The notes below the pieces were generated by a model, which did no database searches, had not been told where the DNA came from, and saw only the letters and a program-made list of their open reading frames with translations. From Microbacterium sp. (GTDB lineage: Bacteria > Actinomycetota > Actinomycetes > Actinomycetales > Microbacteriaceae), in assembly GCF_031178445.1 (NCBI RefSeq), contig NZ_JAPSIY010000002.1, forward strand, positions 310,001-374,000: 64,000 nucleotides of DNA, given 5' to 3'. This document shows, piece by piece, positions 1 to 64,000 of this stretch. Position 1 is the first letter of the stretch; every line of letters starts with the position of its first letter. Both the position numbers and the translations under genes were made by a program.

Positions 1-822
1 CAGTTTTTGAACTCGCTAGTCGGTTTCATCGACGGCAACACCGCGACGATCCTCATCGGGCGCAGCCTCAGCCCAACGGCGTTGGGGGGTTACAACCTCG
101 CGTACAACACCTCGGTGAACGTTCCGGGGAAGATCAATCCAGTGATTACTCGGGTCATGTTTCCGGCGCTCTCGCGGCTCCAGGACGACACAGAGCGATT
201 CTCAGCGGCGGTCCTGAGACTAATTTCGATGACCGGGACGCTCAACGCCCCGCTGATGCTCGCGCTCGCGATCACTGCTCCGGTCTTCGTGCCGACCGTG
301 TTCGGCGCGAAGTGGGGGTGGGCCGTTTCGCTCGTGCAGATTCTCGCCCTCTCCGGCTTCCTGCGAGCGCTCGCGAACCCGATGGGCGTCGTCCTCATGG
401 CAAAGAATCGACAGCGTCTAGGACTCACGGTCAACGCAGCGAAGACCGTTGTCTCCATTGCGTTGATGTTGACAGGAATCCACTTTGGAGGTGTAACTGG
501 GGCGGCGGTTGCACTGGTCGCGTCCGGGATCATGACCTTGGCAGTGAATCAGGTGCTTCTCAGGCATCTATTGGGCGCCGGCTACCTCGCGATCGTGCGC
601 ACTCATTTGCTTCCGGCGCTCGCGGTAACGCCAGCGGCTGCCCTCGGCGCGATAATGATGTACCTGGTCGCGAACGTTTGGATGCCCATTTGGACTCTGC
701 TGGGTGTGGGCACACTGATCCTTCTCGTCACAGCCGTCACCGCATCCGCCCTGAAATTGCCCGCGGCCCGACAGATTGCGGAGCTCGTCAAGCGCGGAAG
801 GTGGACACGTGGGAGAGATTGA
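1..822 (+). CDS. Polysaccharide flippase / Wzx-like MATE-fold transporter, C-terminal part (5' end outside window)
   Basis: Open frame runs in from the window edge; repeated hydrophobic segments and 'GNTATILIGRSLSPTALGGYNLAYN' typical of the polysaccharide biosynthesis (Wzx) family; followed by glycosyltransferases. Confidence 0.8.
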   Translation, partial: QFLNSLVGFIDGNTATILIGRSLSPTALGGYNLAYNTSVNVPGKINPVITRVMFPALSRLQDDTERFSAAVLRLISMTGTLNAPLMLALAITAPVFVPTVFGAKWGWAVSLVQILALSGFLRALANPMGVVLMAKNRQRLGLTVNAAKTVVSIALMLTGIHFGGVTGAAVALVASGIMTLAVNQVLLRHLLGAGYLAIVRTHLLPALAVTPAAALGAIMMYLVANVWMPIWTLLGVGTLILLVTAVTASALKLPAARQIAELVKRGRWTRGRD

Positions 823-1993
823 TCCGGCAGGAGTGCGGCGGTTGTCACCTCTCATCGTGCTCGTGGCTAGGGAAGAGCGCCTCGACGGCACGGGTGGTGC
901 AGTGGCGACTTGGGTACGCGAGGTGCAAGCTCACCACCCGGCAACAGCGAAGTTGCTTGCGCTCGTGAATGGCGAGGGCGCCGCATCGACGAAAGTGCTG
1001 CGAATTGTCAGCATTGCCATCTCCGCCATTGCCGAAGCGCTCTCTCGATTCACCTCCTGGCACAAAGGACGATGGGAACGTGCGCTCTGGCTACGCGGGT
1101 TCTGGTACGTGTTGCTTCTGATGCGTGAGATCCGCGGCGCGGAAGTTCTCTACATCCACAATCGCCCTCGCTACGCGGTGTTTGCGCGTCGACTCGGATA
1201 TCGAGGCCGAATCATCCTCCACATGCACAACGACCCCGTGAGCTATTTTTCGGGGCTGCGGATTCCGCCCGCCGCGGTTGCCGACCGATATGTGTTCTGC
1301 AGCGAGTATGCGCGGAACCGGGCCGTGCAGCAATGTGGGGTGCCAGAGTCGCGGACTTCGGTGATCCTCAATGGGGTAGAGGGGGAAGTCCCACAGGAGC
1401 TGTCCCAAATGGGCCCGAAGTTATTGTTCGTAGGGCGTCTACAGCCTCTCAAAGGACCCGATATTGCGATCGAGGTAGTGTCGCTGCTTCGCGAACGCGG
1501 CGTACCAGCGACTCTCACGGTCGTGGGGGGAACCGAGCCAGGCTTGAGGTCAGAACGCACCTCGTTCTACGAATGCCTCGAGGCTCGAGTGAGCGAACTC
1601 AATTCACGTCACGGCTCGGGGACCGTGAGCCTCGTCGGACCGCTGCCCCTGAGTAAGGTATTTGATGAGATGCGGCGGCACCCGATATTGATTGCTCCGA
1701 GCCGCGTCGAGGAAGCATTTGGGATGGTGCTGGCAGAGGCGATGAGTTGCGGATCTGTGCCGGTCGCGCCTTCCCGGGGCGGTATCCCCGAGGTGTTGGC
1801 AATCGCCGGATACACGGCCGCCAACAGCGAGGCGGACAGTGCGAACCTTGCCGATGCGGTACTCCGTGTGGCGGTTACGTCAGACGATAGACGTCGCGAG
1901 GCAGCGTCCCGCGTCATCAACCGCCTCAGTTGGAAGAGGATACGCGCTGAATATCGTGCATTACTGGAGAGTCTGGAGGGCAGGGGAGGGTGA
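809..1993 (+). CDS. Glycosyltransferase, GT-B fold (GT4-like)
   Basis: 'LLFVGRLQPLKGPDIAIEVV' and 'APSRVEEAFGMVLAEAMSCGSVPVA' motifs; GTG start at 809 overlaps the upstream gene. Confidence 0.8.
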   Translation: MGEIDPAGVRRLSPLIVLVAREERLDGTGGAVATWVREVQAHHPATAKLLALVNGEGAASTKVLRIVSIAISAIAEALSRFTSWHKGRWERALWLRGFWYVLLLMREIRGAEVLYIHNRPRYAVFARRLGYRGRIILHMHNDPVSYFSGLRIPPAAVADRYVFCSEYARNRAVQQCGVPESRTSVILNGVEGEVPQELSQMGPKLLFVGRLQPLKGPDIAIEVVSLLRERGVPATLTVVGGTEPGLRSERTSFYECLEARVSELNSRHGSGTVSLVGPLPLSKVFDEMRRHPILIAPSRVEEAFGMVLAEAMSCGSVPVAPSRGGIPEVLAIAGYTAANSEADSANLADAVLRVAVTSDDRRREAASRVINRLSWKRIRAEYRALLESLEGRGG

Positions 1994-3006
1994 TGTCTGA
2001 GCCTGTTGATTTCGTGGTCACCTGGGTGAACGACCAGGATCCCGAGTGGCGGCGCCGGAAGGCGGCGGCGAGCGGAGCAGGCACGGGCGCGTCGAGCTCC
2101 GACGAGTCCGATGCGCGGTATCGGGACTGGGGACTACTGAAGTACTGGTTCCGTAGGGTGGAAGCGTACTGCCCCTGGGTCCGGCGCATACATTTCGTCA
2201 CTGACACGAGATTGCCGGACTGGTTGTCAACCGATCATCCGCGTCTGAACATCGTCGATGGCCGGGCGTTGAAGGGGCACGACGTCGACACTTACAGTTC
2301 ACGGTCGATTGAGTCGCAGCTTCACCGGATCGAAGGCCTGAGCGAGCGATATGTTTATTTCAACGATGACTTCTTCATCGGTCGGCCTCTCGAGCCAGAG
2401 TTCTTCTTCCGGCACGGCCTCCCCTATGGTGTGAATGCGCCGACGATTCTTGCGGACGGTGACTACCGCGCCCATGCCATGCTCCATGCATCCGGACTGA
2501 TCAACCGACAGTTCAGTCGCAAGGACTACCTGCGGACTGTGTTCCGTCGGTCGGTGCGTCTGTCGTCCGGCGCCATGCTCTTCAGGCTCCCGTTGTTTCT
2601 AGCTTGCGGAAACATCCCGCCAGTGACGGATACTCACGTCGGGATTCCGTTGATCAAGTCTGTCGTGGCCGAAGCGTACGCGGCTGAACCGACTGCGATC
2701 GAGCAGGCGCGGAGAGCAGTGTTCCGCTCGCGAAATGAGACGGCGCCGATTTACTACGCCACGATGTGGCATCTTGCGACAGGCAACTACTTCGCGCGAT
2801 CTAAGAAGGCGGTCGGTCGGTACTATTCGCTGGCCACATCGTCGCTCGATGACGTCATCCACGCGATCGAATCAGAGCGGATCGCTCAATTCTGTCTCAA
2901 CGATGGGGCGGTACGTGACCCTGAGGCGATCCAGACCGAGGTCGTGGCGGCGTTCCAGCGTCGGCACCCGAATCCGTCCTCGTTTGAGCGGGCGACCCCT
3001 CGATGA
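1990..3006 (+). CDS. Stealth-family capsular polysaccharide phosphotransferase
   Basis: Stealth CR1 signature 'VDFVVTWVNDQDPEWRRRK' and CR2-type 'RYVYFNDDFFIGRPL'. Confidence 0.88.
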   Translation: MMSEPVDFVVTWVNDQDPEWRRRKAAASGAGTGASSSDESDARYRDWGLLKYWFRRVEAYCPWVRRIHFVTDTRLPDWLSTDHPRLNIVDGRALKGHDVDTYSSRSIESQLHRIEGLSERYVYFNDDFFIGRPLEPEFFFRHGLPYGVNAPTILADGDYRAHAMLHASGLINRQFSRKDYLRTVFRRSVRLSSGAMLFRLPLFLACGNIPPVTDTHVGIPLIKSVVAEAYAAEPTAIEQARRAVFRSRNETAPIYYATMWHLATGNYFARSKKAVGRYYSLATSSLDDVIHAIESERIAQFCLNDGAVRDPEAIQTEVVAAFQRRHPNPSSFERATPR

Positions 3007-4166
3007 CGAGAACCGGAGATGGCGTTGTTGGGCGGGTACTCGTCTGGCGCTGGGGCTGGCTGGCGCCATCGGAGACGTTCATCAGAAACCAGTTCGATTC
3101 GTACCGCCTCTGGGAAGGGGTTGCAGTCGGCGCGGAGCGAGTCGAATCAGTGAACTCCCGCCCCGAAGATCGGGTCTTATTCGGAGACGCTCTGGCTGAT
3201 TCTGCCCGCCGCGAGCTACTCAAGATCTTCGACTGGAGCCCTCGCTTGGCGAAGCTGGTGCACACCGTAGATCCAGATGTGATGCATGCTCATTTCGGGG
3301 GGGATGCATCGCGTGTCCGCCGCGTTGCCAAAAGACTTGGAGTTCCGCTCGTCGTCACCGTCCACGGCGCGGACGTGACCGCTCAGCCTCGCCGCTCGGG
3401 ACTCCGCGGGGTGCGTAATCGTCGGCGCCTACGCAAGGTATTCCGTGACGCTGCGCTGGTCATTGCGGTCTCTGGCTTCATACGTGAACAAGCGATCCTC
3501 TGGGGCGCTGATCCGGAACGGACTATCGTCCATCACATCGGAGTTCCAGTTGAAACGCTGACTGCGGTGGAGCAGAAGGTATGGGATGTCGTCTTCGTGG
3601 GCAGGTTGGTCGCGAAGAAGGGCGTCATGGATCTTCTAGCGGCGGTCGACACCTCGGCTGATGCGCTCGGACGAGAAGTGCGCGTGGCAATCGTCGGTGA
3701 TGGTCCGTTGCGTGAGGAGCTAGAGGTGCGGTCACGATCGAATCGTGCGTCGATCGAGTTTTTGGGGCGGCGTAGCCCCGCGGACATCCGAGACATCCTG
3801 AGCCGCTCCCGAGTATTCATGGGCCCCTCCCGCCAAGCGGCCAACGGCGACTCAGAAGGATTCGGTATGGTCTTCCTCGAAGCAGCCGCGGCGGGTCTGC
3901 CCGTGATCGCTTACCGCCATGGCGGAGTTGCAGAAGCGGTCGAGGATGGCGTCACGGGCCTGCTGGCTGACGAGGGGCACATCGATGAGCTGACCCACCA
4001 CCTCGTGACCGTATTGCAAGACCGATCCCTAGGAGAGAGGCTGGGTGCTGCCGGGCGTGCTCGCGTTGAGGCTCAGTTCGACGTGCGCGAGCAGACTAGA
4101 GTGCTTGAGTCGATTTACGCGCAGGTCCACTCAGGCCTCCGTGCGGCTCGGAAAGGCAGGGACTGA
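3003..4166 (+). CDS. Glycosyltransferase GT4-like
   Basis: 'VDPDVMHAHFGGDASRVRRVAKRLGVPLVVTVHGADVT', 'VVFVGRLVAKKGVMDLL', 'EGFGMVFLEAAAAGLPVIAYRHGG'. Confidence 0.85.
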   Translation: MTRTGDGVVGRVLVWRWGWLAPSETFIRNQFDSYRLWEGVAVGAERVESVNSRPEDRVLFGDALADSARRELLKIFDWSPRLAKLVHTVDPDVMHAHFGGDASRVRRVAKRLGVPLVVTVHGADVTAQPRRSGLRGVRNRRRLRKVFRDAALVIAVSGFIREQAILWGADPERTIVHHIGVPVETLTAVEQKVWDVVFVGRLVAKKGVMDLLAAVDTSADALGREVRVAIVGDGPLREELEVRSRSNRASIEFLGRRSPADIRDILSRSRVFMGPSRQAANGDSEGFGMVFLEAAAAGLPVIAYRHGGVAEAVEDGVTGLLADEGHIDELTHHLVTVLQDRSLGERLGAAGRARVEAQFDVREQTRVLESIYAQVHSGLRAARKGRD

Positions 4167-4194
4167 ACTGTCACGCAAGTCGACGCCAATCCCG

Positions 4195-5370
4195 TCAGCA
4201 TTGCCCTAAAGCCGTCGAACCGTCCCCTAACCGGTAGACAGCTCGTATCCCCTCGACATACGTGTCGAAACGAAACGCTCCCGGGTCGCGAAGTCGGTTG
4301 GGAACGGCAGTCGCGAGCGCGTCGCGCACAGCACGAGCAGCAGATGCCGGAACCGCCGGGTCATAGAAGTGGTGCTGCTCGGCGAGCTCAGCCATCTCCC
4401 TCGCTCCGCCCTGATGCGGCACAACCAGCGACAGACCTAAAGCGGCGGCTTCTACGACAGCGAGGGGAGCGTTCTCGATCCACGTCGATGGGTAGACAAG
4501 CGCGGTGTGGCGGCCCAGGACATCGGCAATGCCGTCATGCCGCACATGCCCGTGCAGGGCAAGATCCACATAGCTGCTCCGGCCTGCAAAATCAACTAGC
4601 TCGTTCCGCTGAGGACCGTCGCCGTACACATCGATACGGCAGCTGACACCTTCCCGTTCGAGCATCTCCGCAAATGTCAGCAGACCCTTTGCCGGCGTGA
4701 GACGACCAAGAAACGCGAGACCGCTCCGTGGACCTGTGGCCTTGTCCGGGCCCACCGAGATGGGGTTGCGGAGTACATGAACGGGAATGGTGACACCGGC
4801 ATTGCGCAAGGCCGAGGCGATCAGTTCGCTCGGCGAGATGATGGCGTCGATCACGCGTTCCAGGTGGCGTACTCGGTATGCGTACACATGTTGTGCGAGC
4901 TTCAGCGTAGAGTGCGCCCACGATCGCCGATCGAACTTGTGAAACCAGCGGAATCTCGGCCTGCTCACGTCGTAGGAGACGGGGCGAGAGTGCACGAAAT
5001 GCTGAAACCCGCTGTTGGGACAGATCAAATGGAAGTCGTGCGCTGTGAACACGACCCGTGTTGAGGGATGAGCTCGCTTGTACTCGCGAATCGCGGCGAG
5101 GACACTAGGCGAGAGGAAATGGTAGTAGTTCTGCAGATGGACGAGATCGGGTCTGCTTCGCTCGAGTATGGCGAGCACGCTGCGATAGTGCCGGCGGGAG
5201 TACACGTACGACAGCGGCGTTCGGATCGGATCGGCGGTCATCACGGTGACATCGTGACCCAAGTCCCGGGCAGCGCGCACAGTGGCGTCGAAGATGATCT
5301 CGGCACCGCCGCCGTTCAGAGACGAACCGTCGGTGTCGGCTAGATGCAGGCTCCGAAACTGGCGAGTCAT
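4195..5370 (-). CDS. Glycosyltransferase GT4-like
   Basis: 'VVFTAHDFHLICPN', 'LAFLGRLTPAKGLLTFAEML', 'NAPLAVVEAAALGLSLVVPHQGG'. Confidence 0.83.
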   Translation of the reverse strand: MTRQFRSLHLADTDGSSLNGGGAEIIFDATVRAARDLGHDVTVMTADPIRTPLSYVYSRRHYRSVLAILERSRPDLVHLQNYYHFLSPSVLAAIREYKRAHPSTRVVFTAHDFHLICPNSGFQHFVHSRPVSYDVSRPRFRWFHKFDRRSWAHSTLKLAQHVYAYRVRHLERVIDAIISPSELIASALRNAGVTIPVHVLRNPISVGPDKATGPRSGLAFLGRLTPAKGLLTFAEMLEREGVSCRIDVYGDGPQRNELVDFAGRSSYVDLALHGHVRHDGIADVLGRHTALVYPSTWIENAPLAVVEAAALGLSLVVPHQGGAREMAELAEQHHFYDPAVPASAARAVRDALATAVPNRLRDPGAFRFDTYVEGIRAVYRLGDGSTALGQC

Positions 5371-6416
5371 GCCGCGACGACTGCCGCTCTGCGTTCAAGC
5401 AGCATGCGCACGACGTCGGCGTACCAGCGCCCCGCTCGGTGTTCGATCAGTCGAACACCCTCAAGGCATTCGAGTGAGAATCGATCTGCATCCATCTCCA
5501 GCGCTTCCCGGGCCGCCCGAACTGCACCTGCGGTGTCCTCACACGGAAATGTGCGCATTCCGAGATTGTCTGGCGTGAGGTAGGGCATCAGGCCGACGCG
5601 GCTCGCCACACCGAATGCGCCACGCGATAGCACCTCCTGTGCCAGGAGGCAGGCAGCCTCGCTCCTGGACGGAACAATGAAGATATCGCCCGGTTCGATC
5701 CAGGATGAGTCGCGACGACCATCGACGAGCCACGGTGCGAGATCCCGTCGCAGGCGTCTCGCGTATCGGTCGTCTTCACTGAACCCACTCCCGAGCGCGA
5801 CCCGGCATTCATACCCGAGCTGCTCCAACGGCCCGAAGATCGCGGGGAGCAGATCGAGCCCCTTCTCGTGATCCGGACGCCCATAAGATTTCACTTTCCC
5901 AGTACGCGTGATCCCGCCGGCAGGATAGTCAGCGGCGCGCGTGAGCGGTTCCTCGAGGCTCAACCAGCTGGGAGTTCGAGCATCAGCGCGCAAGGAGGTT
6001 AGTCCAGGCTCCACGACTACGGCCTCATCGAACTCACCTAACAGTCGCTTCGTGGCGAACGCTCGAAGAGGGTCTGACGGATAGTTGTGCACTATCGCGA
6101 TCGTGTGAACGCGCGCGCCGCGTGACCGCAGCCGGCGCGCAGCTCGCAACACTGCGGGCATTCCCGAGTTTGCGTTAGAGACCATGACGACGGCGTTACC
6201 CGGCGACAGCGCGTGGCTGAACGCGTCAAGGTCGGTATGGCGGGTCACGCCGTCGGGAATGCTGATCTTTCCCTGCCCGGTTGCTGGCATCACTAGGTGA
6301 ACGGCGGGCTGCGTCTCAAGATGACGGAGAAGGTGTTCCAACACGACCTGGCCGCCGCCGCGCTCGAGCTTCGGGTCGAAGATCATAAGCACTGCGGCGG
6401 CGTCCGATCGGCTCAT
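5367..6416 (-). CDS. Glycosyltransferase-like protein
   Basis: N-term 'MIFDPKLERGGGQVVLEHLLRHL'; GT-B-like C-terminal 'FIVPSRSEAACLLAQEVLSRGAFGVASRVG'; in a run of glycosyltransferases. Confidence 0.65.
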   Translation of the reverse strand: MSRSDAAAVLMIFDPKLERGGGQVVLEHLLRHLETQPAVHLVMPATGQGKISIPDGVTRHTDLDAFSHALSPGNAVVMVSNANSGMPAVLRAARRLRSRGARVHTIAIVHNYPSDPLRAFATKRLLGEFDEAVVVEPGLTSLRADARTPSWLSLEEPLTRAADYPAGGITRTGKVKSYGRPDHEKGLDLLPAIFGPLEQLGYECRVALGSGFSEDDRYARRLRRDLAPWLVDGRRDSSWIEPGDIFIVPSRSEAACLLAQEVLSRGAFGVASRVGLMPYLTPDNLGMRTFPCEDTAGAVRAAREALEMDADRFSLECLEGVRLIEHRAGRWYADVVRMLLERRAAVVAA

Positions 6417-7531
6417 CGCTGCTCCTTGGGTGAGGCGAACATGAAGTCGCGCAATCGTCGTGCGAACTGCTCCTCGCTGAACCGTCGAGCGCTGGATCGG
6501 TCCGGAGCCGGAAGAGAGGCTGCGCGTTCGATGGCTCGAGCCAGATCGACGTCAGCCGTCGAGTCTGCGATGACTCCGCTGATACCGTTCTCGAACGTCT
6601 CTAGCTGACCGCCGATCGGCCCAGTGACCACGGGTGTTCCAGCGGCCTGAGCCTCGACGGGCGCGATTCCGAAATCCTCGACGGCGGGGAACACGAACAC
6701 CGTCGCTTGCTGCATCAGGGCGTAGAGCAGCTGGTCGGACGGCGACAGCAGGATCGTCACCGGCACGCCGGCGTCGGCCGCGATCGCACGCAGGCGCTGT
6801 TCCTCCGGCCCCCGCCCGGCCAGCACCACAGGCAGTCCGACCCGCTCGCCCGCGGCGATGACGAGGTCGAGGCGCTTGTACGGGATGAACCGCGAGGCTC
6901 CGAGGATGAATTTCAACGGCAGCTCTTCGAGCAGCCGGCGCTCCGACTCCTCCTGCACCTCGGCTCGCCAGTCATCGTGCGAGAGGATCCGTTCCACGGC
7001 GACAGGCGGGTGGATGACGGTCGCCTCGCGCTCCCAGGCTTGCGCGATTCGGTCCCGCACGAAGGCGCTGTTCGCTGCGACCGCGGTTGCCTCTTGCGCG
7101 CGCTTTCGATCAATGCGACGGAACAACGGTGACACTGCCCGAACAGCGGCGCTGTTGCCGCGCTCATCGAGTTCAGGATTCCAGATGTATCGGGCTGGTG
7201 TGTGGGCGTACACGTACTTCGGAATATCTCGACCCGCGAGCGTTGCGTGATGAGCGAAGAGGTGCGAACTGACCAGCATCCAGTCGTAGTCCCGCGGTGA
7301 AGGAAGCTGTCGCCAAGCGCTGACCGTGAAAGGGAGCGCGAGCGCCTTGTGCCTGCGTAGCGGTGTGCGAGCAAGCCAGGTCTCGCGTACCGAACGGTCG
7401 GCGAAGCGGTCGGGAGCATCATCCCACAAGCACTGGATGTCGGCATCCGGGAACGTTCGCGCCATTGCTTCGAGGACGTTCTCGGCACCGCCTGACGACT
7501 CGATCCATTCGTGGACGAGCAGGCCGGGCAT
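6413..7531 (-). CDS. Glycosyltransferase GT4-like
   Basis: Start MPGLLVHEWIESSGGAENVLEAMARTFPDADI; 'LPLKFILGASRFIPYKRLDLVI', 'FPAVEDFGIAPVEAQAAGTPVV'; start overlaps stop of the upstream ugd gene (ATGA). Confidence 0.85.
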   Translation of the reverse strand: MPGLLVHEWIESSGGAENVLEAMARTFPDADIQCLWDDAPDRFADRSVRETWLARTPLRRHKALALPFTVSAWRQLPSPRDYDWMLVSSHLFAHHATLAGRDIPKYVYAHTPARYIWNPELDERGNSAAVRAVSPLFRRIDRKRAQEATAVAANSAFVRDRIAQAWEREATVIHPPVAVERILSHDDWRAEVQEESERRLLEELPLKFILGASRFIPYKRLDLVIAAGERVGLPVVLAGRGPEEQRLRAIAADAGVPVTILLSPSDQLLYALMQQATVFVFPAVEDFGIAPVEAQAAGTPVVTGPIGGQLETFENGISGVIADSTADVDLARAIERAASLPAPDRSSARRFSEEQFARRLRDFMFASPKEQR

Positions 7532-8841
7532 CAGGGGCGCCCCATCCCGTAGTACTGCCAACCAGCTGCACGCCACGCGGACGCCTCCAACCCGTTCCGA
7601 CCGTCGACGACAACGCGGCCGTCGGTGAGCGTCGACGCGTGGTCGGGGGTGAGCTCGCGGCGGTACTCGTCCCACTCGGTGACGAGCACGACAGCATCGG
7701 CGTCGCGGATGGTCTCGTCGCGGTCCGCTTCGTAGGTCAGCTGCGGATGGAGGCGTCGCGCGTTTTCGATTGCTTGCGGGTCTGTGACGACCACGTTCGC
7801 GCCCAAGCCGTTGAGTCGCACGGCGACGTCAAGCGCGGGGGAGTCGCGAACGTCGTCGCTGTGCGGCTTGAAGGCGGCACCGAGCACCGCGACCTTCTTG
7901 CCGTAGACACTGCCGCCAAGGCCCTCGACCACCAGTTCGACAGCCCGGTCGCGACGTCGCAGGTTGATCGCATCGACTTCGCGGAGGAAGTTCACCGATT
8001 CACCACGGCCCAGCTCTTCGGCACGTGCAGCGAAAGCGCGGATGTCTTTGGGCAGGCAACCGCCGCCGAAACCGATGCCGGCGCCCAGGAAGCGCCGGCC
8101 GATCCGGACGTCGTGCCCGATCGCGTCGGCGAGCTGAGTGACATCCGCACCTGTGACCTCGGCGATCTCGGCCATCGCATTGATGAACGAGATCTTGGTG
8201 GCGAGGAAAGCATTCGCGGCAACCTTCACCAACTCGGCGGTGGCATAGTCCGTGACGATGAACGGCGTACCTTTGTCGACCGCGGGGCGGTACACGTCCT
8301 TCAGCAGCTCGGCGGCGCGCTCGCCGTCTCGGCCGGAGGGCACACCCGCGACGAGACGATCGGGATCGATCGTGTCCTGCACCGCCCAGCCCTCACGGAG
8401 GAACTCCGGGTTCCAGACGAGAGTGGCACCGGCCGCGGAGACGCGTGGCGCGAGTTCAGCAGCTGTACCAACAGGAACGGTGGACTTGCCCGCCACCACG
8501 TCGCCTTCCGACAGATGAGGAAGGAGCGAGTCGACCGCGGCGTTCACAAACGTCAGATCGGCTGCGTCGCCGCCTGGCTGCTGCGGAGTGCCAACGCCGA
8601 TGAAATGGACGGCGGCGCCAGCGGCATTAGCGACGTCCGTGCTGAACCTCAGCCGGCCGTACTGGAGCCCCTCGGTGAGCAGGTCTTGTAAGCCCGGTTC
8701 GAAGAAGGGAGCCTCACCCCGTGTGAGTGACTCGATTCTGCGTGGGTCGACATCGATGCCGATGACGTCGTGACCGATCGACGCCATGGCTGCGGCGTGC
8801 ACAGCACCCAAATAGCCGCAGCCGATGACTGACAGACGCAT
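7531..8841 (-). CDS. ugd: UDP-glucose 6-dehydrogenase
   Basis: 'MRLSVIGCGYLGAVHAAAMASIGHDVIGIDVD', 'GIGFGGGCLPKDIRAF' active-site region, 'LGAAFKPHSDDVRDSPALDV'. Confidence 0.95.
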   Translation of the reverse strand: MRLSVIGCGYLGAVHAAAMASIGHDVIGIDVDPRRIESLTRGEAPFFEPGLQDLLTEGLQYGRLRFSTDVANAAGAAVHFIGVGTPQQPGGDAADLTFVNAAVDSLLPHLSEGDVVAGKSTVPVGTAAELAPRVSAAGATLVWNPEFLREGWAVQDTIDPDRLVAGVPSGRDGERAAELLKDVYRPAVDKGTPFIVTDYATAELVKVAANAFLATKISFINAMAEIAEVTGADVTQLADAIGHDVRIGRRFLGAGIGFGGGCLPKDIRAFAARAEELGRGESVNFLREVDAINLRRRDRAVELVVEGLGGSVYGKKVAVLGAAFKPHSDDVRDSPALDVAVRLNGLGANVVVTDPQAIENARRLHPQLTYEADRDETIRDADAVVLVTEWDEYRRELTPDHASTLTDGRVVVDGRNGLEASAWRAAGWQYYGMGRP

Positions 8842-9035
8842 CGCTTCCCCTCCCCGAACGGCACTGCCTCTATCATTCCCTATGCAATCGGCATCGCGTC
8901 GTGCCGTTGCTCAAGTAGGCGCTCCCAAGCCATGCGCTCAGCCAGGTGAACGAGATGTGGATCCTCGTGAATAGGCAGCGGCGTACGGCATGGATGGCCC
9001 GATCGCCCGCTCGATTGCGCGCAAGTTCCAACTCG

Positions 9036-9074
9036 CAAAAAGGGCGCGCCCCCAAGAATGGAGACGCGCCCTTG
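9036..9074 (-). terminator. Intrinsic-type terminator 3' of the 9087..9623 gene
   Basis: On the - strand, GGGCGCGTCTCC-loop-GGGGGCGCGCCC followed by TTTTTGCG. Confidence 0.75.
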
Positions 9075-9086
9075 CTGTATTGCGGA

Positions 9087-9623
9087 TCAGAGAATCGAGA
9101 TCCCGATCTCCGACGAGGTGTTGTTGTTGCTGGTGACGCCGTCTCCCGCCAGTGCGACCTCCAGAAGTTCGGGGTCCCCGCCCAGCAGGCTCTGAAGGAG
9201 CGACAGGTCAAGCAGGCTGTCGAGCGTCGTCCCGAGGTTGATCACGAGGGATTCGCCCGGTGCAATAGCGGGGAGCGTCAGGGTGTCCGAGCCGTCGCCG
9301 GGGAGGACATCAACTCCGACGCCGCTAATGTTGAGCGTCAGCAGCGCCGAGTTGTACGTGACGGTAGCCGTCGCACCAGCAGGAGACGCTACGGTTCCGT
9401 TGTTCGTGATCGTCAGCGTGTTCACGACGTTGATGGACGCGAGCGTTACTGGGCCGAGCGAGAGGTTAAGCGTGACGGGACCGCTCAGCACCGGCACCAG
9501 GTCAGAGGTAGCGGCCGACGCAGCAGCCAACGGGGTCGCAGCCGCGACGGCGATGACGGGCAGCGACCAGGCCGCGCCCTTGACGAGCGTGCGGCGCGAA
9601 ACTTCAGTCTTCTCGATGGTCAT
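9087..9623 (-). CDS. Small secreted protein with Tat-type leader
   Basis: MTIEKTEVSRRTLVKGAAWSLPVIAVAAATPLAAASA twin-arginine plus hydrophobic leader; body resembles a beta-sandwich/DUF11-type repeat. Confidence 0.7.
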   Translation of the reverse strand: MTIEKTEVSRRTLVKGAAWSLPVIAVAAATPLAAASAATSDLVPVLSGPVTLNLSLGPVTLASINVVNTLTITNNGTVASPAGATATVTYNSALLTLNISGVGVDVLPGDGSDTLTLPAIAPGESLVINLGTTLDSLLDLSLLQSLLGGDPELLEVALAGDGVTSNNNTSSEIGISIL

Positions 9624-9825
9624 GGTTCTCCTGGGGAGTTCGTGGCTTTCGCCTGGCGAAGAAGAGGGGCGCCACTCGGGGAGCGGCGGATGTCGGATGA
9701 CATCTCCGAGAGTGTCGGAGAAGTCGCGAATCGCATGCTCGCTTGTCGCCAGATGATCGAAGAGCGGCGGAAAACGATCGAATCGGGCCTTCGAGAAGCG
9801 CCTCGCATCGGGGGATACTGGGGCG

Positions 9826-11259
9826 ATGGGGATGGATGCTTCGCGCATCCGGGGGCGGCAGGGGAAGCGCTCGCGGGTCGGCGACCTCTGGGCGGATGTC
9901 TGGAGGTGGTGTCTTTTCGCGTGCGGCGTCGTCTTCGCGGTGTATCTGCTGCTCGACCGCGGCGTCCCGAACGGCGCCGTCACGGCATCCGTCATCGCTT
10001 GCCTGGCGATCGGAGTCGTGCTCACCACCGCCGAACCGCTGGCGATCGTCCTGATGGCGACACCTGCCCTACTGGTCACCGAGCGGCTCGGGGTCGGCAG
10101 CGTCGATCTCACCGTCTCGGATGCGGCGCTCGCAGCCGCGTTGGGGGCGGCGGTGCTGCTGGGGCGTCACGACTACAGCCCGCCGATGAGAACCCTGCTG
10201 TGGGCCAATCTGGGCTACCAGTTCTCGACGGTCTTCACGGTCATCGTGAATCCCTACTTGCAGAACACGATCGAATGGGTGCATGCCTGGCTGCTGGTCT
10301 CCGGCGCGCTGGTCGCCGGCTGGGTGGTAGGCCGAGCCGGGCGCGCCCGCCTGGTGTTCACCCTGTTCCTGGCGGCGACTGCTCTGATCGCGATCGGCAC
10401 GTTCGGCACGGCGATTGCGCAGACTGTGGCGGGGGAGCCCTTCCAAGCCGTCTACCCGGCCTGGCCCTGGCCGATGCACAAGAACTTCGCGGGCGGCATG
10501 CTGGCGTTCGGGGCCCTCGTCGCCTACGTCAACCCGCCTTGGGCGCGCATCGACTCGCGATGGGCGAGGGCGGCGTTCGTGATCTTCCTGATCGGGCTCG
10601 TGCTCACCCAATCGCGGCAGGCAGCCATCGGCCTCGCGATCGCACTGCTCGTGCACACCCTCCGTCGCGGGGCGGCCGACCACATCGTGCTCGTGCTCGT
10701 ACTGGCGATTCCCGGGGCGATCCTGGTGGTGCAGAGCGTGATCGAGCAGATCGACTCGCAGAACAAGTTCAACTCCTTTTACCAGCGGGTCGACTGGCTT
10801 CGCGAGGTGTACGCCCTCTGGAAGCACTCGCCGCTCTTCGGGCACGGGCTGCGCTACTGGTACGTGCACCCGACGGCCGATTTCCAGCCTCCACAGGCAG
10901 AGGTCGAGGTCGTGGCATCAGCCGGGATCTTCGGCCTGGTCGGGTTCGTCGCGATGTGGGCGGTCATGCTCGTCGTGCTGTGGCGTGTGAATCCCCAGTT
11001 CGGCATGCTCGCCTTCGGTCTGGTGCTCTCGCGCATCGTGCAGGCGCAGTTCGACCTGTTCTGGGTGGCGGCGCAGGTGTCGGTGCCATTCTTCCTGGCC
11101 GGGTTGTGCCTCGGCGCGCAGGCCCATGCCAGGGAGCAGCAGCCGGACACCGATCTGTGGGTGTCGCGGCGAAAGCGGAGTCGCCGCGCGATGGCGCGCG
11201 GCACGCTCGATCGGAGGCTGGCGAGAGCCGGGGTGCGGCCGGAGGAGCTGAGCGTATGA
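9826..11259 (+). CDS. O-antigen ligase / Wzy-like polymerase membrane protein
   Basis: Many TM segments; 'LTQSRQAAIGLAIALL', 'HSPLFGHGLRYWYVHPT' WaaL/Wzy-like region. Confidence 0.75.
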   Translation: MGMDASRIRGRQGKRSRVGDLWADVWRWCLFACGVVFAVYLLLDRGVPNGAVTASVIACLAIGVVLTTAEPLAIVLMATPALLVTERLGVGSVDLTVSDAALAAALGAAVLLGRHDYSPPMRTLLWANLGYQFSTVFTVIVNPYLQNTIEWVHAWLLVSGALVAGWVVGRAGRARLVFTLFLAATALIAIGTFGTAIAQTVAGEPFQAVYPAWPWPMHKNFAGGMLAFGALVAYVNPPWARIDSRWARAAFVIFLIGLVLTQSRQAAIGLAIALLVHTLRRGAADHIVLVLVLAIPGAILVVQSVIEQIDSQNKFNSFYQRVDWLREVYALWKHSPLFGHGLRYWYVHPTADFQPPQAEVEVVASAGIFGLVGFVAMWAVMLVVLWRVNPQFGMLAFGLVLSRIVQAQFDLFWVAAQVSVPFFLAGLCLGAQAHAREQQPDTDLWVSRRKRSRRAMARGTLDRRLARAGVRPEELSV

Positions 11260-11284
11260 TCAAGCACAACGAGGGGGCTTGGGG

Positions 11285-12913
11285 ATGAGGCTTCGTGATT
11301 ACGCCGGCGCGTTCCGACGGTATTGGCTCGCGATCATTCTGATGATGGCGGTGGGCGTTGGCATGGGCTACGGCTGGGCGAAGCTGCAGACCCCAGTGTA
11401 TGAAGCCGACGCCAGCGGTTACATCACCATCAGCGACCAGACTGACGAGTCGCTGTTCTCACCGGGGCAGGCGGACAGCCTCGCCAAGAGCAAAGTGCCC
11501 ACCTATCTCGACATGGCGACCTGGCGCTCCGTCGCACAGCACGCCGCCGATGAACTCGGACTATCGGCGTCGCCCGAAGCGCTGGTGCAGCGAATCGTGG
11601 TCGAGAACCCTGAGGGCACGGCGATTCTGAAGATCACGGCCAGTTCCGAATCGCCGACGTCTGCACGTGATCTCGCCTCAGCCTGGGTGACCGCGCTCGC
11701 GTCGGAGATCGATCGTGTTGAGGGCAGCGGCGAGCCCGGCAGCGCCGACATGACGATTCAGCTGGGGGAGTCGGCGTCGTTGCCCGGCGCGCCCATCTTC
11801 CCCGACACCGTGATGGCGATGATCGTCGGTCTGCTGCTCGGTCTGGGCGGTGGCGTCGCCTTCGCACTCGTCCGCGCAATCGCCGATCGTCGGCTACGAA
11901 GCGCCGACGACGTCGAGCAGCGGCTCAGCGTTCCGGTGGCGGGGACCCTGCCGGACGTCGGGACGCTGTCGGGCGGCAAGCGTCTGTATCGGCTGGACGA
12001 AGAGGTCACCGGCGTGAAGGCGCAGCGCGCCGATTTCGCGGTGCGGGAATCACTGCGGATGCTGCGCACCAACCTGCAGTTCATGAACGTCGACCATCCG
12101 CCGCGCACCATCATCGTTACGAGCGCGATGCCCGGTGAAGGCAAATCCACCGTGGCGGCGAACCTGGCTGGAACACTGGCCGCGAACGGGGCGCACGTGA
12201 TCCTCGTCGACGGGGATCTGCGCCGCCCGACCGTGGCCGACACGACCGGGGTCAACGGCGACATCGGGTTGACGGACGTGCTCGCGGGACGGATCGACAT
12301 CACGCAGGCGCTTCGACGCGTGAACGGCATCCCCAACCTCCTGGTGCTCCCAGCCGGGACGCTGCCGCCGAACCCGAGCGAACTGCTCGGCTCCGAGCGC
12401 ATGCACTCCCTGCTCAAGGATCTCGCCAAGCACGCGATGGTGATCGTCGATGCCCCTCCTCTGCTCGCCGTGACCGACGGCGCCGTATTGACCAGGCACG
12501 CGGACGGGGCACTCGTCGTCGTGTCGGCAGGACGCACCGGGTACGACGTCGTGGACAAGGCGATCGACGTGCTCGAGAAGATCCACGGACACGTGCTCGG
12601 CGTCGTGCTCAACCGTGTCCCGGTCACCGGCGGCACCTATGGCGGCGTGTACGCCTACGAGGCCGCCGGGGCCGAAGCCGACGACCGCCATGAGCGGCCG
12701 CAGGCCGAGGCGCATCCGCGTAAGAAGAAGACCGCCTCGACGAGGGGAGTGCCGGTGACGGCGGACTCCGCGTCGACTGCGCGTGCCGGATCGCGCGGGC
12801 GACGCCAGGCGTCCGCACCGCGACCGGCAGACAGTGATCTTCTCGACGAACTGTTCGACGATTCCCCGCCGGACACGGCGGTGGTGGGCCGCATCCCTGA
12901 TGGCGGGAAGTGA
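11285..12913 (+). CDS. Chain-length determinant (Wzz) / BY-kinase fusion (CpsD/EpsD-type)
   Basis: N-terminal Wzz TM domain; Walker A 'SAMPGEGKSTVAANLAGTLA', Walker A' 'ILVDGDLRRPT', 'VIVDAPPLLAVTDGAVL'. Alternative TTG start at 11279. Confidence 0.88.
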   Translation: MRLRDYAGAFRRYWLAIILMMAVGVGMGYGWAKLQTPVYEADASGYITISDQTDESLFSPGQADSLAKSKVPTYLDMATWRSVAQHAADELGLSASPEALVQRIVVENPEGTAILKITASSESPTSARDLASAWVTALASEIDRVEGSGEPGSADMTIQLGESASLPGAPIFPDTVMAMIVGLLLGLGGGVAFALVRAIADRRLRSADDVEQRLSVPVAGTLPDVGTLSGGKRLYRLDEEVTGVKAQRADFAVRESLRMLRTNLQFMNVDHPPRTIIVTSAMPGEGKSTVAANLAGTLAANGAHVILVDGDLRRPTVADTTGVNGDIGLTDVLAGRIDITQALRRVNGIPNLLVLPAGTLPPNPSELLGSERMHSLLKDLAKHAMVIVDAPPLLAVTDGAVLTRHADGALVVVSAGRTGYDVVDKAIDVLEKIHGHVLGVVLNRVPVTGGTYGGVYAYEAAGAEADDRHERPQAEAHPRKKKTASTRGVPVTADSASTARAGSRGRRQASAPRPADSDLLDELFDDSPPDTAVVGRIPDGGK

Positions 12914-14057
12914 TGCGGGGCGGCGCCACCGCATCGCGCTGATCTCGTCGTCGTACGCACCGCACGTCGGCGGGGTGGAGGAGCACGTCGCGCAGATCGC
13001 GGACGCCCTGCACGTCCGAGGTCACCAGGTCGAGGTGTGGACCGTCGACCGCGGGGCGCGTGCCGCGCCGACCGATACCGGAAAAGTGCCAGTGCGATAT
13101 CTGCCCACGCCCCTACCCGCCCGCCGACTCGGTGCACTGCTGAAGTATGCGTACACCGCTCCGGCGGCTCGACGAAGATGGAAGGCCGCCGCTGGCGCGC
13201 TGCAACCAGACGTGCTGGTCGTGCAGTGCTTCGGCCCGAACGGCGTGTACGCGCTGCGGCTGCATCGTCGGACAGGCATTCCGCTCGTGGTCGTGTCGCA
13301 CGGCGAGACCCTCGGAGACGACAACGCCGTTTTCGCTCGATCCAGGCTCTTGCGTTCCACGTTGCGGGATGCGCTCACGGCATCGGCCGCTCACGCCGCC
13401 CCCAGCCGCTACGTGCTGGACGATCTGACAGCAAGATTCGGCGCGCGTGTGGGCACGGTCATCCCGAACGGCGTCGCGGCGCTGCCGTCGATCGGGGATG
13501 TCGCCCGGCAGGATGATCTGCTCGTCGCCGTGGGCAGGCTCGGAAGAATGAAGGGATTCGACCTTCTCATCGATGCGGTCTCGCGCATCGACGACGTGAG
13601 ACTCGAGATCGTCGGCGACGGCCCTGAGCGAGACGCCCTGCAGCAGCGGATCGAATCCGCCGGTCTCAACTCGCGCGTGCGCCTGCTCGGCGAGCGGGAT
13701 GCTTCAGGCGTGGCCGAGCGCATCGCCGCGGCGACCGCGGTGGTGGTGCCCAGTCGTTCGGAGTCGTTCGGCATCGTCGCTCTGGAGGCGTGGCGCGGCG
13801 GCGCCCCGCTGCTGATGACCACTCGAGGGGGCGCGGCCGAGTTCGTGCGCGACGGCGAAGACGGCCTGCTGGTCGACCCGCTCGACATCGAAGCGCTCGC
13901 CACGACCATCCGGAGGCTGATCGCCGATGCCGGATTGCGCAGCAGGCTGGCCACCGCTGGAGCCGAGCGCGTACGTGCGTTCAGCTGGCCGCGCGTCGCC
14001 CTGCTGTACGAGATGATGCTCGACGCGATCCTCCGTCGCCCTCGGAACGGCGCGTGA
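12900..14057 (+). CDS. Glycosyltransferase GT4-like
   Basis: 'IALISSSYAPHVGGVEEHVAQIADAL', 'VAVGRLGRMKGFDLLIDAV', 'VPSRSESFGIVALEAWRGGAPLL'. Confidence 0.88.
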   Translation: MAGSDAGRRHRIALISSSYAPHVGGVEEHVAQIADALHVRGHQVEVWTVDRGARAAPTDTGKVPVRYLPTPLPARRLGALLKYAYTAPAARRRWKAAAGALQPDVLVVQCFGPNGVYALRLHRRTGIPLVVVSHGETLGDDNAVFARSRLLRSTLRDALTASAAHAAPSRYVLDDLTARFGARVGTVIPNGVAALPSIGDVARQDDLLVAVGRLGRMKGFDLLIDAVSRIDDVRLEIVGDGPERDALQQRIESAGLNSRVRLLGERDASGVAERIAAATAVVVPSRSESFGIVALEAWRGGAPLLMTTRGGAAEFVRDGEDGLLVDPLDIEALATTIRRLIADAGLRSRLATAGAERVRAFSWPRVALLYEMMLDAILRRPRNGA

Positions 14058-14058
14058 C

Positions 14059-14967
14059 GTGGCCGTTCTGAGGTACGAGGGCACGCTGCGCCGCCGCGCA
14101 CGCCAGCTGCGACGCTTCGCCACTGCGTTCACGGAGACTCGGTCGCGCACGTCGGGCGCTGTCGTCCCCACGTTCTGGTGGGACGGTCACCCCAACTTCG
14201 GCGATGACCTGACACCCATGCTGCTGCCGCGCTACGGACTGGTGCCCCTGTACCGCGAGCCCCGGGCGGCGCGCCTGGTCGGCGTCGGCAGTCTGCTCGA
14301 GTTCTTGCCGCGCGACTACTCGGGCGCGGTCTGGGGGACGGGGCTGATGAACGACGCGCCGCATCCGCTGGCCGACGCTGCCGTGCTCGCCGTGCGCGGA
14401 CCCCTCACCGCTGAACGCATCGGTGTCGAGGAGGAGCCCGCATATGGTGACCCCGGGCTGCTGGTCTCGCGCCACATCGCGCGACCAGCGGAGGACGGGC
14501 GGATCGTGGTCGTGCCACACGGCCACCATCGCGCCCACGAAGCGCTCGCGGCGCTCACCCGTCGGGCGGGAGATTTCGCGCGGACGGTCAACGTGCACCG
14601 GCGTGCGGCATCCGCCGTGCGTGAGATAGCCACCGGACGCGCGGTGGTCACCACCTCGCTGCACGGGCTCGTCACAGCCGACGCCTACGGCATCCCGGCG
14701 GTCTGGACGACCCTGGATCCGCCGCTGGGCGGCGGCGACTTCAAGTTCCGCGATTACGAGGCTGCGGTCACGCCCGGGCGCACCAGGTTCCGTCCCTTCG
14801 AGCAGGCCGCTTCGCTGGCAGAGCTCGTCGATGACGCGTGGGCGGCCGATACGGTCGTCGTCGACCGGCTCCGTGACGGTCTCGAAGCCGCGATCCGCGC
14901 GGCAGCCGATCTGGATCTCGGCCAGCATCCGTTTCCGCGAGGGGTGTGGAAGGGCCTGCGCGGGTGA
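14059..14967 (+). CDS. Polysaccharide pyruvyl transferase-like protein
   Basis: 'FWWDGHPNFGDDLTPMLLPRYG', 'VLAVRGPLTAERIG', 'AYGDPGLLVSR', 'VTTSLHGLVTADAYGIPAVW' match the pyruvyl transferase (PF04230-type) pattern. Confidence 0.75.
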   Translation: MAVLRYEGTLRRRARQLRRFATAFTETRSRTSGAVVPTFWWDGHPNFGDDLTPMLLPRYGLVPLYREPRAARLVGVGSLLEFLPRDYSGAVWGTGLMNDAPHPLADAAVLAVRGPLTAERIGVEEEPAYGDPGLLVSRHIARPAEDGRIVVVPHGHHRAHEALAALTRRAGDFARTVNVHRRAASAVREIATGRAVVTTSLHGLVTADAYGIPAVWTTLDPPLGGGDFKFRDYEAAVTPGRTRFRPFEQAASLAELVDDAWAADTVVVDRLRDGLEAAIRAAADLDLGQHPFPRGVWKGLRG

Positions 14968-14982
14968 ACGGCGCGGACGACT

Positions 14983-16044
14983 TCAGAATTGGTCCGCGAC
15001 CGCTCGCCACACAGCCGCGTGCCCCGCGGCGCTGCGTTCCCAGGTGAACTCCGCCGCGTGCATGCGACCTCCCCGCACCAGAGACGAGAGGGCGGGGTCG
15101 CCGGAGGTCGCGTCGGTGAGCCCCTGAGCGATCGAGGCGGCATCGGGTTCGACGAGGATCGCGTGACCGGCGGCGACCTCGGGCAGGCTGCTGGTGTTCG
15201 CGGCGACCACAGGCACGTTCGCCGCCATCGCCTCGAGCACGGGAAGGCCGAAGCCCTCGTACAGCGAGGGGACCACCACGGCTGCCGCCCCGGCGACGAG
15301 CTGAGGCATATCACCGTCGGGCAGGCGGCCCAGCAGTCGTACACCCGCCATGTTGTGGAAGAGTGCGGAGCGACGCGGATGCGGCGGGCCCGCGAGCAGC
15401 AGCGTCAGGTCGGGGCGGGCGCGCCGGACCGCGGGCCAGGCCTCTGCCAGGGCGGCGAGGTTCTTCCGTTCGGCCGCACCACCCGCGTGCAGCACGTACG
15501 GACCGTCTGCGCCCCACGCACGCCGCTGCACCGCAGTCGGAAGGGGCGCGTCGAAATAGCGCGGGTCGACGCCGTTGGGCACCACGTGCGGATCACTGAT
15601 GCCGAGGAAGTGGACGGCTTCGGCGGCGGTGAACGCCGAAACGCAGACCACCGCGGCGGAGCGACGCAGCTCATCTATGGCAGAAGGCACCGGAGCGGAC
15701 TCGTCCGCGAAACGCCAGGCCACGACGTCGTGCAACGTCACGACGTCGGCGTGCGGTGACGGGGGCAGCTCGAGCGCCATGCGGTGCGACACCGTGTCGC
15801 CGGCGTGCAGCATCCGGCCGACGGCACGTCGAACGGTCGGCGAGGCGCGCGCGATGCGGCCGAGCGGCAGGCGGCGGTTCCCCGGCAGTGCCGAGCGCAT
15901 CGAGCGCACCTCCAGCGTGCGCACGCGCCACGGCACTGGTGAGTCGAGCAGTGCCTCCGGTGCGCGGGCGATCACCTGTGCCTGATAGGCCTGCGCCCCC
16001 ATCGGCGTGCTCGTCACGATCGTGCTGATGGATAGCTGAGGCAT
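14983..16044 (-). CDS. Glycosyltransferase GT4-like
   Basis: 'SEYTGAER'-type GT-B motifs: 'YVLHAGGAAERKNLAALAEAW', 'VVPSLYEGFGLPVLEAMAANVPVVAANTSSLPEV'. Confidence 0.88.
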   Translation of the reverse strand: MPQLSISTIVTSTPMGAQAYQAQVIARAPEALLDSPVPWRVRTLEVRSMRSALPGNRRLPLGRIARASPTVRRAVGRMLHAGDTVSHRMALELPPSPHADVVTLHDVVAWRFADESAPVPSAIDELRRSAAVVCVSAFTAAEAVHFLGISDPHVVPNGVDPRYFDAPLPTAVQRRAWGADGPYVLHAGGAAERKNLAALAEAWPAVRRARPDLTLLLAGPPHPRRSALFHNMAGVRLLGRLPDGDMPQLVAGAAAVVVPSLYEGFGLPVLEAMAANVPVVAANTSSLPEVAAGHAILVEPDAASIAQGLTDATSGDPALSSLVRGGRMHAAEFTWERSAAGHAAVWRAVADQF

Positions 16045-16158
16045 ACGCGTCTCTCGTTGCGGGACCGGTGCCCCGAATCTAGCGCCCCGACGAATCACTC
16101 GGCCACCGCGTCGCTATAGTCGAGTCAACGTCGGTTCCGTGGGGGGATCGCCTGGGGA

Positions 16159-17136
16159 GTGGAGCACGAGGTGCGTGACGCCGTGGTGGTCGTGGCAACG
16201 TTCCGCAGGCCGGAACACGTGCGCGCATGCCTGCAGCATCTGGCGGCGCAGACCGTGCCTGCGAAGCGCATCGTCGTGGTGGATGCTTCGCCCGACACGC
16301 TCACAGCCGACGTGGTGGCGGATTTCCCCGGCGTGGAATACCGGCGCAACGACCTCGGGGCGGGAACGCTCGCGGCCTCGCGCGCGATAGGAGCGGTGGA
16401 CGCGACCGAGGAGGTCGTGGCGTTCATCGACGACGACGCGTATGCCGAACCCCAGTGGCTCGAGCGGCTGCTCGCCGCCTACGAGCCCTCCGACGTGGGC
16501 GCGGTGGGTGGACGTGCCCGCAACGGCAGGGAGGGCGAGGAGCACGACGGAGTGGATCGCATCGGGCGCTTCCTGCCCGATGGGAGGCTGACCGGCAACT
16601 TCGCGGCCGATCCCGGACGCACGGTCGATGTCGACCATATGCTCGGCGCCAACATGTCGGTGCGCACGCGGGCGCTGCACGAGATCGGCGGCATCCACGA
16701 CTACTACCCCGGCACCTGCCTGCGCGAGGACAGCGACCTCGCATTGCGCGTGCGTAGAGCCGGATACCGCATCGTGTACGCGCCGGATGCCGTGGTGCTG
16801 CACGTGGCCGGGGACTACGCCAAGGGCCGACGGTTCGATCTGCGCTACCGCTTCTATGGGGCACGCAATCATGTCATGCTGCTGCGCACCACGCTGGGTT
16901 GGACCGACCCCCACCTCTCGCGCTACCTGCTCTCGAACGGCGCCCGTATCGCCGCCGAAGCGGTCTCCGGCGTCACCGGCTGGCGATCCAAGCAAGGCGT
17001 CCGTGCCCGCCTGCGCGGCGTCGCCGGCGGCCTCACACGCGCGGCGACCGACCTCGTCGGCACCGCGTCGGGCCTGCTCGCGGCCCTCCGCCCGAACGAC
17101 CGGGCCCGTGCCGTCTACACGGGCGATCATCCGTGA
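16159..17136 (+). CDS. Glycosyltransferase family 2
   Basis: 'DAVVVVATFRRPEHVRACLQHLAAQ', 'VVAFIDDDAYAEPQWLERLL' GT-A DxD-type motif; start may be GTG 16171. Confidence 0.85.
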   Translation: MEHEVRDAVVVVATFRRPEHVRACLQHLAAQTVPAKRIVVVDASPDTLTADVVADFPGVEYRRNDLGAGTLAASRAIGAVDATEEVVAFIDDDAYAEPQWLERLLAAYEPSDVGAVGGRARNGREGEEHDGVDRIGRFLPDGRLTGNFAADPGRTVDVDHMLGANMSVRTRALHEIGGIHDYYPGTCLREDSDLALRVRRAGYRIVYAPDAVVLHVAGDYAKGRRFDLRYRFYGARNHVMLLRTTLGWTDPHLSRYLLSNGARIAAEAVSGVTGWRSKQGVRARLRGVAGGLTRAATDLVGTASGLLAALRPNDRARAVYTGDHP

Positions 17137-17342
17137 TCTGAGGGGATTGCCCTCGCTTCGAGTCGCGTACGCTCTGCCCGCGCAACGCGCGAGCCCAGAG
17201 GCGCGCACACGCGCACGCTGAACCGATATTCCCGATACCTGTTGCATACGCTGGCGATGCGCTACTCTGGCCCTGGAGTGCCTGCGGTGTTCTCGACTCT
17301 ATGGGGGAGTCGTGCCGAGGCAGACAATTGGGGAATACGCTC

Positions 17343-17873
17343 ATGGGCGAGAACTTGCAGAGCTCGAGCGACGGCATCAGCCGCCGCACCGTTACCAAGG
17401 CGATGGCGTGGGCTGTTCCCGCGATCGCGGTGGCAGCTCCGATACCGGCGTTCGCCAGTTCCGGAACTGTCACCATTCAGAGCGCTGGCGCGTGTAAGTC
17501 GCCCGGCCAGGGCAACAACTGTGCCGCTTGGAACAAGGGTTACGTCCTTGGCTTCGACGTCACCAACACCCACACGCACGCGATTCGTGTGACGTTCTCC
17601 GGCTTGGAGATCACCTCGGGCATCGGCAGCGAAGGCTGGTACCTGTTCAACAACGTGGTCATCGTCGATGCCTCCGGCACGGAAACCGTCGGCATCGGCC
17701 TCGACAACAACGGCACCAGCGAGCAGACGTCGGGCAGCGGCACGGTCGACGCCTACTGGGAGAACGTCGACGACCCGAGCGAGAACGGCACGATCTTCGA
17801 CATCCCGTTCTCGTTCAACAGCACCGCTCCCTGCGTGCAGACGTTCGGCACCAACTGCCCGCCGAACGGCTGA
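17343..17873 (+). CDS. Small secreted protein with Tat-type leader, Cys-containing
   Basis: ISRRTVTKAMAWAVPAIAVAAPIPAFASS leader; four Cys in mature part. Confidence 0.68.
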   Translation: MGENLQSSSDGISRRTVTKAMAWAVPAIAVAAPIPAFASSGTVTIQSAGACKSPGQGNNCAAWNKGYVLGFDVTNTHTHAIRVTFSGLEITSGIGSEGWYLFNNVVIVDASGTETVGIGLDNNGTSEQTSGSGTVDAYWENVDDPSENGTIFDIPFSFNSTAPCVQTFGTNCPPNG

Positions 17874-17895
17874 GCCCCGCTCGACGCCGGAACCG

Positions 17896-17927
17896 GCGGT
17901 CGTCCGGCGGTTCTACCGGACGACCGC
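17896..17927. terminator. Hairpin terminator candidate between convergent genes
   Basis: GCGGTCGTCCGG-N8-CCGGACGACCGC perfect 12-bp stem. Confidence 0.65.
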
Positions 17928-17949
17928 GTCCTCGGTGCGGGCGCGCGCC

Positions 17950-19047
17950 TCAGGGCCGCGGGAGGACCGCGCGGAACTCCTGCACGCGCGTCGACCAGTC
18001 CACGGCGTGGGCGTCCGCGCCCTCCGGGAACGAGGTCGTGCTGGGCACCTGGGATGCGACAGCATCCGCGAACGCCGCGCTCGGCGCGACCAGCACGCCC
18101 TGAGCGTCACGGAAGCCGGCCACCGGGGTCGACACGACGGGGCGCCCCACCGCCTGATACTCGTACAGCTTGAGCGGATCGAGGCTGTCGGTGAACGACG
18201 TCACGACGTGCGGCACCACGAGCACGTCTGCATGCTGCAGGTACCCGGGCACCTCGTCGCGCGCCCGCGGCCCCAGCACCACGGCGCCGGCCTGGCGCAC
18301 GCGCGCGGAATCCCGCGCTGTCCAGGCCTCGGGTCCGACGAACACCAGCGTGCCCCGGCCGCGTAGCGCCTGCGCCGTCGCCACGCACAACTGGACATCG
18401 ATGCGATCGCGATGCAGTGTGCCCAGGTACAGCGCATACGGCTCTGCGGGAGCATCCGCCGGTCGAGGGGCCGGCCGCAGATAGCGTGCAGTGTCGACCC
18501 CGTTGCGCACCAGCGTGATCCCGGGGCGCTGCTCCGTCTTGCGACGCACCAGCTCGGGAGAGCAGGCGACCACCGCGGCCGCCTCCCGCAGCAGCCACGC
18601 CTCGCCCTCGGCGATGCGTTGCCGCTCGCCTTCAGGACGGTCGGCGGACAGCCAGTCGTCGGTCATGTCGTAGAGCACCGGCCATCCCGAGCGCCGTGCG
18701 AGGTGAACGGATGCGGGGTCGTTGATCCACAGCACCGGGTGCCGCATGCCGAGTCGCAGCGCCGCCCGCTCGGTCACGCGAGCCAGGCGGTCGTCCGCGG
18801 TGCGATCCACCCTCCGCGGCAGCCACTTCACCGGGCGCAGCCCCCAGAGCCGCTCGTCGATGCGGCGCAGGCCGCTGCCCATCGCCGGTCGCCTGCCGTT
18901 GCGGACGTCGTGCAGCGGGTCGTCGGGCGGCTCCACGAACAGCACGCGGAGTTCGGGGTCGGCGGCCAGAAGCCCCGCCACCAGGTACTGATTGCGGCGC
19001 CACACGCCATCCCACGGCTCGAGTGAGAGCACAACCAGGTCGCTCAT
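17950..19047 (-). CDS. Glycosyltransferase GT4-like
   Basis: Start MSDLVVLSLEPWDGVWRRNQYLVAGLLAADP; 'DVLVVPHVVTSFTDSLDPLKLYEYQAVGRPVVSTPVAG'. Confidence 0.8.
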   Translation of the reverse strand: MSDLVVLSLEPWDGVWRRNQYLVAGLLAADPELRVLFVEPPDDPLHDVRNGRRPAMGSGLRRIDERLWGLRPVKWLPRRVDRTADDRLARVTERAALRLGMRHPVLWINDPASVHLARRSGWPVLYDMTDDWLSADRPEGERQRIAEGEAWLLREAAAVVACSPELVRRKTEQRPGITLVRNGVDTARYLRPAPRPADAPAEPYALYLGTLHRDRIDVQLCVATAQALRGRGTLVFVGPEAWTARDSARVRQAGAVVLGPRARDEVPGYLQHADVLVVPHVVTSFTDSLDPLKLYEYQAVGRPVVSTPVAGFRDAQGVLVAPSAAFADAVASQVPSTTSFPEGADAHAVDWSTRVQEFRAVLPRP

Positions 19048-20084
19048 GCGCGCCACCCGCGTTCCGTGGCCAGCTCGATCGCCCGCTCGTAGACCTTCTC
19101 GGTGCGCGCGACCTGCCCGGCGAGCGAGAACTCGGCGCGCGCGCGCTCGCGTGCCTCTGCGGCGAGGCGGGAACGTCGTGCGCCATCGGTCGCCAGCGTC
19201 CGCAGCGCATCGGCCGCGTCCTCGATGTCGCCGGGACGGAAGCCGCTGCGTTCGTCGAGTCCTGCCAGCACATCGAGATGTCCCGCCGATGCCGCCGCGA
19301 CCGGAGCGACGCCCGCCGCCATCGCCTCGAGCACCGCGAGTCCGAGTCCTTCGACATCGCACGGCGCCAGGAACAGCGATGCGCCGTCGAGCAGTGCCGG
19401 CAGATCTGCCCGGAACCCGAGCAGCCGTACGGAGGAGCCGACGCCGAGATCGTCCACCAGTCGCTGCAGCGCATCGCGCTGGGTCCCGTCGCCGGCGATG
19501 TCCAATCGCCAGCCGTCGTGCGCGAGGCCGGATGCCACGAAAGCACGGATGCCGACTTCGGTGCGTTTCTCGGGCTGCAGGCGCTGCGCCATCAGCACGA
19601 TCTTCCCGGGATGTGCCGCGGCCTCGGCGTGCGGTACCCCGGAGTGCACGACCGTAGAGGGAAGGCCCGTTGCGGCGGCCACGGCCGAACTGATTGCGAT
19701 CTCGGCGTCCACCGTGCGCCGCAGCAGCAGATCGACGGGGATGCCGATGACCCGGCCGCGACGCAGAGCGAAATGGCGCGTCGAGACCAGCGCCGCACCG
19801 CGGCGACCGCGCACGAGAGCGGCCGCCGCGTCGGCATCGGTCATGTGCGAGTTGATCACGTCGAGTCGGTGGCGACGGCGGCGCAGGGCGGCGACCCCGG
19901 CGCGCACGCCCTCGGCAGGCTCCCACGTCGCTCCGGCGGCGCGGAGCTGCTCCGGCATCCGTGTCGCCGCTCCGCCGGCGACGTGCACCACATGACCGCC
20001 GGCGGCCTGTGCGACGGCGAGACGCAGCACGAACTGCTCGACCCCTGCGAATCGGTCGGAGCAGACCAGGTGCATGATCTTCAT
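19044..20084 (-). CDS. Glycosyltransferase GT4-like
   Basis: 'HLVCSDRFAGVEQFVLRLAVAQ', 'LMAQRLQPEKRTEVGIRAF', 'LFLAPCDVEGLGLAVLEAMAAGVAPVAA'. Confidence 0.87.
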   Translation of the reverse strand: MKIMHLVCSDRFAGVEQFVLRLAVAQAAGGHVVHVAGGAATRMPEQLRAAGATWEPAEGVRAGVAALRRRRHRLDVINSHMTDADAAAALVRGRRGAALVSTRHFALRRGRVIGIPVDLLLRRTVDAEIAISSAVAAATGLPSTVVHSGVPHAEAAAHPGKIVLMAQRLQPEKRTEVGIRAFVASGLAHDGWRLDIAGDGTQRDALQRLVDDLGVGSSVRLLGFRADLPALLDGASLFLAPCDVEGLGLAVLEAMAAGVAPVAAASAGHLDVLAGLDERSGFRPGDIEDAADALRTLATDGARRSRLAAEARERARAEFSLAGQVARTEKVYERAIELATERGWRA

Positions 20085-21208
20085 GATCGCGCCCCACCGC
20101 GCTGCGTCGCGAGTTCCCCCAGCAGCTGCAGGTATCGCTCAGCCGTGGCGCGCCAGGTGAGGTGGATGACCGAATCCCGGCACGCCTGCCGCCACTGCGC
20201 CACCTCGGTGGCGGCGACCGACTCGAGGCGATCGGCTATCTGGCGCGGCTCAGGATCGACCAGGTAGCCGTTGTGGCCGTCGACGATCACCTCTGGCGCA
20301 ACCCCCACCCGAGTCGCGATCACCGGTATGCCGGAGGCCAACGCCTCGGTGATGACGAGACCGTACGACTCATAGGCGCTGGGGAAGGCGAACATGTCGG
20401 CGGCTGCGAACCAGGGCGCCAGGTCGACCTGCGGACCCGCGAACAGCACCCGCTCTGCCACGCCGCGGTCGATTGCGCGCGCCGTCATGCGATTGACGGC
20501 GGAGCGATAGCCGCCGACGACCAGCAGCATCACGGTGGGGGCGTCGACGAGGGCGTCGATCAGCAGCGCCACTCCCTTGCGATCGAGCTCGTGACCGATG
20601 AACAACGCGACCCGATGCTCCTCGTCCAAGGCGAGCCTGGCGCGAGCGGCCTCCCGCTCCACCGGAGTGGGCGGACGGTGCTCCTCGAGGTCCACCCCGT
20701 GCCCGATCACGTGCACGGGCGGGCGCACCCGGCCGTAGGTACGGCGCAGTACTTCGACTTCGCTGTCACACAACGCGACCACAGCGCGGTGCGTGCGGCC
20801 GCGATAGCGGTACCGGTCACGAAGATACGTGAAGACGTGCAGCGGGTTGCGCAGCATCCGCCACAGCATGTGACCGCGCGCCCGCATGGTCTCTGAGACG
20901 ACGCCATGGTTCACGTACACGTCGCCGGCTAGCGCGGCGTTGTGGCAGATCGACACGGCAGACGGATGCTGCGCGAGATGGCGGCGCGCGCGCATCCCGC
21001 CCCGCAGGCTGAAGGAGACCGCAGTGACCAGCCGTCTGAGACGCTGGGCCGTCAGCGAGCGCGGCACCGGATGGCGGCGCCCCAGATCGCCCTCGGTGAG
21101 CGTCTCGGCGGTGTGGCCCATCTCGACGAACTGTCGGTGCAGGTGCCAGGCCACCCCCGAGATACCGCCCCCGCGCCCCATCGTCGGCACGATCTGCACG
21201 ATGTGCAT
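20081..21208 (-). CDS. Glycosyltransferase GT4-like
   Basis: Start MHIVQIVPTMGRGGGISGVAWHL; 'ALFIGHELDRKGVALLIDAL', 'FAFPSAYESYGLVITEALASGIPVIATRVG'. Confidence 0.87.
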   Translation of the reverse strand: MHIVQIVPTMGRGGGISGVAWHLHRQFVEMGHTAETLTEGDLGRRHPVPRSLTAQRLRRLVTAVSFSLRGGMRARRHLAQHPSAVSICHNAALAGDVYVNHGVVSETMRARGHMLWRMLRNPLHVFTYLRDRYRYRGRTHRAVVALCDSEVEVLRRTYGRVRPPVHVIGHGVDLEEHRPPTPVEREAARARLALDEEHRVALFIGHELDRKGVALLIDALVDAPTVMLLVVGGYRSAVNRMTARAIDRGVAERVLFAGPQVDLAPWFAAADMFAFPSAYESYGLVITEALASGIPVIATRVGVAPEVIVDGHNGYLVDPEPRQIADRLESVAATEVAQWRQACRDSVIHLTWRATAERYLQLLGELATQRGGARS

Positions 21209-23169
21209 CAGCCGGCCCCTCGGAAGCGCTTCTCCACTCGCACCGGGCCCAGCCGGTAGAGAGCAGCGCGGCGACGGGCCGCCGTGCCCCGTTCGCCGGG
21301 CAGCATCAGGGAGCGCGCCGTCGCGCCGAGCGCTGCCGCCAGCCGGGCGCTCTGCCAACCCACCGCACCGAAGTGCTTGCGCATGTAACGCTCCTGCGAC
21401 GCGTGGAAATGCGCCTCGCGCCGGCGCGGATCGGTGCTCGTGCCGCCCGCCAGATGCACGGCGTGCACCTCGGGAACGGCCCGATGCCGCCAGCCCAGCA
21501 GGTGCGCGCGGTATGCCCAGTCGGTCTCCTCCGCGTACAGGAAGAAGCGCTCGTCGAATCCGCCCACCTGCTCAAGGGCCTCGGCACGCAGCAGCAGCAC
21601 CGACCCGATCACGAACTGCGGACCGCCGGTCAGCCGTCCCAGACCGACCGCCTCCAGCCAGCTGCGGTGCGGCGCCGGGAACGGCCAGGAGACCCGCGCC
21701 GCATGGCCGGTGTCGTCGACCTGGGCGGGGCCGACGCTCGCGAGATCCGGTTCGGCCCGCAGCGCACTGTGCAGGTGATCGATGCCCGCAGGAGAGATCT
21801 CGGCGTCGGGGTTCAGCAGCAGCACGTCGCCGCCCGGTACCAGGCGGTCGCTGAGCGCCAGGTTCACCGCGGCGCCGAAACCGAGGTTCGCGCCGGCGTC
21901 GCGGTAGCGCACTCCGAGCTCCGCGCACAGGGCTGCGATCTCGGGCAGGGAGGAGTTGTCTATGACTGTGACGGGCAGGTCTGCAACCGGCGCCAGGGCG
22001 CGTCGCAGCATCCCGACCGCTCCGTACGCCACGACGATGACCTCGATCCCTGTGCGGGGCGATCCGGGCGCACGCGCGACCGAGGCGTAGAGCGAGCGGT
22101 AGGCGTCGGCGACCGCCTCCCAGGAACACTGCCGCGCCCGAGCCAGGCCGGCGGCCACCAGCTCCGCTCGGCGGGGTCCGGCGGCCTGCTGCACCGCATC
22201 CGCGAGCGCCTGAGCGTCGCCGGCGGGCACGACGATGCCCGCACCCCCGACCACGTCGGGGAGGGCCCCGGCATCGCTCGAGACCACAGGAATGCCGGCC
22301 GCCATGGCCTCGACCGCCACGCGGCCGAACTGCTCTGTCCATCGGTTCGTGGGGATCGAGGGCACGGCGAGCACATCGATCGTCCGGTAGTAGCCGGCGA
22401 CGTCGTCGGGCGGGATCGCCCCGAGCAGGTCGACTCGCCCCGTGAGCCCGCGCGATCCGATCAGGGTCGGCAGCTCGGCGGCCAGTGGGCCAGCACCTGC
22501 GATCCGGGCACGCAGGTGCGGGCTCGCCCGCAGGGCGTCGAGCAGCGTGAGCACGCCCTTCTCCGGAACGAGCCGTCCGAGCAGCCCCACGACGGCGGCA
22601 TCCGCGCGGGATCCGTCCTCTACGGGCGGCGAGGTCGCGGCGCCGGCATGGGAGATCGGATCGACGCCGAGCGGGATCACCCGCGCCTTCCCCGGGAAGC
22701 CCTTCTCGGTCGCGATGCGCGCGGCCTCGCTGTTGCACGCAGAGATCCCCGCCGCGCTGCGCAGCGCCCAGCGCTCCAGCCAGCGGAACGGCACGGGGTA
22801 GCGCTTGTCGAGGTTCTGCGCGGTGTACAGCACGACGGGTGCGGGGTTGCGCCGCAGCGCGCGCATCAGCAGCACCTGCGCAGTGCTCAGCGCGAACGGC
22901 TCCTCATGCACGTCGATGACGTCCCATCGCTCGCCGAGCGCCCTCCACAGTGGCCGAGGTGCGTAGACGAACAGGGCCGGATGCCGCCCGAAGGCGCGGG
23001 CCGGTCGAACCTGCTCCTCGGGAGCGGCGTCGAGCTCCGCCCAGGCACCGCCTGCGTGCCAGCGCGGCGCCGTGATCAGCGTGACGTCATCGCCCGCGGC
23101 GCGCAGCGCGCGTTCGCGGCCGCGCCACGCGGCGATCGCGGCGCTGTGCGAGATACGCAGCACGCGCAC
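21208..23169 (-). CDS. Two-domain glycosyltransferase (GT4-like N-terminal + GT2-like C-terminal)
   Basis: N-terminal 'VGLLGRLVPEKGVLTLLDAL...VEAMAAGIPVVSSDAGALPDVV'; C-terminal 'IEVIVVAYGAVGMLRRAL...VTVIDNSS...LLLNPDAEISP...VGGFDERFFLYAEETDWAYRAHLLG' rhamnosyltransferase-like GT2. Confidence 0.87.
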   Translation of the reverse strand: MRVLRISHSAAIAAWRGRERALRAAGDDVTLITAPRWHAGGAWAELDAAPEEQVRPARAFGRHPALFVYAPRPLWRALGERWDVIDVHEEPFALSTAQVLLMRALRRNPAPVVLYTAQNLDKRYPVPFRWLERWALRSAAGISACNSEAARIATEKGFPGKARVIPLGVDPISHAGAATSPPVEDGSRADAAVVGLLGRLVPEKGVLTLLDALRASPHLRARIAGAGPLAAELPTLIGSRGLTGRVDLLGAIPPDDVAGYYRTIDVLAVPSIPTNRWTEQFGRVAVEAMAAGIPVVSSDAGALPDVVGGAGIVVPAGDAQALADAVQQAAGPRRAELVAAGLARARQCSWEAVADAYRSLYASVARAPGSPRTGIEVIVVAYGAVGMLRRALAPVADLPVTVIDNSSLPEIAALCAELGVRYRDAGANLGFGAAVNLALSDRLVPGGDVLLLNPDAEISPAGIDHLHSALRAEPDLASVGPAQVDDTGHAARVSWPFPAPHRSWLEAVGLGRLTGGPQFVIGSVLLLRAEALEQVGGFDERFFLYAEETDWAYRAHLLGWRHRAVPEVHAVHLAGGTSTDPRRREAHFHASQERYMRKHFGAVGWQSARLAAALGATARSLMLPGERGTAARRRAALYRLGPVRVEKRFRGAG

Positions 23170-23267
23170 AAGGCCTCCCCAGGGTTATGCTGTCTGCAGC
23201 AACCATATCCGCCGCGGAAGTCACTGGGGAGTGCTCCGCGGGGAACGATTCTGGGGATCGATGGGGG

Positions 23268-24455
23268 ATGGGAAGCGTATTCACTGGGGACCCACGGCCG
23301 CGCATCGTGCACCTCGACCACACGACGGTCAGGGGCGGCGCGGAACTGGCACTCGTGCGCCTGCTTTCAGCGCGCACCGACTGGCGTGCGGAGGTGCTGC
23401 TGCCCGCATCCGATCCGGACGACGTCTTCGCACTGCTGCCCGCAGACGTCCCCCGGCTCTTCGCCGGCGTGCGCCAGCTGGCCGGTGGGAGCGGAACGTC
23501 GCCCGTGCGGCTCCTCGGCCTCGGTGCGAGACTGACCGCGCAGGCCGCCGCCACCCGGTGGCACCGTGCTGTGCTCCGCAGCGACCTCGTCGTGGCGAAC
23601 AGCACCCGTGCAGCCGCATACGGAGCCCTCGCCGTGCGGGCGTCGGCCCGCCCGTTCGTCGTGCACATCCGCGACATGGTCGACCTTCAGAGCCTCGGCG
23701 CCTTCGGGTACCGGCTGATGACCAGGCTCATCCTGCCCAGAGCCGATGGTGTCGTGGCCAACTCGCGCATCACGCTCGAGAGCGCCCGCCCGTTCGTTCG
23801 CGAGGATGCGGTCGCGGTCAGCATCCCCAGTGCCGCCGGCATCCGCACCGGCGTCGCAGCGAAGCGAGTCGACGGTCCGCTTCGCATCGGGATGCTCGCC
23901 CGCATCGACCCCTGGAAGGGTCAGCGCGAGCTCCTCGAAGCCTTCGCGCTCGCCTTCCCCGATGGTGACGCGCAGCTCGAGCTCGTCGGCGGTGCTCCGT
24001 TCGAGCATGAGGACTTCGCAGGCGCACTGCGACGCCGTGCGACGGAACTGGGCGTCGCCGCGCGCGTGCACCTGCCCGGCCACGTCGACGACACCGCCGC
24101 GCGCATCGCGACGTGGGACATCGCCGTGCAGTACTCCACGCGGCCGGAGCCGCTCGGGCAGAACGTGCTGCAGTATCTCGCGGGTGGCGCGGCGACGGTG
24201 GTCGCGGACGAGGGCGGGCCGACCGAATGGGTCGACGACGGACGGAACGGCCTGCGGGTGCCCCCACGCAGCATCCCGCAGCTCGCCGAGGCACTGCGGC
24301 GGCTGGACGCCGACCCTGACCTGCGCTCACGGCTGTCGGCTCTAGCCCTGCGTACGCCGGGACTGATGGACGACGACGCCGTCGCACGAGCGCACGGCGA
24401 GGCATACGGAGAGGTGCTCACCCGCCGGAGACAGAGCGCGAAAGCCCTAAGCTGA
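23268..24455 (+). CDS. Glycosyltransferase GT4-like
   Basis: 'IVHLDHTTVRGGAELALVRLL', 'IGMLARIDPWKGQRELLEAF', 'QNVLQYLAGGAATVVADEGGPTEWV'. Confidence 0.83.
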   Translation: MGSVFTGDPRPRIVHLDHTTVRGGAELALVRLLSARTDWRAEVLLPASDPDDVFALLPADVPRLFAGVRQLAGGSGTSPVRLLGLGARLTAQAAATRWHRAVLRSDLVVANSTRAAAYGALAVRASARPFVVHIRDMVDLQSLGAFGYRLMTRLILPRADGVVANSRITLESARPFVREDAVAVSIPSAAGIRTGVAAKRVDGPLRIGMLARIDPWKGQRELLEAFALAFPDGDAQLELVGGAPFEHEDFAGALRRRATELGVAARVHLPGHVDDTAARIATWDIAVQYSTRPEPLGQNVLQYLAGGAATVVADEGGPTEWVDDGRNGLRVPPRSIPQLAEALRRLDADPDLRSRLSALALRTPGLMDDDAVARAHGEAYGEVLTRRRQSAKALS

Positions 24456-24459
24456 CGCC

Positions 24460-25320
24460 GTGGGAGCCATCAAGGAGACGCCGATCCCGCTGGCGGTGCG
24501 GATCGAGCTGTGCCGCGCGGGCGTGCAGGTGATCGCCGACCGGCTCGGCATCCGGATGCTGCACATCAAGGGCACCACCGTCGACCGATCGATCCGCCCC
24601 AAGACACGCAACGGCAGCGACGTCGACATCATCGTGGATCCGGCAGCGGTGGGCATTCTGCACGAAGCACTGCTGGCGCACGACTGGCAGGTGTACAGCT
24701 CCTTCGAAGACGGCTCGCCGTTCGGCCACGCCCAGACGTACTGGAACAGCGACTGGGGCTACATCGACCTGCACCGCCGGTTCCCCGGCATCGGGCTCGC
24801 CGACGACAGCGCCTTCGAATTGCTGTGGGATCAGCACTCGACCGTGGTCGCGGCAGGGCGCGAGATCGCCGTGCCCTCCGTCACCGCACAAGCGGCGCTG
24901 TACGTGCTCAACGCGGCACGCGGCAGCACGAACGACCGGGCAGAGGCGCATCGTTTCCATCGCGCGCTGGCCGTCGATGAGCGCCTCAGACTGGACCTGC
25001 TGATCGACCGTCTGGACGCAGTGGTGGCCGCTGCCGTCGTCTCAGGGGAGTTGCAGCGGCACCGGCGGCGCGCTGAGTATCTGCTCTGGAAGACGGTCTC
25101 CGAGGGAGGGACCCGCACCCAGGAATGGTGGGGGAGGGTGCGCGCCGCGCGCTCGTGGCGTGAGGCGCTGCACATCATGATGCGGGCTCCGCGGGTGAAC
25201 CGCAGCAGGCTCGCGCACCAGCTCGGACATGCTCCTACTCGCCTCGACGTGTTCCGCGCCGCGATGACGCGGGCGCGCGTCGCGGTCGGGGAACTGCTGC
25301 CGCGAAGGAGCAGGGGATGA
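24460..25320 (+). CDS. Nucleotidyltransferase family protein (NTP_transf_5-like)
   Basis: 'GIRMLHIKGTTVDRSI...NGSDVDIIVDPAAVGILHEALLAHDW...WGYIDLHRRFPGIG' - nucleotidyltransferase-like DxD; paralog of 36167..37069. Confidence 0.72.
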   Translation: MGAIKETPIPLAVRIELCRAGVQVIADRLGIRMLHIKGTTVDRSIRPKTRNGSDVDIIVDPAAVGILHEALLAHDWQVYSSFEDGSPFGHAQTYWNSDWGYIDLHRRFPGIGLADDSAFELLWDQHSTVVAAGREIAVPSVTAQAALYVLNAARGSTNDRAEAHRFHRALAVDERLRLDLLIDRLDAVVAAAVVSGELQRHRRRAEYLLWKTVSEGGTRTQEWWGRVRAARSWREALHIMMRAPRVNRSRLAHQLGHAPTRLDVFRAAMTRARVAVGELLPRRSRG

Positions 25321-25535
25321 GCCGCCTCGTGCGGGCGGCGGACGTCGGCGCCGTCGACGACGGGTCCCGCATATACGCCGCTGTCCTGCCGGACGGGCCG
25401 ATCTTCGTGCTGGCCGACGATGCGGCCGAGGTCTGGCGGGCCGTCGAGCGGCGCGACGGCGACATCCCGGCAGCCGACGAGAACGTCGCGGCCCTCGTGC
25501 AGGCCGGGCTGCTCACACTCGAGGAGGACACCTGA
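25317..25535 (+). CDS. PqqD-like small protein
   Basis: 72 aa; 'YAAVLPDGPIFVLADDAAEVWRAVERRDGD...NVAALVQAGLLTLEED' follows the PqqD layout; overlaps upstream and downstream genes by ATGA-type junctions. Confidence 0.6.
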   Translation: MSRLVRAADVGAVDDGSRIYAAVLPDGPIFVLADDAAEVWRAVERRDGDIPAADENVAALVQAGLLTLEEDT

Positions 25536-26530
25536 TGCCCATGGCACTGACCATCACCCCCGCACTGATCGTCGCGGCCGTCCTGCTCGTCAGCGGAGTG
25601 GCCAAGCTGCGCACACCCGACGACGAGGCGGGGTGGACCGAACTGGGAGTTCCGGCAGCGCTGAGGCGTGGCTGGCTGATGCGGCTGCATCCGTTCGCCG
25701 AGATCGCGCTCGCCCTGGCGCTTGCACTGCTCGGCGGCGTCCTCGGCGTCCTCGCCGCCGTCGCCGCAACCCTGCTCTTCGCGGTGTACCTCGTGATGAT
25801 CTGGCGCGCCAGGAAGCAAACACCCGATGCCTCCTGCGCATGCTTCGGCGAGCGCAAGCCCATCACGGTGCGCACGCTGCTGCGCAACGGATGGCTGGTG
25901 CTGCTGTCGGGTCTGGCAGCGGCCACGATCGGCGTGAGCCCGCTCTTGGGCGGTGTTGTCGCTCTCGCCCTGCCGAATTGGAGCTGGCTGCTCGCGCTCG
26001 CCGCCGTCGCAGTGACGTTCGTGCTGGTGCATCAGCCCGCTCCGTCGGCATCCTCGCCGGACGACACGTCAGTGCCCGCACCGACGGCCGCGGATGATCT
26101 CGACGACTACATCCGCACTCGCACGCCGGCCGTGCCGGTTCAGCTCGGCGACGGCACCACCGTCAACCTGCGCACCCTCTCTGCGCGTGCGCCGATCCTG
26201 ATCCTCGCGGTCTCGGAGACGTGCGGTTCGTGCACGCCCGTGATCGAGAGTGCCGAGCATTGGCGGACCCTGCTTCCGGAGGTCTCCGTGCGGCTCCTGC
26301 TGCGTGCGACGCCTGAGCAGAGCACACTGACGAGCAGCGTGGAGCCGCAGACCCTGCATGATCCGCAAGGGTACGTGCGTGACTCGATCGCCGAGTGGCC
26401 CACACCCACAGCCGTGCTGCTGGGTGCCGACGGGCTTCTTGCCGGGGGGCCCGTCAGCGGCCACCCTGACATCCAGGAGTTCGTCGCCGACATCTACGAG
26501 TCCTTGCACGGCGTCCGGCCGCCCGTCTGA
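25535..26530 (+). CDS. MauE/DoxX-like membrane protein fused to thioredoxin-like (TlpA-type) domain
   Basis: 'LLVSGVAKLRTPDDEAGWTELGVP...HPFAEIALALAL...CACFGERKPIT' MauE-like; C-terminal 'ILAVSETCGSCTPVIESAEHW...TPTAVLLGADGLLAGGPVSG' redoxin with CGSC. Confidence 0.75.
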   Translation: MPMALTITPALIVAAVLLVSGVAKLRTPDDEAGWTELGVPAALRRGWLMRLHPFAEIALALALALLGGVLGVLAAVAATLLFAVYLVMIWRARKQTPDASCACFGERKPITVRTLLRNGWLVLLSGLAAATIGVSPLLGGVVALALPNWSWLLALAAVAVTFVLVHQPAPSASSPDDTSVPAPTAADDLDDYIRTRTPAVPVQLGDGTTVNLRTLSARAPILILAVSETCGSCTPVIESAEHWRTLLPEVSVRLLLRATPEQSTLTSSVEPQTLHDPQGYVRDSIAEWPTPTAVLLGADGLLAGGPVSGHPDIQEFVADIYESLHGVRPPV

Positions 26531-26566
26531 CCGCCACCGGATCGAGGGCGGGTCGCGACCGTCGTA

Positions 26567-26640
26567 CCACCATCGAACCGGCGCGCCACCATCGAACCGA
26601 CGTCGGTTGCTTGGTGGGGTGCGGGTTGCTTGGTGGCGCG
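26567..26640. repeat. 74-bp composite repeat, copy 1 (left of AbiEi-like gene)
   Basis: (CCACCATCGAACC)x2 followed by (GGTTGCTTGGTGG)x2; about 70/74 identical with 27788..27861, same orientation. Confidence 0.9.
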
Positions 26641-26734
26641 CGTTCCCTTCCACAGGCTTAGGGATTCGCGGCGGGATCCATCCGAGACTGTGGACAACGC
26701 GTCATGGGCGCTCCGGTAGGGGCAACGTGGACGG

Positions 26735-27769
26735 ATGGGGTCGAATCCACAGCCGCCGAAGCGCGCGATCACGCTGGCGGACGCCGAACGGATGCTGCGC
26801 TCGGCGGGCGATCTGCTTGCAGCAGGGGCGACGGAGCGCCGCATCCGTCAACGCGTGGCTGAAGGCGTTCTGGTGCGGATACGTCGCGGGCACTATGCGA
26901 CGGCCGAGGACTGGCGGCGCCTCTGGCCGGAGGGACGCCACCTGATGCGGGTACTCGCGGTCTGCCGAGACGCGGCGACTGCGCCAGTGCTCTCTCACGT
27001 CTCCGCCGCCGTGGTGCATGGGTTTCCGCTGTATCGGCTGGCTCCGACTCGCGTTCATGTGACCGTCCCGTCACCGTCGCATGCGGCGAGCGTCCCGGAT
27101 GTTCTGCGTCACGAACTTCCTCTCGACGACACCGATGTCGTGGAGATCGGCCCGTTTCGTCTGACCGGCTTGAACCGCACCGCGATCGACGTGGCGCGTA
27201 CCCTGCGGCTGGAGGCTGCGCAATCGATCGCGGATGCGGCGCTTCGGCGGGTGGCGGTCACGGGGCACCGACAGGATGCCGACGCCGCCGGCGTGTGGCG
27301 TGAAGATCTGCACTATCGCCTTGAGCGTCTGCGTGGACGTCCGGGCGTACGCCGGGCGCGCGATGTCGTGGATTTCGCCGACGGCCGGGCGCAGCTGCCC
27401 GGCGAGAGCGTGAGCCGATTGCGGCTGAGGAGGCTGGGGTTCCGCGAAGTGCAGCTGCAAGTCCCGGTGACGGGCCCGGGCGGGAACGAGTTCTTCATCG
27501 ACTTCGGACTCGACGAGATCGACGCCTACGGTGAGTTCGATGGAATGGGGAAGTATGTCGATCCCGTGCTCCGCGGCGACAAGCACATCGAGGAGACGGT
27601 GCTGAGCGAAAAGCGCCGGGCAGACTGGGTGCACGGCACGACCGGAAGACGGATGCTGCGCTGGGAGAGCGAGCACATCGCGACGGTCCATTCGTTCGCC
27701 GCGCGGCTCGCCGCGTTCGGCGTGCCTCTCACGTCGGACCTGCAGCTCGACCGTCGTCGGCTGCGCTGA
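26735..27769 (+). CDS. AbiEi-type antitoxin-like / DUF559-type endonuclease-like protein
   Basis: N-terminal wHTH-like 'LLAAGATERRIRQRVAEGVLVRIRRGHYAT' with 'VLSHVSAAVVHGFPLY'; C-terminal 'EFFIDFGLDEIDAYGEFDGMGKYV' nuclease-like pattern. Confidence 0.6.
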   Translation: MGSNPQPPKRAITLADAERMLRSAGDLLAAGATERRIRQRVAEGVLVRIRRGHYATAEDWRRLWPEGRHLMRVLAVCRDAATAPVLSHVSAAVVHGFPLYRLAPTRVHVTVPSPSHAASVPDVLRHELPLDDTDVVEIGPFRLTGLNRTAIDVARTLRLEAAQSIADAALRRVAVTGHRQDADAAGVWREDLHYRLERLRGRPGVRRARDVVDFADGRAQLPGESVSRLRLRRLGFREVQLQVPVTGPGGNEFFIDFGLDEIDAYGEFDGMGKYVDPVLRGDKHIEETVLSEKRRADWVHGTTGRRMLRWESEHIATVHSFAARLAAFGVPLTSDLQLDRRRLR

Positions 27770-27787
27770 GCGAAGAAAGCGCGCGTG

Positions 27788-27861
27788 CCACCATCGAACC
27801 GGCGCGCCACCATCGAAACCACGCCGGTTGCTTGGTGGGGCGCGGGTTGCTTGGTGGCGCG
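27788..27861. repeat. 74-bp composite repeat, copy 2 (right of AbiEi-like gene)
   Basis: Near-identical direct copy of 26567..26640 (4 mismatches by eye). Confidence 0.9.
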
Positions 27862-27899
27862 GGAACTGCAGTCGTCGTCGAGGACCGAGCGGCGGGACG

Positions 27900-29483
27900 T
27901 CAGTACGCGCCGCGGCCGCAGACCAGAGTGCGGAGGGTGCGCCAGAGGATGACCAGGTCACCGGTGAGCGACCAGTTCTCGACGTAGTAGAGGTCGAGTC
28001 GCACGCTGTCCTCCCAGGAGAGGTCGGAGCGGCCGCTGACCTGCCAGAGACCGGTTATTCCGGGCTTGACCAGCAGGCGACGCTGATCCCAGTCCTCGTA
28101 GTTCTCGACCTCGCTGAGCAACGGCGGGCGCGGGCCCACCAGCGACATATCGCCTCGCAGCACGTTCCACAGCTGAGGCAGTTCGTCCAGGCTGTGGCGG
28201 CGCAGGAAAGCGCCGATGCGTGTGACCCGCGGGTCACGACGCATCTTGAACAGCATCCCGTTGCCGTCGGAGAACTCGAGCAGGCCTTCGAGCATGTGCT
28301 CGGCGCCAGGCACCATCGACCGGAACTTCACCAGCCGGAACCGCCGTCCGTCCAATCCGATGCGTTCCTGGACGAAGAGCGCGGGACCGCCATCGGTACG
28401 CACGAGCACCGCGATCAGTGCCATCAGCGGCAGGAGAAGTAGGAGAGCGATCGCGGATGCTGAGATGTCGAAGGCGCGCTTGGTCGCGTACCGGATGCCG
28501 GTGAACTCGGTATAGTCCACATGGATGAGCGACAGACCCGCGACGGGCCGCGCGTGGATGCGCGGCCCGGCGATGTCGGTGAGCGCCGCGGCGACGATGA
28601 GGTCGATGCTTCGCGACTGCAGCTCCCAGCCGAACTGCCTCAGTCGAGGGGGAGAGATCAGATCGGAGCCGCTGTACACGACGGCGTCGGCACGGGCCGA
28701 CTCGATGGCCGGAAGCAGGGCGTCGAGGTCCCCGAGCACGGGAACGCCGGGAAGCAGCGTGCCCGAACCACGCTCGGTCACCGCACCGACGATCTGGTAG
28801 CCGACGGTGAGATCGCGCTGCACCTCACGGGCGATGTGCTGAGATTTCCCGTGCTCGCCCACCAGCACGACGCGGGTGAGGAAGCGGCCCTGAGCGCGTT
28901 GCGCCCTGAGCCAGCCGCGCCACAGCCACCGGCCGGCGATGAGAAGGACCACCCCCGCGGGCAGCGCGAGCAGCAGGTATGCCCGTGCGACTTCGATGTG
29001 CAGGAGGAATGCGGCGATCGTGAGGACCCCGAATACGCGGATGCTGGCATCGGCGATCCGACGGTACTCCTGCGTACCCGTTCCCACCGTCTTGGCGTCG
29101 CGTGTGCCGTAGCCGTGCAGCGCCAGAAGCCACGCGATCGCGAAGATCACCGAGACGAAGGTGTATCCGAGCGTGAAGCTGTCGCCGCTGAATCCCGGGA
29201 TGAACAGGCTCGCCCTGTCCTGCCCGAAGCGAAGCAGCTGCGCGCCGAATACGGCGGCGACGACGATCGCCACATCCGTGAAGAAGAGTCGTCGGCGGTA
29301 GGACGCGTGCCAGTCGTGCTCGATCGGAGCCGCGGTTGGCGCGGGCAACGCACGAAGTCGTCCATGACGGTTCAGTCGAGCGTTCCCCAGCGGCACGCCC
29401 AACGGTTCGGATACAACCACAACCCCTCCCCAGAGGATTGGTTCGAGACCTGTGTCGTGGTTGCGACCACGTTCACAGATCAC
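27900..29483 (-). CDS. Exopolysaccharide polyprenyl-glycosylphosphotransferase (priming sugar transferase)
   Basis: C-terminal 'KRAFDISASAIALLLLLPLMALIAVLV...FVQERIGLDGRRFRLVKFRSMV...RHSLDELPQLWNVLRGDMSLVGPRPP' bacterial sugar transferase; N-terminal TM block; real start may be internal. Confidence 0.92.
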   Translation of the reverse strand: MICERGRNHDTGLEPILWGGVVVVSEPLGVPLGNARLNRHGRLRALPAPTAAPIEHDWHASYRRRLFFTDVAIVVAAVFGAQLLRFGQDRASLFIPGFSGDSFTLGYTFVSVIFAIAWLLALHGYGTRDAKTVGTGTQEYRRIADASIRVFGVLTIAAFLLHIEVARAYLLLALPAGVVLLIAGRWLWRGWLRAQRAQGRFLTRVVLVGEHGKSQHIAREVQRDLTVGYQIVGAVTERGSGTLLPGVPVLGDLDALLPAIESARADAVVYSGSDLISPPRLRQFGWELQSRSIDLIVAAALTDIAGPRIHARPVAGLSLIHVDYTEFTGIRYATKRAFDISASAIALLLLLPLMALIAVLVRTDGGPALFVQERIGLDGRRFRLVKFRSMVPGAEHMLEGLLEFSDGNGMLFKMRRDPRVTRIGAFLRRHSLDELPQLWNVLRGDMSLVGPRPPLLSEVENYEDWDQRRLLVKPGITGLWQVSGRSDLSWEDSVRLDLYYVENWSLTGDLVILWRTLRTLVCGRGAY

Positions 29484-29605
29484 TCGCCACTGCCCCAGCA
29501 GCGGCGACCTCCCCTCCCACAGGGGAGCCCCACCCGAATTGTAGGCCGATCAGCTCGAGATGGATAGTCCTCGATCAGGATGGGCCGCTTCGCGTTCGTA
29601 TGGAG

Positions 29606-30331
29606 TCAGAGTCCGCTCCAGCGGCTGACAGGCCAGAGAATCACCGCGGCCTTGCCCACGATCTGGTCGCTCCGGGCCCAACGCCAGCATCCATCCGCAT
29701 CCGCACCCTGAGAGCGGCAGGCCACGGCACCGTCCGCGGAAGCCGAGCGGTGGTCTCCCAGCACCAGGTAGGAGTCGTCCGGCACGGTGACCTCTGGCAG
29801 GCACCGTGACGATGCCGGGGTGGTCGTGCAGTCGAGTTCACCCTCGGTGAACGGCAGGTCCTCGAAGACGTACGGCTCATCGAGCGGTTCGCCGTCGACG
29901 ATCAGCCGCCCGTCTGCCGTGCAGCACGACACCGTCTGGCCGGGACCCGCGATCACCCTTTTGATCAGAGTGTGCGGACCCGAGGGGCCGAAGCCGGTGA
30001 CCTCTCCGGCCCAGCGCAGGACGGACTTCAGGGGTCCGTCGTCTGCCGAACCATCGGGTCCCCATGTCTCGTCGGCGTCGAACACGATGACGTCTCCGGT
30101 GCTGGGTGCGGAACCGACGAACGCCAGCCGATTCACGAGCACACGATCGCCCGGATGCAGGGTCTGCTCCATCGAGCCGGATGGCACGTAGTACGGCTTG
30201 GCGACGAAAGACAGGATCAGGCCGACCAGCACGAACGCGGCGACGAGGTGGAACAGGGTGCTCCCGGTGATGCGCCGCCACAGCGGACGGGGGGCGGCGG
30301 GGTCGGAGGTCACAGCCCAATCCTGCCCCAT
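29606..30331 (-). CDS. lepB: Signal peptidase I
   Basis: 'FVAKPYYVPSGSMEQTLHPGDRVLVNRLAF' catalytic Ser box; 'LIKRVIAGPGQTV'; 'YLVLGDHRSASADGAV'. Confidence 0.92.
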   Translation of the reverse strand: MGQDWAVTSDPAAPRPLWRRITGSTLFHLVAAFVLVGLILSFVAKPYYVPSGSMEQTLHPGDRVLVNRLAFVGSAPSTGDVIVFDADETWGPDGSADDGPLKSVLRWAGEVTGFGPSGPHTLIKRVIAGPGQTVSCCTADGRLIVDGEPLDEPYVFEDLPFTEGELDCTTTPASSRCLPEVTVPDDSYLVLGDHRSASADGAVACRSQGADADGCWRWARSDQIVGKAAVILWPVSRWSGL

Positions 30332-30477
30332 CGCCCGCCGGATCGCCTCAGCAAGGATGCCGCATGCGCGCCGACCGAAGTCGTAGAAGCCTTCGGCGAA
30401 GATATGATCGTCTTCGAAGCGCTGACGGTCGGGGCCGCGCGCTCACTGGGGATCTGGGGAGGTCCGTCTTGGGGAAC

Positions 30478-31344
30478 GTGATCGATGTCAGCGCTGTGCT
30501 GCGCCTGATCGGCGGCGATGGGGGCAGGCCCACGGCTGCGCGACGTCACCGCAGCATCCTCGTGACCAGCCACACCTTCGACGGCCGAGCCGATTGGATG
30601 TGGAATGCGCAGCCGGAAGGGGGTGACGCGATCGCAGGGCTGGCCTTCGCGGATGCTCCGCTGAGAGTGCGCCGGGGCGCGGACGTCGTGGAGATCGCCG
30701 TCGGGGAAGCGTCATTCCTGCATCCGCACCGTGCCGCGACCATTGAGACCGTCGCGCCGGGGACGGGTATGTCCGTCTGGCTGCCGTGGGATTCCCTTCA
30801 GGAGGTCGAGAACGGCGTGCAGACGCCCGGCCATGTCATGTCACCGACGCCACTGACCGCAGGGCTGAAAGCCTTTCTCACCTCCCTGCTCACTCAGCAG
30901 GAGACACCCACGCTGTACACCGACTATCTCGTCGAGCGCGTCGTCGTCGAGATGGCGTTCGGCGTGCTGCTCGAATCCGTGCCGAAGAACGTCAGCGGCG
31001 CCCGCGACTCTCGCTCCATCGACCGCGCACGTTCGCTGATGCTGCTGAGGCGATCCGACCCGGACTTCGGCGTGGCCGAGCTGGCCGGTGAGCTGCACAT
31101 CTCGACGCGGCATGTGCAGCGGCTCTTCGCCGCGGAGAACAGCTCGCCCGCCGATGAGCTGCGCGGCATGCGCATCGAGTTGGCGAACGAGCTGCTGGGT
31201 GATCCGGCCTACGATCCGCTGACTGTCGCAGAGCTTGCACTGCACGCCGGATTCAAGACGCCGGCAGCGCTGAGAAGAGCGTTCGCGAGCCGCGACCTGT
31301 CATTGCCCGATCGTGCGCGCCGGAACCGGGTGTCGACCAGCTGA
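30478..31344 (+). CDS. AraC-family transcriptional regulator
   Basis: C-terminal double HTH 'PDFGVAELAGELHISTRHVQRLFAAENSSPADELRGMRIELANELL...LTVAELALHAGFKTPAALRRAF'; GTG start. Confidence 0.82.
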   Translation: MIDVSAVLRLIGGDGGRPTAARRHRSILVTSHTFDGRADWMWNAQPEGGDAIAGLAFADAPLRVRRGADVVEIAVGEASFLHPHRAATIETVAPGTGMSVWLPWDSLQEVENGVQTPGHVMSPTPLTAGLKAFLTSLLTQQETPTLYTDYLVERVVVEMAFGVLLESVPKNVSGARDSRSIDRARSLMLLRRSDPDFGVAELAGELHISTRHVQRLFAAENSSPADELRGMRIELANELLGDPAYDPLTVAELALHAGFKTPAALRRAFASRDLSLPDRARRNRVSTS

Positions 31345-31486
31345 AGGCTGTTTCGCGACAGGTTCGGTGAAAAACGCGACATCTGCGTTGAGCGGTTCGT
31401 GAGCGTCCCCGGAGTATCGGACCGGTGCGGCGGCGACGCTGCACAGCACATTGAGTGCGACACCACTGGGAACGCAGCCGAGGGGC

Positions 31487-32098
31487 ATGAACATGAACGA
31501 GAACGAGAACGCGCGAGCACCGCGACACATCGACCGCCGCACCGTCGTCAAGGGAGCCGCATGGTCGGTGCCGGCGATCGCCGCCGCCGTGGCCATGCCC
31601 ATGGCGACCGCGTCGCAGAGCACCGCTCAGATCCGCATCTACGCCGACTGCCTGCTGAGCGTGGCGGGCGTCAACATCGGCCGCGGCTTCTTCGTAGAAA
31701 ATCAGGGCACCGTCGCCTATGACGGGAACATCACCGTCACCGAGACGATACGGCTTTCGGGCCTCGCGGCGGTGGCGGCCGTCGCGCTGTGGCCGATCCT
31801 CGCGGTGCAGGGCATCCTCGGCGGGTCGACCAGCGGCGTGACCAGGGGATCCTGGAGTGGCAACATCCTCTCCACGACCCGCTCGCGCACGGTGACCATC
31901 GCCGGACCCCTGGCCGCCGGCGGTCAGCGCAGCTGGGGAATCGCACTCGACGCGATCAGCGGCGTGCTCGGCGTCCTGGACCTGGTCGGCCTCGCGGGAA
32001 TCACCCACACCGCGGTCATCACGAGCCCGACCGGTAACCCGCCGGTGGTCAAGGACTCCGACGCGATCAACTGGGAGCTCATCTCCACCAGCTGCTGA
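31487..32098 (+). CDS. Small secreted protein with Tat-type leader
   Basis: MNMNENENARAPRHIDRRTVVKGAAWSVPAIAAAVAMPMATA; same leader type as 9087..9623 and 17343..17873. Confidence 0.7.
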   Translation: MNMNENENARAPRHIDRRTVVKGAAWSVPAIAAAVAMPMATASQSTAQIRIYADCLLSVAGVNIGRGFFVENQGTVAYDGNITVTETIRLSGLAAVAAVALWPILAVQGILGGSTSGVTRGSWSGNILSTTRSRTVTIAGPLAAGGQRSWGIALDAISGVLGVLDLVGLAGITHTAVITSPTGNPPVVKDSDAINWELISTSC

Positions 32099-32115
32099 GT
32101 TCGGCGCGAGCCGAA

Positions 32116-32147
32116 GACAGGGCCCCTTCCTCGGAGGGGGCCCTGTC
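32116..32147 (+). terminator. Hairpin terminator candidate
   Basis: GACAGGGCCCC-TTCCTCGGA-GGGGGCCCTGTC. Confidence 0.75.
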
Positions 32148-32249
32148 GCACGTTCAGCACCGGCATCGCGTCTGCGCGCGGCCGAGCAGCGTCCGACTGC
32201 TAGATTCAGAGGCACTGTTGCGTTGTCAAGACGAGGGGTACACACGCAC

Positions 32250-33776
32250 ATGGAGTTGAGGGATTACCTGCGCATCTTCCGTGCGCACTGGCTGGGCATG
32301 GCGCTCATCATCGTGGGCGCCGTGGTCGCAGCCTTCGGATGGACCCTCATCCAGCCCAAGGTGTACACCGCCGACGCCACCGCGATCGTCCGTGCGGCGG
32401 GCACCGAGGACCTCGGCATGGTCTCCCTCGGCAACAACATCGCGAACCAGCGGGTGAAGACTTACGTCGAACTCGGCTCGTCACGAGCCGTCGCCAACCG
32501 CGTGATCGAAGAACTGGCACTGAAGCAGTCTCCCGAGGCGCTCGTCGGGCAGGTGTCGGTCACCAACCCGCTCGACACCACCTCGCTTCAGGTCACCGCT
32601 GACGCATCGAGCCCCGAGCAGGCACGAGACATCGCGGAAGCATGGGTGCGCGCCATGTCGGCCGAGGTCAACGTCATCGAGACCGACGATGCTGCGACGC
32701 AGGGGGCCGTCTTCCTGCGCCCTGTCGACTCCGCGAGGCTGCCTAGCAGCCCGTCGTCCCCGAACACGCGGCTCGCGCTCGCGATCGGTGCTCTGGCCGG
32801 CCTCGCGCTCGCCGTCGGGTACGGTCTGCTGCGCTACACGCTCGATCGCCGCATCCGCTCGGTCGAATCGGTCGAGCGTGAAACCGGCGTCGCCGTGGTC
32901 GGTACCGTCCCCGAAGAGAAGACCTTCACACCGGACAACCGGCTCATCCCGTTCGACGGCGGCAACTCATCCGGCAGCGCCAACGCGCATCTCTTCCCGA
33001 TCGCGGAGGCGATGCGGGAGCTGCGCACGAACATACAGTTCATGGACGTCGACAACCCGCCGCGTGTGATGGTGGTCACCAGCCCGCTCCCCGGCGACGG
33101 CAAGTCGACGACCGCGTCCAACCTGGCGATCACGCTCGCGTCCAGCGGCCAGAAGGTGGCGCTGATCGACGGCGACCTGCGTCGCCCGATGGTCGACACG
33201 ATCTTCGGTCTGCCGAAGGGCGCCGGACTCTCCGACGTGCTCGCCGGCCGCGCCGAGCTCGCGGATGTGGCTCACCGCGTGGGCGGCAACGGCAGGCTGC
33301 TGGTGATCGGTGCGGGGAAGATTCCGCCGAACCCCAGTGAGGTGCTCGGATCTGCCCGCATGAAGGAGCTGCTTGAGGCGATCTCTCGCGAGGCGATCGT
33401 CATCATCGACGCGCCGCCGCTGGTGCCGGTGACAGATGCCGCCGTGCTCACGAACAGCGCCGACGGAGCGATCATCGTCGCGACCGTGGGTAAGACCACC
33501 TATGAGGTGCTGGGCAAGGCTCTCGGCAATCTCGAGCGCGCCGGCGCCCGCGCCCTCGGGATCGTGCTGAACAGGGTACCGCGCCGGGGCAGCGGAGCCG
33601 CGTATTACGGCTACCAGTACCACGGTGACTACTACCGGGCTGAGGAGCCCGAGACGCAGACTCCGCTCGCCGGCGCGGCCGACTTCGTCGCACGACTCGG
33701 CAACAGCGACCCGTCAGACGTCGAGGCCGTCGACGCGAACGGGCCGCGCCGCCGTAGCACGCACCGGTCGTCGTGA
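32250..33776 (+). CDS. Chain-length determinant / BY-kinase fusion, second copy
   Basis: 'MELRDYLRIFRAHWLGMALIIVGAVVAAFGW'; 'SPLPGDGKSTTASNLAITLA', 'LIDGDLRRPMV', 'VIIDAPPLVPVTDAAVL'; paralog of 11285..12913. Confidence 0.9.
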   Translation: MELRDYLRIFRAHWLGMALIIVGAVVAAFGWTLIQPKVYTADATAIVRAAGTEDLGMVSLGNNIANQRVKTYVELGSSRAVANRVIEELALKQSPEALVGQVSVTNPLDTTSLQVTADASSPEQARDIAEAWVRAMSAEVNVIETDDAATQGAVFLRPVDSARLPSSPSSPNTRLALAIGALAGLALAVGYGLLRYTLDRRIRSVESVERETGVAVVGTVPEEKTFTPDNRLIPFDGGNSSGSANAHLFPIAEAMRELRTNIQFMDVDNPPRVMVVTSPLPGDGKSTTASNLAITLASSGQKVALIDGDLRRPMVDTIFGLPKGAGLSDVLAGRAELADVAHRVGGNGRLLVIGAGKIPPNPSEVLGSARMKELLEAISREAIVIIDAPPLVPVTDAAVLTNSADGAIIVATVGKTTYEVLGKALGNLERAGARALGIVLNRVPRRGSGAAYYGYQYHGDYYRAEEPETQTPLAGAADFVARLGNSDPSDVEAVDANGPRRRSTHRSS

Positions 33777-34816
33777 ACGACTTCGTCGACATCGACGTGC
33801 TCGGTGTTCGGATTCGAGTCGAGTACGCAGACGATCTTGACTCGTCGCAGCGCCGCACGGCATCGGACGCATGGTCCGGAGCCAGGAGCGAAGGCGTCGG
33901 CGAGGCGGATCTCAGCAGGACGTTCTCTGCAGGCGCGGACTTCGAACGGGCGATGGAACGGCTCACCGTCGACGTGACCCTGTCGGCGTTGGACGCGCTC
34001 CGCGGCCGAGCGCTGATGTTCCACGCTGCCGGCGTCGCCGACGAATCGGGGCGGGTGGCCGCCTTCGTCGGACCCTCCGGGCGCGGCAAGACCACACTCA
34101 GTCGCGAGCTGGGGCGCCACTGCGGATACGTCTCGGACGAGACCATCGCCGTCGACGCCGAGCTGAACGTCTTCCCCTATCGCAAGCCGCTGTCCGTGGT
34201 GCGCGCCGCGAAGCCGAAGCAGCAGGTCTCACCGGACGAGGCGGGGCTGCGAGGGCTGCCCCAGGCGCCGTTGCGGCTCGCGTCTCTGGTGCTGATCGAG
34301 CGGGACGCCGCGCTGTCGGCACCCGAGATCGCGCCGCTGCCGCTCGTCGACGCGCTGCCCGAACTCGTGCCGCAGATGAGCTACCTGCGTGACCAGGAGC
34401 GTCCCCTGCGCGCGATCGCGGTGCTCTGCGACGCCATAGGCGGCGTGCGCAGGCTGCGATACCCGGAAGCTGCCACGGTGCCCCCTCTGCTGCCGGAGCT
34501 GTTCGCGACGCCTCCGACGGTCCATGAGTGGCAACCGGCACCCACCCCCGCCGAGTCAGGACCCTACGACGCCTCCGGAGTCGACGACGCCATCCTCACC
34601 GACGGGCACGTGATCGTGATGGCGCACTCGATGTTGCACGTGCTCGACGGCATCGCACCTGTCGTATGGACCGAAGCGGCGGCGGGGCGGGATCTCGACG
34701 GCATCGTCGACGTCGTCGTCGAGCAGCACGGAGCTCCGCCGCAGGGCAGCGCTCACGAACTGGTCGCCGCGGCCGTCGACGAGCTCATCGACGCCGGAGT
34801 GCTGAGCCGCCGCTGA
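33773..34816 (+). CDS. HprK-like kinase domain with C-terminal PqqD-like module
   Basis: 'VAAFVGPSGRGKTTLSRELGRHCGYVSDETIAVD' HPr-kinase-like P-loop; C-terminal 'DGHVIVMAHSMLHVLDGIAPVVWTEAAAGRDLDGIVDVV...VAAAVDELIDAGVL' PqqD-like. Confidence 0.7.
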   Translation: MNDFVDIDVLGVRIRVEYADDLDSSQRRTASDAWSGARSEGVGEADLSRTFSAGADFERAMERLTVDVTLSALDALRGRALMFHAAGVADESGRVAAFVGPSGRGKTTLSRELGRHCGYVSDETIAVDAELNVFPYRKPLSVVRAAKPKQQVSPDEAGLRGLPQAPLRLASLVLIERDAALSAPEIAPLPLVDALPELVPQMSYLRDQERPLRAIAVLCDAIGGVRRLRYPEAATVPPLLPELFATPPTVHEWQPAPTPAESGPYDASGVDDAILTDGHVIVMAHSMLHVLDGIAPVVWTEAAAGRDLDGIVDVVVEQHGAPPQGSAHELVAAAVDELIDAGVLSRR

Positions 34817-34834
34817 CGCCCGACGCGCCAACGG

Positions 34835-35731
34835 TCACCCAGCAGCCCCGGACTCCGCCCTCCTCAGCTCGGTCGGCGAGGGGGAGCCCTCCGCCTGAAG
34901 CGCCCGTCGAAGCTGGAGCGCCGAGGTGAACCCCGCGTACCGGGAGACCTCATCGACGGTCAACCCGGAGTACAGCGGATTGCGGAGCATGGATTCGGCC
35001 AGCTCCACCCGCATCCGCCTCAGCAGATCACCGGGGGTGACACCGGCGCGGGCGAACGCGCGCTGCAGCTGGCGAGGCGAGATGTGCAGCTCGGCGGCGA
35101 GCTGCGGGGTCGAGAACGCAGGATCCTCTCTGCGCATCAGCATCACCGATCGCGCTCGCTCGATCAGCGAGCTGGGACGCTGTGCGGTCTCGACGGACTG
35201 CTGTTCCACAAGCGAGCCGAACGTCATCTCCGCGAGCAGCCGTTCGATGGCGTACCTCGACATCGATGAGCCGTCGTCAGCGTGCCGCACGACCGCCTGC
35301 GCGAACGTGCGGAAGCCGATGGTCAGGGGAGAGGCGTAGAGCACGGTGGCATCCGGCATCCCACCCTCCGTGAACTCCTGAAGCAGCGGTGCGGGCACCC
35401 ATATCGCAAGCACCTCGGAACCGTCCTCCCAGTCGAGGACCTGCTCGGCATGCGGTGGGAGGAACAGGCCGAGCGGTGCGGGATGTCCCGGCCGCGCGGT
35501 GGCGGTGGGGACCGGCCGACCTTCCGCGGAGAAGAGCACGCCCGCGTGCGGCGCCGCCGAGGCCGAGGTCGAAGAGTACGGGCCCTGCGGGCGCCAGCCC
35601 CACGCGGCGTCACGGACGCGGTGATAGGTGACGGTGATCGACCTGAAGGTGCGCGCGGCGACGAGCCCTGCGGCATGGGTGGGAACACCCAGGTGCGCAG
35701 AGAGCAGGGAGGCGACGCTCGTACGTGACAT
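34835..35731 (-). CDS. AraC-family transcriptional regulator, paralog of 30478..31344
   Basis: 'PAFSTPQLAAELHISPRQLQRAFARAGVTPGDLLRRMRVELAESML...LTVDEVSRYAGFTSALQLRRAL'. Confidence 0.82.
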   Translation of the reverse strand: MSRTSVASLLSAHLGVPTHAAGLVAARTFRSITVTYHRVRDAAWGWRPQGPYSSTSASAAPHAGVLFSAEGRPVPTATARPGHPAPLGLFLPPHAEQVLDWEDGSEVLAIWVPAPLLQEFTEGGMPDATVLYASPLTIGFRTFAQAVVRHADDGSSMSRYAIERLLAEMTFGSLVEQQSVETAQRPSSLIERARSVMLMRREDPAFSTPQLAAELHISPRQLQRAFARAGVTPGDLLRRMRVELAESMLRNPLYSGLTVDEVSRYAGFTSALQLRRALQAEGSPSPTELRRAESGAAG

Positions 35732-35753
35732 AGTGGGGGACGACGTTGGGGGA

Positions 35754-35771
35754 CAGCGGCGATCGCCGCTG
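35754..35771. promoter_or_regulatory. 18-bp perfect palindrome between divergent araC-like and pqqD-like genes
   Basis: CAGCGGCGATCGCCGCTG. Confidence 0.55.
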
Positions 35772-35803
35772 GCAAGCCGCGAATACTCGCTAGGCTACCA
35801 ATC

Positions 35804-36091
35804 GTGACTGGGTGGGGGAACACGGCGGTGCGCGTATCGGATGCTGTCGCGTGGACATCGGGCGAATCCCGCGTCGTCGCGATGGACATGACGACGCCGG
35901 GGGCGGCGCCGCTCATCCTCGAGGCCAGTGCCGCTGTGATCTGGGAGGAGATCGCGGCAGCGGGGCCGATCCCCACGGACGAGCTGCTCGATCGGCTGGC
36001 TGCGCTGTTCGACGTCGCCGAAGACGACATCCGCGGTGATGTCGAGAAGCTGATCGCCGACCTGGTCGCACGCAATCTGCTCGCGGCGTGA
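35804..36091 (+). CDS. PqqD-family protein
   Basis: 'APLILEASAAVIWEEIAAAGPIPTDELLDRLAALFDVAEDDIRGDVEKLIADLVARNLL' PqqD pattern. Confidence 0.8.
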   Translation: MTGWGNTAVRVSDAVAWTSGESRVVAMDMTTPGAAPLILEASAAVIWEEIAAAGPIPTDELLDRLAALFDVAEDDIRGDVEKLIADLVARNLLAA

Positions 36092-36112
36092 ATCGACCGT
36101 GAGACGGGCGGC

Positions 36113-37069
36113 GTGCGCCGCAGCTGCACCGGCAGCAGTATGTTCGACACGACGGGAGGGGATGCTGTGGAGACACGATCGATGAGCTTCTCGCTCAGCG
36201 AGGCCAATGAGCTCGCGCACGCCCTGCTCGCGCAGATCGGCCGCGAGACCGGCATCCGCACGCTCTCCATCAAAGGGCTGGTCGCCGATCGCTACGAGCT
36301 GCGAAAGCCCAGAGTCGCCGCAGACGCCGACGTCATCGTCGACCCCGAGCGCTTCGACGAGTTCTGTGCGGCGCTGGACGACCACGGCTGGCACCTGCGC
36401 GTCGAGCGCGAGGTGCCCTCTCTCCTCGGGCCGCACTCTGTGACCTTCATCAGAGACGACTGGCCGAACGACATCGACGCGCACGTTCGCTTTCCCGGCT
36501 TCTTCGCCGATGACCAGACTGTTTTCGAGCGACTCTGGCGTACGCGCGGCGACATGGAGGTCGCACACGCGCGCGTGACGGTTCCCTCGCGCGGAGCCAG
36601 CGCGGTGATCGCCGCGCTGCACGCCGTGCGCTACTCGAAGTCGCTGCGCCATGCCGGCGAGCTCGAGCAGGTCGCGCACCTGCTCACCGACGACTTCTCA
36701 GTCTCTGAGCGCGAGGAGTTCATCGACGTTGCACGCGTCGGACACGCGCAGTGGGTGCTGCGTGAGCTGTTCGACCTCATCGGCGAGCCCTGGGATGTCG
36801 ACGTCGATCCGCGCAGTCAGCAGCTGTGGAACATCAACCGCGCCACCGTCGAGGACGGTGCGGCCGTGTCCTGGCTGAGCTCTCTTCGCAACGCTCCGTG
36901 GCATCGCAAGCCAGGGGTGCTCGTTCGCGCGCTCTGGATCTCGCGCCGAGACATCCCGCGCAACGACCCCGGCCGCATGCCGACAACGCGAGAGGCGTGG
37001 GCGCACCGGTTGCTGCGCTGGCGGCGCGGAACCGCAGCGCTGATGCATTACGCCCGTTCCCGGCGCTGA
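36113..37069 (+). CDS. Nucleotidyltransferase family protein, paralog of 24460..25320
   Basis: 'GIRTLSIKGLVADRYELRKPRVAADADVIVDPERFDEFCAALDDHGW...NDIDAHVRFPGFF'; start may be internal near 36182. Confidence 0.72.
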   Translation: MRRSCTGSSMFDTTGGDAVETRSMSFSLSEANELAHALLAQIGRETGIRTLSIKGLVADRYELRKPRVAADADVIVDPERFDEFCAALDDHGWHLRVEREVPSLLGPHSVTFIRDDWPNDIDAHVRFPGFFADDQTVFERLWRTRGDMEVAHARVTVPSRGASAVIAALHAVRYSKSLRHAGELEQVAHLLTDDFSVSEREEFIDVARVGHAQWVLRELFDLIGEPWDVDVDPRSQQLWNINRATVEDGAAVSWLSSLRNAPWHRKPGVLVRALWISRRDIPRNDPGRMPTTREAWAHRLLRWRRGTAALMHYARSRR

Positions 37070-37112
37070 GGGCTCTCAGCTCTGGCTGCGACGCACGCGA
37101 CCCGGGACGGGA

Positions 37113-37934
37113 TCAGTGCTGCATCGCCAGTCTGACCACACGCTCCACCTGTGCGAGTGCCGGGATCAGCTGCGCCTCAGACTGCGCATACACCTCGGCG
37201 GCTTGTCGGTAAGGGTCGATGACATCCTCGTCACCCTCGGCGCGGGCGGCGACACCGCGCTGATCCGACACCGCCTGTACCAGGGAGTTGAAGCGCGAAC
37301 GGACGTTGCCGGATGCACGGGCCACACTGCGCAGGACGCCGTCGTCGAGAGTCGCTGCGAGTCGTGCGAACTCTCGAACGGTGAACGTACGGTGCAGGCG
37401 CCGTGGCGCCAGCTGCACGGCAGCCGTGGTGTGCTGCGCCGTCATGGTCAGCACGAGGTCAGCGTCATACATGAGGGACTCCGTCAGCAACCGCGCCCTG
37501 TGCGCGGCCGCGCGCACGGGGGTGACGCCGTTTCGCTCCGCCAGTGCACGCGCCTCGGACGGCATGCCGTGCCCCACGAGCGCCTGAGTCCCGGCACTGT
37601 GTACGCGCAGGTCGAGGTCCGCCAGCCGGGCGGCGAGGACCGCCTCGGCGAGCGGCGAACGGCAGATGTTGCCCGTGCACACCGTGAGGATGTTCGGCTG
37701 CAGATCGGGTAGGTCCTCGTGGGTGCCGGCGAACAGCGCGGCGATCGAGAACTCCGAGTCGGCGGCCATCGTTGTCTCCAGGTGGGTCGGCGGCCGGCCG
37801 TCGGATACGAGTGCGGGCTGCGGTGGTTCGGGGTCGGCACTCAGCAGTCGACGCTCACGGCGCGTGCGCGCCATGGGTGCGTCGATCTCGCTGCCTGGCC
37901 TCCCCAGAAGGCCGCGATCCTCGGATCGATGCAT
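37113..37934 (-). CDS. Low-molecular-weight protein tyrosine phosphatase
   Basis: 'ILTVCTGNICRSPLAEAVLAARL' CX5R P-loop; 'DLVLTMTAQHTTAAVQLAPRRLHRTFTVREFARL'; start uncertain (37769 possible). Confidence 0.87.
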   Translation of the reverse strand: MHRSEDRGLLGRPGSEIDAPMARTRRERRLLSADPEPPQPALVSDGRPPTHLETTMAADSEFSIAALFAGTHEDLPDLQPNILTVCTGNICRSPLAEAVLAARLADLDLRVHSAGTQALVGHGMPSEARALAERNGVTPVRAAAHRARLLTESLMYDADLVLTMTAQHTTAAVQLAPRRLHRTFTVREFARLAATLDDGVLRSVARASGNVRSRFNSLVQAVSDQRGVAARAEGDEDVIDPYRQAAEVYAQSEAQLIPALAQVERVVRLAMQH

Positions 37935-38003
37935 GGTGACAGCCTAGACCCGCCCGGCATCCGCAGCGCGAGGTGGGTGCTGCGGGGCATCCGAGCTCGA
38001 TTG

Positions 38004-39026
38004 TCAGGCGCCTGCGAACCCGTTCGGGTTCTGCGACTGCCAGGTCCACGAGTCGCGGCAGGCTTCGGCGAGCGAGCGTGTGGTGCGCCAGTCGAGTCGC
38101 TCGTTCGCCTTCGCGGGATCGGCGATGAGCGTCGCCAGATCGCCTGCGCGCGCAGCGACGATCTCGTACGGGATCTCCCTGCCGCTGGCTTCGGAGTACG
38201 CCCTCACCACGTCGAGGACGCTGTGGCCCTCGCCGGATCCGAGGTTGAAGGCTTCGACGCCGGGCTCCAGGTGACGAAGCGCCGCTACATGACCCTCGGC
38301 GAGGTCCATCACGTGGATGTAGTCGCGCACTCCGGTGCCGTCGGGAGTGTCGTACTGGTCGCCGAACACGGCCACCTTCTCGCGGCGGCCGACGGCGACC
38401 TGAGAGACGAACGGCATGAGGTTGTTGGGGACGCCGGAGGGGTCCTCGCCGATCTGGCCGGACGGATGCGCGCCCACCGGGTTAAAGTAGCGCAGCAGCA
38501 CCGCCTCGAGCTCGGGCCACGACCGCTGCACATCGGTGACGATCTGCTCGATCATCGCCTTCGTCCAGCCGTAAGGGTTGGTGACGCCCCTGCCGATGGG
38601 CTGCGACTCGTCGAGCCGCGCCACGCCCGGCGCCGGAGTGCCGTAGACGGTGGCTGAAGAGCTGAACACGAACTTACGCACATCCTTCTCGCGCATGATG
38701 TCGAGCAGGTTCAACGTCGACATGAGGTTGTTGCGGTAGTACCGAGACGGCTGAGCGACCGACTCGCCCACGGCCTTGAGACCGGCGAAGTGGATCACCG
38801 AGTCGAACTCGAGGTCGGTGAGCGCGGCGTCCGCGGCGGCCCGATCGGCGAGGTCGACCTCTACGACCTGCACGGTCTTGCCGGTGAGCTGCTCGACCCG
38901 GCGCAGCGCCTCGGCGCTGCTGTTCGAGAAGTCGTCGACCACGATGACGTCGTCGCCGCGCTCCAGCAGCACGAGAGCGACATGGGACCCTATGTACCCG
39001 GCACCGCCGGTGAGAAGTACGCGCAC
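38004..39026 (-). CDS. galE: UDP-glucose 4-epimerase
   Basis: 'VRVLLTGGAGYIGSHVALVLLERGDDVIVVDDFSNSS', 'NPYGWTKAMIEQI', 'LRYFNPVGAHPSG'. Confidence 0.95.
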   Translation of the reverse strand: MRVLLTGGAGYIGSHVALVLLERGDDVIVVDDFSNSSAEALRRVEQLTGKTVQVVEVDLADRAAADAALTDLEFDSVIHFAGLKAVGESVAQPSRYYRNNLMSTLNLLDIMREKDVRKFVFSSSATVYGTPAPGVARLDESQPIGRGVTNPYGWTKAMIEQIVTDVQRSWPELEAVLLRYFNPVGAHPSGQIGEDPSGVPNNLMPFVSQVAVGRREKVAVFGDQYDTPDGTGVRDYIHVMDLAEGHVAALRHLEPGVEAFNLGSGEGHSVLDVVRAYSEASGREIPYEIVAARAGDLATLIADPAKANERLDWRTTRSLAEACRDSWTWQSQNPNGFAGA

Positions 39027-39036
39027 GGTACCGAGG

Positions 39037-40002
39037 TTAGCGGGGGATGTCTGAGAACTCCCGGTCATCCCCTTGCGCGCCGGACTGCTCGATGTAGCGC
39101 AGCAGCACACCCTCTCGCAGCGCCCACGGGCACACCTCCAGCTCGGGCACGTCGAGCATCCGCATGGCGGTGTGCAGGCACACCGCGGCGGCGACGATCT
39201 GGAACGTTCGGTCGGCGGTGATGCCGGGCAGCTCCTGCCGGGCGGATGCCGGAATGCGCGCGAGACGAGGGATCCACGAGCCGAGGGCCTCACGGGGCAG
39301 CAGCATCCGCTCGGTGCCCGACCATCCCGGTGCCGGGTACCCGACCAGCCGGGCGAGAGAACGGATCGCCTTCGACGTGCCCACCACATGATCGGGTGAG
39401 GGGAGGGTTCCGAAGCGCTCGGCGATCGGAGCGAGCGCGGCCTCGGCGTGAGCTCGCAGCAGCGCGACACGCTCGTCACCGGGCGGGTCGTGCCGCAGGA
39501 AATCGACCGTCATGCGGCCTGCGCCCAGAGGAGCGGATGCCGCGACCTCGGGCAGCTCATCGGCGCCCGCGGCGAACTCGAAGGACCCGCCGCCGATATC
39601 CAGCAGCAGCAGGCGACCGGCCGACCAGCCGAACCAGCGGCGCACGGCGAGGAACGTCAGCTCCGCCTCCATCTCGCCGGTGAGCACCTGCAGCGGCTGC
39701 CCGAGTCGCTCCTCTATCCGCGTGATCGCCTCGTCGCCGTTCGCCGCCTCCCGCACGGCACTGGTGGCGGTGGCGAGCAGGGTGTGCAGGTTCTCGGCAT
39801 CCGCCACCCGCTTCGCGCGATCGACGGCGTCGGCGAGTGCCTGCAGCCCCTCGGAGCTGATCGCCCCCTCCGGCGTGAGGTAGCGCATCAGCCGCAGCAC
39901 CGTACGGTCGCTGGTCGTCGCCAGGGGCCGGCCACCGGGACGGAGGTCGGCCGCGAGCATGTGCACGGTGTTGGATCCGATGTCGAGGACTCCGAGGCGC
40001 AC
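39037..40002 (-). CDS. Ppx/GppA-family phosphatase
   Basis: 'MRLGVLDIGSNTVHMLAADLRPGGRP', 'LLLDIGGGSFEFAAG', 'VVGTSKAIRSLARL'. Confidence 0.9.
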   Translation of the reverse strand: MRLGVLDIGSNTVHMLAADLRPGGRPLATTSDRTVLRLMRYLTPEGAISSEGLQALADAVDRAKRVADAENLHTLLATATSAVREAANGDEAITRIEERLGQPLQVLTGEMEAELTFLAVRRWFGWSAGRLLLLDIGGGSFEFAAGADELPEVAASAPLGAGRMTVDFLRHDPPGDERVALLRAHAEAALAPIAERFGTLPSPDHVVGTSKAIRSLARLVGYPAPGWSGTERMLLPREALGSWIPRLARIPASARQELPGITADRTFQIVAAAVCLHTAMRMLDVPELEVCPWALREGVLLRYIEQSGAQGDDREFSDIPR

Positions 40003-40058
40003 GGGATGAGACTACCCGCGCGCCGGGCGTTCGCGACACGGCCGATACCATGTAGACC

Positions 40059-41000
40059 GTGAGCGCCGCCCCGAACCTGCCGCTGTCTCCCTACCGCGCG
40101 ATCGACCGTGCGGACTGGGCGCGACTCGCGGCCGGACTCGACCAGCCGCTCAGCGAGACCGAGATCGTGGAGGTGCGCGGCATCGGCGACAGGCTGGACA
40201 TCGCCGAGGTCCGCGAGGTGTACCTGCCCCTGAGCCGGCTGCTCAGCCTGTACGCGTCGTCGGCCAAGCGCCTCGGCGCGGCGACCAGCGAGTTCCTTCA
40301 GGAGGACGACACCACGACGCCGTTCGTCGTCGGCGTCGCCGGATCCGTCGCCGTGGGCAAGTCGACCATCGCCCGGCTGCTTCGCGAGCTGATGAGCCGA
40401 TGGCCCGGCACGCCCAGAGTCGAGCTCGTCACCACGGACGGATTCCTCTACCCCAACGCCGAACTCGAGCGGCGCGGACTGATGGATCGCAAGGGGTTCC
40501 CCGAGTCGTACGATCGCCGTGCCCTGCTCGAGTTCCTCACCGAGGTCAAGAGCGGCGCGGCCGAGGTGCGCGCACCGTTCTACTCGCACATGCGCTACGA
40601 CATCGTGCCCGACGCCACGGTCGTGGTGCGCAGGCCCGATGTCGTCATCGTCGAGGGCCTGAACGTGCTGCAGCCCCCGCCCGTGCCGAACGACGTCGCG
40701 GTGAGCGACCTCTTCGACTTCTCCATCTACGTCGACGCCGATGTCGAGCACATCACCCGCTGGTACATCGACCGCTTCCTCGCACTGCGCAAGGGCGCGT
40801 TCAGCAACCCTTCTTCGTACTTCAACGTCTTCGCGCACCTCACCGACGAAGAGGCCGAGACAACGGCGCTCGGGTATTGGAACGACATCAACATGCCGAA
40901 CCTGCTCGAGAACGTGCTGCCGACGAAGCACCGCGCGACGCTCGTTCTGCGCAAGGGAGCCGAGCACGCGGTCGAGAGCGTGCTGCTGCGCAAGGTGTGA
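40059..41000 (+). CDS. coaA: Pantothenate kinase type I
   Basis: '[64 protein letters not shown]'. Confidence 0.97.
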
Positions 41001-41077
41001 GGGGCACTGCGGCATCCAGCATCCTGCTCATAATTCGTGCGGCGTCCTCGCAAAATGCGCCGCTTATCCTTGAACGC

Positions 41078-42922
<1,845 letters not shown>

Positions 42923-43092
42923 ACTGACTTCGAGCCACCCGAACGACCCTGGGACGACACGACCTCTGGCGTGTCGGCCCCCATTTCGGTCCGGGCGCAG
43001 TGCATCGAAGTCGCGGGCGCCCCGAGTCGCCGGGCGCCCCGGGGTCGCGGCCCCGGGGAGAGCACCGGATGCTGCGCGAGTAGTCTTGTCGG

Positions 43093-43458
43093 GTGATCAT
43101 CGGAACCGGCATCGACCTCGTGGACGTCGCGCGGTTCGAGCGGTCGGTGACCCGCACGCCTCGGCTGCTCGAACGGCTGTTCACGCCCGCCGAGCAGAAC
43201 CTGCGGCTGCGATCCCTCGCCGCGCGCTACGCGGCCAAGGAGGCGCTCATCAAGGCGCTCGGCGGCAGCGACGGGGTCTACTGGACCGAGATCGAGATCG
43301 CCTCAGAGGCCTCGGGGCGGCCGCACTTCGTGCTGAGCGGGTCGACTGCGCAGGTCGTCGCCGATCGCGGCATCACGGGCCTGCACCTGTCTCTGACGCA
43401 CGACGCCGGTCTGGCCGCCGCGTACGTCATCGCCGAACGGGAGGACTACCGCTCGTGA
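43093..43458 (+). CDS. acpS: Holo-ACP synthase
   Basis: 'MIIGTGIDLVDVARFE', 'RYAAKEALIKALG', 'LSLTHDAGLAAAYVI'. Confidence 0.95.
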   Translation: MIIGTGIDLVDVARFERSVTRTPRLLERLFTPAEQNLRLRSLAARYAAKEALIKALGGSDGVYWTEIEIASEASGRPHFVLSGSTAQVVADRGITGLHLSLTHDAGLAAAYVIAEREDYRS

Positions 43459-43516
43459 CCGCCTCCTTCTGCGCCGACACCCCCACTTCCCGGCGGCTGG
43501 CGGGGGAGGATGCGGC

Positions 43517-44617
43517 ATGAACCCGTTCCGCGAGGCGACGATCGATCTCGGCGCGATCTCCGACAACGTGCAGCACCTGCGCCGGCTCACCGGCACAGAC
43601 GTGATCGCGGTGGTGAAGGCCAACGGCTACGGGCACGGCGCGGCCGAGGTCGCCATCGCGGCGCTGGCGGGCGGCGCGAGCCGGCTCGGCACCGCGACAC
43701 TGGAGGAATCCTTCGCGCTGCGCCGCGCCGGCATCACCGCCCCGCTCATGGCCTGGCTGCACGAACCCGGTCGCCGCTTCGACGACGCCGTCGAGGCCGG
43801 CATCGAGATCGGCGTGTCATCGATGCAGCAGCTCGTCGCGGCATCCGAGGCGTCGCCGGCACCGGCATCCGTGCACCTCAAGGTCGACACCGGCCTCTCC
43901 CGCAACGGCATCGCCGCCGAGGACCTCGACCGCTTGCTCGCCGAGGCGGCGCGGCTCGAGCGCATCGGCCGCATCCGCATCGCCGGGATCTTCAGCCACC
44001 TCTCCGGCGCGAGCGCCGAAGACGACAGGGCGCAGCTGAGGCGCTACGAGCAGATCCTGGAGCAGGCGGAGGCGCACGCCGTCCATCCCGACCTGCGTCA
44101 CCTCGCCGCCACGGCCGGTGCCATCTCACTTCCCGAGGCGCGACTGGATGCGGTGCGCATCGGCATCGGCCTGTACGGCCTCTCGCCGTTCGCCGACCGC
44201 ACCTCGGCCGACCTCGGTCTGCGCCCCGCCATGACGCTTCGCGCCGCCGTCGCGGCCGTCCGCCGCGTTCCTGCGGGAACGGGCGTCTCGTACGACTACG
44301 TGCACCGCACCGATCGCGAGACCACGCTCGCACTGGTGCCGCTCGGCTATGCCGACGGCATCCCGCGGCAGGCCTCGGGCCGCGGACCGGTGCTGATCAA
44401 CGGTCGTCCGCACCGGGTGTGCGGCCGCATCGCGATGGACCAGTTCGTCGTCGAGGTGGGGGATGAGCCGGTCGCGGTCGGCGACGAGGTGATCGTGTTC
44501 GGCGACCCGACGCTGGGCCAGCCGTCCGCGACGGACTGGGCGGATGCCGCAGGCACCATCAACTACGAGATCGTCACCCGCATCGGGGCGCGCGTACCGC
44601 GACGGACGGTGTCATGA
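43517..44617 (+). CDS. alr: Alanine racemase
   Basis: 'VIAVVKANGYGHGAAEVA' PLP-Lys motif; 'RIAMDQFVVEVGD'. Confidence 0.96.
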   Translation: MNPFREATIDLGAISDNVQHLRRLTGTDVIAVVKANGYGHGAAEVAIAALAGGASRLGTATLEESFALRRAGITAPLMAWLHEPGRRFDDAVEAGIEIGVSSMQQLVAASEASPAPASVHLKVDTGLSRNGIAAEDLDRLLAEAARLERIGRIRIAGIFSHLSGASAEDDRAQLRRYEQILEQAEAHAVHPDLRHLAATAGAISLPEARLDAVRIGIGLYGLSPFADRTSADLGLRPAMTLRAAVAAVRRVPAGTGVSYDYVHRTDRETTLALVPLGYADGIPRQASGRGPVLINGRPHRVCGRIAMDQFVVEVGDEPVAVGDEVIVFGDPTLGQPSATDWADAAGTINYEIVTRIGARVPRRTVS

Positions 44618-45093
44618 ACCTGCTCGACGATCTGGCGGGGCGGCACGAGATCGCCACGGCGGACGCTATGGAGCAGCTCGGCCATCGCATCGGCGAGCGG
44701 CTCGGAGCGGGCGATCTGCTCGTGCTCACCGGTCCGCTCGGGGCCGGCAAGACGACGTTCACGCGCGGACTCGCCGAGGGTCTCGGCGTGCGGGGACCGG
44801 TGCAGAGCCCGACGTTCGTGATCGCGCGTACCCACCCGTCGCTCGTGGGCGGCGCGCCGCTGGTGCACGTCGACGCGTACCGGCTCGGCTCGGCGGCCGA
44901 GCTCGACGACCTCGACATCGACTTCGCCCGCTCGGTCGTCGTGATCGAGTGGGGCAGGCCGATGGCGGATGCCGTGGCCGACAGCTGGTGGGACATCGAG
45001 CTGGAACGCCCGGTGGGCGGGGCAGACGTGGCCGACGAGGATCTCGATGCCGACGCCCCGCGGTTCGTGACCATCGCGCGCGCCGGCGGCTGA
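44614..45093 (+). CDS. tsaE: tRNA t6A biosynthesis ATPase TsaE
   Basis: 'LVLTGPLGAGKTTFTRGLAEGLGVRGPVQSPTFVIARTH', 'HVDAYRL', 'VVIEWG'. Confidence 0.95.
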   Translation: MNLLDDLAGRHEIATADAMEQLGHRIGERLGAGDLLVLTGPLGAGKTTFTRGLAEGLGVRGPVQSPTFVIARTHPSLVGGAPLVHVDAYRLGSAAELDDLDIDFARSVVVIEWGRPMADAVADSWWDIELERPVGGADVADEDLDADAPRFVTIARAGG

Positions 45094-45128
45094 GTCCGAC
45101 GCGCACGCTCGGAGACTAATCTGGAAGC

Positions 45129-45716
45129 GTGATTCTCGCCGTCGACACCTCACTGGGAACGGCCGTCGCCGTCATCGACGCCGACGGACGGACAATCGGC
45201 GAGGCGTCGACTCCCGACCCGCTCGGCCATGCCGAGGTGATCGGCGATCTGCTCTCCCGCGTCGCCACGCCGGGCATCAGCCATGTCGTCGCGGGTATTG
45301 GACCAGGGCCGTTCACCGGGCTCCGGATCGGAATCGCCGCCGCGCGGGCGTTCGCCCTGGGGCGCGGCATCCCCGTGGTGCCGGTGCCGAGCCACTTCGC
45401 CGTCGCCCTCGATCATGCTGACGCGGGGCGGGTCGCAGTGGTCACCGACGCACGTCGACGCGAGATCGCGGTGAGCGTCTTCGACGGGCTGGACGCCGGC
45501 GGCATCCCGAACCTGGTCGCACCCACGCGCCTCGAGAGGCAGGGTACCGACCTCGCCGATCCGGTGATCGAGGCGACGGAGCTGTCGGCCGTGACCCTCG
45601 CCCGGGTGGGGGCGCGCGCGATCGCCGCGGGCCGTGTGCTGGCCGACGCCGAGCCCCTCTACCTGCGCTCGCCGGACGTCGTGCAGCCGGGCGCGCCGAA
45701 GCGGGTGAGCGCATGA
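45129..45716 (+). CDS. tsaB: tRNA t6A biosynthesis protein TsaB
   Basis: 'MILAVDTSLGTAVAVID', 'GIGPGPFTGLRIGIAAARAFALG'. Confidence 0.93.
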   Translation: MILAVDTSLGTAVAVIDADGRTIGEASTPDPLGHAEVIGDLLSRVATPGISHVVAGIGPGPFTGLRIGIAAARAFALGRGIPVVPVPSHFAVALDHADAGRVAVVTDARRREIAVSVFDGLDAGGIPNLVAPTRLERQGTDLADPVIEATELSAVTLARVGARAIAAGRVLADAEPLYLRSPDVVQPGAPKRVSA

Positions 45717-46282
45717 CCCTGCGCACCGCCACTGTCGACGACCTGCCCGCGATCATGGATCTCGAGCGTCGGAGCTTTCCGACCGATGCCTGGAGCGACG
45801 AGACCATGGGCACCGAGGTCACCAGCGCCCACAATCTGTACCTCGTCGACGAGGTGGATGGCCGGATCGTCGGCTACGGCGGGCTGCGTGCGCTGCAGGG
45901 CGGTGCGGATGCCGACATCCAGACCATCGCGCTGGACGAGGCGTTCCGTGGCCGGGGCAGAGGACGGATGCTGCTTCGAGCCCTCATCTCCGAAGCCGTC
46001 GCCCGCGGCGCGAAGGAGCTGTTCCTGGAGGTGCGGGCCGACAATCCCGTGGCCGAGGGGCTGTACGTCTCGGAGGGCTTCGCTGAGTTGGGCCGCCGCC
46101 CGCGCTACTACCAGCCCGACGACGTCGATGCCGTCGTGATGCGTCTCGACCTGCGGGCGTGGAGTGCCGAGACCTCGCACGACTCGCCGGAGAACGCGCG
46201 GAATGCAGGAGAGGATCCGCAGATCGATCCGGCAGAACGTGCGATCTCCGTCGAATCGAGCGACCGGGAGGCGAGCGCATGA
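45713..46282 (+). CDS. rimI: Ribosomal-protein-alanine N-acetyltransferase
   Basis: GNAT '[40 protein letters not shown]'; between tsaB and tsaD. Confidence 0.92.
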
Positions 46283-47337
46283 CCGGACCCCTGGTGCTCG
46301 GCATCGAGACGAGCTGCGACGAGACCGGCATCGGCATCGTGCGCGGCCGCACACTGCTGTCGAACACGATCGCCTCGAGCATGGACGAGCACGCGCGCTA
46401 CGGCGGGGTCGTTCCCGAAGTCGCGGCGCGCGCACACCTCGAGGCGCTGCAGCCGTCGATCGAGCGGGCGCTCGCAGAGGCGCAGGTGACACTCGACGAG
46501 CTCGATGCCGTCGCGGTGACCAGCGGTCCAGGGCTCGCCGGCGCGCTCATGGTGGGGATCGGTGCAGCGAAAGGCCTGGCGGTCTCGCTGGGCAAGCCGT
46601 TGTACGCGGTGAACCACCTGGTGGGGCATATCGCGGCAGACATCCTCGACGCGGATGCGGAACCGCTCGAGCTGCCGACGATCGCGCTGCTGGTCAGCGG
46701 CGGGCATACCTCGCTGCTGCATGTGCGCGATCTCACCACCGACGTGGAGCTGCTCGGCGAGACGGTCGATGACGCGGCGGGTGAGGCGTTCGACAAGGTC
46801 GCCCGCATCCTCGGCCTGCCGTATCCGGGCGGACCGCAGATCGACAGGGCCGCGGTGGACGGAGATCCGAAGGCGATCCGGTTCCCGCGCGGACTGTCGA
46901 GGGCGTCCGACATGGAGAAGCACCGTTACGATTTCTCATTCTCGGGTCTGAAGACGGCGGTCGCCCGCTGGCTCGAGAGAGCCGAGGCGAACGGCGAGGA
47001 GATCCCGGTGGCCGATGTGGCCGCGAGCTTCCGTGAGGCCGTCGTCGACGTGCTGGTCACCAAGGCGCTCGCGGCGTGCGCCGACCGCGGTGTGCCCCGC
47101 CTGCTGCTCGGCGGAGGTGTGATCGCCAACCGCCGGCTGCGCGAGGTGACGATCGAGCGCGCGGCCGCCGCAGGGGTGACGGTGCGCATCCCTCCGTTGG
47201 CGCTGTGCACCGACAACGGGGCGATGATCGCGGGCCTCGCTGCGGAGCTCATCGCGAGCGGCCGCGAGCCGTCGACGCTGGCGTTCGGCGCTGATTCGAC
47301 GCTGCCCGTTACCGAGATACAGGTGAGCCCGGCATGA
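46279..47337 (+). CDS. tsaD: tRNA t6A threonylcarbamoyltransferase TsaD
   Basis: '[21 protein letters not shown]', '[15 protein letters not shown]', '[11 protein letters not shown]'. Confidence 0.97.
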
Positions 47338-47777
47338 CCGATCCGCGCATCGAGGGCCCCACCCCCGAGGTCGAGCGACCTCAGGGGCCGCCTCCGATGC
47401 CCGGCGCGCCGAAGGGGTACGGCAGGTTCCCGACCGGGCCTGTGAGCGTGGAGCCGGTGACGATCGGACCGGATGCCGACGCCGAGGCGTTCGCCGACAG
47501 CGTGTGGGAGCCCGCCTCGACCGCTGAGCCCGTCGACGACGCCAGGCTCGCTCCATGGGCGCTGTTCGCCGCGATCGTCGCGCTGGCGACCTCGATGTTC
47601 GTCGGCTGGGGCATCCCGGTCGCCATCGTGGCGGTGATCGCGGCGATCATGTCGTTGCGACGTCCAGTCGAGAGCCGAGCCATGGCCATCTGGGCGCTGG
47701 TACTGGGGCTCGCCGCCACCCTGTTCAGCGCGGGCTGGCTGATCTGGGCCGCGATGCAGTTCGAGATCATGGGGTGA
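47334..47777 (+). CDS. DUF4190-like small membrane protein
   Basis: Pro-rich N-terminus then two TM helices '[38 protein letters not shown]...[24 protein letters not shown]'. Confidence 0.6.
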
Positions 47778-47779
47778 AC

Positions 47780-48901
47780 ATGCTTGACGCCGCGGATGCC
47801 GCACGACGACGTGAGCTGCAACGGCGTGCCTTCGCGCCGGGCGGCGCTCTCACCCCGGCCGAGGCGCAGGAGCTGCGCGAGCTGGATGCCCGTGGCACGT
47901 CGACACCGCCGGAGCTCGTGGCCGCCGCGCCGTCCCCTGAGCCGGCGGATCGGCCCGTCATCTCACCGGTGCCAGGGCACGCGCCGGATGGCGACGCAGC
48001 CGATCAGCAGCGCAGCGTCGACGTCAACGACGCCGACGCGGCGCACGGCGCGGGGGATCCGACGCCGACCGCCGATGCAGACGGTGTGGCAGCGGCTCCT
48101 TCGCAGCCCTCGTCGAGCGAGGTCAGCGGGCGAGGCGCACGTCGCCGCTGGCTGCTGCCGGTCGTGGCGGGCCTGGCGGTGCTGCTCGGCTTCGGTGGCG
48201 GGTGGCTGGCGTTCGCGCGCGGCGATGGCGCTCCGGCGATGAGCGAAAAGCAGCAGGAGGTGTGGACCCGGATCGAGGCGTCGGGCACCTACGATCCCGG
48301 CTCGGTGCAGCTGGTCGGCGACAAGTACGGCGTGAGCGTGTGGGAGGCGACCAAGAACGGCTCGACCACGGACTGCCTCATCCTCACGCGTGGCGACGAC
48401 GAGAAGACCGGGTGCGTGCTGCCCGAACAGGCCGACAGTGCCTACTACTACGGACCGCAGACCGGCCTGGAGTACCGAGACGGCGACGACGCCTACATGC
48501 TCTGGGCGACCTTCGTCGAAGACGTCAGCGGCGAACGAAGGGTGGTCGTGCAACGGCAGAGCACCTCGGAGACGTGGGACTGGCGATCGCAGTACGACGA
48601 AGCGGAGCTCACGACCGCCGAGATGCTCGTGGCCGCCGGCTTCGACGGAGAGTTCCTGCAGATCATCGGCTACGACGGAGAGGTGCCGGTCTGGCTGTAC
48701 GAGAGCGAGCGCACCTGCCTGCTCGTCGAGCGGGCGGAGGGAGGGATCGCTGAGCAGTGCGGCACGCTGATGTACGACTCCGAGCCGACGCTCGAACTCG
48801 AGGTGCCTGGCGCCACCTACAGTGTGCACGCCTCCTCGACCCGCGGATACGATCTGACGATCGTGCGTCACGCCGAGGGCGGCACGACAGCCTTGCAGTG
48901 A
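47780..48901 (+). CDS. Single-TM membrane-anchored protein, tandem paralog A
   Basis: 'MLDAADAARRRELQRRAFAPGGALTPAEAQELRELDAR', one TM, extracytoplasmic Cys-containing domain; paralogous to the next gene. Confidence 0.7.
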   Translation: MLDAADAARRRELQRRAFAPGGALTPAEAQELRELDARGTSTPPELVAAAPSPEPADRPVISPVPGHAPDGDAADQQRSVDVNDADAAHGAGDPTPTADADGVAAAPSQPSSSEVSGRGARRRWLLPVVAGLAVLLGFGGGWLAFARGDGAPAMSEKQQEVWTRIEASGTYDPGSVQLVGDKYGVSVWEATKNGSTTDCLILTRGDDEKTGCVLPEQADSAYYYGPQTGLEYRDGDDAYMLWATFVEDVSGERRVVVQRQSTSETWDWRSQYDEAELTTAEMLVAAGFDGEFLQIIGYDGEVPVWLYESERTCLLVERAEGGIAEQCGTLMYDSEPTLELEVPGATYSVHASSTRGYDLTIVRHAEGGTTALQ

Positions 48902-48938
48902 CGGGCGCGACGGAGTGCGGTTCACGAGGGAGTGACGG

Positions 48939-50066
48939 ATGCTGGATGAAGCGGATGCCGCACGGCGGCGCGAGCTGCAGCGCCGCGCCTTCTCCCGCGG
49001 TGATGCGCTGAATGCGGCGGAGACGGCCGAACTGCGCGATCTCGACCTCCGCAGTCGGGGCGATCTCCCCCCGGGGGACGACCACGGGGTCCGAAGTGCG
49101 CCGCCGGCTCGCGCCGAGCGGCAGGCCGAGCCGCGCCCTTCGGGCCCCGATGCGGAACCTCCTTCGATCGGGCAGGTGTCGGCGCCCGAGGAGGCAGCCG
49201 GCACTCGAGTCGCCGGCAGCCGGGCAGCCGAAGACCACGCGGACACCGGCGTCGAGACCGTCGCACCCCGCCGCCGGATGCTGCTGATGCTCGCGCTGCT
49301 CGCCGCCGTCGTCCTGGGTTTCGCCGGCGGCATGCTGCTGCCGGGCCGCACCGCCGGCTCCGCGGTGGCGATGACAGCCGAGCAGCGCGAGCAGTTCACG
49401 CAGATCGAGACCTCCGGCGACTACGATCCCGGTTCAGTGCGGTTCGCCGGCGCGAAGCACGGCGCGGCCGTCTGGTCGGCGACTCGTGAGGAAGGCGCCA
49501 GCCAGTGCATCGTGCTGAGCTACGGCGACAAGTCGTCCGGCGACTGCTTCACGCAGGGGCAGCTCGAGAGCTGGGGCGGCGGCGTCTCCGCTCAGCTGCA
49601 GGTGTCGGTCGACGGCGAGCCGATGTTCATCGTCGCGTCGATCCAGGAGGGGGTCACCGGTGAGTCGTTCACTGTGATCCGCCGTCACGCCGCTCAAGGC
49701 AGCTGGCGCGACCGGTTCACCCCGGAGGAGGTCGAGCTGGCCGAGGTGCTCGTCGACGCCGGCCTCGACGTCGATCAGCTCCAGATCGTCGGGTACGACG
49801 ACGAGACCCCGGTCTGGCTGACCGCCGACGGCGACGTCTGCCTGCTCGTCGTCGACCCGGTCACGGATGACATCGCGCGAGGCTGCGGTCAGGCGGGCCT
49901 GGACGACCCTGTGACGCTGAGTCTGCCCGAGGCCACATACAGCCTGAAGTGGCACCCGCGGCGCGGCCCGCTGCTCACCGTCATCCGCGAGTCGCCGTCG
50001 ATCACCTGTGACATCGACTCGGGCTACTGCGGGTCGATCGACGACACGACCGGAGAGATCCGCTGA
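48939..50066 (+). CDS. Single-TM membrane-anchored protein, tandem paralog B
   Basis: 'MLDEADAARRRELQRRAFSRGDALNAAETAELRDLDLR', one TM, similar ectodomain 'YDPGSVRFAGAKHGAAVWSATREEGASQCIVLSYGDKSSGDCF'. Confidence 0.7.
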   Translation: MLDEADAARRRELQRRAFSRGDALNAAETAELRDLDLRSRGDLPPGDDHGVRSAPPARAERQAEPRPSGPDAEPPSIGQVSAPEEAAGTRVAGSRAAEDHADTGVETVAPRRRMLLMLALLAAVVLGFAGGMLLPGRTAGSAVAMTAEQREQFTQIETSGDYDPGSVRFAGAKHGAAVWSATREEGASQCIVLSYGDKSSGDCFTQGQLESWGGGVSAQLQVSVDGEPMFIVASIQEGVTGESFTVIRRHAAQGSWRDRFTPEEVELAEVLVDAGLDVDQLQIVGYDDETPVWLTADGDVCLLVVDPVTDDIARGCGQAGLDDPVTLSLPEATYSLKWHPRRGPLLTVIRESPSITCDIDSGYCGSIDDTTGEIR

Positions 50067-51263
50067 TCACACGCGGTCGGCGAGGATCGCCACCCGGCCT
50101 GCCGCGGAGCGGGTGAGGACGAGTGTCGCGGCCTGCGATCCGCGCAGGTTGAGCTTCTTGCGGAAGGCGGCCGGGTCGATGTCCATGCCCCGCTTCTTGA
50201 TCTCCAGACGGCCGATGTCGTTCGCGCGCAGCGCGGCGTTGATCGTCTTCACGTGCGCCGGCATGGTCTCACGCACCCGGAACGACTGCACGAACGGGCT
50301 GGTTACCGCGGCGTCACCCGTGAGGTAGGCGATCTGCTCGTCGAGCATCCCCGCGTCGAGCATCCGCGCCGCCTCGCCGATGAGCCTGGCGCGGATGACC
50401 GCGCCGTCCGGCTCGTGCAGGAAGGCGCCGAGCTCGCGCACCGGAGCATCCTCGGCATCCGCCGGTGCGGTGATCTCGTGGCGGACGTCGTCGCGCATCA
50501 CGAGCGCGGCACGGCGCACCCCCTCGCGCGCCAACGCGCCGCTCCACAGCACGAGCTCGACGACGTCGCCGTCTGCGCTGACCCATTGCGCCTCGACGTC
50601 GCCGGGGATCAGGTCGCGATCGAGCCCGGGGCCGAGCTTGATCCCTGTGGGCCGCTGCCCGGCGACCTCAAAGCACCAGTCCAGGGGCGGCGACCAGTCG
50701 GATGCCGCGGTGCGGCGCGTCTCGCTGTGCCCCGCCGTTCGTCGCGCGGGATCGAGCCACACCGCGTGCGAAGCGCGGGGCGGCTCCGGGAGGCAATCCT
50801 CGGCCAGACCCTGCCGCACGGATGCGACCTCGCCGAACGGCGCCAGGTTGTAGGCGGCGACGGCGGCGGTCACCTCGTCGGCGTCGACCGCGTCGACCTC
50901 GATTCCCGCTCCGGCGAAGGCGAGGCTGTCCCCACCGATGCCGCAGCCCAGATCCGAGACGGCGGCCATGCCTGCGCGACGCAGACGCACGGCATGCTGA
51001 GCAGCGACCTTCAGCCGGGTGGCCTGCTCGAGACCGGCGCGGGTGAACAGCATCCGCTGTGCGAACTCGCCGAACTTCACCGCAGCCCGCGCTCGCAGGC
51101 TCGCCTGCCCGACGACGGCCGACACCAGTTCAGATGAATGCCCGTCCGCGCGCAGCCGGGACACAGCGCGGGCGACGTCGTCCCTCGATTCGAGAGCGCC
51201 CGTGTCCTCCAGCAGAGCCAGCCCCTCACGGGTGAGCAGTGCGGCGAGCTCGGACATCTCCAT
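50067..51263 (-). CDS. Class I SAM-dependent methyltransferase with THUMP-like domain
   Basis: 'AVSDLGCGIGGDSLAFAGAGIEVDAVDADEVT', 'ASHAVWLDPARRT'. Confidence 0.85.
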   Translation of the reverse strand: MEMSELAALLTREGLALLEDTGALESRDDVARAVSRLRADGHSSELVSAVVGQASLRARAAVKFGEFAQRMLFTRAGLEQATRLKVAAQHAVRLRRAGMAAVSDLGCGIGGDSLAFAGAGIEVDAVDADEVTAAVAAYNLAPFGEVASVRQGLAEDCLPEPPRASHAVWLDPARRTAGHSETRRTAASDWSPPLDWCFEVAGQRPTGIKLGPGLDRDLIPGDVEAQWVSADGDVVELVLWSGALAREGVRRAALVMRDDVRHEITAPADAEDAPVRELGAFLHEPDGAVIRARLIGEAARMLDAGMLDEQIAYLTGDAAVTSPFVQSFRVRETMPAHVKTINAALRANDIGRLEIKKRGMDIDPAAFRKKLNLRGSQAATLVLTRSAAGRVAILADRV

Positions 51264-51341
51264 CGCCCCAGCCTATGCGGCGCAGCATCCCGCCCCGCAC
51301 CGCCGGCGGCGCCGTGCGACTACCCTGGGGAGCTGCAGTCG

Positions 51342-51368
51342 TTGGCACTCGCATTGCGTGAGTGCCAA
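51342..51368. promoter_or_regulatory. CIRCE element 1 (HrcA operator)
   Basis: TTGGCACTC-N9-GAGTGCCAA. Confidence 0.88.
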
Positions 51369-51387
51369 CGCTCGTCATAGACTGGAG

Positions 51388-51414
51388 TTAGCACCCTCAC
51401 CATGAGAGTGCTAA
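51388..51414. promoter_or_regulatory. CIRCE element 2 (HrcA operator)
   Basis: TTAGCACCC-N9-GAGTGCTAA. Confidence 0.88.
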
Positions 51415-51453
51415 CCAGTCTTCTGATCTCAGTCAAGAAAGAAGAGGTACACC

Positions 51454-51750
51454 GTGTCGGTTTCCATCAAGCCGCTCGAGGACCGCATCGTCATCCAGCA
51501 GGTCGAGGCCGAGCAGACCACCGCCAGCGGTCTGGTCATCCCGGACACCGCTAAGGAGAAGCCCCAGGAGGGCGAGGTCGTGGCCGTGGGCCCTGGCCGC
51601 ATCGACGACAACGGCAACCGCGTTCCGCTCGACGTCGCCGTCGGCGACCGCGTGCTCTACAGCAAGTACGGCGGCACCGAGGTGAAGTTCGGCGCCGACG
51701 AGTACCTCGTGCTGTCGGCTCGCGACGTCCTCGCGGTCGTCGTCCGCTGA
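51454..51750 (+). CDS. groES: Co-chaperonin GroES
   Basis: '[47 protein letters not shown]'. Confidence 0.98.
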
Positions 51751-51770
51751 CGCACTGACGCCAGGTTCTC

Positions 51771-51804
51771 GAAGGGCCCGGATGCTTCGGCATCCGGGCC
51801 CTTC
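51771..51804 (+). terminator. Strong hairpin terminator after groES
   Basis: GAAGGGCCCGGATGC-TTCG-GCATCCGGGCCCTTC perfect 15-bp stem. Confidence 0.9.
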
Positions 51805-51865
51805 GTCGTTCCCCCTATCGTCTCCCGCATCACCGGGCCGGAATCCCCGTCCGCGCCCGTGAGGG

Positions 51866-51883
51866 ATCGGGATCACCCCCGAT
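51866..51883. promoter_or_regulatory. 18-bp palindromic operator candidate upstream of iniB-like gene 1
   Basis: ATCGGGATCACCCCCGAT; reverse complement ATCGGGGGTGATCCCGAT matches the site at 58414..58431. Confidence 0.7.
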
Positions 51884-51954
51884 GCCGCTGCAGCCGATGA
51901 GTTCCACACTCGTATCAAGCGCCGCACGGCACTCACACGAACAGGGGATCGATC

Positions 51955-53142
51955 ATGGCTTTGGAAGACAACACCAACGTTCTGGGCGCCCAGTGGAATC
52001 TGGGCCTGGCCAACGTCGGAAACACGCACGACGAGAGCACGAACACCAACGTCGAGGACAACAACGTCGGCAACACCAACGTCGAGGACAACGAGGTCGA
52101 GGTCGGCAACACCGACATCGAAGACAGCTTCGTCGCCAACGACTCGTTCAACGACAACTCCGAGAACACCGACAACTCGGACAACATGTCGCACAACGAC
52201 ACCGACGTCGACGACTCGTTCAACGAGGACGACTCCATCAACGACTCGTTCCAGGACAACTCGGTGCACGACTCGGGCAATCAGACGCTGTACGACCACT
52301 CGGTCAACACCGGCATCCGCCAGTACGACGCCGGCATCAACGAGCTCAACATCGGTCTCGACGGCGGCGACATGGCCGGCATGGCCAAGATGTACGGCAT
52401 GGGCGGCGGGGCCGACCTCGACATCGATGTCGACGCCCGTTCGACGGTCAACGACCAGTCGGTGAACCAGAACATCTCCACATCGTCGGGCAGCGGCGGA
52501 GCCGCGATCGCGGTCGGCGGCGACGCCGACGGCGGCTGGGGAGGCCCTGCGTTCTCCGGCGCAGCCGGAGGCGATACCGGTGCCGGTGGCGCTGGCGGCA
52601 GCGGCGGGTCCGGAACCGGCGGCGCCGGCGGGCTGGGCGGCCTCGGTGCCGGTGGCGCCGGCGGGGCGGGTACCGCCGGTGCGGGCGGGGCAGGCGGCGC
52701 ATCGGGCGCGGCCGGCGACGGCGCCTCGGCCGCACAGGGCGGAGATGCTGCCGCGGGCACCGGCGGAGACGCGGGCGCCGTGGGCGGTTCGGCGACCGGC
52801 GGTAACGTCAGCCAGTACTTCGGTCAGAGCAGCAACATCGCATCCGGAGACCACTCGGTGGCGGCCGGCGATGACGTGGACATCCGCAACATCGACACCG
52901 ACATCACCGTCGGCGACGTCTCCATCGGCAACACCTGGAACACCGACTCGTTCAACGACGACTTCTCCGACAACTGGTCGGTGAAGGACTCGTTCCAGGA
53001 CAACTCGATGACGGACAACTCCGACAACTGGTCGGTGAACGACTCCTTCCAGGACAACTCGTCCAACCCGGATGTCGACGTCGACGTGGACAACTCCAAC
53101 GTCGGCAGCCCCTTCGGGGACGCGAACGAGTTCGACTTCTGA
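51955..53142 (+). CDS. IniB-like Asn/Asp- and Gly-rich repeat protein 1
   Basis: 'NVGNTNVEDNEVEVGNT...NDSFNDNSENTDNSDN...' repeats, long Gly/Ala-rich segment, C-terminal module shared with 57475..58311; precedes dynamin-like genes as in iniBAC. Confidence 0.7.
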   Translation: MALEDNTNVLGAQWNLGLANVGNTHDESTNTNVEDNNVGNTNVEDNEVEVGNTDIEDSFVANDSFNDNSENTDNSDNMSHNDTDVDDSFNEDDSINDSFQDNSVHDSGNQTLYDHSVNTGIRQYDAGINELNIGLDGGDMAGMAKMYGMGGGADLDIDVDARSTVNDQSVNQNISTSSGSGGAAIAVGGDADGGWGGPAFSGAAGGDTGAGGAGGSGGSGTGGAGGLGGLGAGGAGGAGTAGAGGAGGASGAAGDGASAAQGGDAAAGTGGDAGAVGGSATGGNVSQYFGQSSNIASGDHSVAAGDDVDIRNIDTDITVGDVSIGNTWNTDSFNDDFSDNWSVKDSFQDNSMTDNSDNWSVNDSFQDNSSNPDVDVDVDNSNVGSPFGDANEFDF

Positions 53143-53166
53143 CAAGGCGCAGACGAACTCGAAAGG

Positions 53167-53202
53167 ATCGCCCGGTCGTCCACCCCTGGTGGGCGGCCGG
53201 GC
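53167..53202 (+). terminator. Hairpin (attenuator/terminator candidate) between iniB-like gene and downstream genes
   Basis: CGCCCGGTCGTCCACC-CC-TGGTGGGCGGCCGGGCG region with long GC stem. Confidence 0.5.
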
Positions 53203-53244
53203 GCACCACTACACTCCTGAGACATCAGACGCGGAGCGTGTGAC

Positions 53245-53469
53245 ATGCCCGATGACACAGAGGACCGGCCGGAGCCGCTCGACCGGAGCGGCCTTTCGGC
53301 GTGGGAGGACGAAGCCGTCAGCGACCCGTTCTCAGGCAGTGTCTTCAGTCAGGAGATCGCCGGCATCGACGAGTCCGACTGGGACATCGACAGTGCGCTG
53401 ATCTGGGGGGACGAGTCGTCCGACACGGACGACTCCGGGATGCCGCCGGGCGGCGACTTCATCGTCTGA
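53245..53469 (+). CDS. Small acidic protein of unknown function
   Basis: 74 aa, Asp/Glu/Ser-rich; lies between iniB-like and iniA-like genes on the same strand. Confidence 0.5.
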   Translation: MPDDTEDRPEPLDRSGLSAWEDEAVSDPFSGSVFSQEIAGIDESDWDIDSALIWGDESSDTDDSGMPPGGDFIV

Positions 53470-53508
53470 CCGCCCGGTTCGTCCGTTATACGCACGAGAG
53501 GGGATCAC

Positions 53509-55371
53509 GTGCCACAGCAGGATCGCACCGACGACCGACCCGGAATCGTCGACGTCATCCACGACGTCGGCGATCTCGCCATGTCAGCCGGACGCACGGA
53601 TCTCGCATCCCGTCTCGCGCAGACGAAGAGCCGCATGGAGGACCCATCCATCCGCGTGATCGTGGTGGGGGAGTTCAAGCAGGGCAAGAGCAAGCTCATC
53701 AACGCGCTGGTGAACGCACCGGCCTGTCCGGTCGACGACGACGTCGCCACGAGCGTTCCGACCTCGGTCGGCTACGCCGAAGAGCCTTCGGCCTGGGTGT
53801 TCGAGCTGCAGGAGGGCGAGGGTGAACCGCAGCGCCGTGAGGTGCCGCTCGCTGACCTGGCCGACTATGTGTCGGAGCGCGGCAATCCCGGCAACGAGCG
53901 CGGCATCCTCTCGGCCGAGGTGCTGCTGCCCCGGGAGATCCTCAAGGGCGGCCTGAGGCTCGTCGACTCGCCGGGCGTGGGCGGCCTGGAGTCGTCGAAC
54001 TCACTGGCGACGCTGGCCGCGCTGTCGTCAGCGCACGCGGTGCTGCTGGTCTCGGACGCGTCGCAGGAGTACACGGAGCCCGAGGTGCAGTTCCTGCGGC
54101 ATGCCATGCGCATCTCGCCGAACGTCGCGGCCGTGCTGGCCAAGATCGACCTGTATCCGCAGTGGCGGCGCATCGAGGAGATCGACAGAGAGCACCTCGA
54201 GGGCACCGCCGACGTGCCGATCTTCTCGGTGTCCAGCGACCTGCGCCTGCTGGCCGCCGAGCTGCAGGATCGCGCGCTGAACGACGAGTCGGGCTTTCCT
54301 GCGCTGGTCGCACACCTGCGCAGAGAGGTGCTGGGGCGCGCCGAAGTCATCCATGAGCGCAGCGCGGTGCACGACCTGACGTCGGTGGTCGACCAGCTCG
54401 GCATGTCGCTCCGGGCGGAGCTGAGCGCGCTGCTGAACCCGCACGACACCCCGCGCATGATCGCGGAGCTCGAGGAGGCCAAGGCGAAGGCCGATGAGTT
54501 CCGTGGTCGTTCCGCGCGATGGCAGGTGACCCTCACCGACGGCATCGCCGACCTGGTCGCCGATATGGAGCACGACGTGCGCGACCGGCTGCGCAAGGTG
54601 CAGCGGGAGGCAGAGAGGGCGATCGACGAGGGCGATCCAGGCCCGATCTGGGATCAGATCAGGGAATGGCTCGATCAGCGGGTGACCGCCGCCGTCACCG
54701 AGACATTCGTGTGGACCGATGAGCGCTCGCGGTGGCTCTCCGAGGAGGTCGCGGAGCTGTTCAGCCGAGGCGAGGCCGAGATCCCCACCGTCGACGTGTC
54801 AGACATCCGCGGGGTGCTCGACCCGGTCGAGGAGATCGCAGGGCTCGACGCCGGTCAGCTCAGCGCGGGGGAGAAGATCTACATCGGAGTACGCGGCTCG
54901 TATGGCGGCGTCCTGATGGTCGGCCTCGCCACCGGTCTCATCGGCATGGCGCTCATCAACCCGCTCTCGCTGATCGCCGGCGTCCTGGTCGGCCGACGCG
55001 CTTACCGCGAGGACATGAGCAACCGGCTGTCACGGCGTCAGCAGGAGGCGAAGGTGATCGTGCGACGCTACATCGACGAGGTCACCTTCCAGGTGGGCAA
55101 GCAGCTGAAGGACCGGCTGCGGCTGGTGCAGCGCACAGCGCGCGACCATTTCGGGTCGATGGCCGATGAGCTGCACCGTTCGCTGTCGGAGGCGCTGCTG
55201 ACCGCGAAGAAGGCGGCGACGGACTTCACCGCATCGAGAGACCAGCGCGTCGTGGATCTGCAGGACCGGCTGCAGGCGCTCGAACGGCTGCGCAGGGCCA
55301 TCCCCGCGCTGCCGCAGGATGAGACCCCACCCGCCCGTGCGCTGGGAGCTGCACCGGCGGGTCGGTCATGA
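53509..55371 (+). CDS. Dynamin-like GTPase (IniA-like)
   Basis: G1 'VVGEFKQGKSKLINALVNAPACPVDDDVATSVPTSVGY', G3 'LRLVDSPGVGG', paired hydrophobic helices 'GGVLMVGLATGLIGMALINPLSLIAGVLVG'. Confidence 0.85.
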   Translation: MPQQDRTDDRPGIVDVIHDVGDLAMSAGRTDLASRLAQTKSRMEDPSIRVIVVGEFKQGKSKLINALVNAPACPVDDDVATSVPTSVGYAEEPSAWVFELQEGEGEPQRREVPLADLADYVSERGNPGNERGILSAEVLLPREILKGGLRLVDSPGVGGLESSNSLATLAALSSAHAVLLVSDASQEYTEPEVQFLRHAMRISPNVAAVLAKIDLYPQWRRIEEIDREHLEGTADVPIFSVSSDLRLLAAELQDRALNDESGFPALVAHLRREVLGRAEVIHERSAVHDLTSVVDQLGMSLRAELSALLNPHDTPRMIAELEEAKAKADEFRGRSARWQVTLTDGIADLVADMEHDVRDRLRKVQREAERAIDEGDPGPIWDQIREWLDQRVTAAVTETFVWTDERSRWLSEEVAELFSRGEAEIPTVDVSDIRGVLDPVEEIAGLDAGQLSAGEKIYIGVRGSYGGVLMVGLATGLIGMALINPLSLIAGVLVGRRAYREDMSNRLSRRQQEAKVIVRRYIDEVTFQVGKQLKDRLRLVQRTARDHFGSMADELHRSLSEALLTAKKAATDFTASRDQRVVDLQDRLQALERLRRAIPALPQDETPPARALGAAPAGRS

Positions 55372-56999
55372 CGGTCACCGTCACCTCCGCCACCGAGGAG
55401 CTGCTTCGCACGGCGCGCAGTGTCTACGCGGATGACCGCGAGGCGCAGGAGCTGATCGGCCGGCTCGAGGTTCGACTGCACGAACCGCTGCGGCTGGCGC
55501 TGGCCGGAATGGTGAAGGCGGGCAAGTCGACGCTGCTGAACGGCATGCTCGGCGAGCGACTGGCGGCCACCGACACCGCGGAGTGCACGCGGGTGGTGAC
55601 GTGGTACCGCTACTCGGCCACCCCGGTCGTCACGATGCATCTGCGGGACGGACGATCGGAGCGCATGCCCATCCGGCGCACCTCCGGGTTGCTCGTCTTC
55701 GACCTCGGCGGGCGGACGGCCGAGGAGATCGAATGGATAGACGTCGGCTGGCCGCTTGCCGCGCTGAAGAAGCAGATCCTCATCGACACCCCCGGCATCG
55801 CTTCGCTGTCCACCGATACGTCGGCCAGGACCACACGGTTCCTCACGCCGGAGCAGTCGCCGTCGGCGGCGGATGCCGTGGTCTACCTGATGCGCCACCT
55901 GCACGGGTCGGACGTCAAGTTCCTGGAGGCGTTCCGTGACACCTCGGCAGGCGTCGCGGAGAGCGTCTGCGCGGTCGCCGTGCTCTCCCGCTCCGATGAG
56001 GTCGGCTCGGGGCGCATCGATTCGCTGGTGTCCGCACGCAGGGTGGCGCGCCGCTACGAGCGCGACGGCGACCTCGCCTCGCTGGCTCTGGAGGTGATCC
56101 CGGTGGCGGGGCTCCTCGCCGAGGGCGCCCGCACGTTGCGCGAGAGCGAGTACATCGCCTTCCGTGAGCTCGCGGGCCTGGAGCGCGCGGAACGCGAGCG
56201 GCTGCTGATCTCGGCGGATCGATTCACGCGAGAGAGCGCGGCGACCGGACTCAGCGTCGCGGTGCGCGAGGCGCTGCTGTCGCGGTTCGGCATCTTCGGA
56301 GTGCGCCTCGCTGCGGCCCTCATCCGCGGGGGAGCGACGAACTCCAGCGAGCTCTCCGAGGCCATGGTCCAGCAGAGCGGACTCGTGGAGCTGCAGGAGT
56401 TCATCGAGACGCATTTCCACCCGCGAGCCGCGACGCTGAAGGCGCGCGGGGTTGTGCTGCAGCTCGACACCCTCATCCGGCAGCGCCCCCGCTCGGGAAT
56501 CGACGCGATCCGGGCCGGCATCGAGCGATTCGAAGCTTCCGCGCACACACTGCGCGAGCTGTCGCTGCTCGCCCGCGCCCGCGCGGACGGGCTCCCGCTG
56601 CCCGCTGAGGACGCCGCGGAGGCGCAGCGGATCGTCGGCGCGCACGGGGTCACGCCGCAGCGCAGGCTCGGCCTGACCGATGACGCCGAACCCTCGCAGA
56701 TCGCAGAGCGGACGATGGAGGGCATCGACCGCTGGCGGGCGCTCGCCGAATCGCCGCTGCTCACGCGGGATGCCGTCGCAGTCTGCGCCGTGGTGGTGCG
56801 CAGCCTGTCTGCGGTGGTGTCAGAGATCGGAGCCGGACGCGACCTGAGGCCCGCGACGGATGTCGTGCCGGCGGGCCGACCAGGCGATGGCACGGGGCAG
56901 GATGCTGCACAGCAGGGCGAGCAGCACGAGGCCGGCCTGCGCGGCGAGGAGCGGCTGAAGTGGCGCTCCCTGCTTGCCCAGCGCGACCCACTCCGGTGA
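55368..56999 (+). CDS. Dynamin-like GTPase (IniC-like)
   Basis: G1 'LALAGMVKAGKSTLLNGMLGERLAATDTAECTRVVTWYRY', G3 'ILIDTPGIAS', G4-like 'AVLSRSDEVG'; overlaps iniA-like stop by ATGA. Confidence 0.82.
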   Translation: MTVTVTSATEELLRTARSVYADDREAQELIGRLEVRLHEPLRLALAGMVKAGKSTLLNGMLGERLAATDTAECTRVVTWYRYSATPVVTMHLRDGRSERMPIRRTSGLLVFDLGGRTAEEIEWIDVGWPLAALKKQILIDTPGIASLSTDTSARTTRFLTPEQSPSAADAVVYLMRHLHGSDVKFLEAFRDTSAGVAESVCAVAVLSRSDEVGSGRIDSLVSARRVARRYERDGDLASLALEVIPVAGLLAEGARTLRESEYIAFRELAGLERAERERLLISADRFTRESAATGLSVAVREALLSRFGIFGVRLAAALIRGGATNSSELSEAMVQQSGLVELQEFIETHFHPRAATLKARGVVLQLDTLIRQRPRSGIDAIRAGIERFEASAHTLRELSLLARARADGLPLPAEDAAEAQRIVGAHGVTPQRRLGLTDDAEPSQIAERTMEGIDRWRALAESPLLTRDAVAVCAVVVRSLSAVVSEIGAGRDLRPATDVVPAGRPGDGTGQDAAQQGEQHEAGLRGEERLKWRSLLAQRDPLR

Positions 57000-57482
57000 G
57001 AGGACCACCAGCATCACCTGGATTCCGAGGGTCAGCAGCTGCCACCAGCGGATCTGCGGCCTCCGGCTCATGAACGACACGAGCAGCGTGATCTGCACGA
57101 GCAGCGTCGCCACGACGATCGCGAACACCACCCAGAACACGATGTCCGCCGTCGAGTCGTACGTCTCCTCCGCTCTGCCGGGTGTGACCGCGCGCGCCAC
57201 GTCGGAGATCAGCGGCAGCAGATCCTTGCGGATCACGAAGTAGTACACGGTCGTGAATCCACCGACCGCGAAGCTGAGGATCCACAGGAACTGGCACATC
57301 CGCACCGAAAACGGAGGGGTGAGCTTCACCAGCACGGGCGGGCCGTTGGGGTTCGTCAGCGGTGGCCGCGCCGGCGCCTCATGCGGCTGCTCGACACCGG
57401 CGGGCAGAGCGATCCCGGCACCCCGGTCCCTGAGGGGAAGAGACTGGGGCGCCGGGTTCGCCGACCCAGTGGTGTCAGTCAT
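56820..57482 (-). CDS. Small membrane protein of unknown function
   Basis: Start MTDTTGSANPAPQSL; four TM-like segments; start abuts iniB-like gene 2. Confidence 0.6.
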   Translation of the reverse strand: MTDTTGSANPAPQSLPLRDRGAGIALPAGVEQPHEAPARPPLTNPNGPPVLVKLTPPFSVRMCQFLWILSFAVGGFTTVYYFVIRKDLLPLISDVARAVTPGRAEETYDSTADIVFWVVFAIVVATLLVQITLLVSFMSRRPQIRWWQLLTLGIQVMLVVLSPEWVALGKQGAPLQPLLAAQAGLVLLALLCSILPRAIAWSARRHDIRRGPQVASGSDL

Positions 57483-58311
57483 CCTCGAGCGGTGCGTCGA
57501 CCGGGGCATCGTCGTTCACCGCGGCGCTGGCGGCATCCGCGTCGTACGAATCGCCTCCGCCCGCGGTCATGTCCCCCTCGAGCAGATCGGCCGGCTCGGG
57601 AACGGATGCGGGCGCGGCGGCCGGCTCCGGTGCGGGAGTGGGCACCGGCGCAGGTTCTGCGACGACGGCTTCTGTGACATCGGCTGCCGTATCCACGGCG
57701 TTCGCGGTCGCCTCACCGGCGACCGCGGCGGCTGCGCTCACGTCGTCGTCCGACGCGATCGGAGCGTCAGCGGCGTCGTCGTCGACATCCACATCGTCGG
57801 GGCCAGAGCCCGTGTCGTTGAAGCTGTGGTCGTTCGTCGTGTTGCCGGCCGAGATGTCGCCGACGGACACGTCGACATCGGAGTCCACGACCGTGGCGTC
57901 ATCGCCTGCGGCGACCGCATGGTCGCCCGACGCCACCACGGCGTCCTGGTCGAACAGCTGCGTGACGTCTCCGCCCTCGGTCCAGATGTTCTGGTTCACC
58001 GACTGGTCGAGGATCGTCGAGCGGGCATCCACCGTCGTGTACTGCTGGATCATCCGCACGATCTCGTGCACGGGGTCGTTGTGACCCGGCGGCGGGGACG
58101 GGGGCGGGTTCTCGTGGTGGATCACCGTCGGGTGATCGACGATGACGGGCCTGACCTGTGCGACGTCGGCCATGCACACGCCGCTGAGCCCGTTGTCCGC
58201 CAGCGTGGCCTGCGGCTGCGCGATGAACTCCTCCGCCGCGTCCGGATCGTGCAGAAGACTCATGATGAACGCGATGAGCGCGTCCGCGATGGTCTCGACT
58301 GGTGATGTCAT
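57475..58311 (-). CDS. IniB-like protein 2 with IniB N-terminal-type domain
   Basis: N-terminal 'MTSPVETIADALIAFIMSLLHDPDAAEEFIAQPQATLADNGL'; middle module 'DQSVNQNIW...VASGDHAVAAGDD...VGDISAGNTTNDHSFND' shared with 51955..53142. Confidence 0.75.
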   Translation of the reverse strand: MTSPVETIADALIAFIMSLLHDPDAAEEFIAQPQATLADNGLSGVCMADVAQVRPVIVDHPTVIHHENPPPSPPPGHNDPVHEIVRMIQQYTTVDARSTILDQSVNQNIWTEGGDVTQLFDQDAVVASGDHAVAAGDDATVVDSDVDVSVGDISAGNTTNDHSFNDTGSGPDDVDVDDDAADAPIASDDDVSAAAAVAGEATANAVDTAADVTEAVVAEPAPVPTPAPEPAAAPASVPEPADLLEGDMTAGGGDSYDADAASAAVNDDAPVDAPLEDD

Positions 58312-58413
58312 CACTGCCCCCTTCAGTGCGGATGATCGCCGGGCTCCCAGTGCCAGGCGGGTCACCGCGCAGGATCATGAACTGGATCGTATTCGCGTCG
58401 CTCCCAACTCGGC

Positions 58414-58431
58414 ATCGGGGATTCCCCCGAT
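58414..58431. promoter_or_regulatory. 18-bp palindromic operator candidate upstream of iniB-like gene 2
   Basis: ATCGGGGATTCCCCCGAT; reverse complement ATCGGGGGAATCCCCGAT. Confidence 0.7.
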
Positions 58432-58445
58432 ACCGGGCGGACCTC

Positions 58446-60992
58446 CTACGGGGGTCCGTCCGCCGGCCCCGACCCCGCGCCGTGATCGCCGAGCAGCAGC
58501 CGCAGCCGCGCCAGCATCTCGGAGCGCGAGGACGCCCCCAGACGGCGCCGGATGTGGGCGATGTGGTGCTCGACCGTGCGCGGAGAGATGAAGATCGTGT
58601 CACCGATCTCGGCGTAGGTGCGTCCCCTCAGCACCAGCTGGGCGACCTCGATCTCGCGATCGCTCAGCACCTCCTCCGGGGCGGTCTCGACCGCAGCGGA
58701 GGCGTCGTCGTCGGATTCCGCGCCCGTCGGTCGTGGGGCGCCCTCACTCGGGTGCAGTTCGCGCGCGCATGCGAGCAGCTGGGCAGCGACCCTGCGATCG
58801 GTGGTGCGCGCCGCGCCGTGCCCCGCCAGCCGCGCGGCGTCCCACAGCAGACCGATCCGCGCCAGCGACTCCGCGGCACCAACGACCGCCTCCTGGTCCA
58901 CCGTCCCGGCGAGCACGGCGGTCCACACCCGGCCGGCTCTCGCCATGCAGGCGGCCACCTGGCTGTGCACTGACGCCGCGACCAGCGCCTTGGCGTGCGG
59001 TGCGAGTCGTTCCGGACTGCTCAGCAGGATCCCCTGCTGCAGCGCCGACCACCTGACGTGAGACGTCCATAGCGGCGGGCTGCCCAACCGCTCGACGATG
59101 TCGAGCGCGCGGGTGAGATGGGGCTGCACCGACTCAGCGTCGCCGACCCTGGTCGCCGCGCTGAAGAACTCCGCGAACGGATGCAGCAGGAAGAGATCGA
59201 CCTCGGCCCGCAGCAGGACGCCGCGGGCGTCGGACCAGCTCGCCTCGAGACCCACCGCGTCGTCGTAGCGTCGGGCCAGCGCCACGCGCACCGCGTGCGC
59301 GAGCAGATCGTCTCGGGCGCAGAGCGGGAGGGCGGCCGACGCGAGTCGAAGCGATTCGCGTGCATCGTGCGCGCGCGCCTGCTGCACCGAGATCCACGCT
59401 CGCCACAGCTGCAATCGCGGACGCGCCCACGGGCCGCCGTGGTCGCCGTTGATCGCGTCGTCGATCACACTGCGCGCGGTTGGAAGCGCTCCGAGGTTCA
59501 GCGCTGTGACAGCCGCGATCACGGCCGGCAGTTCACAGATGGGGTCGACGGCATGCGCGGCCGTGTACGTCTCCGCCGCACGCACGAGGTCGGCGAGTGC
59601 GGATGCCCCGCCGTCCGGCGCGATCGACGCGCGCAGACCGGCGCGAAGCATCTCCATCGAGACGCTGTGCGCGGAAGGCAGCGTGGCGCCGGGGGCGGCG
59701 GCGTCGGGCGGGTCGACGGAGCCGACACCGAATGAGGCGATGGTCGCGTCTGCGATGCGCGCTGCATCCGTCGGGAGGACCAGGCGATGCACGTCGTGTG
59801 CTCTCTGCATCATCGCCCTGGACGCCCACACCGCGGCGGTGATGTCCGACAGCCCGTCGCGGCGTGCGTCCGCGATGCTGTCGTCGAGCGGATGCTCCCT
59901 CAGCGCGTCCTCGGCGAGCGCGGCGGCCGTCTGGAAGTCGCCGGAGGACCACGCCGCTCTGGCCCGCCGTGGCATGAGCTCGGCGGCGGGGGCGCCGCAG
60001 TCGATCGCGCGCCGGTACAGGTCCGCGGCGCGCAGCGGGTCGCTGCGCAGCAGATCGTCGGCGAACGTCGTGAGTGCGACGGAGATGCGCTCGTCCTGCA
60101 GCCCGGTGAGCAGAGCCGATTCCTCTGCGGCCTGCGCCTGCAGCCCGCCGGCGGAGCGGAGGCTCGCCTCGAGCAGCCGGCGGGCGGGGATGCTCGCTCG
60201 TACGGCGCGCCGTACCAGCGGCACGGGCAGGCCGTTGCGCTGCAGTAGGCCCTCGGCATGGCCCCGCTTCAGCCATTCGTCCGGCGAGTCGGCTGGCAGG
60301 GCGGCACCGACCGGTGCGACACAGATCTCCTCGATCCGCTCGCGGAGTTCGCGGTCGACCGTGTCGAGCCGGTGGGCGATGGCCTCGGCGAGCGATCGAT
60401 CGAGTTCGTCATGGCCGCGGCCGCCGGCGCAGTCGCGCTCGTCGTGCCGGCGCAGAGTCTCGTCGACCAACCAGGCCACGCCGCCGGTCATCTCGAGCAC
60501 GTGCTCGACGCATCCGTCTGACATCGCACGCTCGTCACCGAGGTGATCGAGCAGGTCCGAGCGCAGCACATGCCCCAGCACGACGACGGGGCTGTGACCT
60601 TCCAGCATCCGCACGATGTCGCGCGACGCGGCCGTCGCCGGCCATGGACGCCTGGCGACGATGAGAGCGGCGTCGGGATCCTCCGCCCGCTCACGGAGCG
60701 GCGCGAGCAGAGCGTCATCCCACAGGTGCAGGTCGTCGACCATCAGCACGTGCGACCGCGAGATGCGGCTCACATCCGCTTCCGGTCCGCGCAGCAGGGT
60801 CGTCTCCCGCCCTCGGCGCGCGAGCGCATCGCGCAGATGCCGCAGTCCGGTGGATTTGCCCGATCCCGCATTGCCGATCAGCACGGCCCGCGGAACCGGT
60901 GCGGCGATGGTTTCGAGCACCGGCTGCAGCTGCCGCTCCCAGGCGATCGGGCCGCCTGCTGACGTCGAGAGAACTGTCGTCGTGGTCGTCAT
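58446..60992 (-). CDS. Large P-loop ATPase LuxR-type regulator (LAL-like, IniR-like by context)
   Basis: N-terminal Walker A 'RAVLIGNAGSGKSTGLRHLRD', 'VLMVDDLHLWDDALL'; C-terminal 'LSDREIEVAQLVLRGRTYAEIGDTIFISPRTVEHHIAHIRRRLGASSRSEMLARL' LuxR HTH. Confidence 0.88.
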   Translation of the reverse strand: MTTTTTVLSTSAGGPIAWERQLQPVLETIAAPVPRAVLIGNAGSGKSTGLRHLRDALARRGRETTLLRGPEADVSRISRSHVLMVDDLHLWDDALLAPLRERAEDPDAALIVARRPWPATAASRDIVRMLEGHSPVVVLGHVLRSDLLDHLGDERAMSDGCVEHVLEMTGGVAWLVDETLRRHDERDCAGGRGHDELDRSLAEAIAHRLDTVDRELRERIEEICVAPVGAALPADSPDEWLKRGHAEGLLQRNGLPVPLVRRAVRASIPARRLLEASLRSAGGLQAQAAEESALLTGLQDERISVALTTFADDLLRSDPLRAADLYRRAIDCGAPAAELMPRRARAAWSSGDFQTAAALAEDALREHPLDDSIADARRDGLSDITAAVWASRAMMQRAHDVHRLVLPTDAARIADATIASFGVGSVDPPDAAAPGATLPSAHSVSMEMLRAGLRASIAPDGGASALADLVRAAETYTAAHAVDPICELPAVIAAVTALNLGALPTARSVIDDAINGDHGGPWARPRLQLWRAWISVQQARAHDARESLRLASAALPLCARDDLLAHAVRVALARRYDDAVGLEASWSDARGVLLRAEVDLFLLHPFAEFFSAATRVGDAESVQPHLTRALDIVERLGSPPLWTSHVRWSALQQGILLSSPERLAPHAKALVAASVHSQVAACMARAGRVWTAVLAGTVDQEAVVGAAESLARIGLLWDAARLAGHGAARTTDRRVAAQLLACARELHPSEGAPRPTGAESDDDASAAVETAPEEVLSDREIEVAQLVLRGRTYAEIGDTIFISPRTVEHHIAHIRRRLGASSRSEMLARLRLLLGDHGAGSGPADGPP

Positions 60993-61007
60993 GACGTCGA
61001 TCGGCGC

Positions 61008-62876
61008 TCAGGCGACCGGCTCCGCGGTCGGTGGGCCCGACGGCTCCGGGGTGGGCTCGGGTTCCGGGGCGGGTTCGGGCGCCGGTTCCGGCGTCGGATC
61101 CGGGGTCGGCTGCGGATCGGCAGGCGTCGACGTATCGTCGGCGGGGGTGACCGGATCGGGTTCAGGCGTCGGCGTCGGCGTCGGGTCGGTGACGGGGGCG
61201 GGATCGGTCGTAGGGTCGGGAGTCGGCGTCGGGTCGGTCGTCGCGGCCGGCTCCGGTGCAGGATCAGTCGCGGGGGTGGGCTCCGCCTCGCCGGGCGCGG
61301 GGGAGGGGCGACCGCCGGATGCGGGAGGCGAGGTCGTCCCGCCCGAGGGCCGGGAGGGCGCCGTGCCAGCATCGTCGGTGGAGTCAGGTGGAGTGATACG
61401 CGGCCCACCACCTGCCTCGGCGCCGTCTGATGCATCCGACTGCTCCGGCGGCGCAGTGCTTTCGCCCGCCTCGGGAGAGGATGACGGTGCGGCGGCGGTC
61501 GTGAAGCCTGACGAGGCCGAGCGGTCCAGCGCCAGCGGGCCATGGGAGCCTGCGAGCACGTGGCCTGCTGCCTCCGCGGCGTCGCCGCCCGCGCCGAGAC
61601 GCGTCGTCGTGCCGAGCACCAGTCCGCCCGCCACCAGTACGGACGCGGCCACGAGCGCGGCGGCCGCGGCGTACGGCACCGAGAGCCGCGCGACTGCCTG
61701 GCGCTTGCCGGCGCCGCGGCGCAGCGACCGGTGAACGGGCGCACGGTCGGTCATCGACACGGGGGTGAGATCGGGTGCGGATGCCGCGGATGCCGCGGCT
61801 GCCAGTTCGCGACGCCGCTCGCCCTCCTGCCAGGACAGGCGGGCGCAGCCCATGGCGACAGCGCTGCGCGGGTCATCCGGCACGGTCAGGGGGCGGTCGA
61901 ACCGCTCGGACAGACGCTGCGCGACCAGCGGCGTGCGCGATGCGCCTCCCACCAGGAGGATCTCGTCGACGTCGCCCTCGTCGACCCCGGTGATCTCCAG
62001 CACCCGCTCCAGCGCGTCGAGGGTGATGCGCAGTGGCTCTGCGGCGAGATCCTCCAGTTCAGCGCGTGTCAGCCGCACCATGCCGGCGTCGGCCCCGCCG
62101 GGCGCGGGCATCACGGCATCCGATTCGAAGGACAGCGTCTCCTTGGCGTGCACGGCGCTGCGGCGCAGCATCTGCGTGTCGTGGTGCAGGGAGCTCTTCT
62201 CCCCGCCTTCGGGCCCGGGCGAGGTGGCCAGCACGTGCCGCAGCAGGGATTCGTCGATGTCGGCACCGCCGACCTCCTGCCGGAACGTGCCGAGCAGCAC
62301 GCCGTCGCGCAGTACGCTCGCCTCGAACCCCGACCCGCCCAGGTCGTAGACGGCGACGATGCCGGCGGCCTCCGGCCCTTCCGGTTCGAGCGCGTGCACG
62401 GCGGCGACGGCGGCAGCGGTGAGCGCGACCTCTCCGACCCCGCACTGGCGAATCGCCTCGCGGAGCGCGTCTGCACGGTGCCCACCCCACCCCGTGGGGT
62501 GGGTGACCGCGACCATCAGCGGCCGGGAGCCCTCACGCTCGGAGACCGCCGCCACGATCGAACGCACCAGACGGGCGACGAGGTGTTCGGCGCGCACCGC
62601 GAAGCCCCCGACCACCAGCGGCACGTCATCGCCGACGTGGTGCAGGAATCCGCGGATCAATCGCTCCGGACGTTCCAGGCCGCTCTTCAGACCCGCCGAC
62701 CCGAAGAGCACGTCGCCATCGTCGGCGATGAACGCGACAGCCTCGATGACGGAACGTTCGCCGTCGGCCGCGAACGGCGCGACATCGACTCCTCCGCTCG
62801 GCGCGATGCGAGCGGTGGCCGCCGTGAAAGAGGTCACCCCAGCATCGATCGCGAGCGAGTACCCGGATGGGCACAT
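61008..62876 (-). CDS. Hsp70-family protein with TM helix and Pro/Thr/Glu-rich C-terminal tail
   Basis: 'LAIDAGVTSFTAATA', 'IVAVYDLGGSGFEASVL', 'ILLVGGASRTPLVAQRLSERF' Hsp70 ATPase motifs; 'YAAAAALVAASVLVAGGLVLG' TM; tail of PTPEP/PAPEP repeats. Confidence 0.87.
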   Translation of the reverse strand: MCPSGYSLAIDAGVTSFTAATARIAPSGGVDVAPFAADGERSVIEAVAFIADDGDVLFGSAGLKSGLERPERLIRGFLHHVGDDVPLVVGGFAVRAEHLVARLVRSIVAAVSEREGSRPLMVAVTHPTGWGGHRADALREAIRQCGVGEVALTAAAVAAVHALEPEGPEAAGIVAVYDLGGSGFEASVLRDGVLLGTFRQEVGGADIDESLLRHVLATSPGPEGGEKSSLHHDTQMLRRSAVHAKETLSFESDAVMPAPGGADAGMVRLTRAELEDLAAEPLRITLDALERVLEITGVDEGDVDEILLVGGASRTPLVAQRLSERFDRPLTVPDDPRSAVAMGCARLSWQEGERRRELAAAASAASAPDLTPVSMTDRAPVHRSLRRGAGKRQAVARLSVPYAAAAALVAASVLVAGGLVLGTTTRLGAGGDAAEAAGHVLAGSHGPLALDRSASSGFTTAAAPSSSPEAGESTAPPEQSDASDGAEAGGGPRITPPDSTDDAGTAPSRPSGGTTSPPASGGRPSPAPGEAEPTPATDPAPEPAATTDPTPTPDPTTDPAPVTDPTPTPTPEPDPVTPADDTSTPADPQPTPDPTPEPAPEPAPEPEPTPEPSGPPTAEPVA

Positions 62877-62996
62877 CGGCTTTTCCCCAGTCTTATCCAG
62901 CTCCCCCAAGCTTTGGACAGTGTCACTATAGGGCGTAAACCGACGCGGCACCAGAGGCCGCATCCTGGTATACCGCGCGGCGCCTAAGCTTGACCG

Positions 62997-63923
62997 GTGA
63001 GCACCGCCCTCGACACCACGCGCAGCAGCGGAATCGCCTACACGGTCGGCGCCTATCTCATCTGGGGTGTGCTGCCGCTCTACTTCCTCGCGCTCGCCCC
63101 TACGGGGCCGTGGGAGGTGGTCGCCTGGCGGGTGCTGCTGTCGCTCGCATTCTGCATCCTGCTGCTCACCGTGATGCGCGGATGGCCCGCCCTCGTCGCC
63201 ATCGTGCGGCAACCGCGCCTGCTGGGATGGACGGCACTCGCGGGGCTGCTCATCTACATCAACTGGCAGGTGTTCCTGCTCGGCACCCTCGACGGCAAGG
63301 TCATCGAGACCAGCCTCGGCTACTTCATCAACCCGATCTTCACCGTGCTGCTCGGCGTCTTCGTGCTGCGCGAGCGCATCACCCGACTGCAGTGGGCGGC
63401 GATCGCCATCGCCGCGATCGCCGTCGTCGTCATCGTGGTCGCCTATGGCGCCTTCCCCTGGATCGCCCTGTCGCTCACGGCGTCCTTCGGCGTGTACGGA
63501 CTGGTCAAGAAGAGGATCGGCTCATCGGTGGACGCCGTCAGCGGGCTGACCCTCGAATCGTTCTGGCTCATCCCGATCGCCGTCGTCACGCTGGTGGTCG
63601 TCGGGCAGAGCGACGGGATCACCTTCGGACATGTGAGCGCCTGGCACACCGCGCTGGTCGCATTCGCCGGCGTCGCCACCGCTGTGCCGCTGCTGCTGTT
63701 CGCGGCGGGGACACGTCGGGTCGACCTCAGCCTGGTCGGGATGATCCAGTTCATCACCCCCGTAATGCAGTTCCTGGTCGGGTGGGCGCTGCTGGGTGAG
63801 CCGATGCCGCCAGAGCGCTGGGCCGGATTCGTCATCGTCTGGGTCGCGATCGCGGTGTTCATCGTCGATCTCACGATCGCCGCTCGTCGCGGCCGTCGCG
63901 AGAAGCCGGCACCGCTCGTCTGA
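62997..63923 (+). CDS. rarD: EamA-family transporter RarD
   Basis: 'GIAYTVGAYLIWGVLPLYFLAL', 'INWQVFLLGTLDGKVIETSLGYFINPIFTVLLGVFVLRERITRLQWAAIAIA'. Confidence 0.92.
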   Translation: MSTALDTTRSSGIAYTVGAYLIWGVLPLYFLALAPTGPWEVVAWRVLLSLAFCILLLTVMRGWPALVAIVRQPRLLGWTALAGLLIYINWQVFLLGTLDGKVIETSLGYFINPIFTVLLGVFVLRERITRLQWAAIAIAAIAVVVIVVAYGAFPWIALSLTASFGVYGLVKKRIGSSVDAVSGLTLESFWLIPIAVVTLVVVGQSDGITFGHVSAWHTALVAFAGVATAVPLLLFAAGTRRVDLSLVGMIQFITPVMQFLVGWALLGEPMPPERWAGFVIVWVAIAVFIVDLTIAARRGRREKPAPLV

Positions 63924-64000
63924 GCCCTGTGCGTGCAGTCGGCCGGCTGCACGCACAGGCACTCGGATCGTTAGGGGACCGAGACAGAAGGCCCGCACCC

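Follow-up and report, generated by a model that had tools for sequence, protein, structure and literature searches.

An AbiEi-like nuclease gene and its palindromic repeats in Microbacterium: a candidate REPIN/RAYT-like system

The window analyzed here, a 64,000-nucleotide stretch of the Microbacterium sp. genome G000, contains a gene for an AbiEi-like protein with a nuclease domain, bracketed by two near-identical composite palindromic repeats (Table 1). Matched flanking repeats are associated with the protein family in Microbacterium and in distant members of the phylum Actinomycetota, and the repeat sequence differs from one group of homologues to another. We consider it probable (about 0.6) that the unit in the window belongs to a REPIN/RAYT-like system, the AbiEi-nuclease recognizing its own repeat family and probably also spreading or maintaining it. 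The enclosed protein itself is the likely partner of the repeats, a role missed in the earlier note on this DNA, and the bracketed cassette is one member of a phylum-wide system rather than a pair of terminators.

Table 1. Features of the repeat-gene unit and its neighbors (window coordinates)
Feature	Position	Strand	Remarks
MauE-like membrane protein, neighbor outside the unit	25535..26530	+	Also the neighbor in G321 and G198
Upstream composite palindromic repeat	26563..26640	.	Four 13-nt units with a 19-nt period: two direct, then two inverted
AbiEi-like winged helix + PD-(D/E)XK (Vsr-like) nuclease gene	26735..27769	+	344 aa
N-terminal winged-helix region, residues ~14-56	26774..26902	+	Model elements, AbiEi fold match, Pfam AbiEi_4 at residues 24-55
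C-terminal nuclease region, residues ~205-315	27347..27679	+	Structure model, matches to Vsr (1cw0) and R2 endonuclease, invariant residues
Downstream composite palindromic repeat	27784..27861	.	Identity of 94% with the upstream copy
Bacterial sugar transferase of the glycan locus, neighbor outside the unit	27900..29483	-	Pfam

The bracketing elements and the enclosed protein

The two elements are 78 nt long each, lie in the same orientation and are offset by 1221 nt. The 74-bp copies described previously (26567-26640 and 27788-27861, about 70/74 identical) were thus correct and are extended here, and the AbiEi/endonuclease-like gene is confirmed as the only gene between them. The units are represented by CCACCAnnnAACC and similar sequences. 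The composition of two plus two units given in the earlier note holds for the presence of four units per element but not for their uniformity, since the second unit of the downstream element is the imperfect CCACCATCGAAACC as against the perfect CCACCATCGAACC. Across the 64-kb window, GGTTGCTTGGTGG is present exactly 4 times, each time inside one of the two bracketing elements. The same distribution was found for CCACCATCGAA, also with exactly 4 occurrences, compared with approximately 1 in shuffled sequences. Folding of the two elements as single-stranded DNA gave z-scores of -2.7 and -4.7. The mismatched 3-nt stem loops of the G000 elements were rejected as a general feature, the elements of the genome G321 being almost completely paired.

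Exact occurrences of the unit TGCTTGGTGG elsewhere in G000 are located within genes and were attributed to chance, and almost all matches in a degenerate two-unit pattern scan of the genome contigs were likewise chance ones. No Rfam family matched the window repeats, and a search of positions 26400-28000 for T-run terminators returned none.

The AbiEi_4 match of the enclosed protein in Pfam is weak (E 6e-4, below the cut-off), whereas PADLOC gave a clear AbiEi match (5e-12) that labels the N-terminal part. The AlphaFold2 model of the protein (pLDDT 94, pTM 0.90) resembles the structures of AbiEi and Rv2827c (Foldseek: AbiEi 6y8q, E 4e-5; 1zel, E 7e-4). Foldseek also matched the Vsr endonuclease 1cw0 (probability 0.96) and the endonuclease of the R2 retrotransposon; we read these matches as probably belonging to the C-terminal domain. 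Seven residues (E224, D256, E267, D269, G270, K273, and Y274) are invariant across 43 homologues, and this is the pattern of an intact PD-(D/E)XK-type site. A Pfam search of the enclosed gene and 42 homologues revealed only AbiEi matches and one weak match to AAA_28, with no known transposase family among them.

No AbiEii nucleotidyltransferase is adjacent to the gene; its two neighbors had no PADLOC match, and no other defence partner was found beside it. The glycan locus around the unit (24460-25320 and 30364-36091) includes a nucleotidyltransferase of the NTP_transf_5 family, two AraC-type regulators (HTH_18), a Wzz/ParA-like chain-length protein, and a PqqD-like protein; together they form the gene complement of a peptide or modified-glycan cluster. 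The NTP_transf_5 gene (24460-25320) is located outside the repeat-gene unit, in a region shared with the genome G014, which lacks the unit.

Matched flanks and repeat specificity among homologues

Homologues of the gene were found in 26 of 30 Microbacterium genomes. For each homologue, 320 nt of upstream sequence were compared with 320 nt of downstream sequence, and a score of at least 22 was counted as a match. Matched flanks were found for 40 of the 43 Microbacterium homologues (median score 39), in contrast to a median of 15 and a 95th percentile of 20 for 231 control genes (p 1e-15). Only 9 control genes (~4%) reached 22, and several of these proved to be homologues themselves, open reading frames called antisense to homologues, or genes with dispersed elements on both sides. 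Among 28 more distant loci, taken from a 150-genome sample across the phylum and encoding proteins mostly of 26-38% identity, 18 scored above 22, which was the maximum of 756 cross-pair controls. No matched pair was detectable for the remaining 3 Microbacterium and 10 distant homologues. For Tsukamurella, two of three loci have matched flanks, with scores of 60 and 83 (NZ_LR134451.1 and NZ_LR134465.1), and no flanking pair was seen at the third. The homologue in NZ_LR134451.1 (Tsukamurella tyrosinosolvens, WP_074851054.1) is annotated as "type IV toxin-antitoxin system AbiEi family antitoxin domain-containing protein". At one Microbacterium locus (L224 in G031), the flanks on both sides of the gene have grown to approximately five tandem copies of a ~40-nt unit.

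The repeat sequence follows the protein. When the upstream flank of one homologue was compared with the downstream flank of another, a design that removes shared position as an explanation, similarity rose with protein identity (rho 0.23; none of 2000 permutations as high), the median score being 15-16 below 50% identity and 50 above 70%. The same specificity is visible within single genomes. Three further homologues of the window gene are present in G000, with 62, 32, and 32% identity; the first is bracketed by a different repeat sequence (unit GACCACGnnnTTC) with the architecture unchanged, while each of the two more distant ones has yet other repeats on its flanks. At least two homologues are found in G160, with repeats from two separate families, both of which are dispersed in that genome. 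In the traced cases, each repeat family of a genome was accompanied by a single copy of the gene.

A search for homologues in phage gave no matches, and among plasmid records only three were matched, all from Tsukamurella. These records (NZ_LR134451.1, NZ_LR134465.1, and NZ_LR134463.1) are listed as plasmids, but carry core genes (tatB and pdxS) and look like chromosome pieces. The scarcity of phage and plasmid matches speaks against a role in defence, in which the nuclease would attack foreign DNA and the host repeats would serve as recognition, storage, or protection sites. Such a role would agree with the PADLOC label of the N-terminal part and with the Vsr-like nuclease, but the lack of an AbiEii or other defence partner and the specificity of the repeats to each homologue make it very improbable.

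Dispersed copies and turnover of the repeats

The earlier note had suggested a genome search for more copies of the 74-bp repeat, and more were indeed found, some enclosing other genes. Five elements of the window family are present in G000: the window pair, a single element at C14:231748, and a pair at C10:127187/129111. The C10 pair (L007:5188-7181; G000:C10:127187-129180) brackets a gene for an SdrD/carboxypeptidase-regulatory-like surface protein on the minus strand. The members of each pair resemble each other (94 and 87%) more than they do the remaining copies. A covariance-model search of 369 Microbacterium genomes detected the window family in 10 of them, G321 having approximately 12 strong sites and G198 having 11. 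A window-family pair again brackets a homologue of 57-63% identity in G321, G198, and G160. Window-type repeats occur in G224 and G067 without a detected cognate gene; thus, the repeats can persist without the gene. Pyrimidine-rich CCCTCCC tracts recur next to the elements (L197:4580-4660; flanks in L209, L216, L218, L222, and L226).

Other families are dispersed as well. The second family was found at approximately 14 sites in G126, 6 in G160, and fewer elsewhere, mostly where related genes are present, and is missing from 22 of the 30 genomes. The contigs of the draft genome G126 stop at repeats (the end of C9 at 720957 and the start of C5), which probably means that the repeats interrupt assemblies and that counts from draft genomes are too low. 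Within approximately 1.0 Mb searched in the distant genome G464, one family occupies 21 sites, a different one 4, and shuffled queries gave none. One Tsukamurella family is present at 12 places in six records, the best match in each record overlapping no annotated feature; another occupies three places in one record only. Copy numbers range from ~5 to 20 sites per genome, with perhaps 40 in G464. These numbers are lower than those of REPs, which usually exceed 100 copies, a point against a REPIN/RAYT-like reading.

Elements of the window family are nearly all intergenic, as judged by our own simple gene calls, in which at least one of six apparent intragenic cases is a miscall. By the same calls, the dispersed copies favor convergent gene ends (16/29 vs. 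46/207, p 4e-4) and seldom lie between divergent promoters (2/29). Covariation within the hairpins is modest and the core CCACCA hardly varies, which suggests that the half-sites in duplex form may be more important than hairpin formation.

These distributions bear on two regulatory explanations. The main rival to a REPIN/RAYT-like system holds that the repeats are operator arrays and the protein is a regulator, which would control its own gene by way of the upstream repeat and other genes by way of the dispersed ones, with another role for the nuclease. There is precedent in Rv2827c of Mycobacterium tuberculosis, a protein of the AbiEi fold that autoregulates by binding four inverted repeats (PMC7319586), and the four half-sites per element and the conserved core sequence agree with it. 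The matched copy that nearly all homologues carry on the downstream side, the invariant nuclease residues, and the preference for convergent gene ends over divergent promoters speak against a regulator of this type; on balance, we regard this explanation as unlikely. The second explanation, bidirectional terminators (offered in the earlier note) or insulators around the gene, would fit the strong hairpins at gene 3' ends. We find it barely credible: besides the missing T-run, the repeat sequence tracks the protein, differs between paralogues of one genome, and is dispersed away from the gene. The repeat is not a simple terminator unrelated to this gene family, and the gene is not fixed in all relatives.

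The history of the locus was followed by comparing related species. A homologue is found at the identical position of the syntenic glycan locus in G000, G321, and G198. An empty site was found in the relative G014: here the repeat-gene unit is absent from the glycan locus, and only 3 nt separate the DUF4012 gene from the MauE gene. In G160, the unit is located at an unrelated locus. Empty sites for the single G000 element on C14 were found in G002, G022, and G005, and an empty site for one G198 element was found in G000, all in comparisons between species too diverged for the reading of precise insertion boundaries or target duplications. The two flanking repeats are 94% identical to each other in G000, 87% in G321, and 79% in G198, whereas the flanking repeats at the same locus are only 71-79% identical between species. 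Pairs are thus more alike within a genome than orthologous copies are between species, which suggests homogenization.

The elements also mark changes in gene content. One G198 element (L197:4660-4730) corresponds to two G321 elements (L193:5105-11079) that enclose 5.9 kb of extra metabolic genes; this difference is a repeat-bounded gain or loss of cargo. A gene for a pyruvate-oxidase-like (TPP) enzyme is bracketed by repeats in G198 and G224 and adjacent to a repeat in G067 (L195:5067-7032, L202:4959-7298, and L207:4799-8470), and in these regions the alignment blocks stop, and the changes in gene content begin, at the elements. Taken together, the empty sites, the cargo differences, and the likeness within genomes point to probable turnover, homogenization, and recombination at the repeats, as opposed to static operators.

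An autonomous insertion element could account for part of this pattern, the repeats being its ends, the solo repeats its MITE-like non-autonomous relatives, and the nuclease a transposase, of a type not described before, by which the entire unit is moved. The uniform size of the unit (~1.2 kb), its absence from G014, and its different location in G160 agree with such an element. The occurrence of just one gene copy for each repeat family of a genome, in the traced cases, and the shared locus in G000, G321, and G198, which looks like long vertical residence, argue against it, and we consider it improbable. The mobilized cassette proposed in the earlier note is retained in part. The gene and its repeats do form a unit, which is absent in G014, and repeat-bounded cargo does differ between species; a one-off cassette moved by an outside transposase is not upheld, since nearly all homologues carry their own, different repeats.

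Relation to known repeat systems and a proposed mechanism

To our knowledge, RAYTs are the dedicated enzymes of REP-type repeats. In REPIN/RAYT systems, a vertically inherited single-copy chromosomal gene is flanked by repeats and copies a repeat population (PMC8049555, PMC3116915, PMC3733652). The AbiEi-nuclease genes share several features with these "REPtrons" of REPIN/REP sequences and RAYT (TnpA-REP) genes: a single chromosomal gene with private palindromic repeats on its two sides, repeat families specific to each paralogue, dispersed intergenic copies, tandem clusters, and orphan repeats after gene loss (PMC3116915, PMC3733652, PMC8049555). The protein, in contrast, combines an AbiEi fold with a PD-(D/E)XK nuclease and is not a Y1/HUH transposase, and the elements are ~70-110 nt long, with four units at 19-nt spacing, and occur in Actinomycetota. 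The GTAG tetranucleotide located at one end of the palindrome in REPIN/RAYT systems is not present in the element sequences. No Y1/HUH transposase (PF01797) was found in 16 Microbacterium genomes, five control genomes being positive, and a RAYT as the partner of the repeats is thereby excluded. CGTC REPs, which have no dedicated transposase (PMC3733652), are similar as short palindromic repeat families without a Y1 partner; in the present case, however, a candidate partner protein is identified.

Two further comparisons concern the protein. The AbiEi N-terminal fold, and with it the precedent for binding of inverted-repeat arrays, is shared with AbiE type IV toxin-antitoxin systems, from which the window gene differs by the missing AbiEii partner, the extra C-terminal nuclease, and repeats located on both sides and genome-wide. 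The fold of the C-terminal domain is shared with PD-(D/E)XK endonucleases of the Vsr and R2 retrotransposon types, from which the window nuclease differs by its fusion to an AbiEi-like DNA-binding part and its link to a cognate repeat family. By the defining features tested, the system is not a RAYT system, an AbiE toxin-antitoxin pair, a known insertion sequence, or a terminator pair. Its organization is REPIN/RAYT-like, and its protein class and element architecture are unrelated to REPIN/RAYT. For this reason, and because no description of an association between AbiEi-nucleases and palindromic repeats was found in the searchable open-access literature, we take it as a new kind of system.

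We propose a two-part system, consisting of a chromosomally encoded protein in which an AbiEi-fold DNA-binding part is joined to a Vsr-like nuclease, and of palindromic repeats that form one family. The winged-helix part would recognize the cognate repeats, either as four half-sites at 19-nt spacing or as the hairpin that they form, and the nuclease would nick or cut there; for the binding step, Rv2827c provides a precedent. Repair or copying at the break could then spread, homogenize, or maintain the repeat family, and the repeats may double as recombination points for the gain and loss of neighboring genes. More broadly, and tentatively, at somewhat less than even odds, the AbiEi/PD-(D/E)XK proteins across Actinomycetota may be a new class of enzymes that copy palindromic repeats via nuclease-triggered repair, each protein being paired with a repeat family of its own. 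They would then be a second evolutionary answer to the REPIN/RAYT arrangement, unrelated to the first and concealed by the name "AbiEi family antitoxin". Since homologues use different repeats, often in one genome, specificity and copying are directly testable by swapping pairs.

If true, systems consisting of an enzyme and a private repeat population would have arisen more than once, and the AbiEi-nucleases would provide an independent test of how such enzyme-repeat systems persist. Additionally, dispersed actinobacterial palindromes would have a cause, and the annotation of many so-called antitoxin genes would be corrected.
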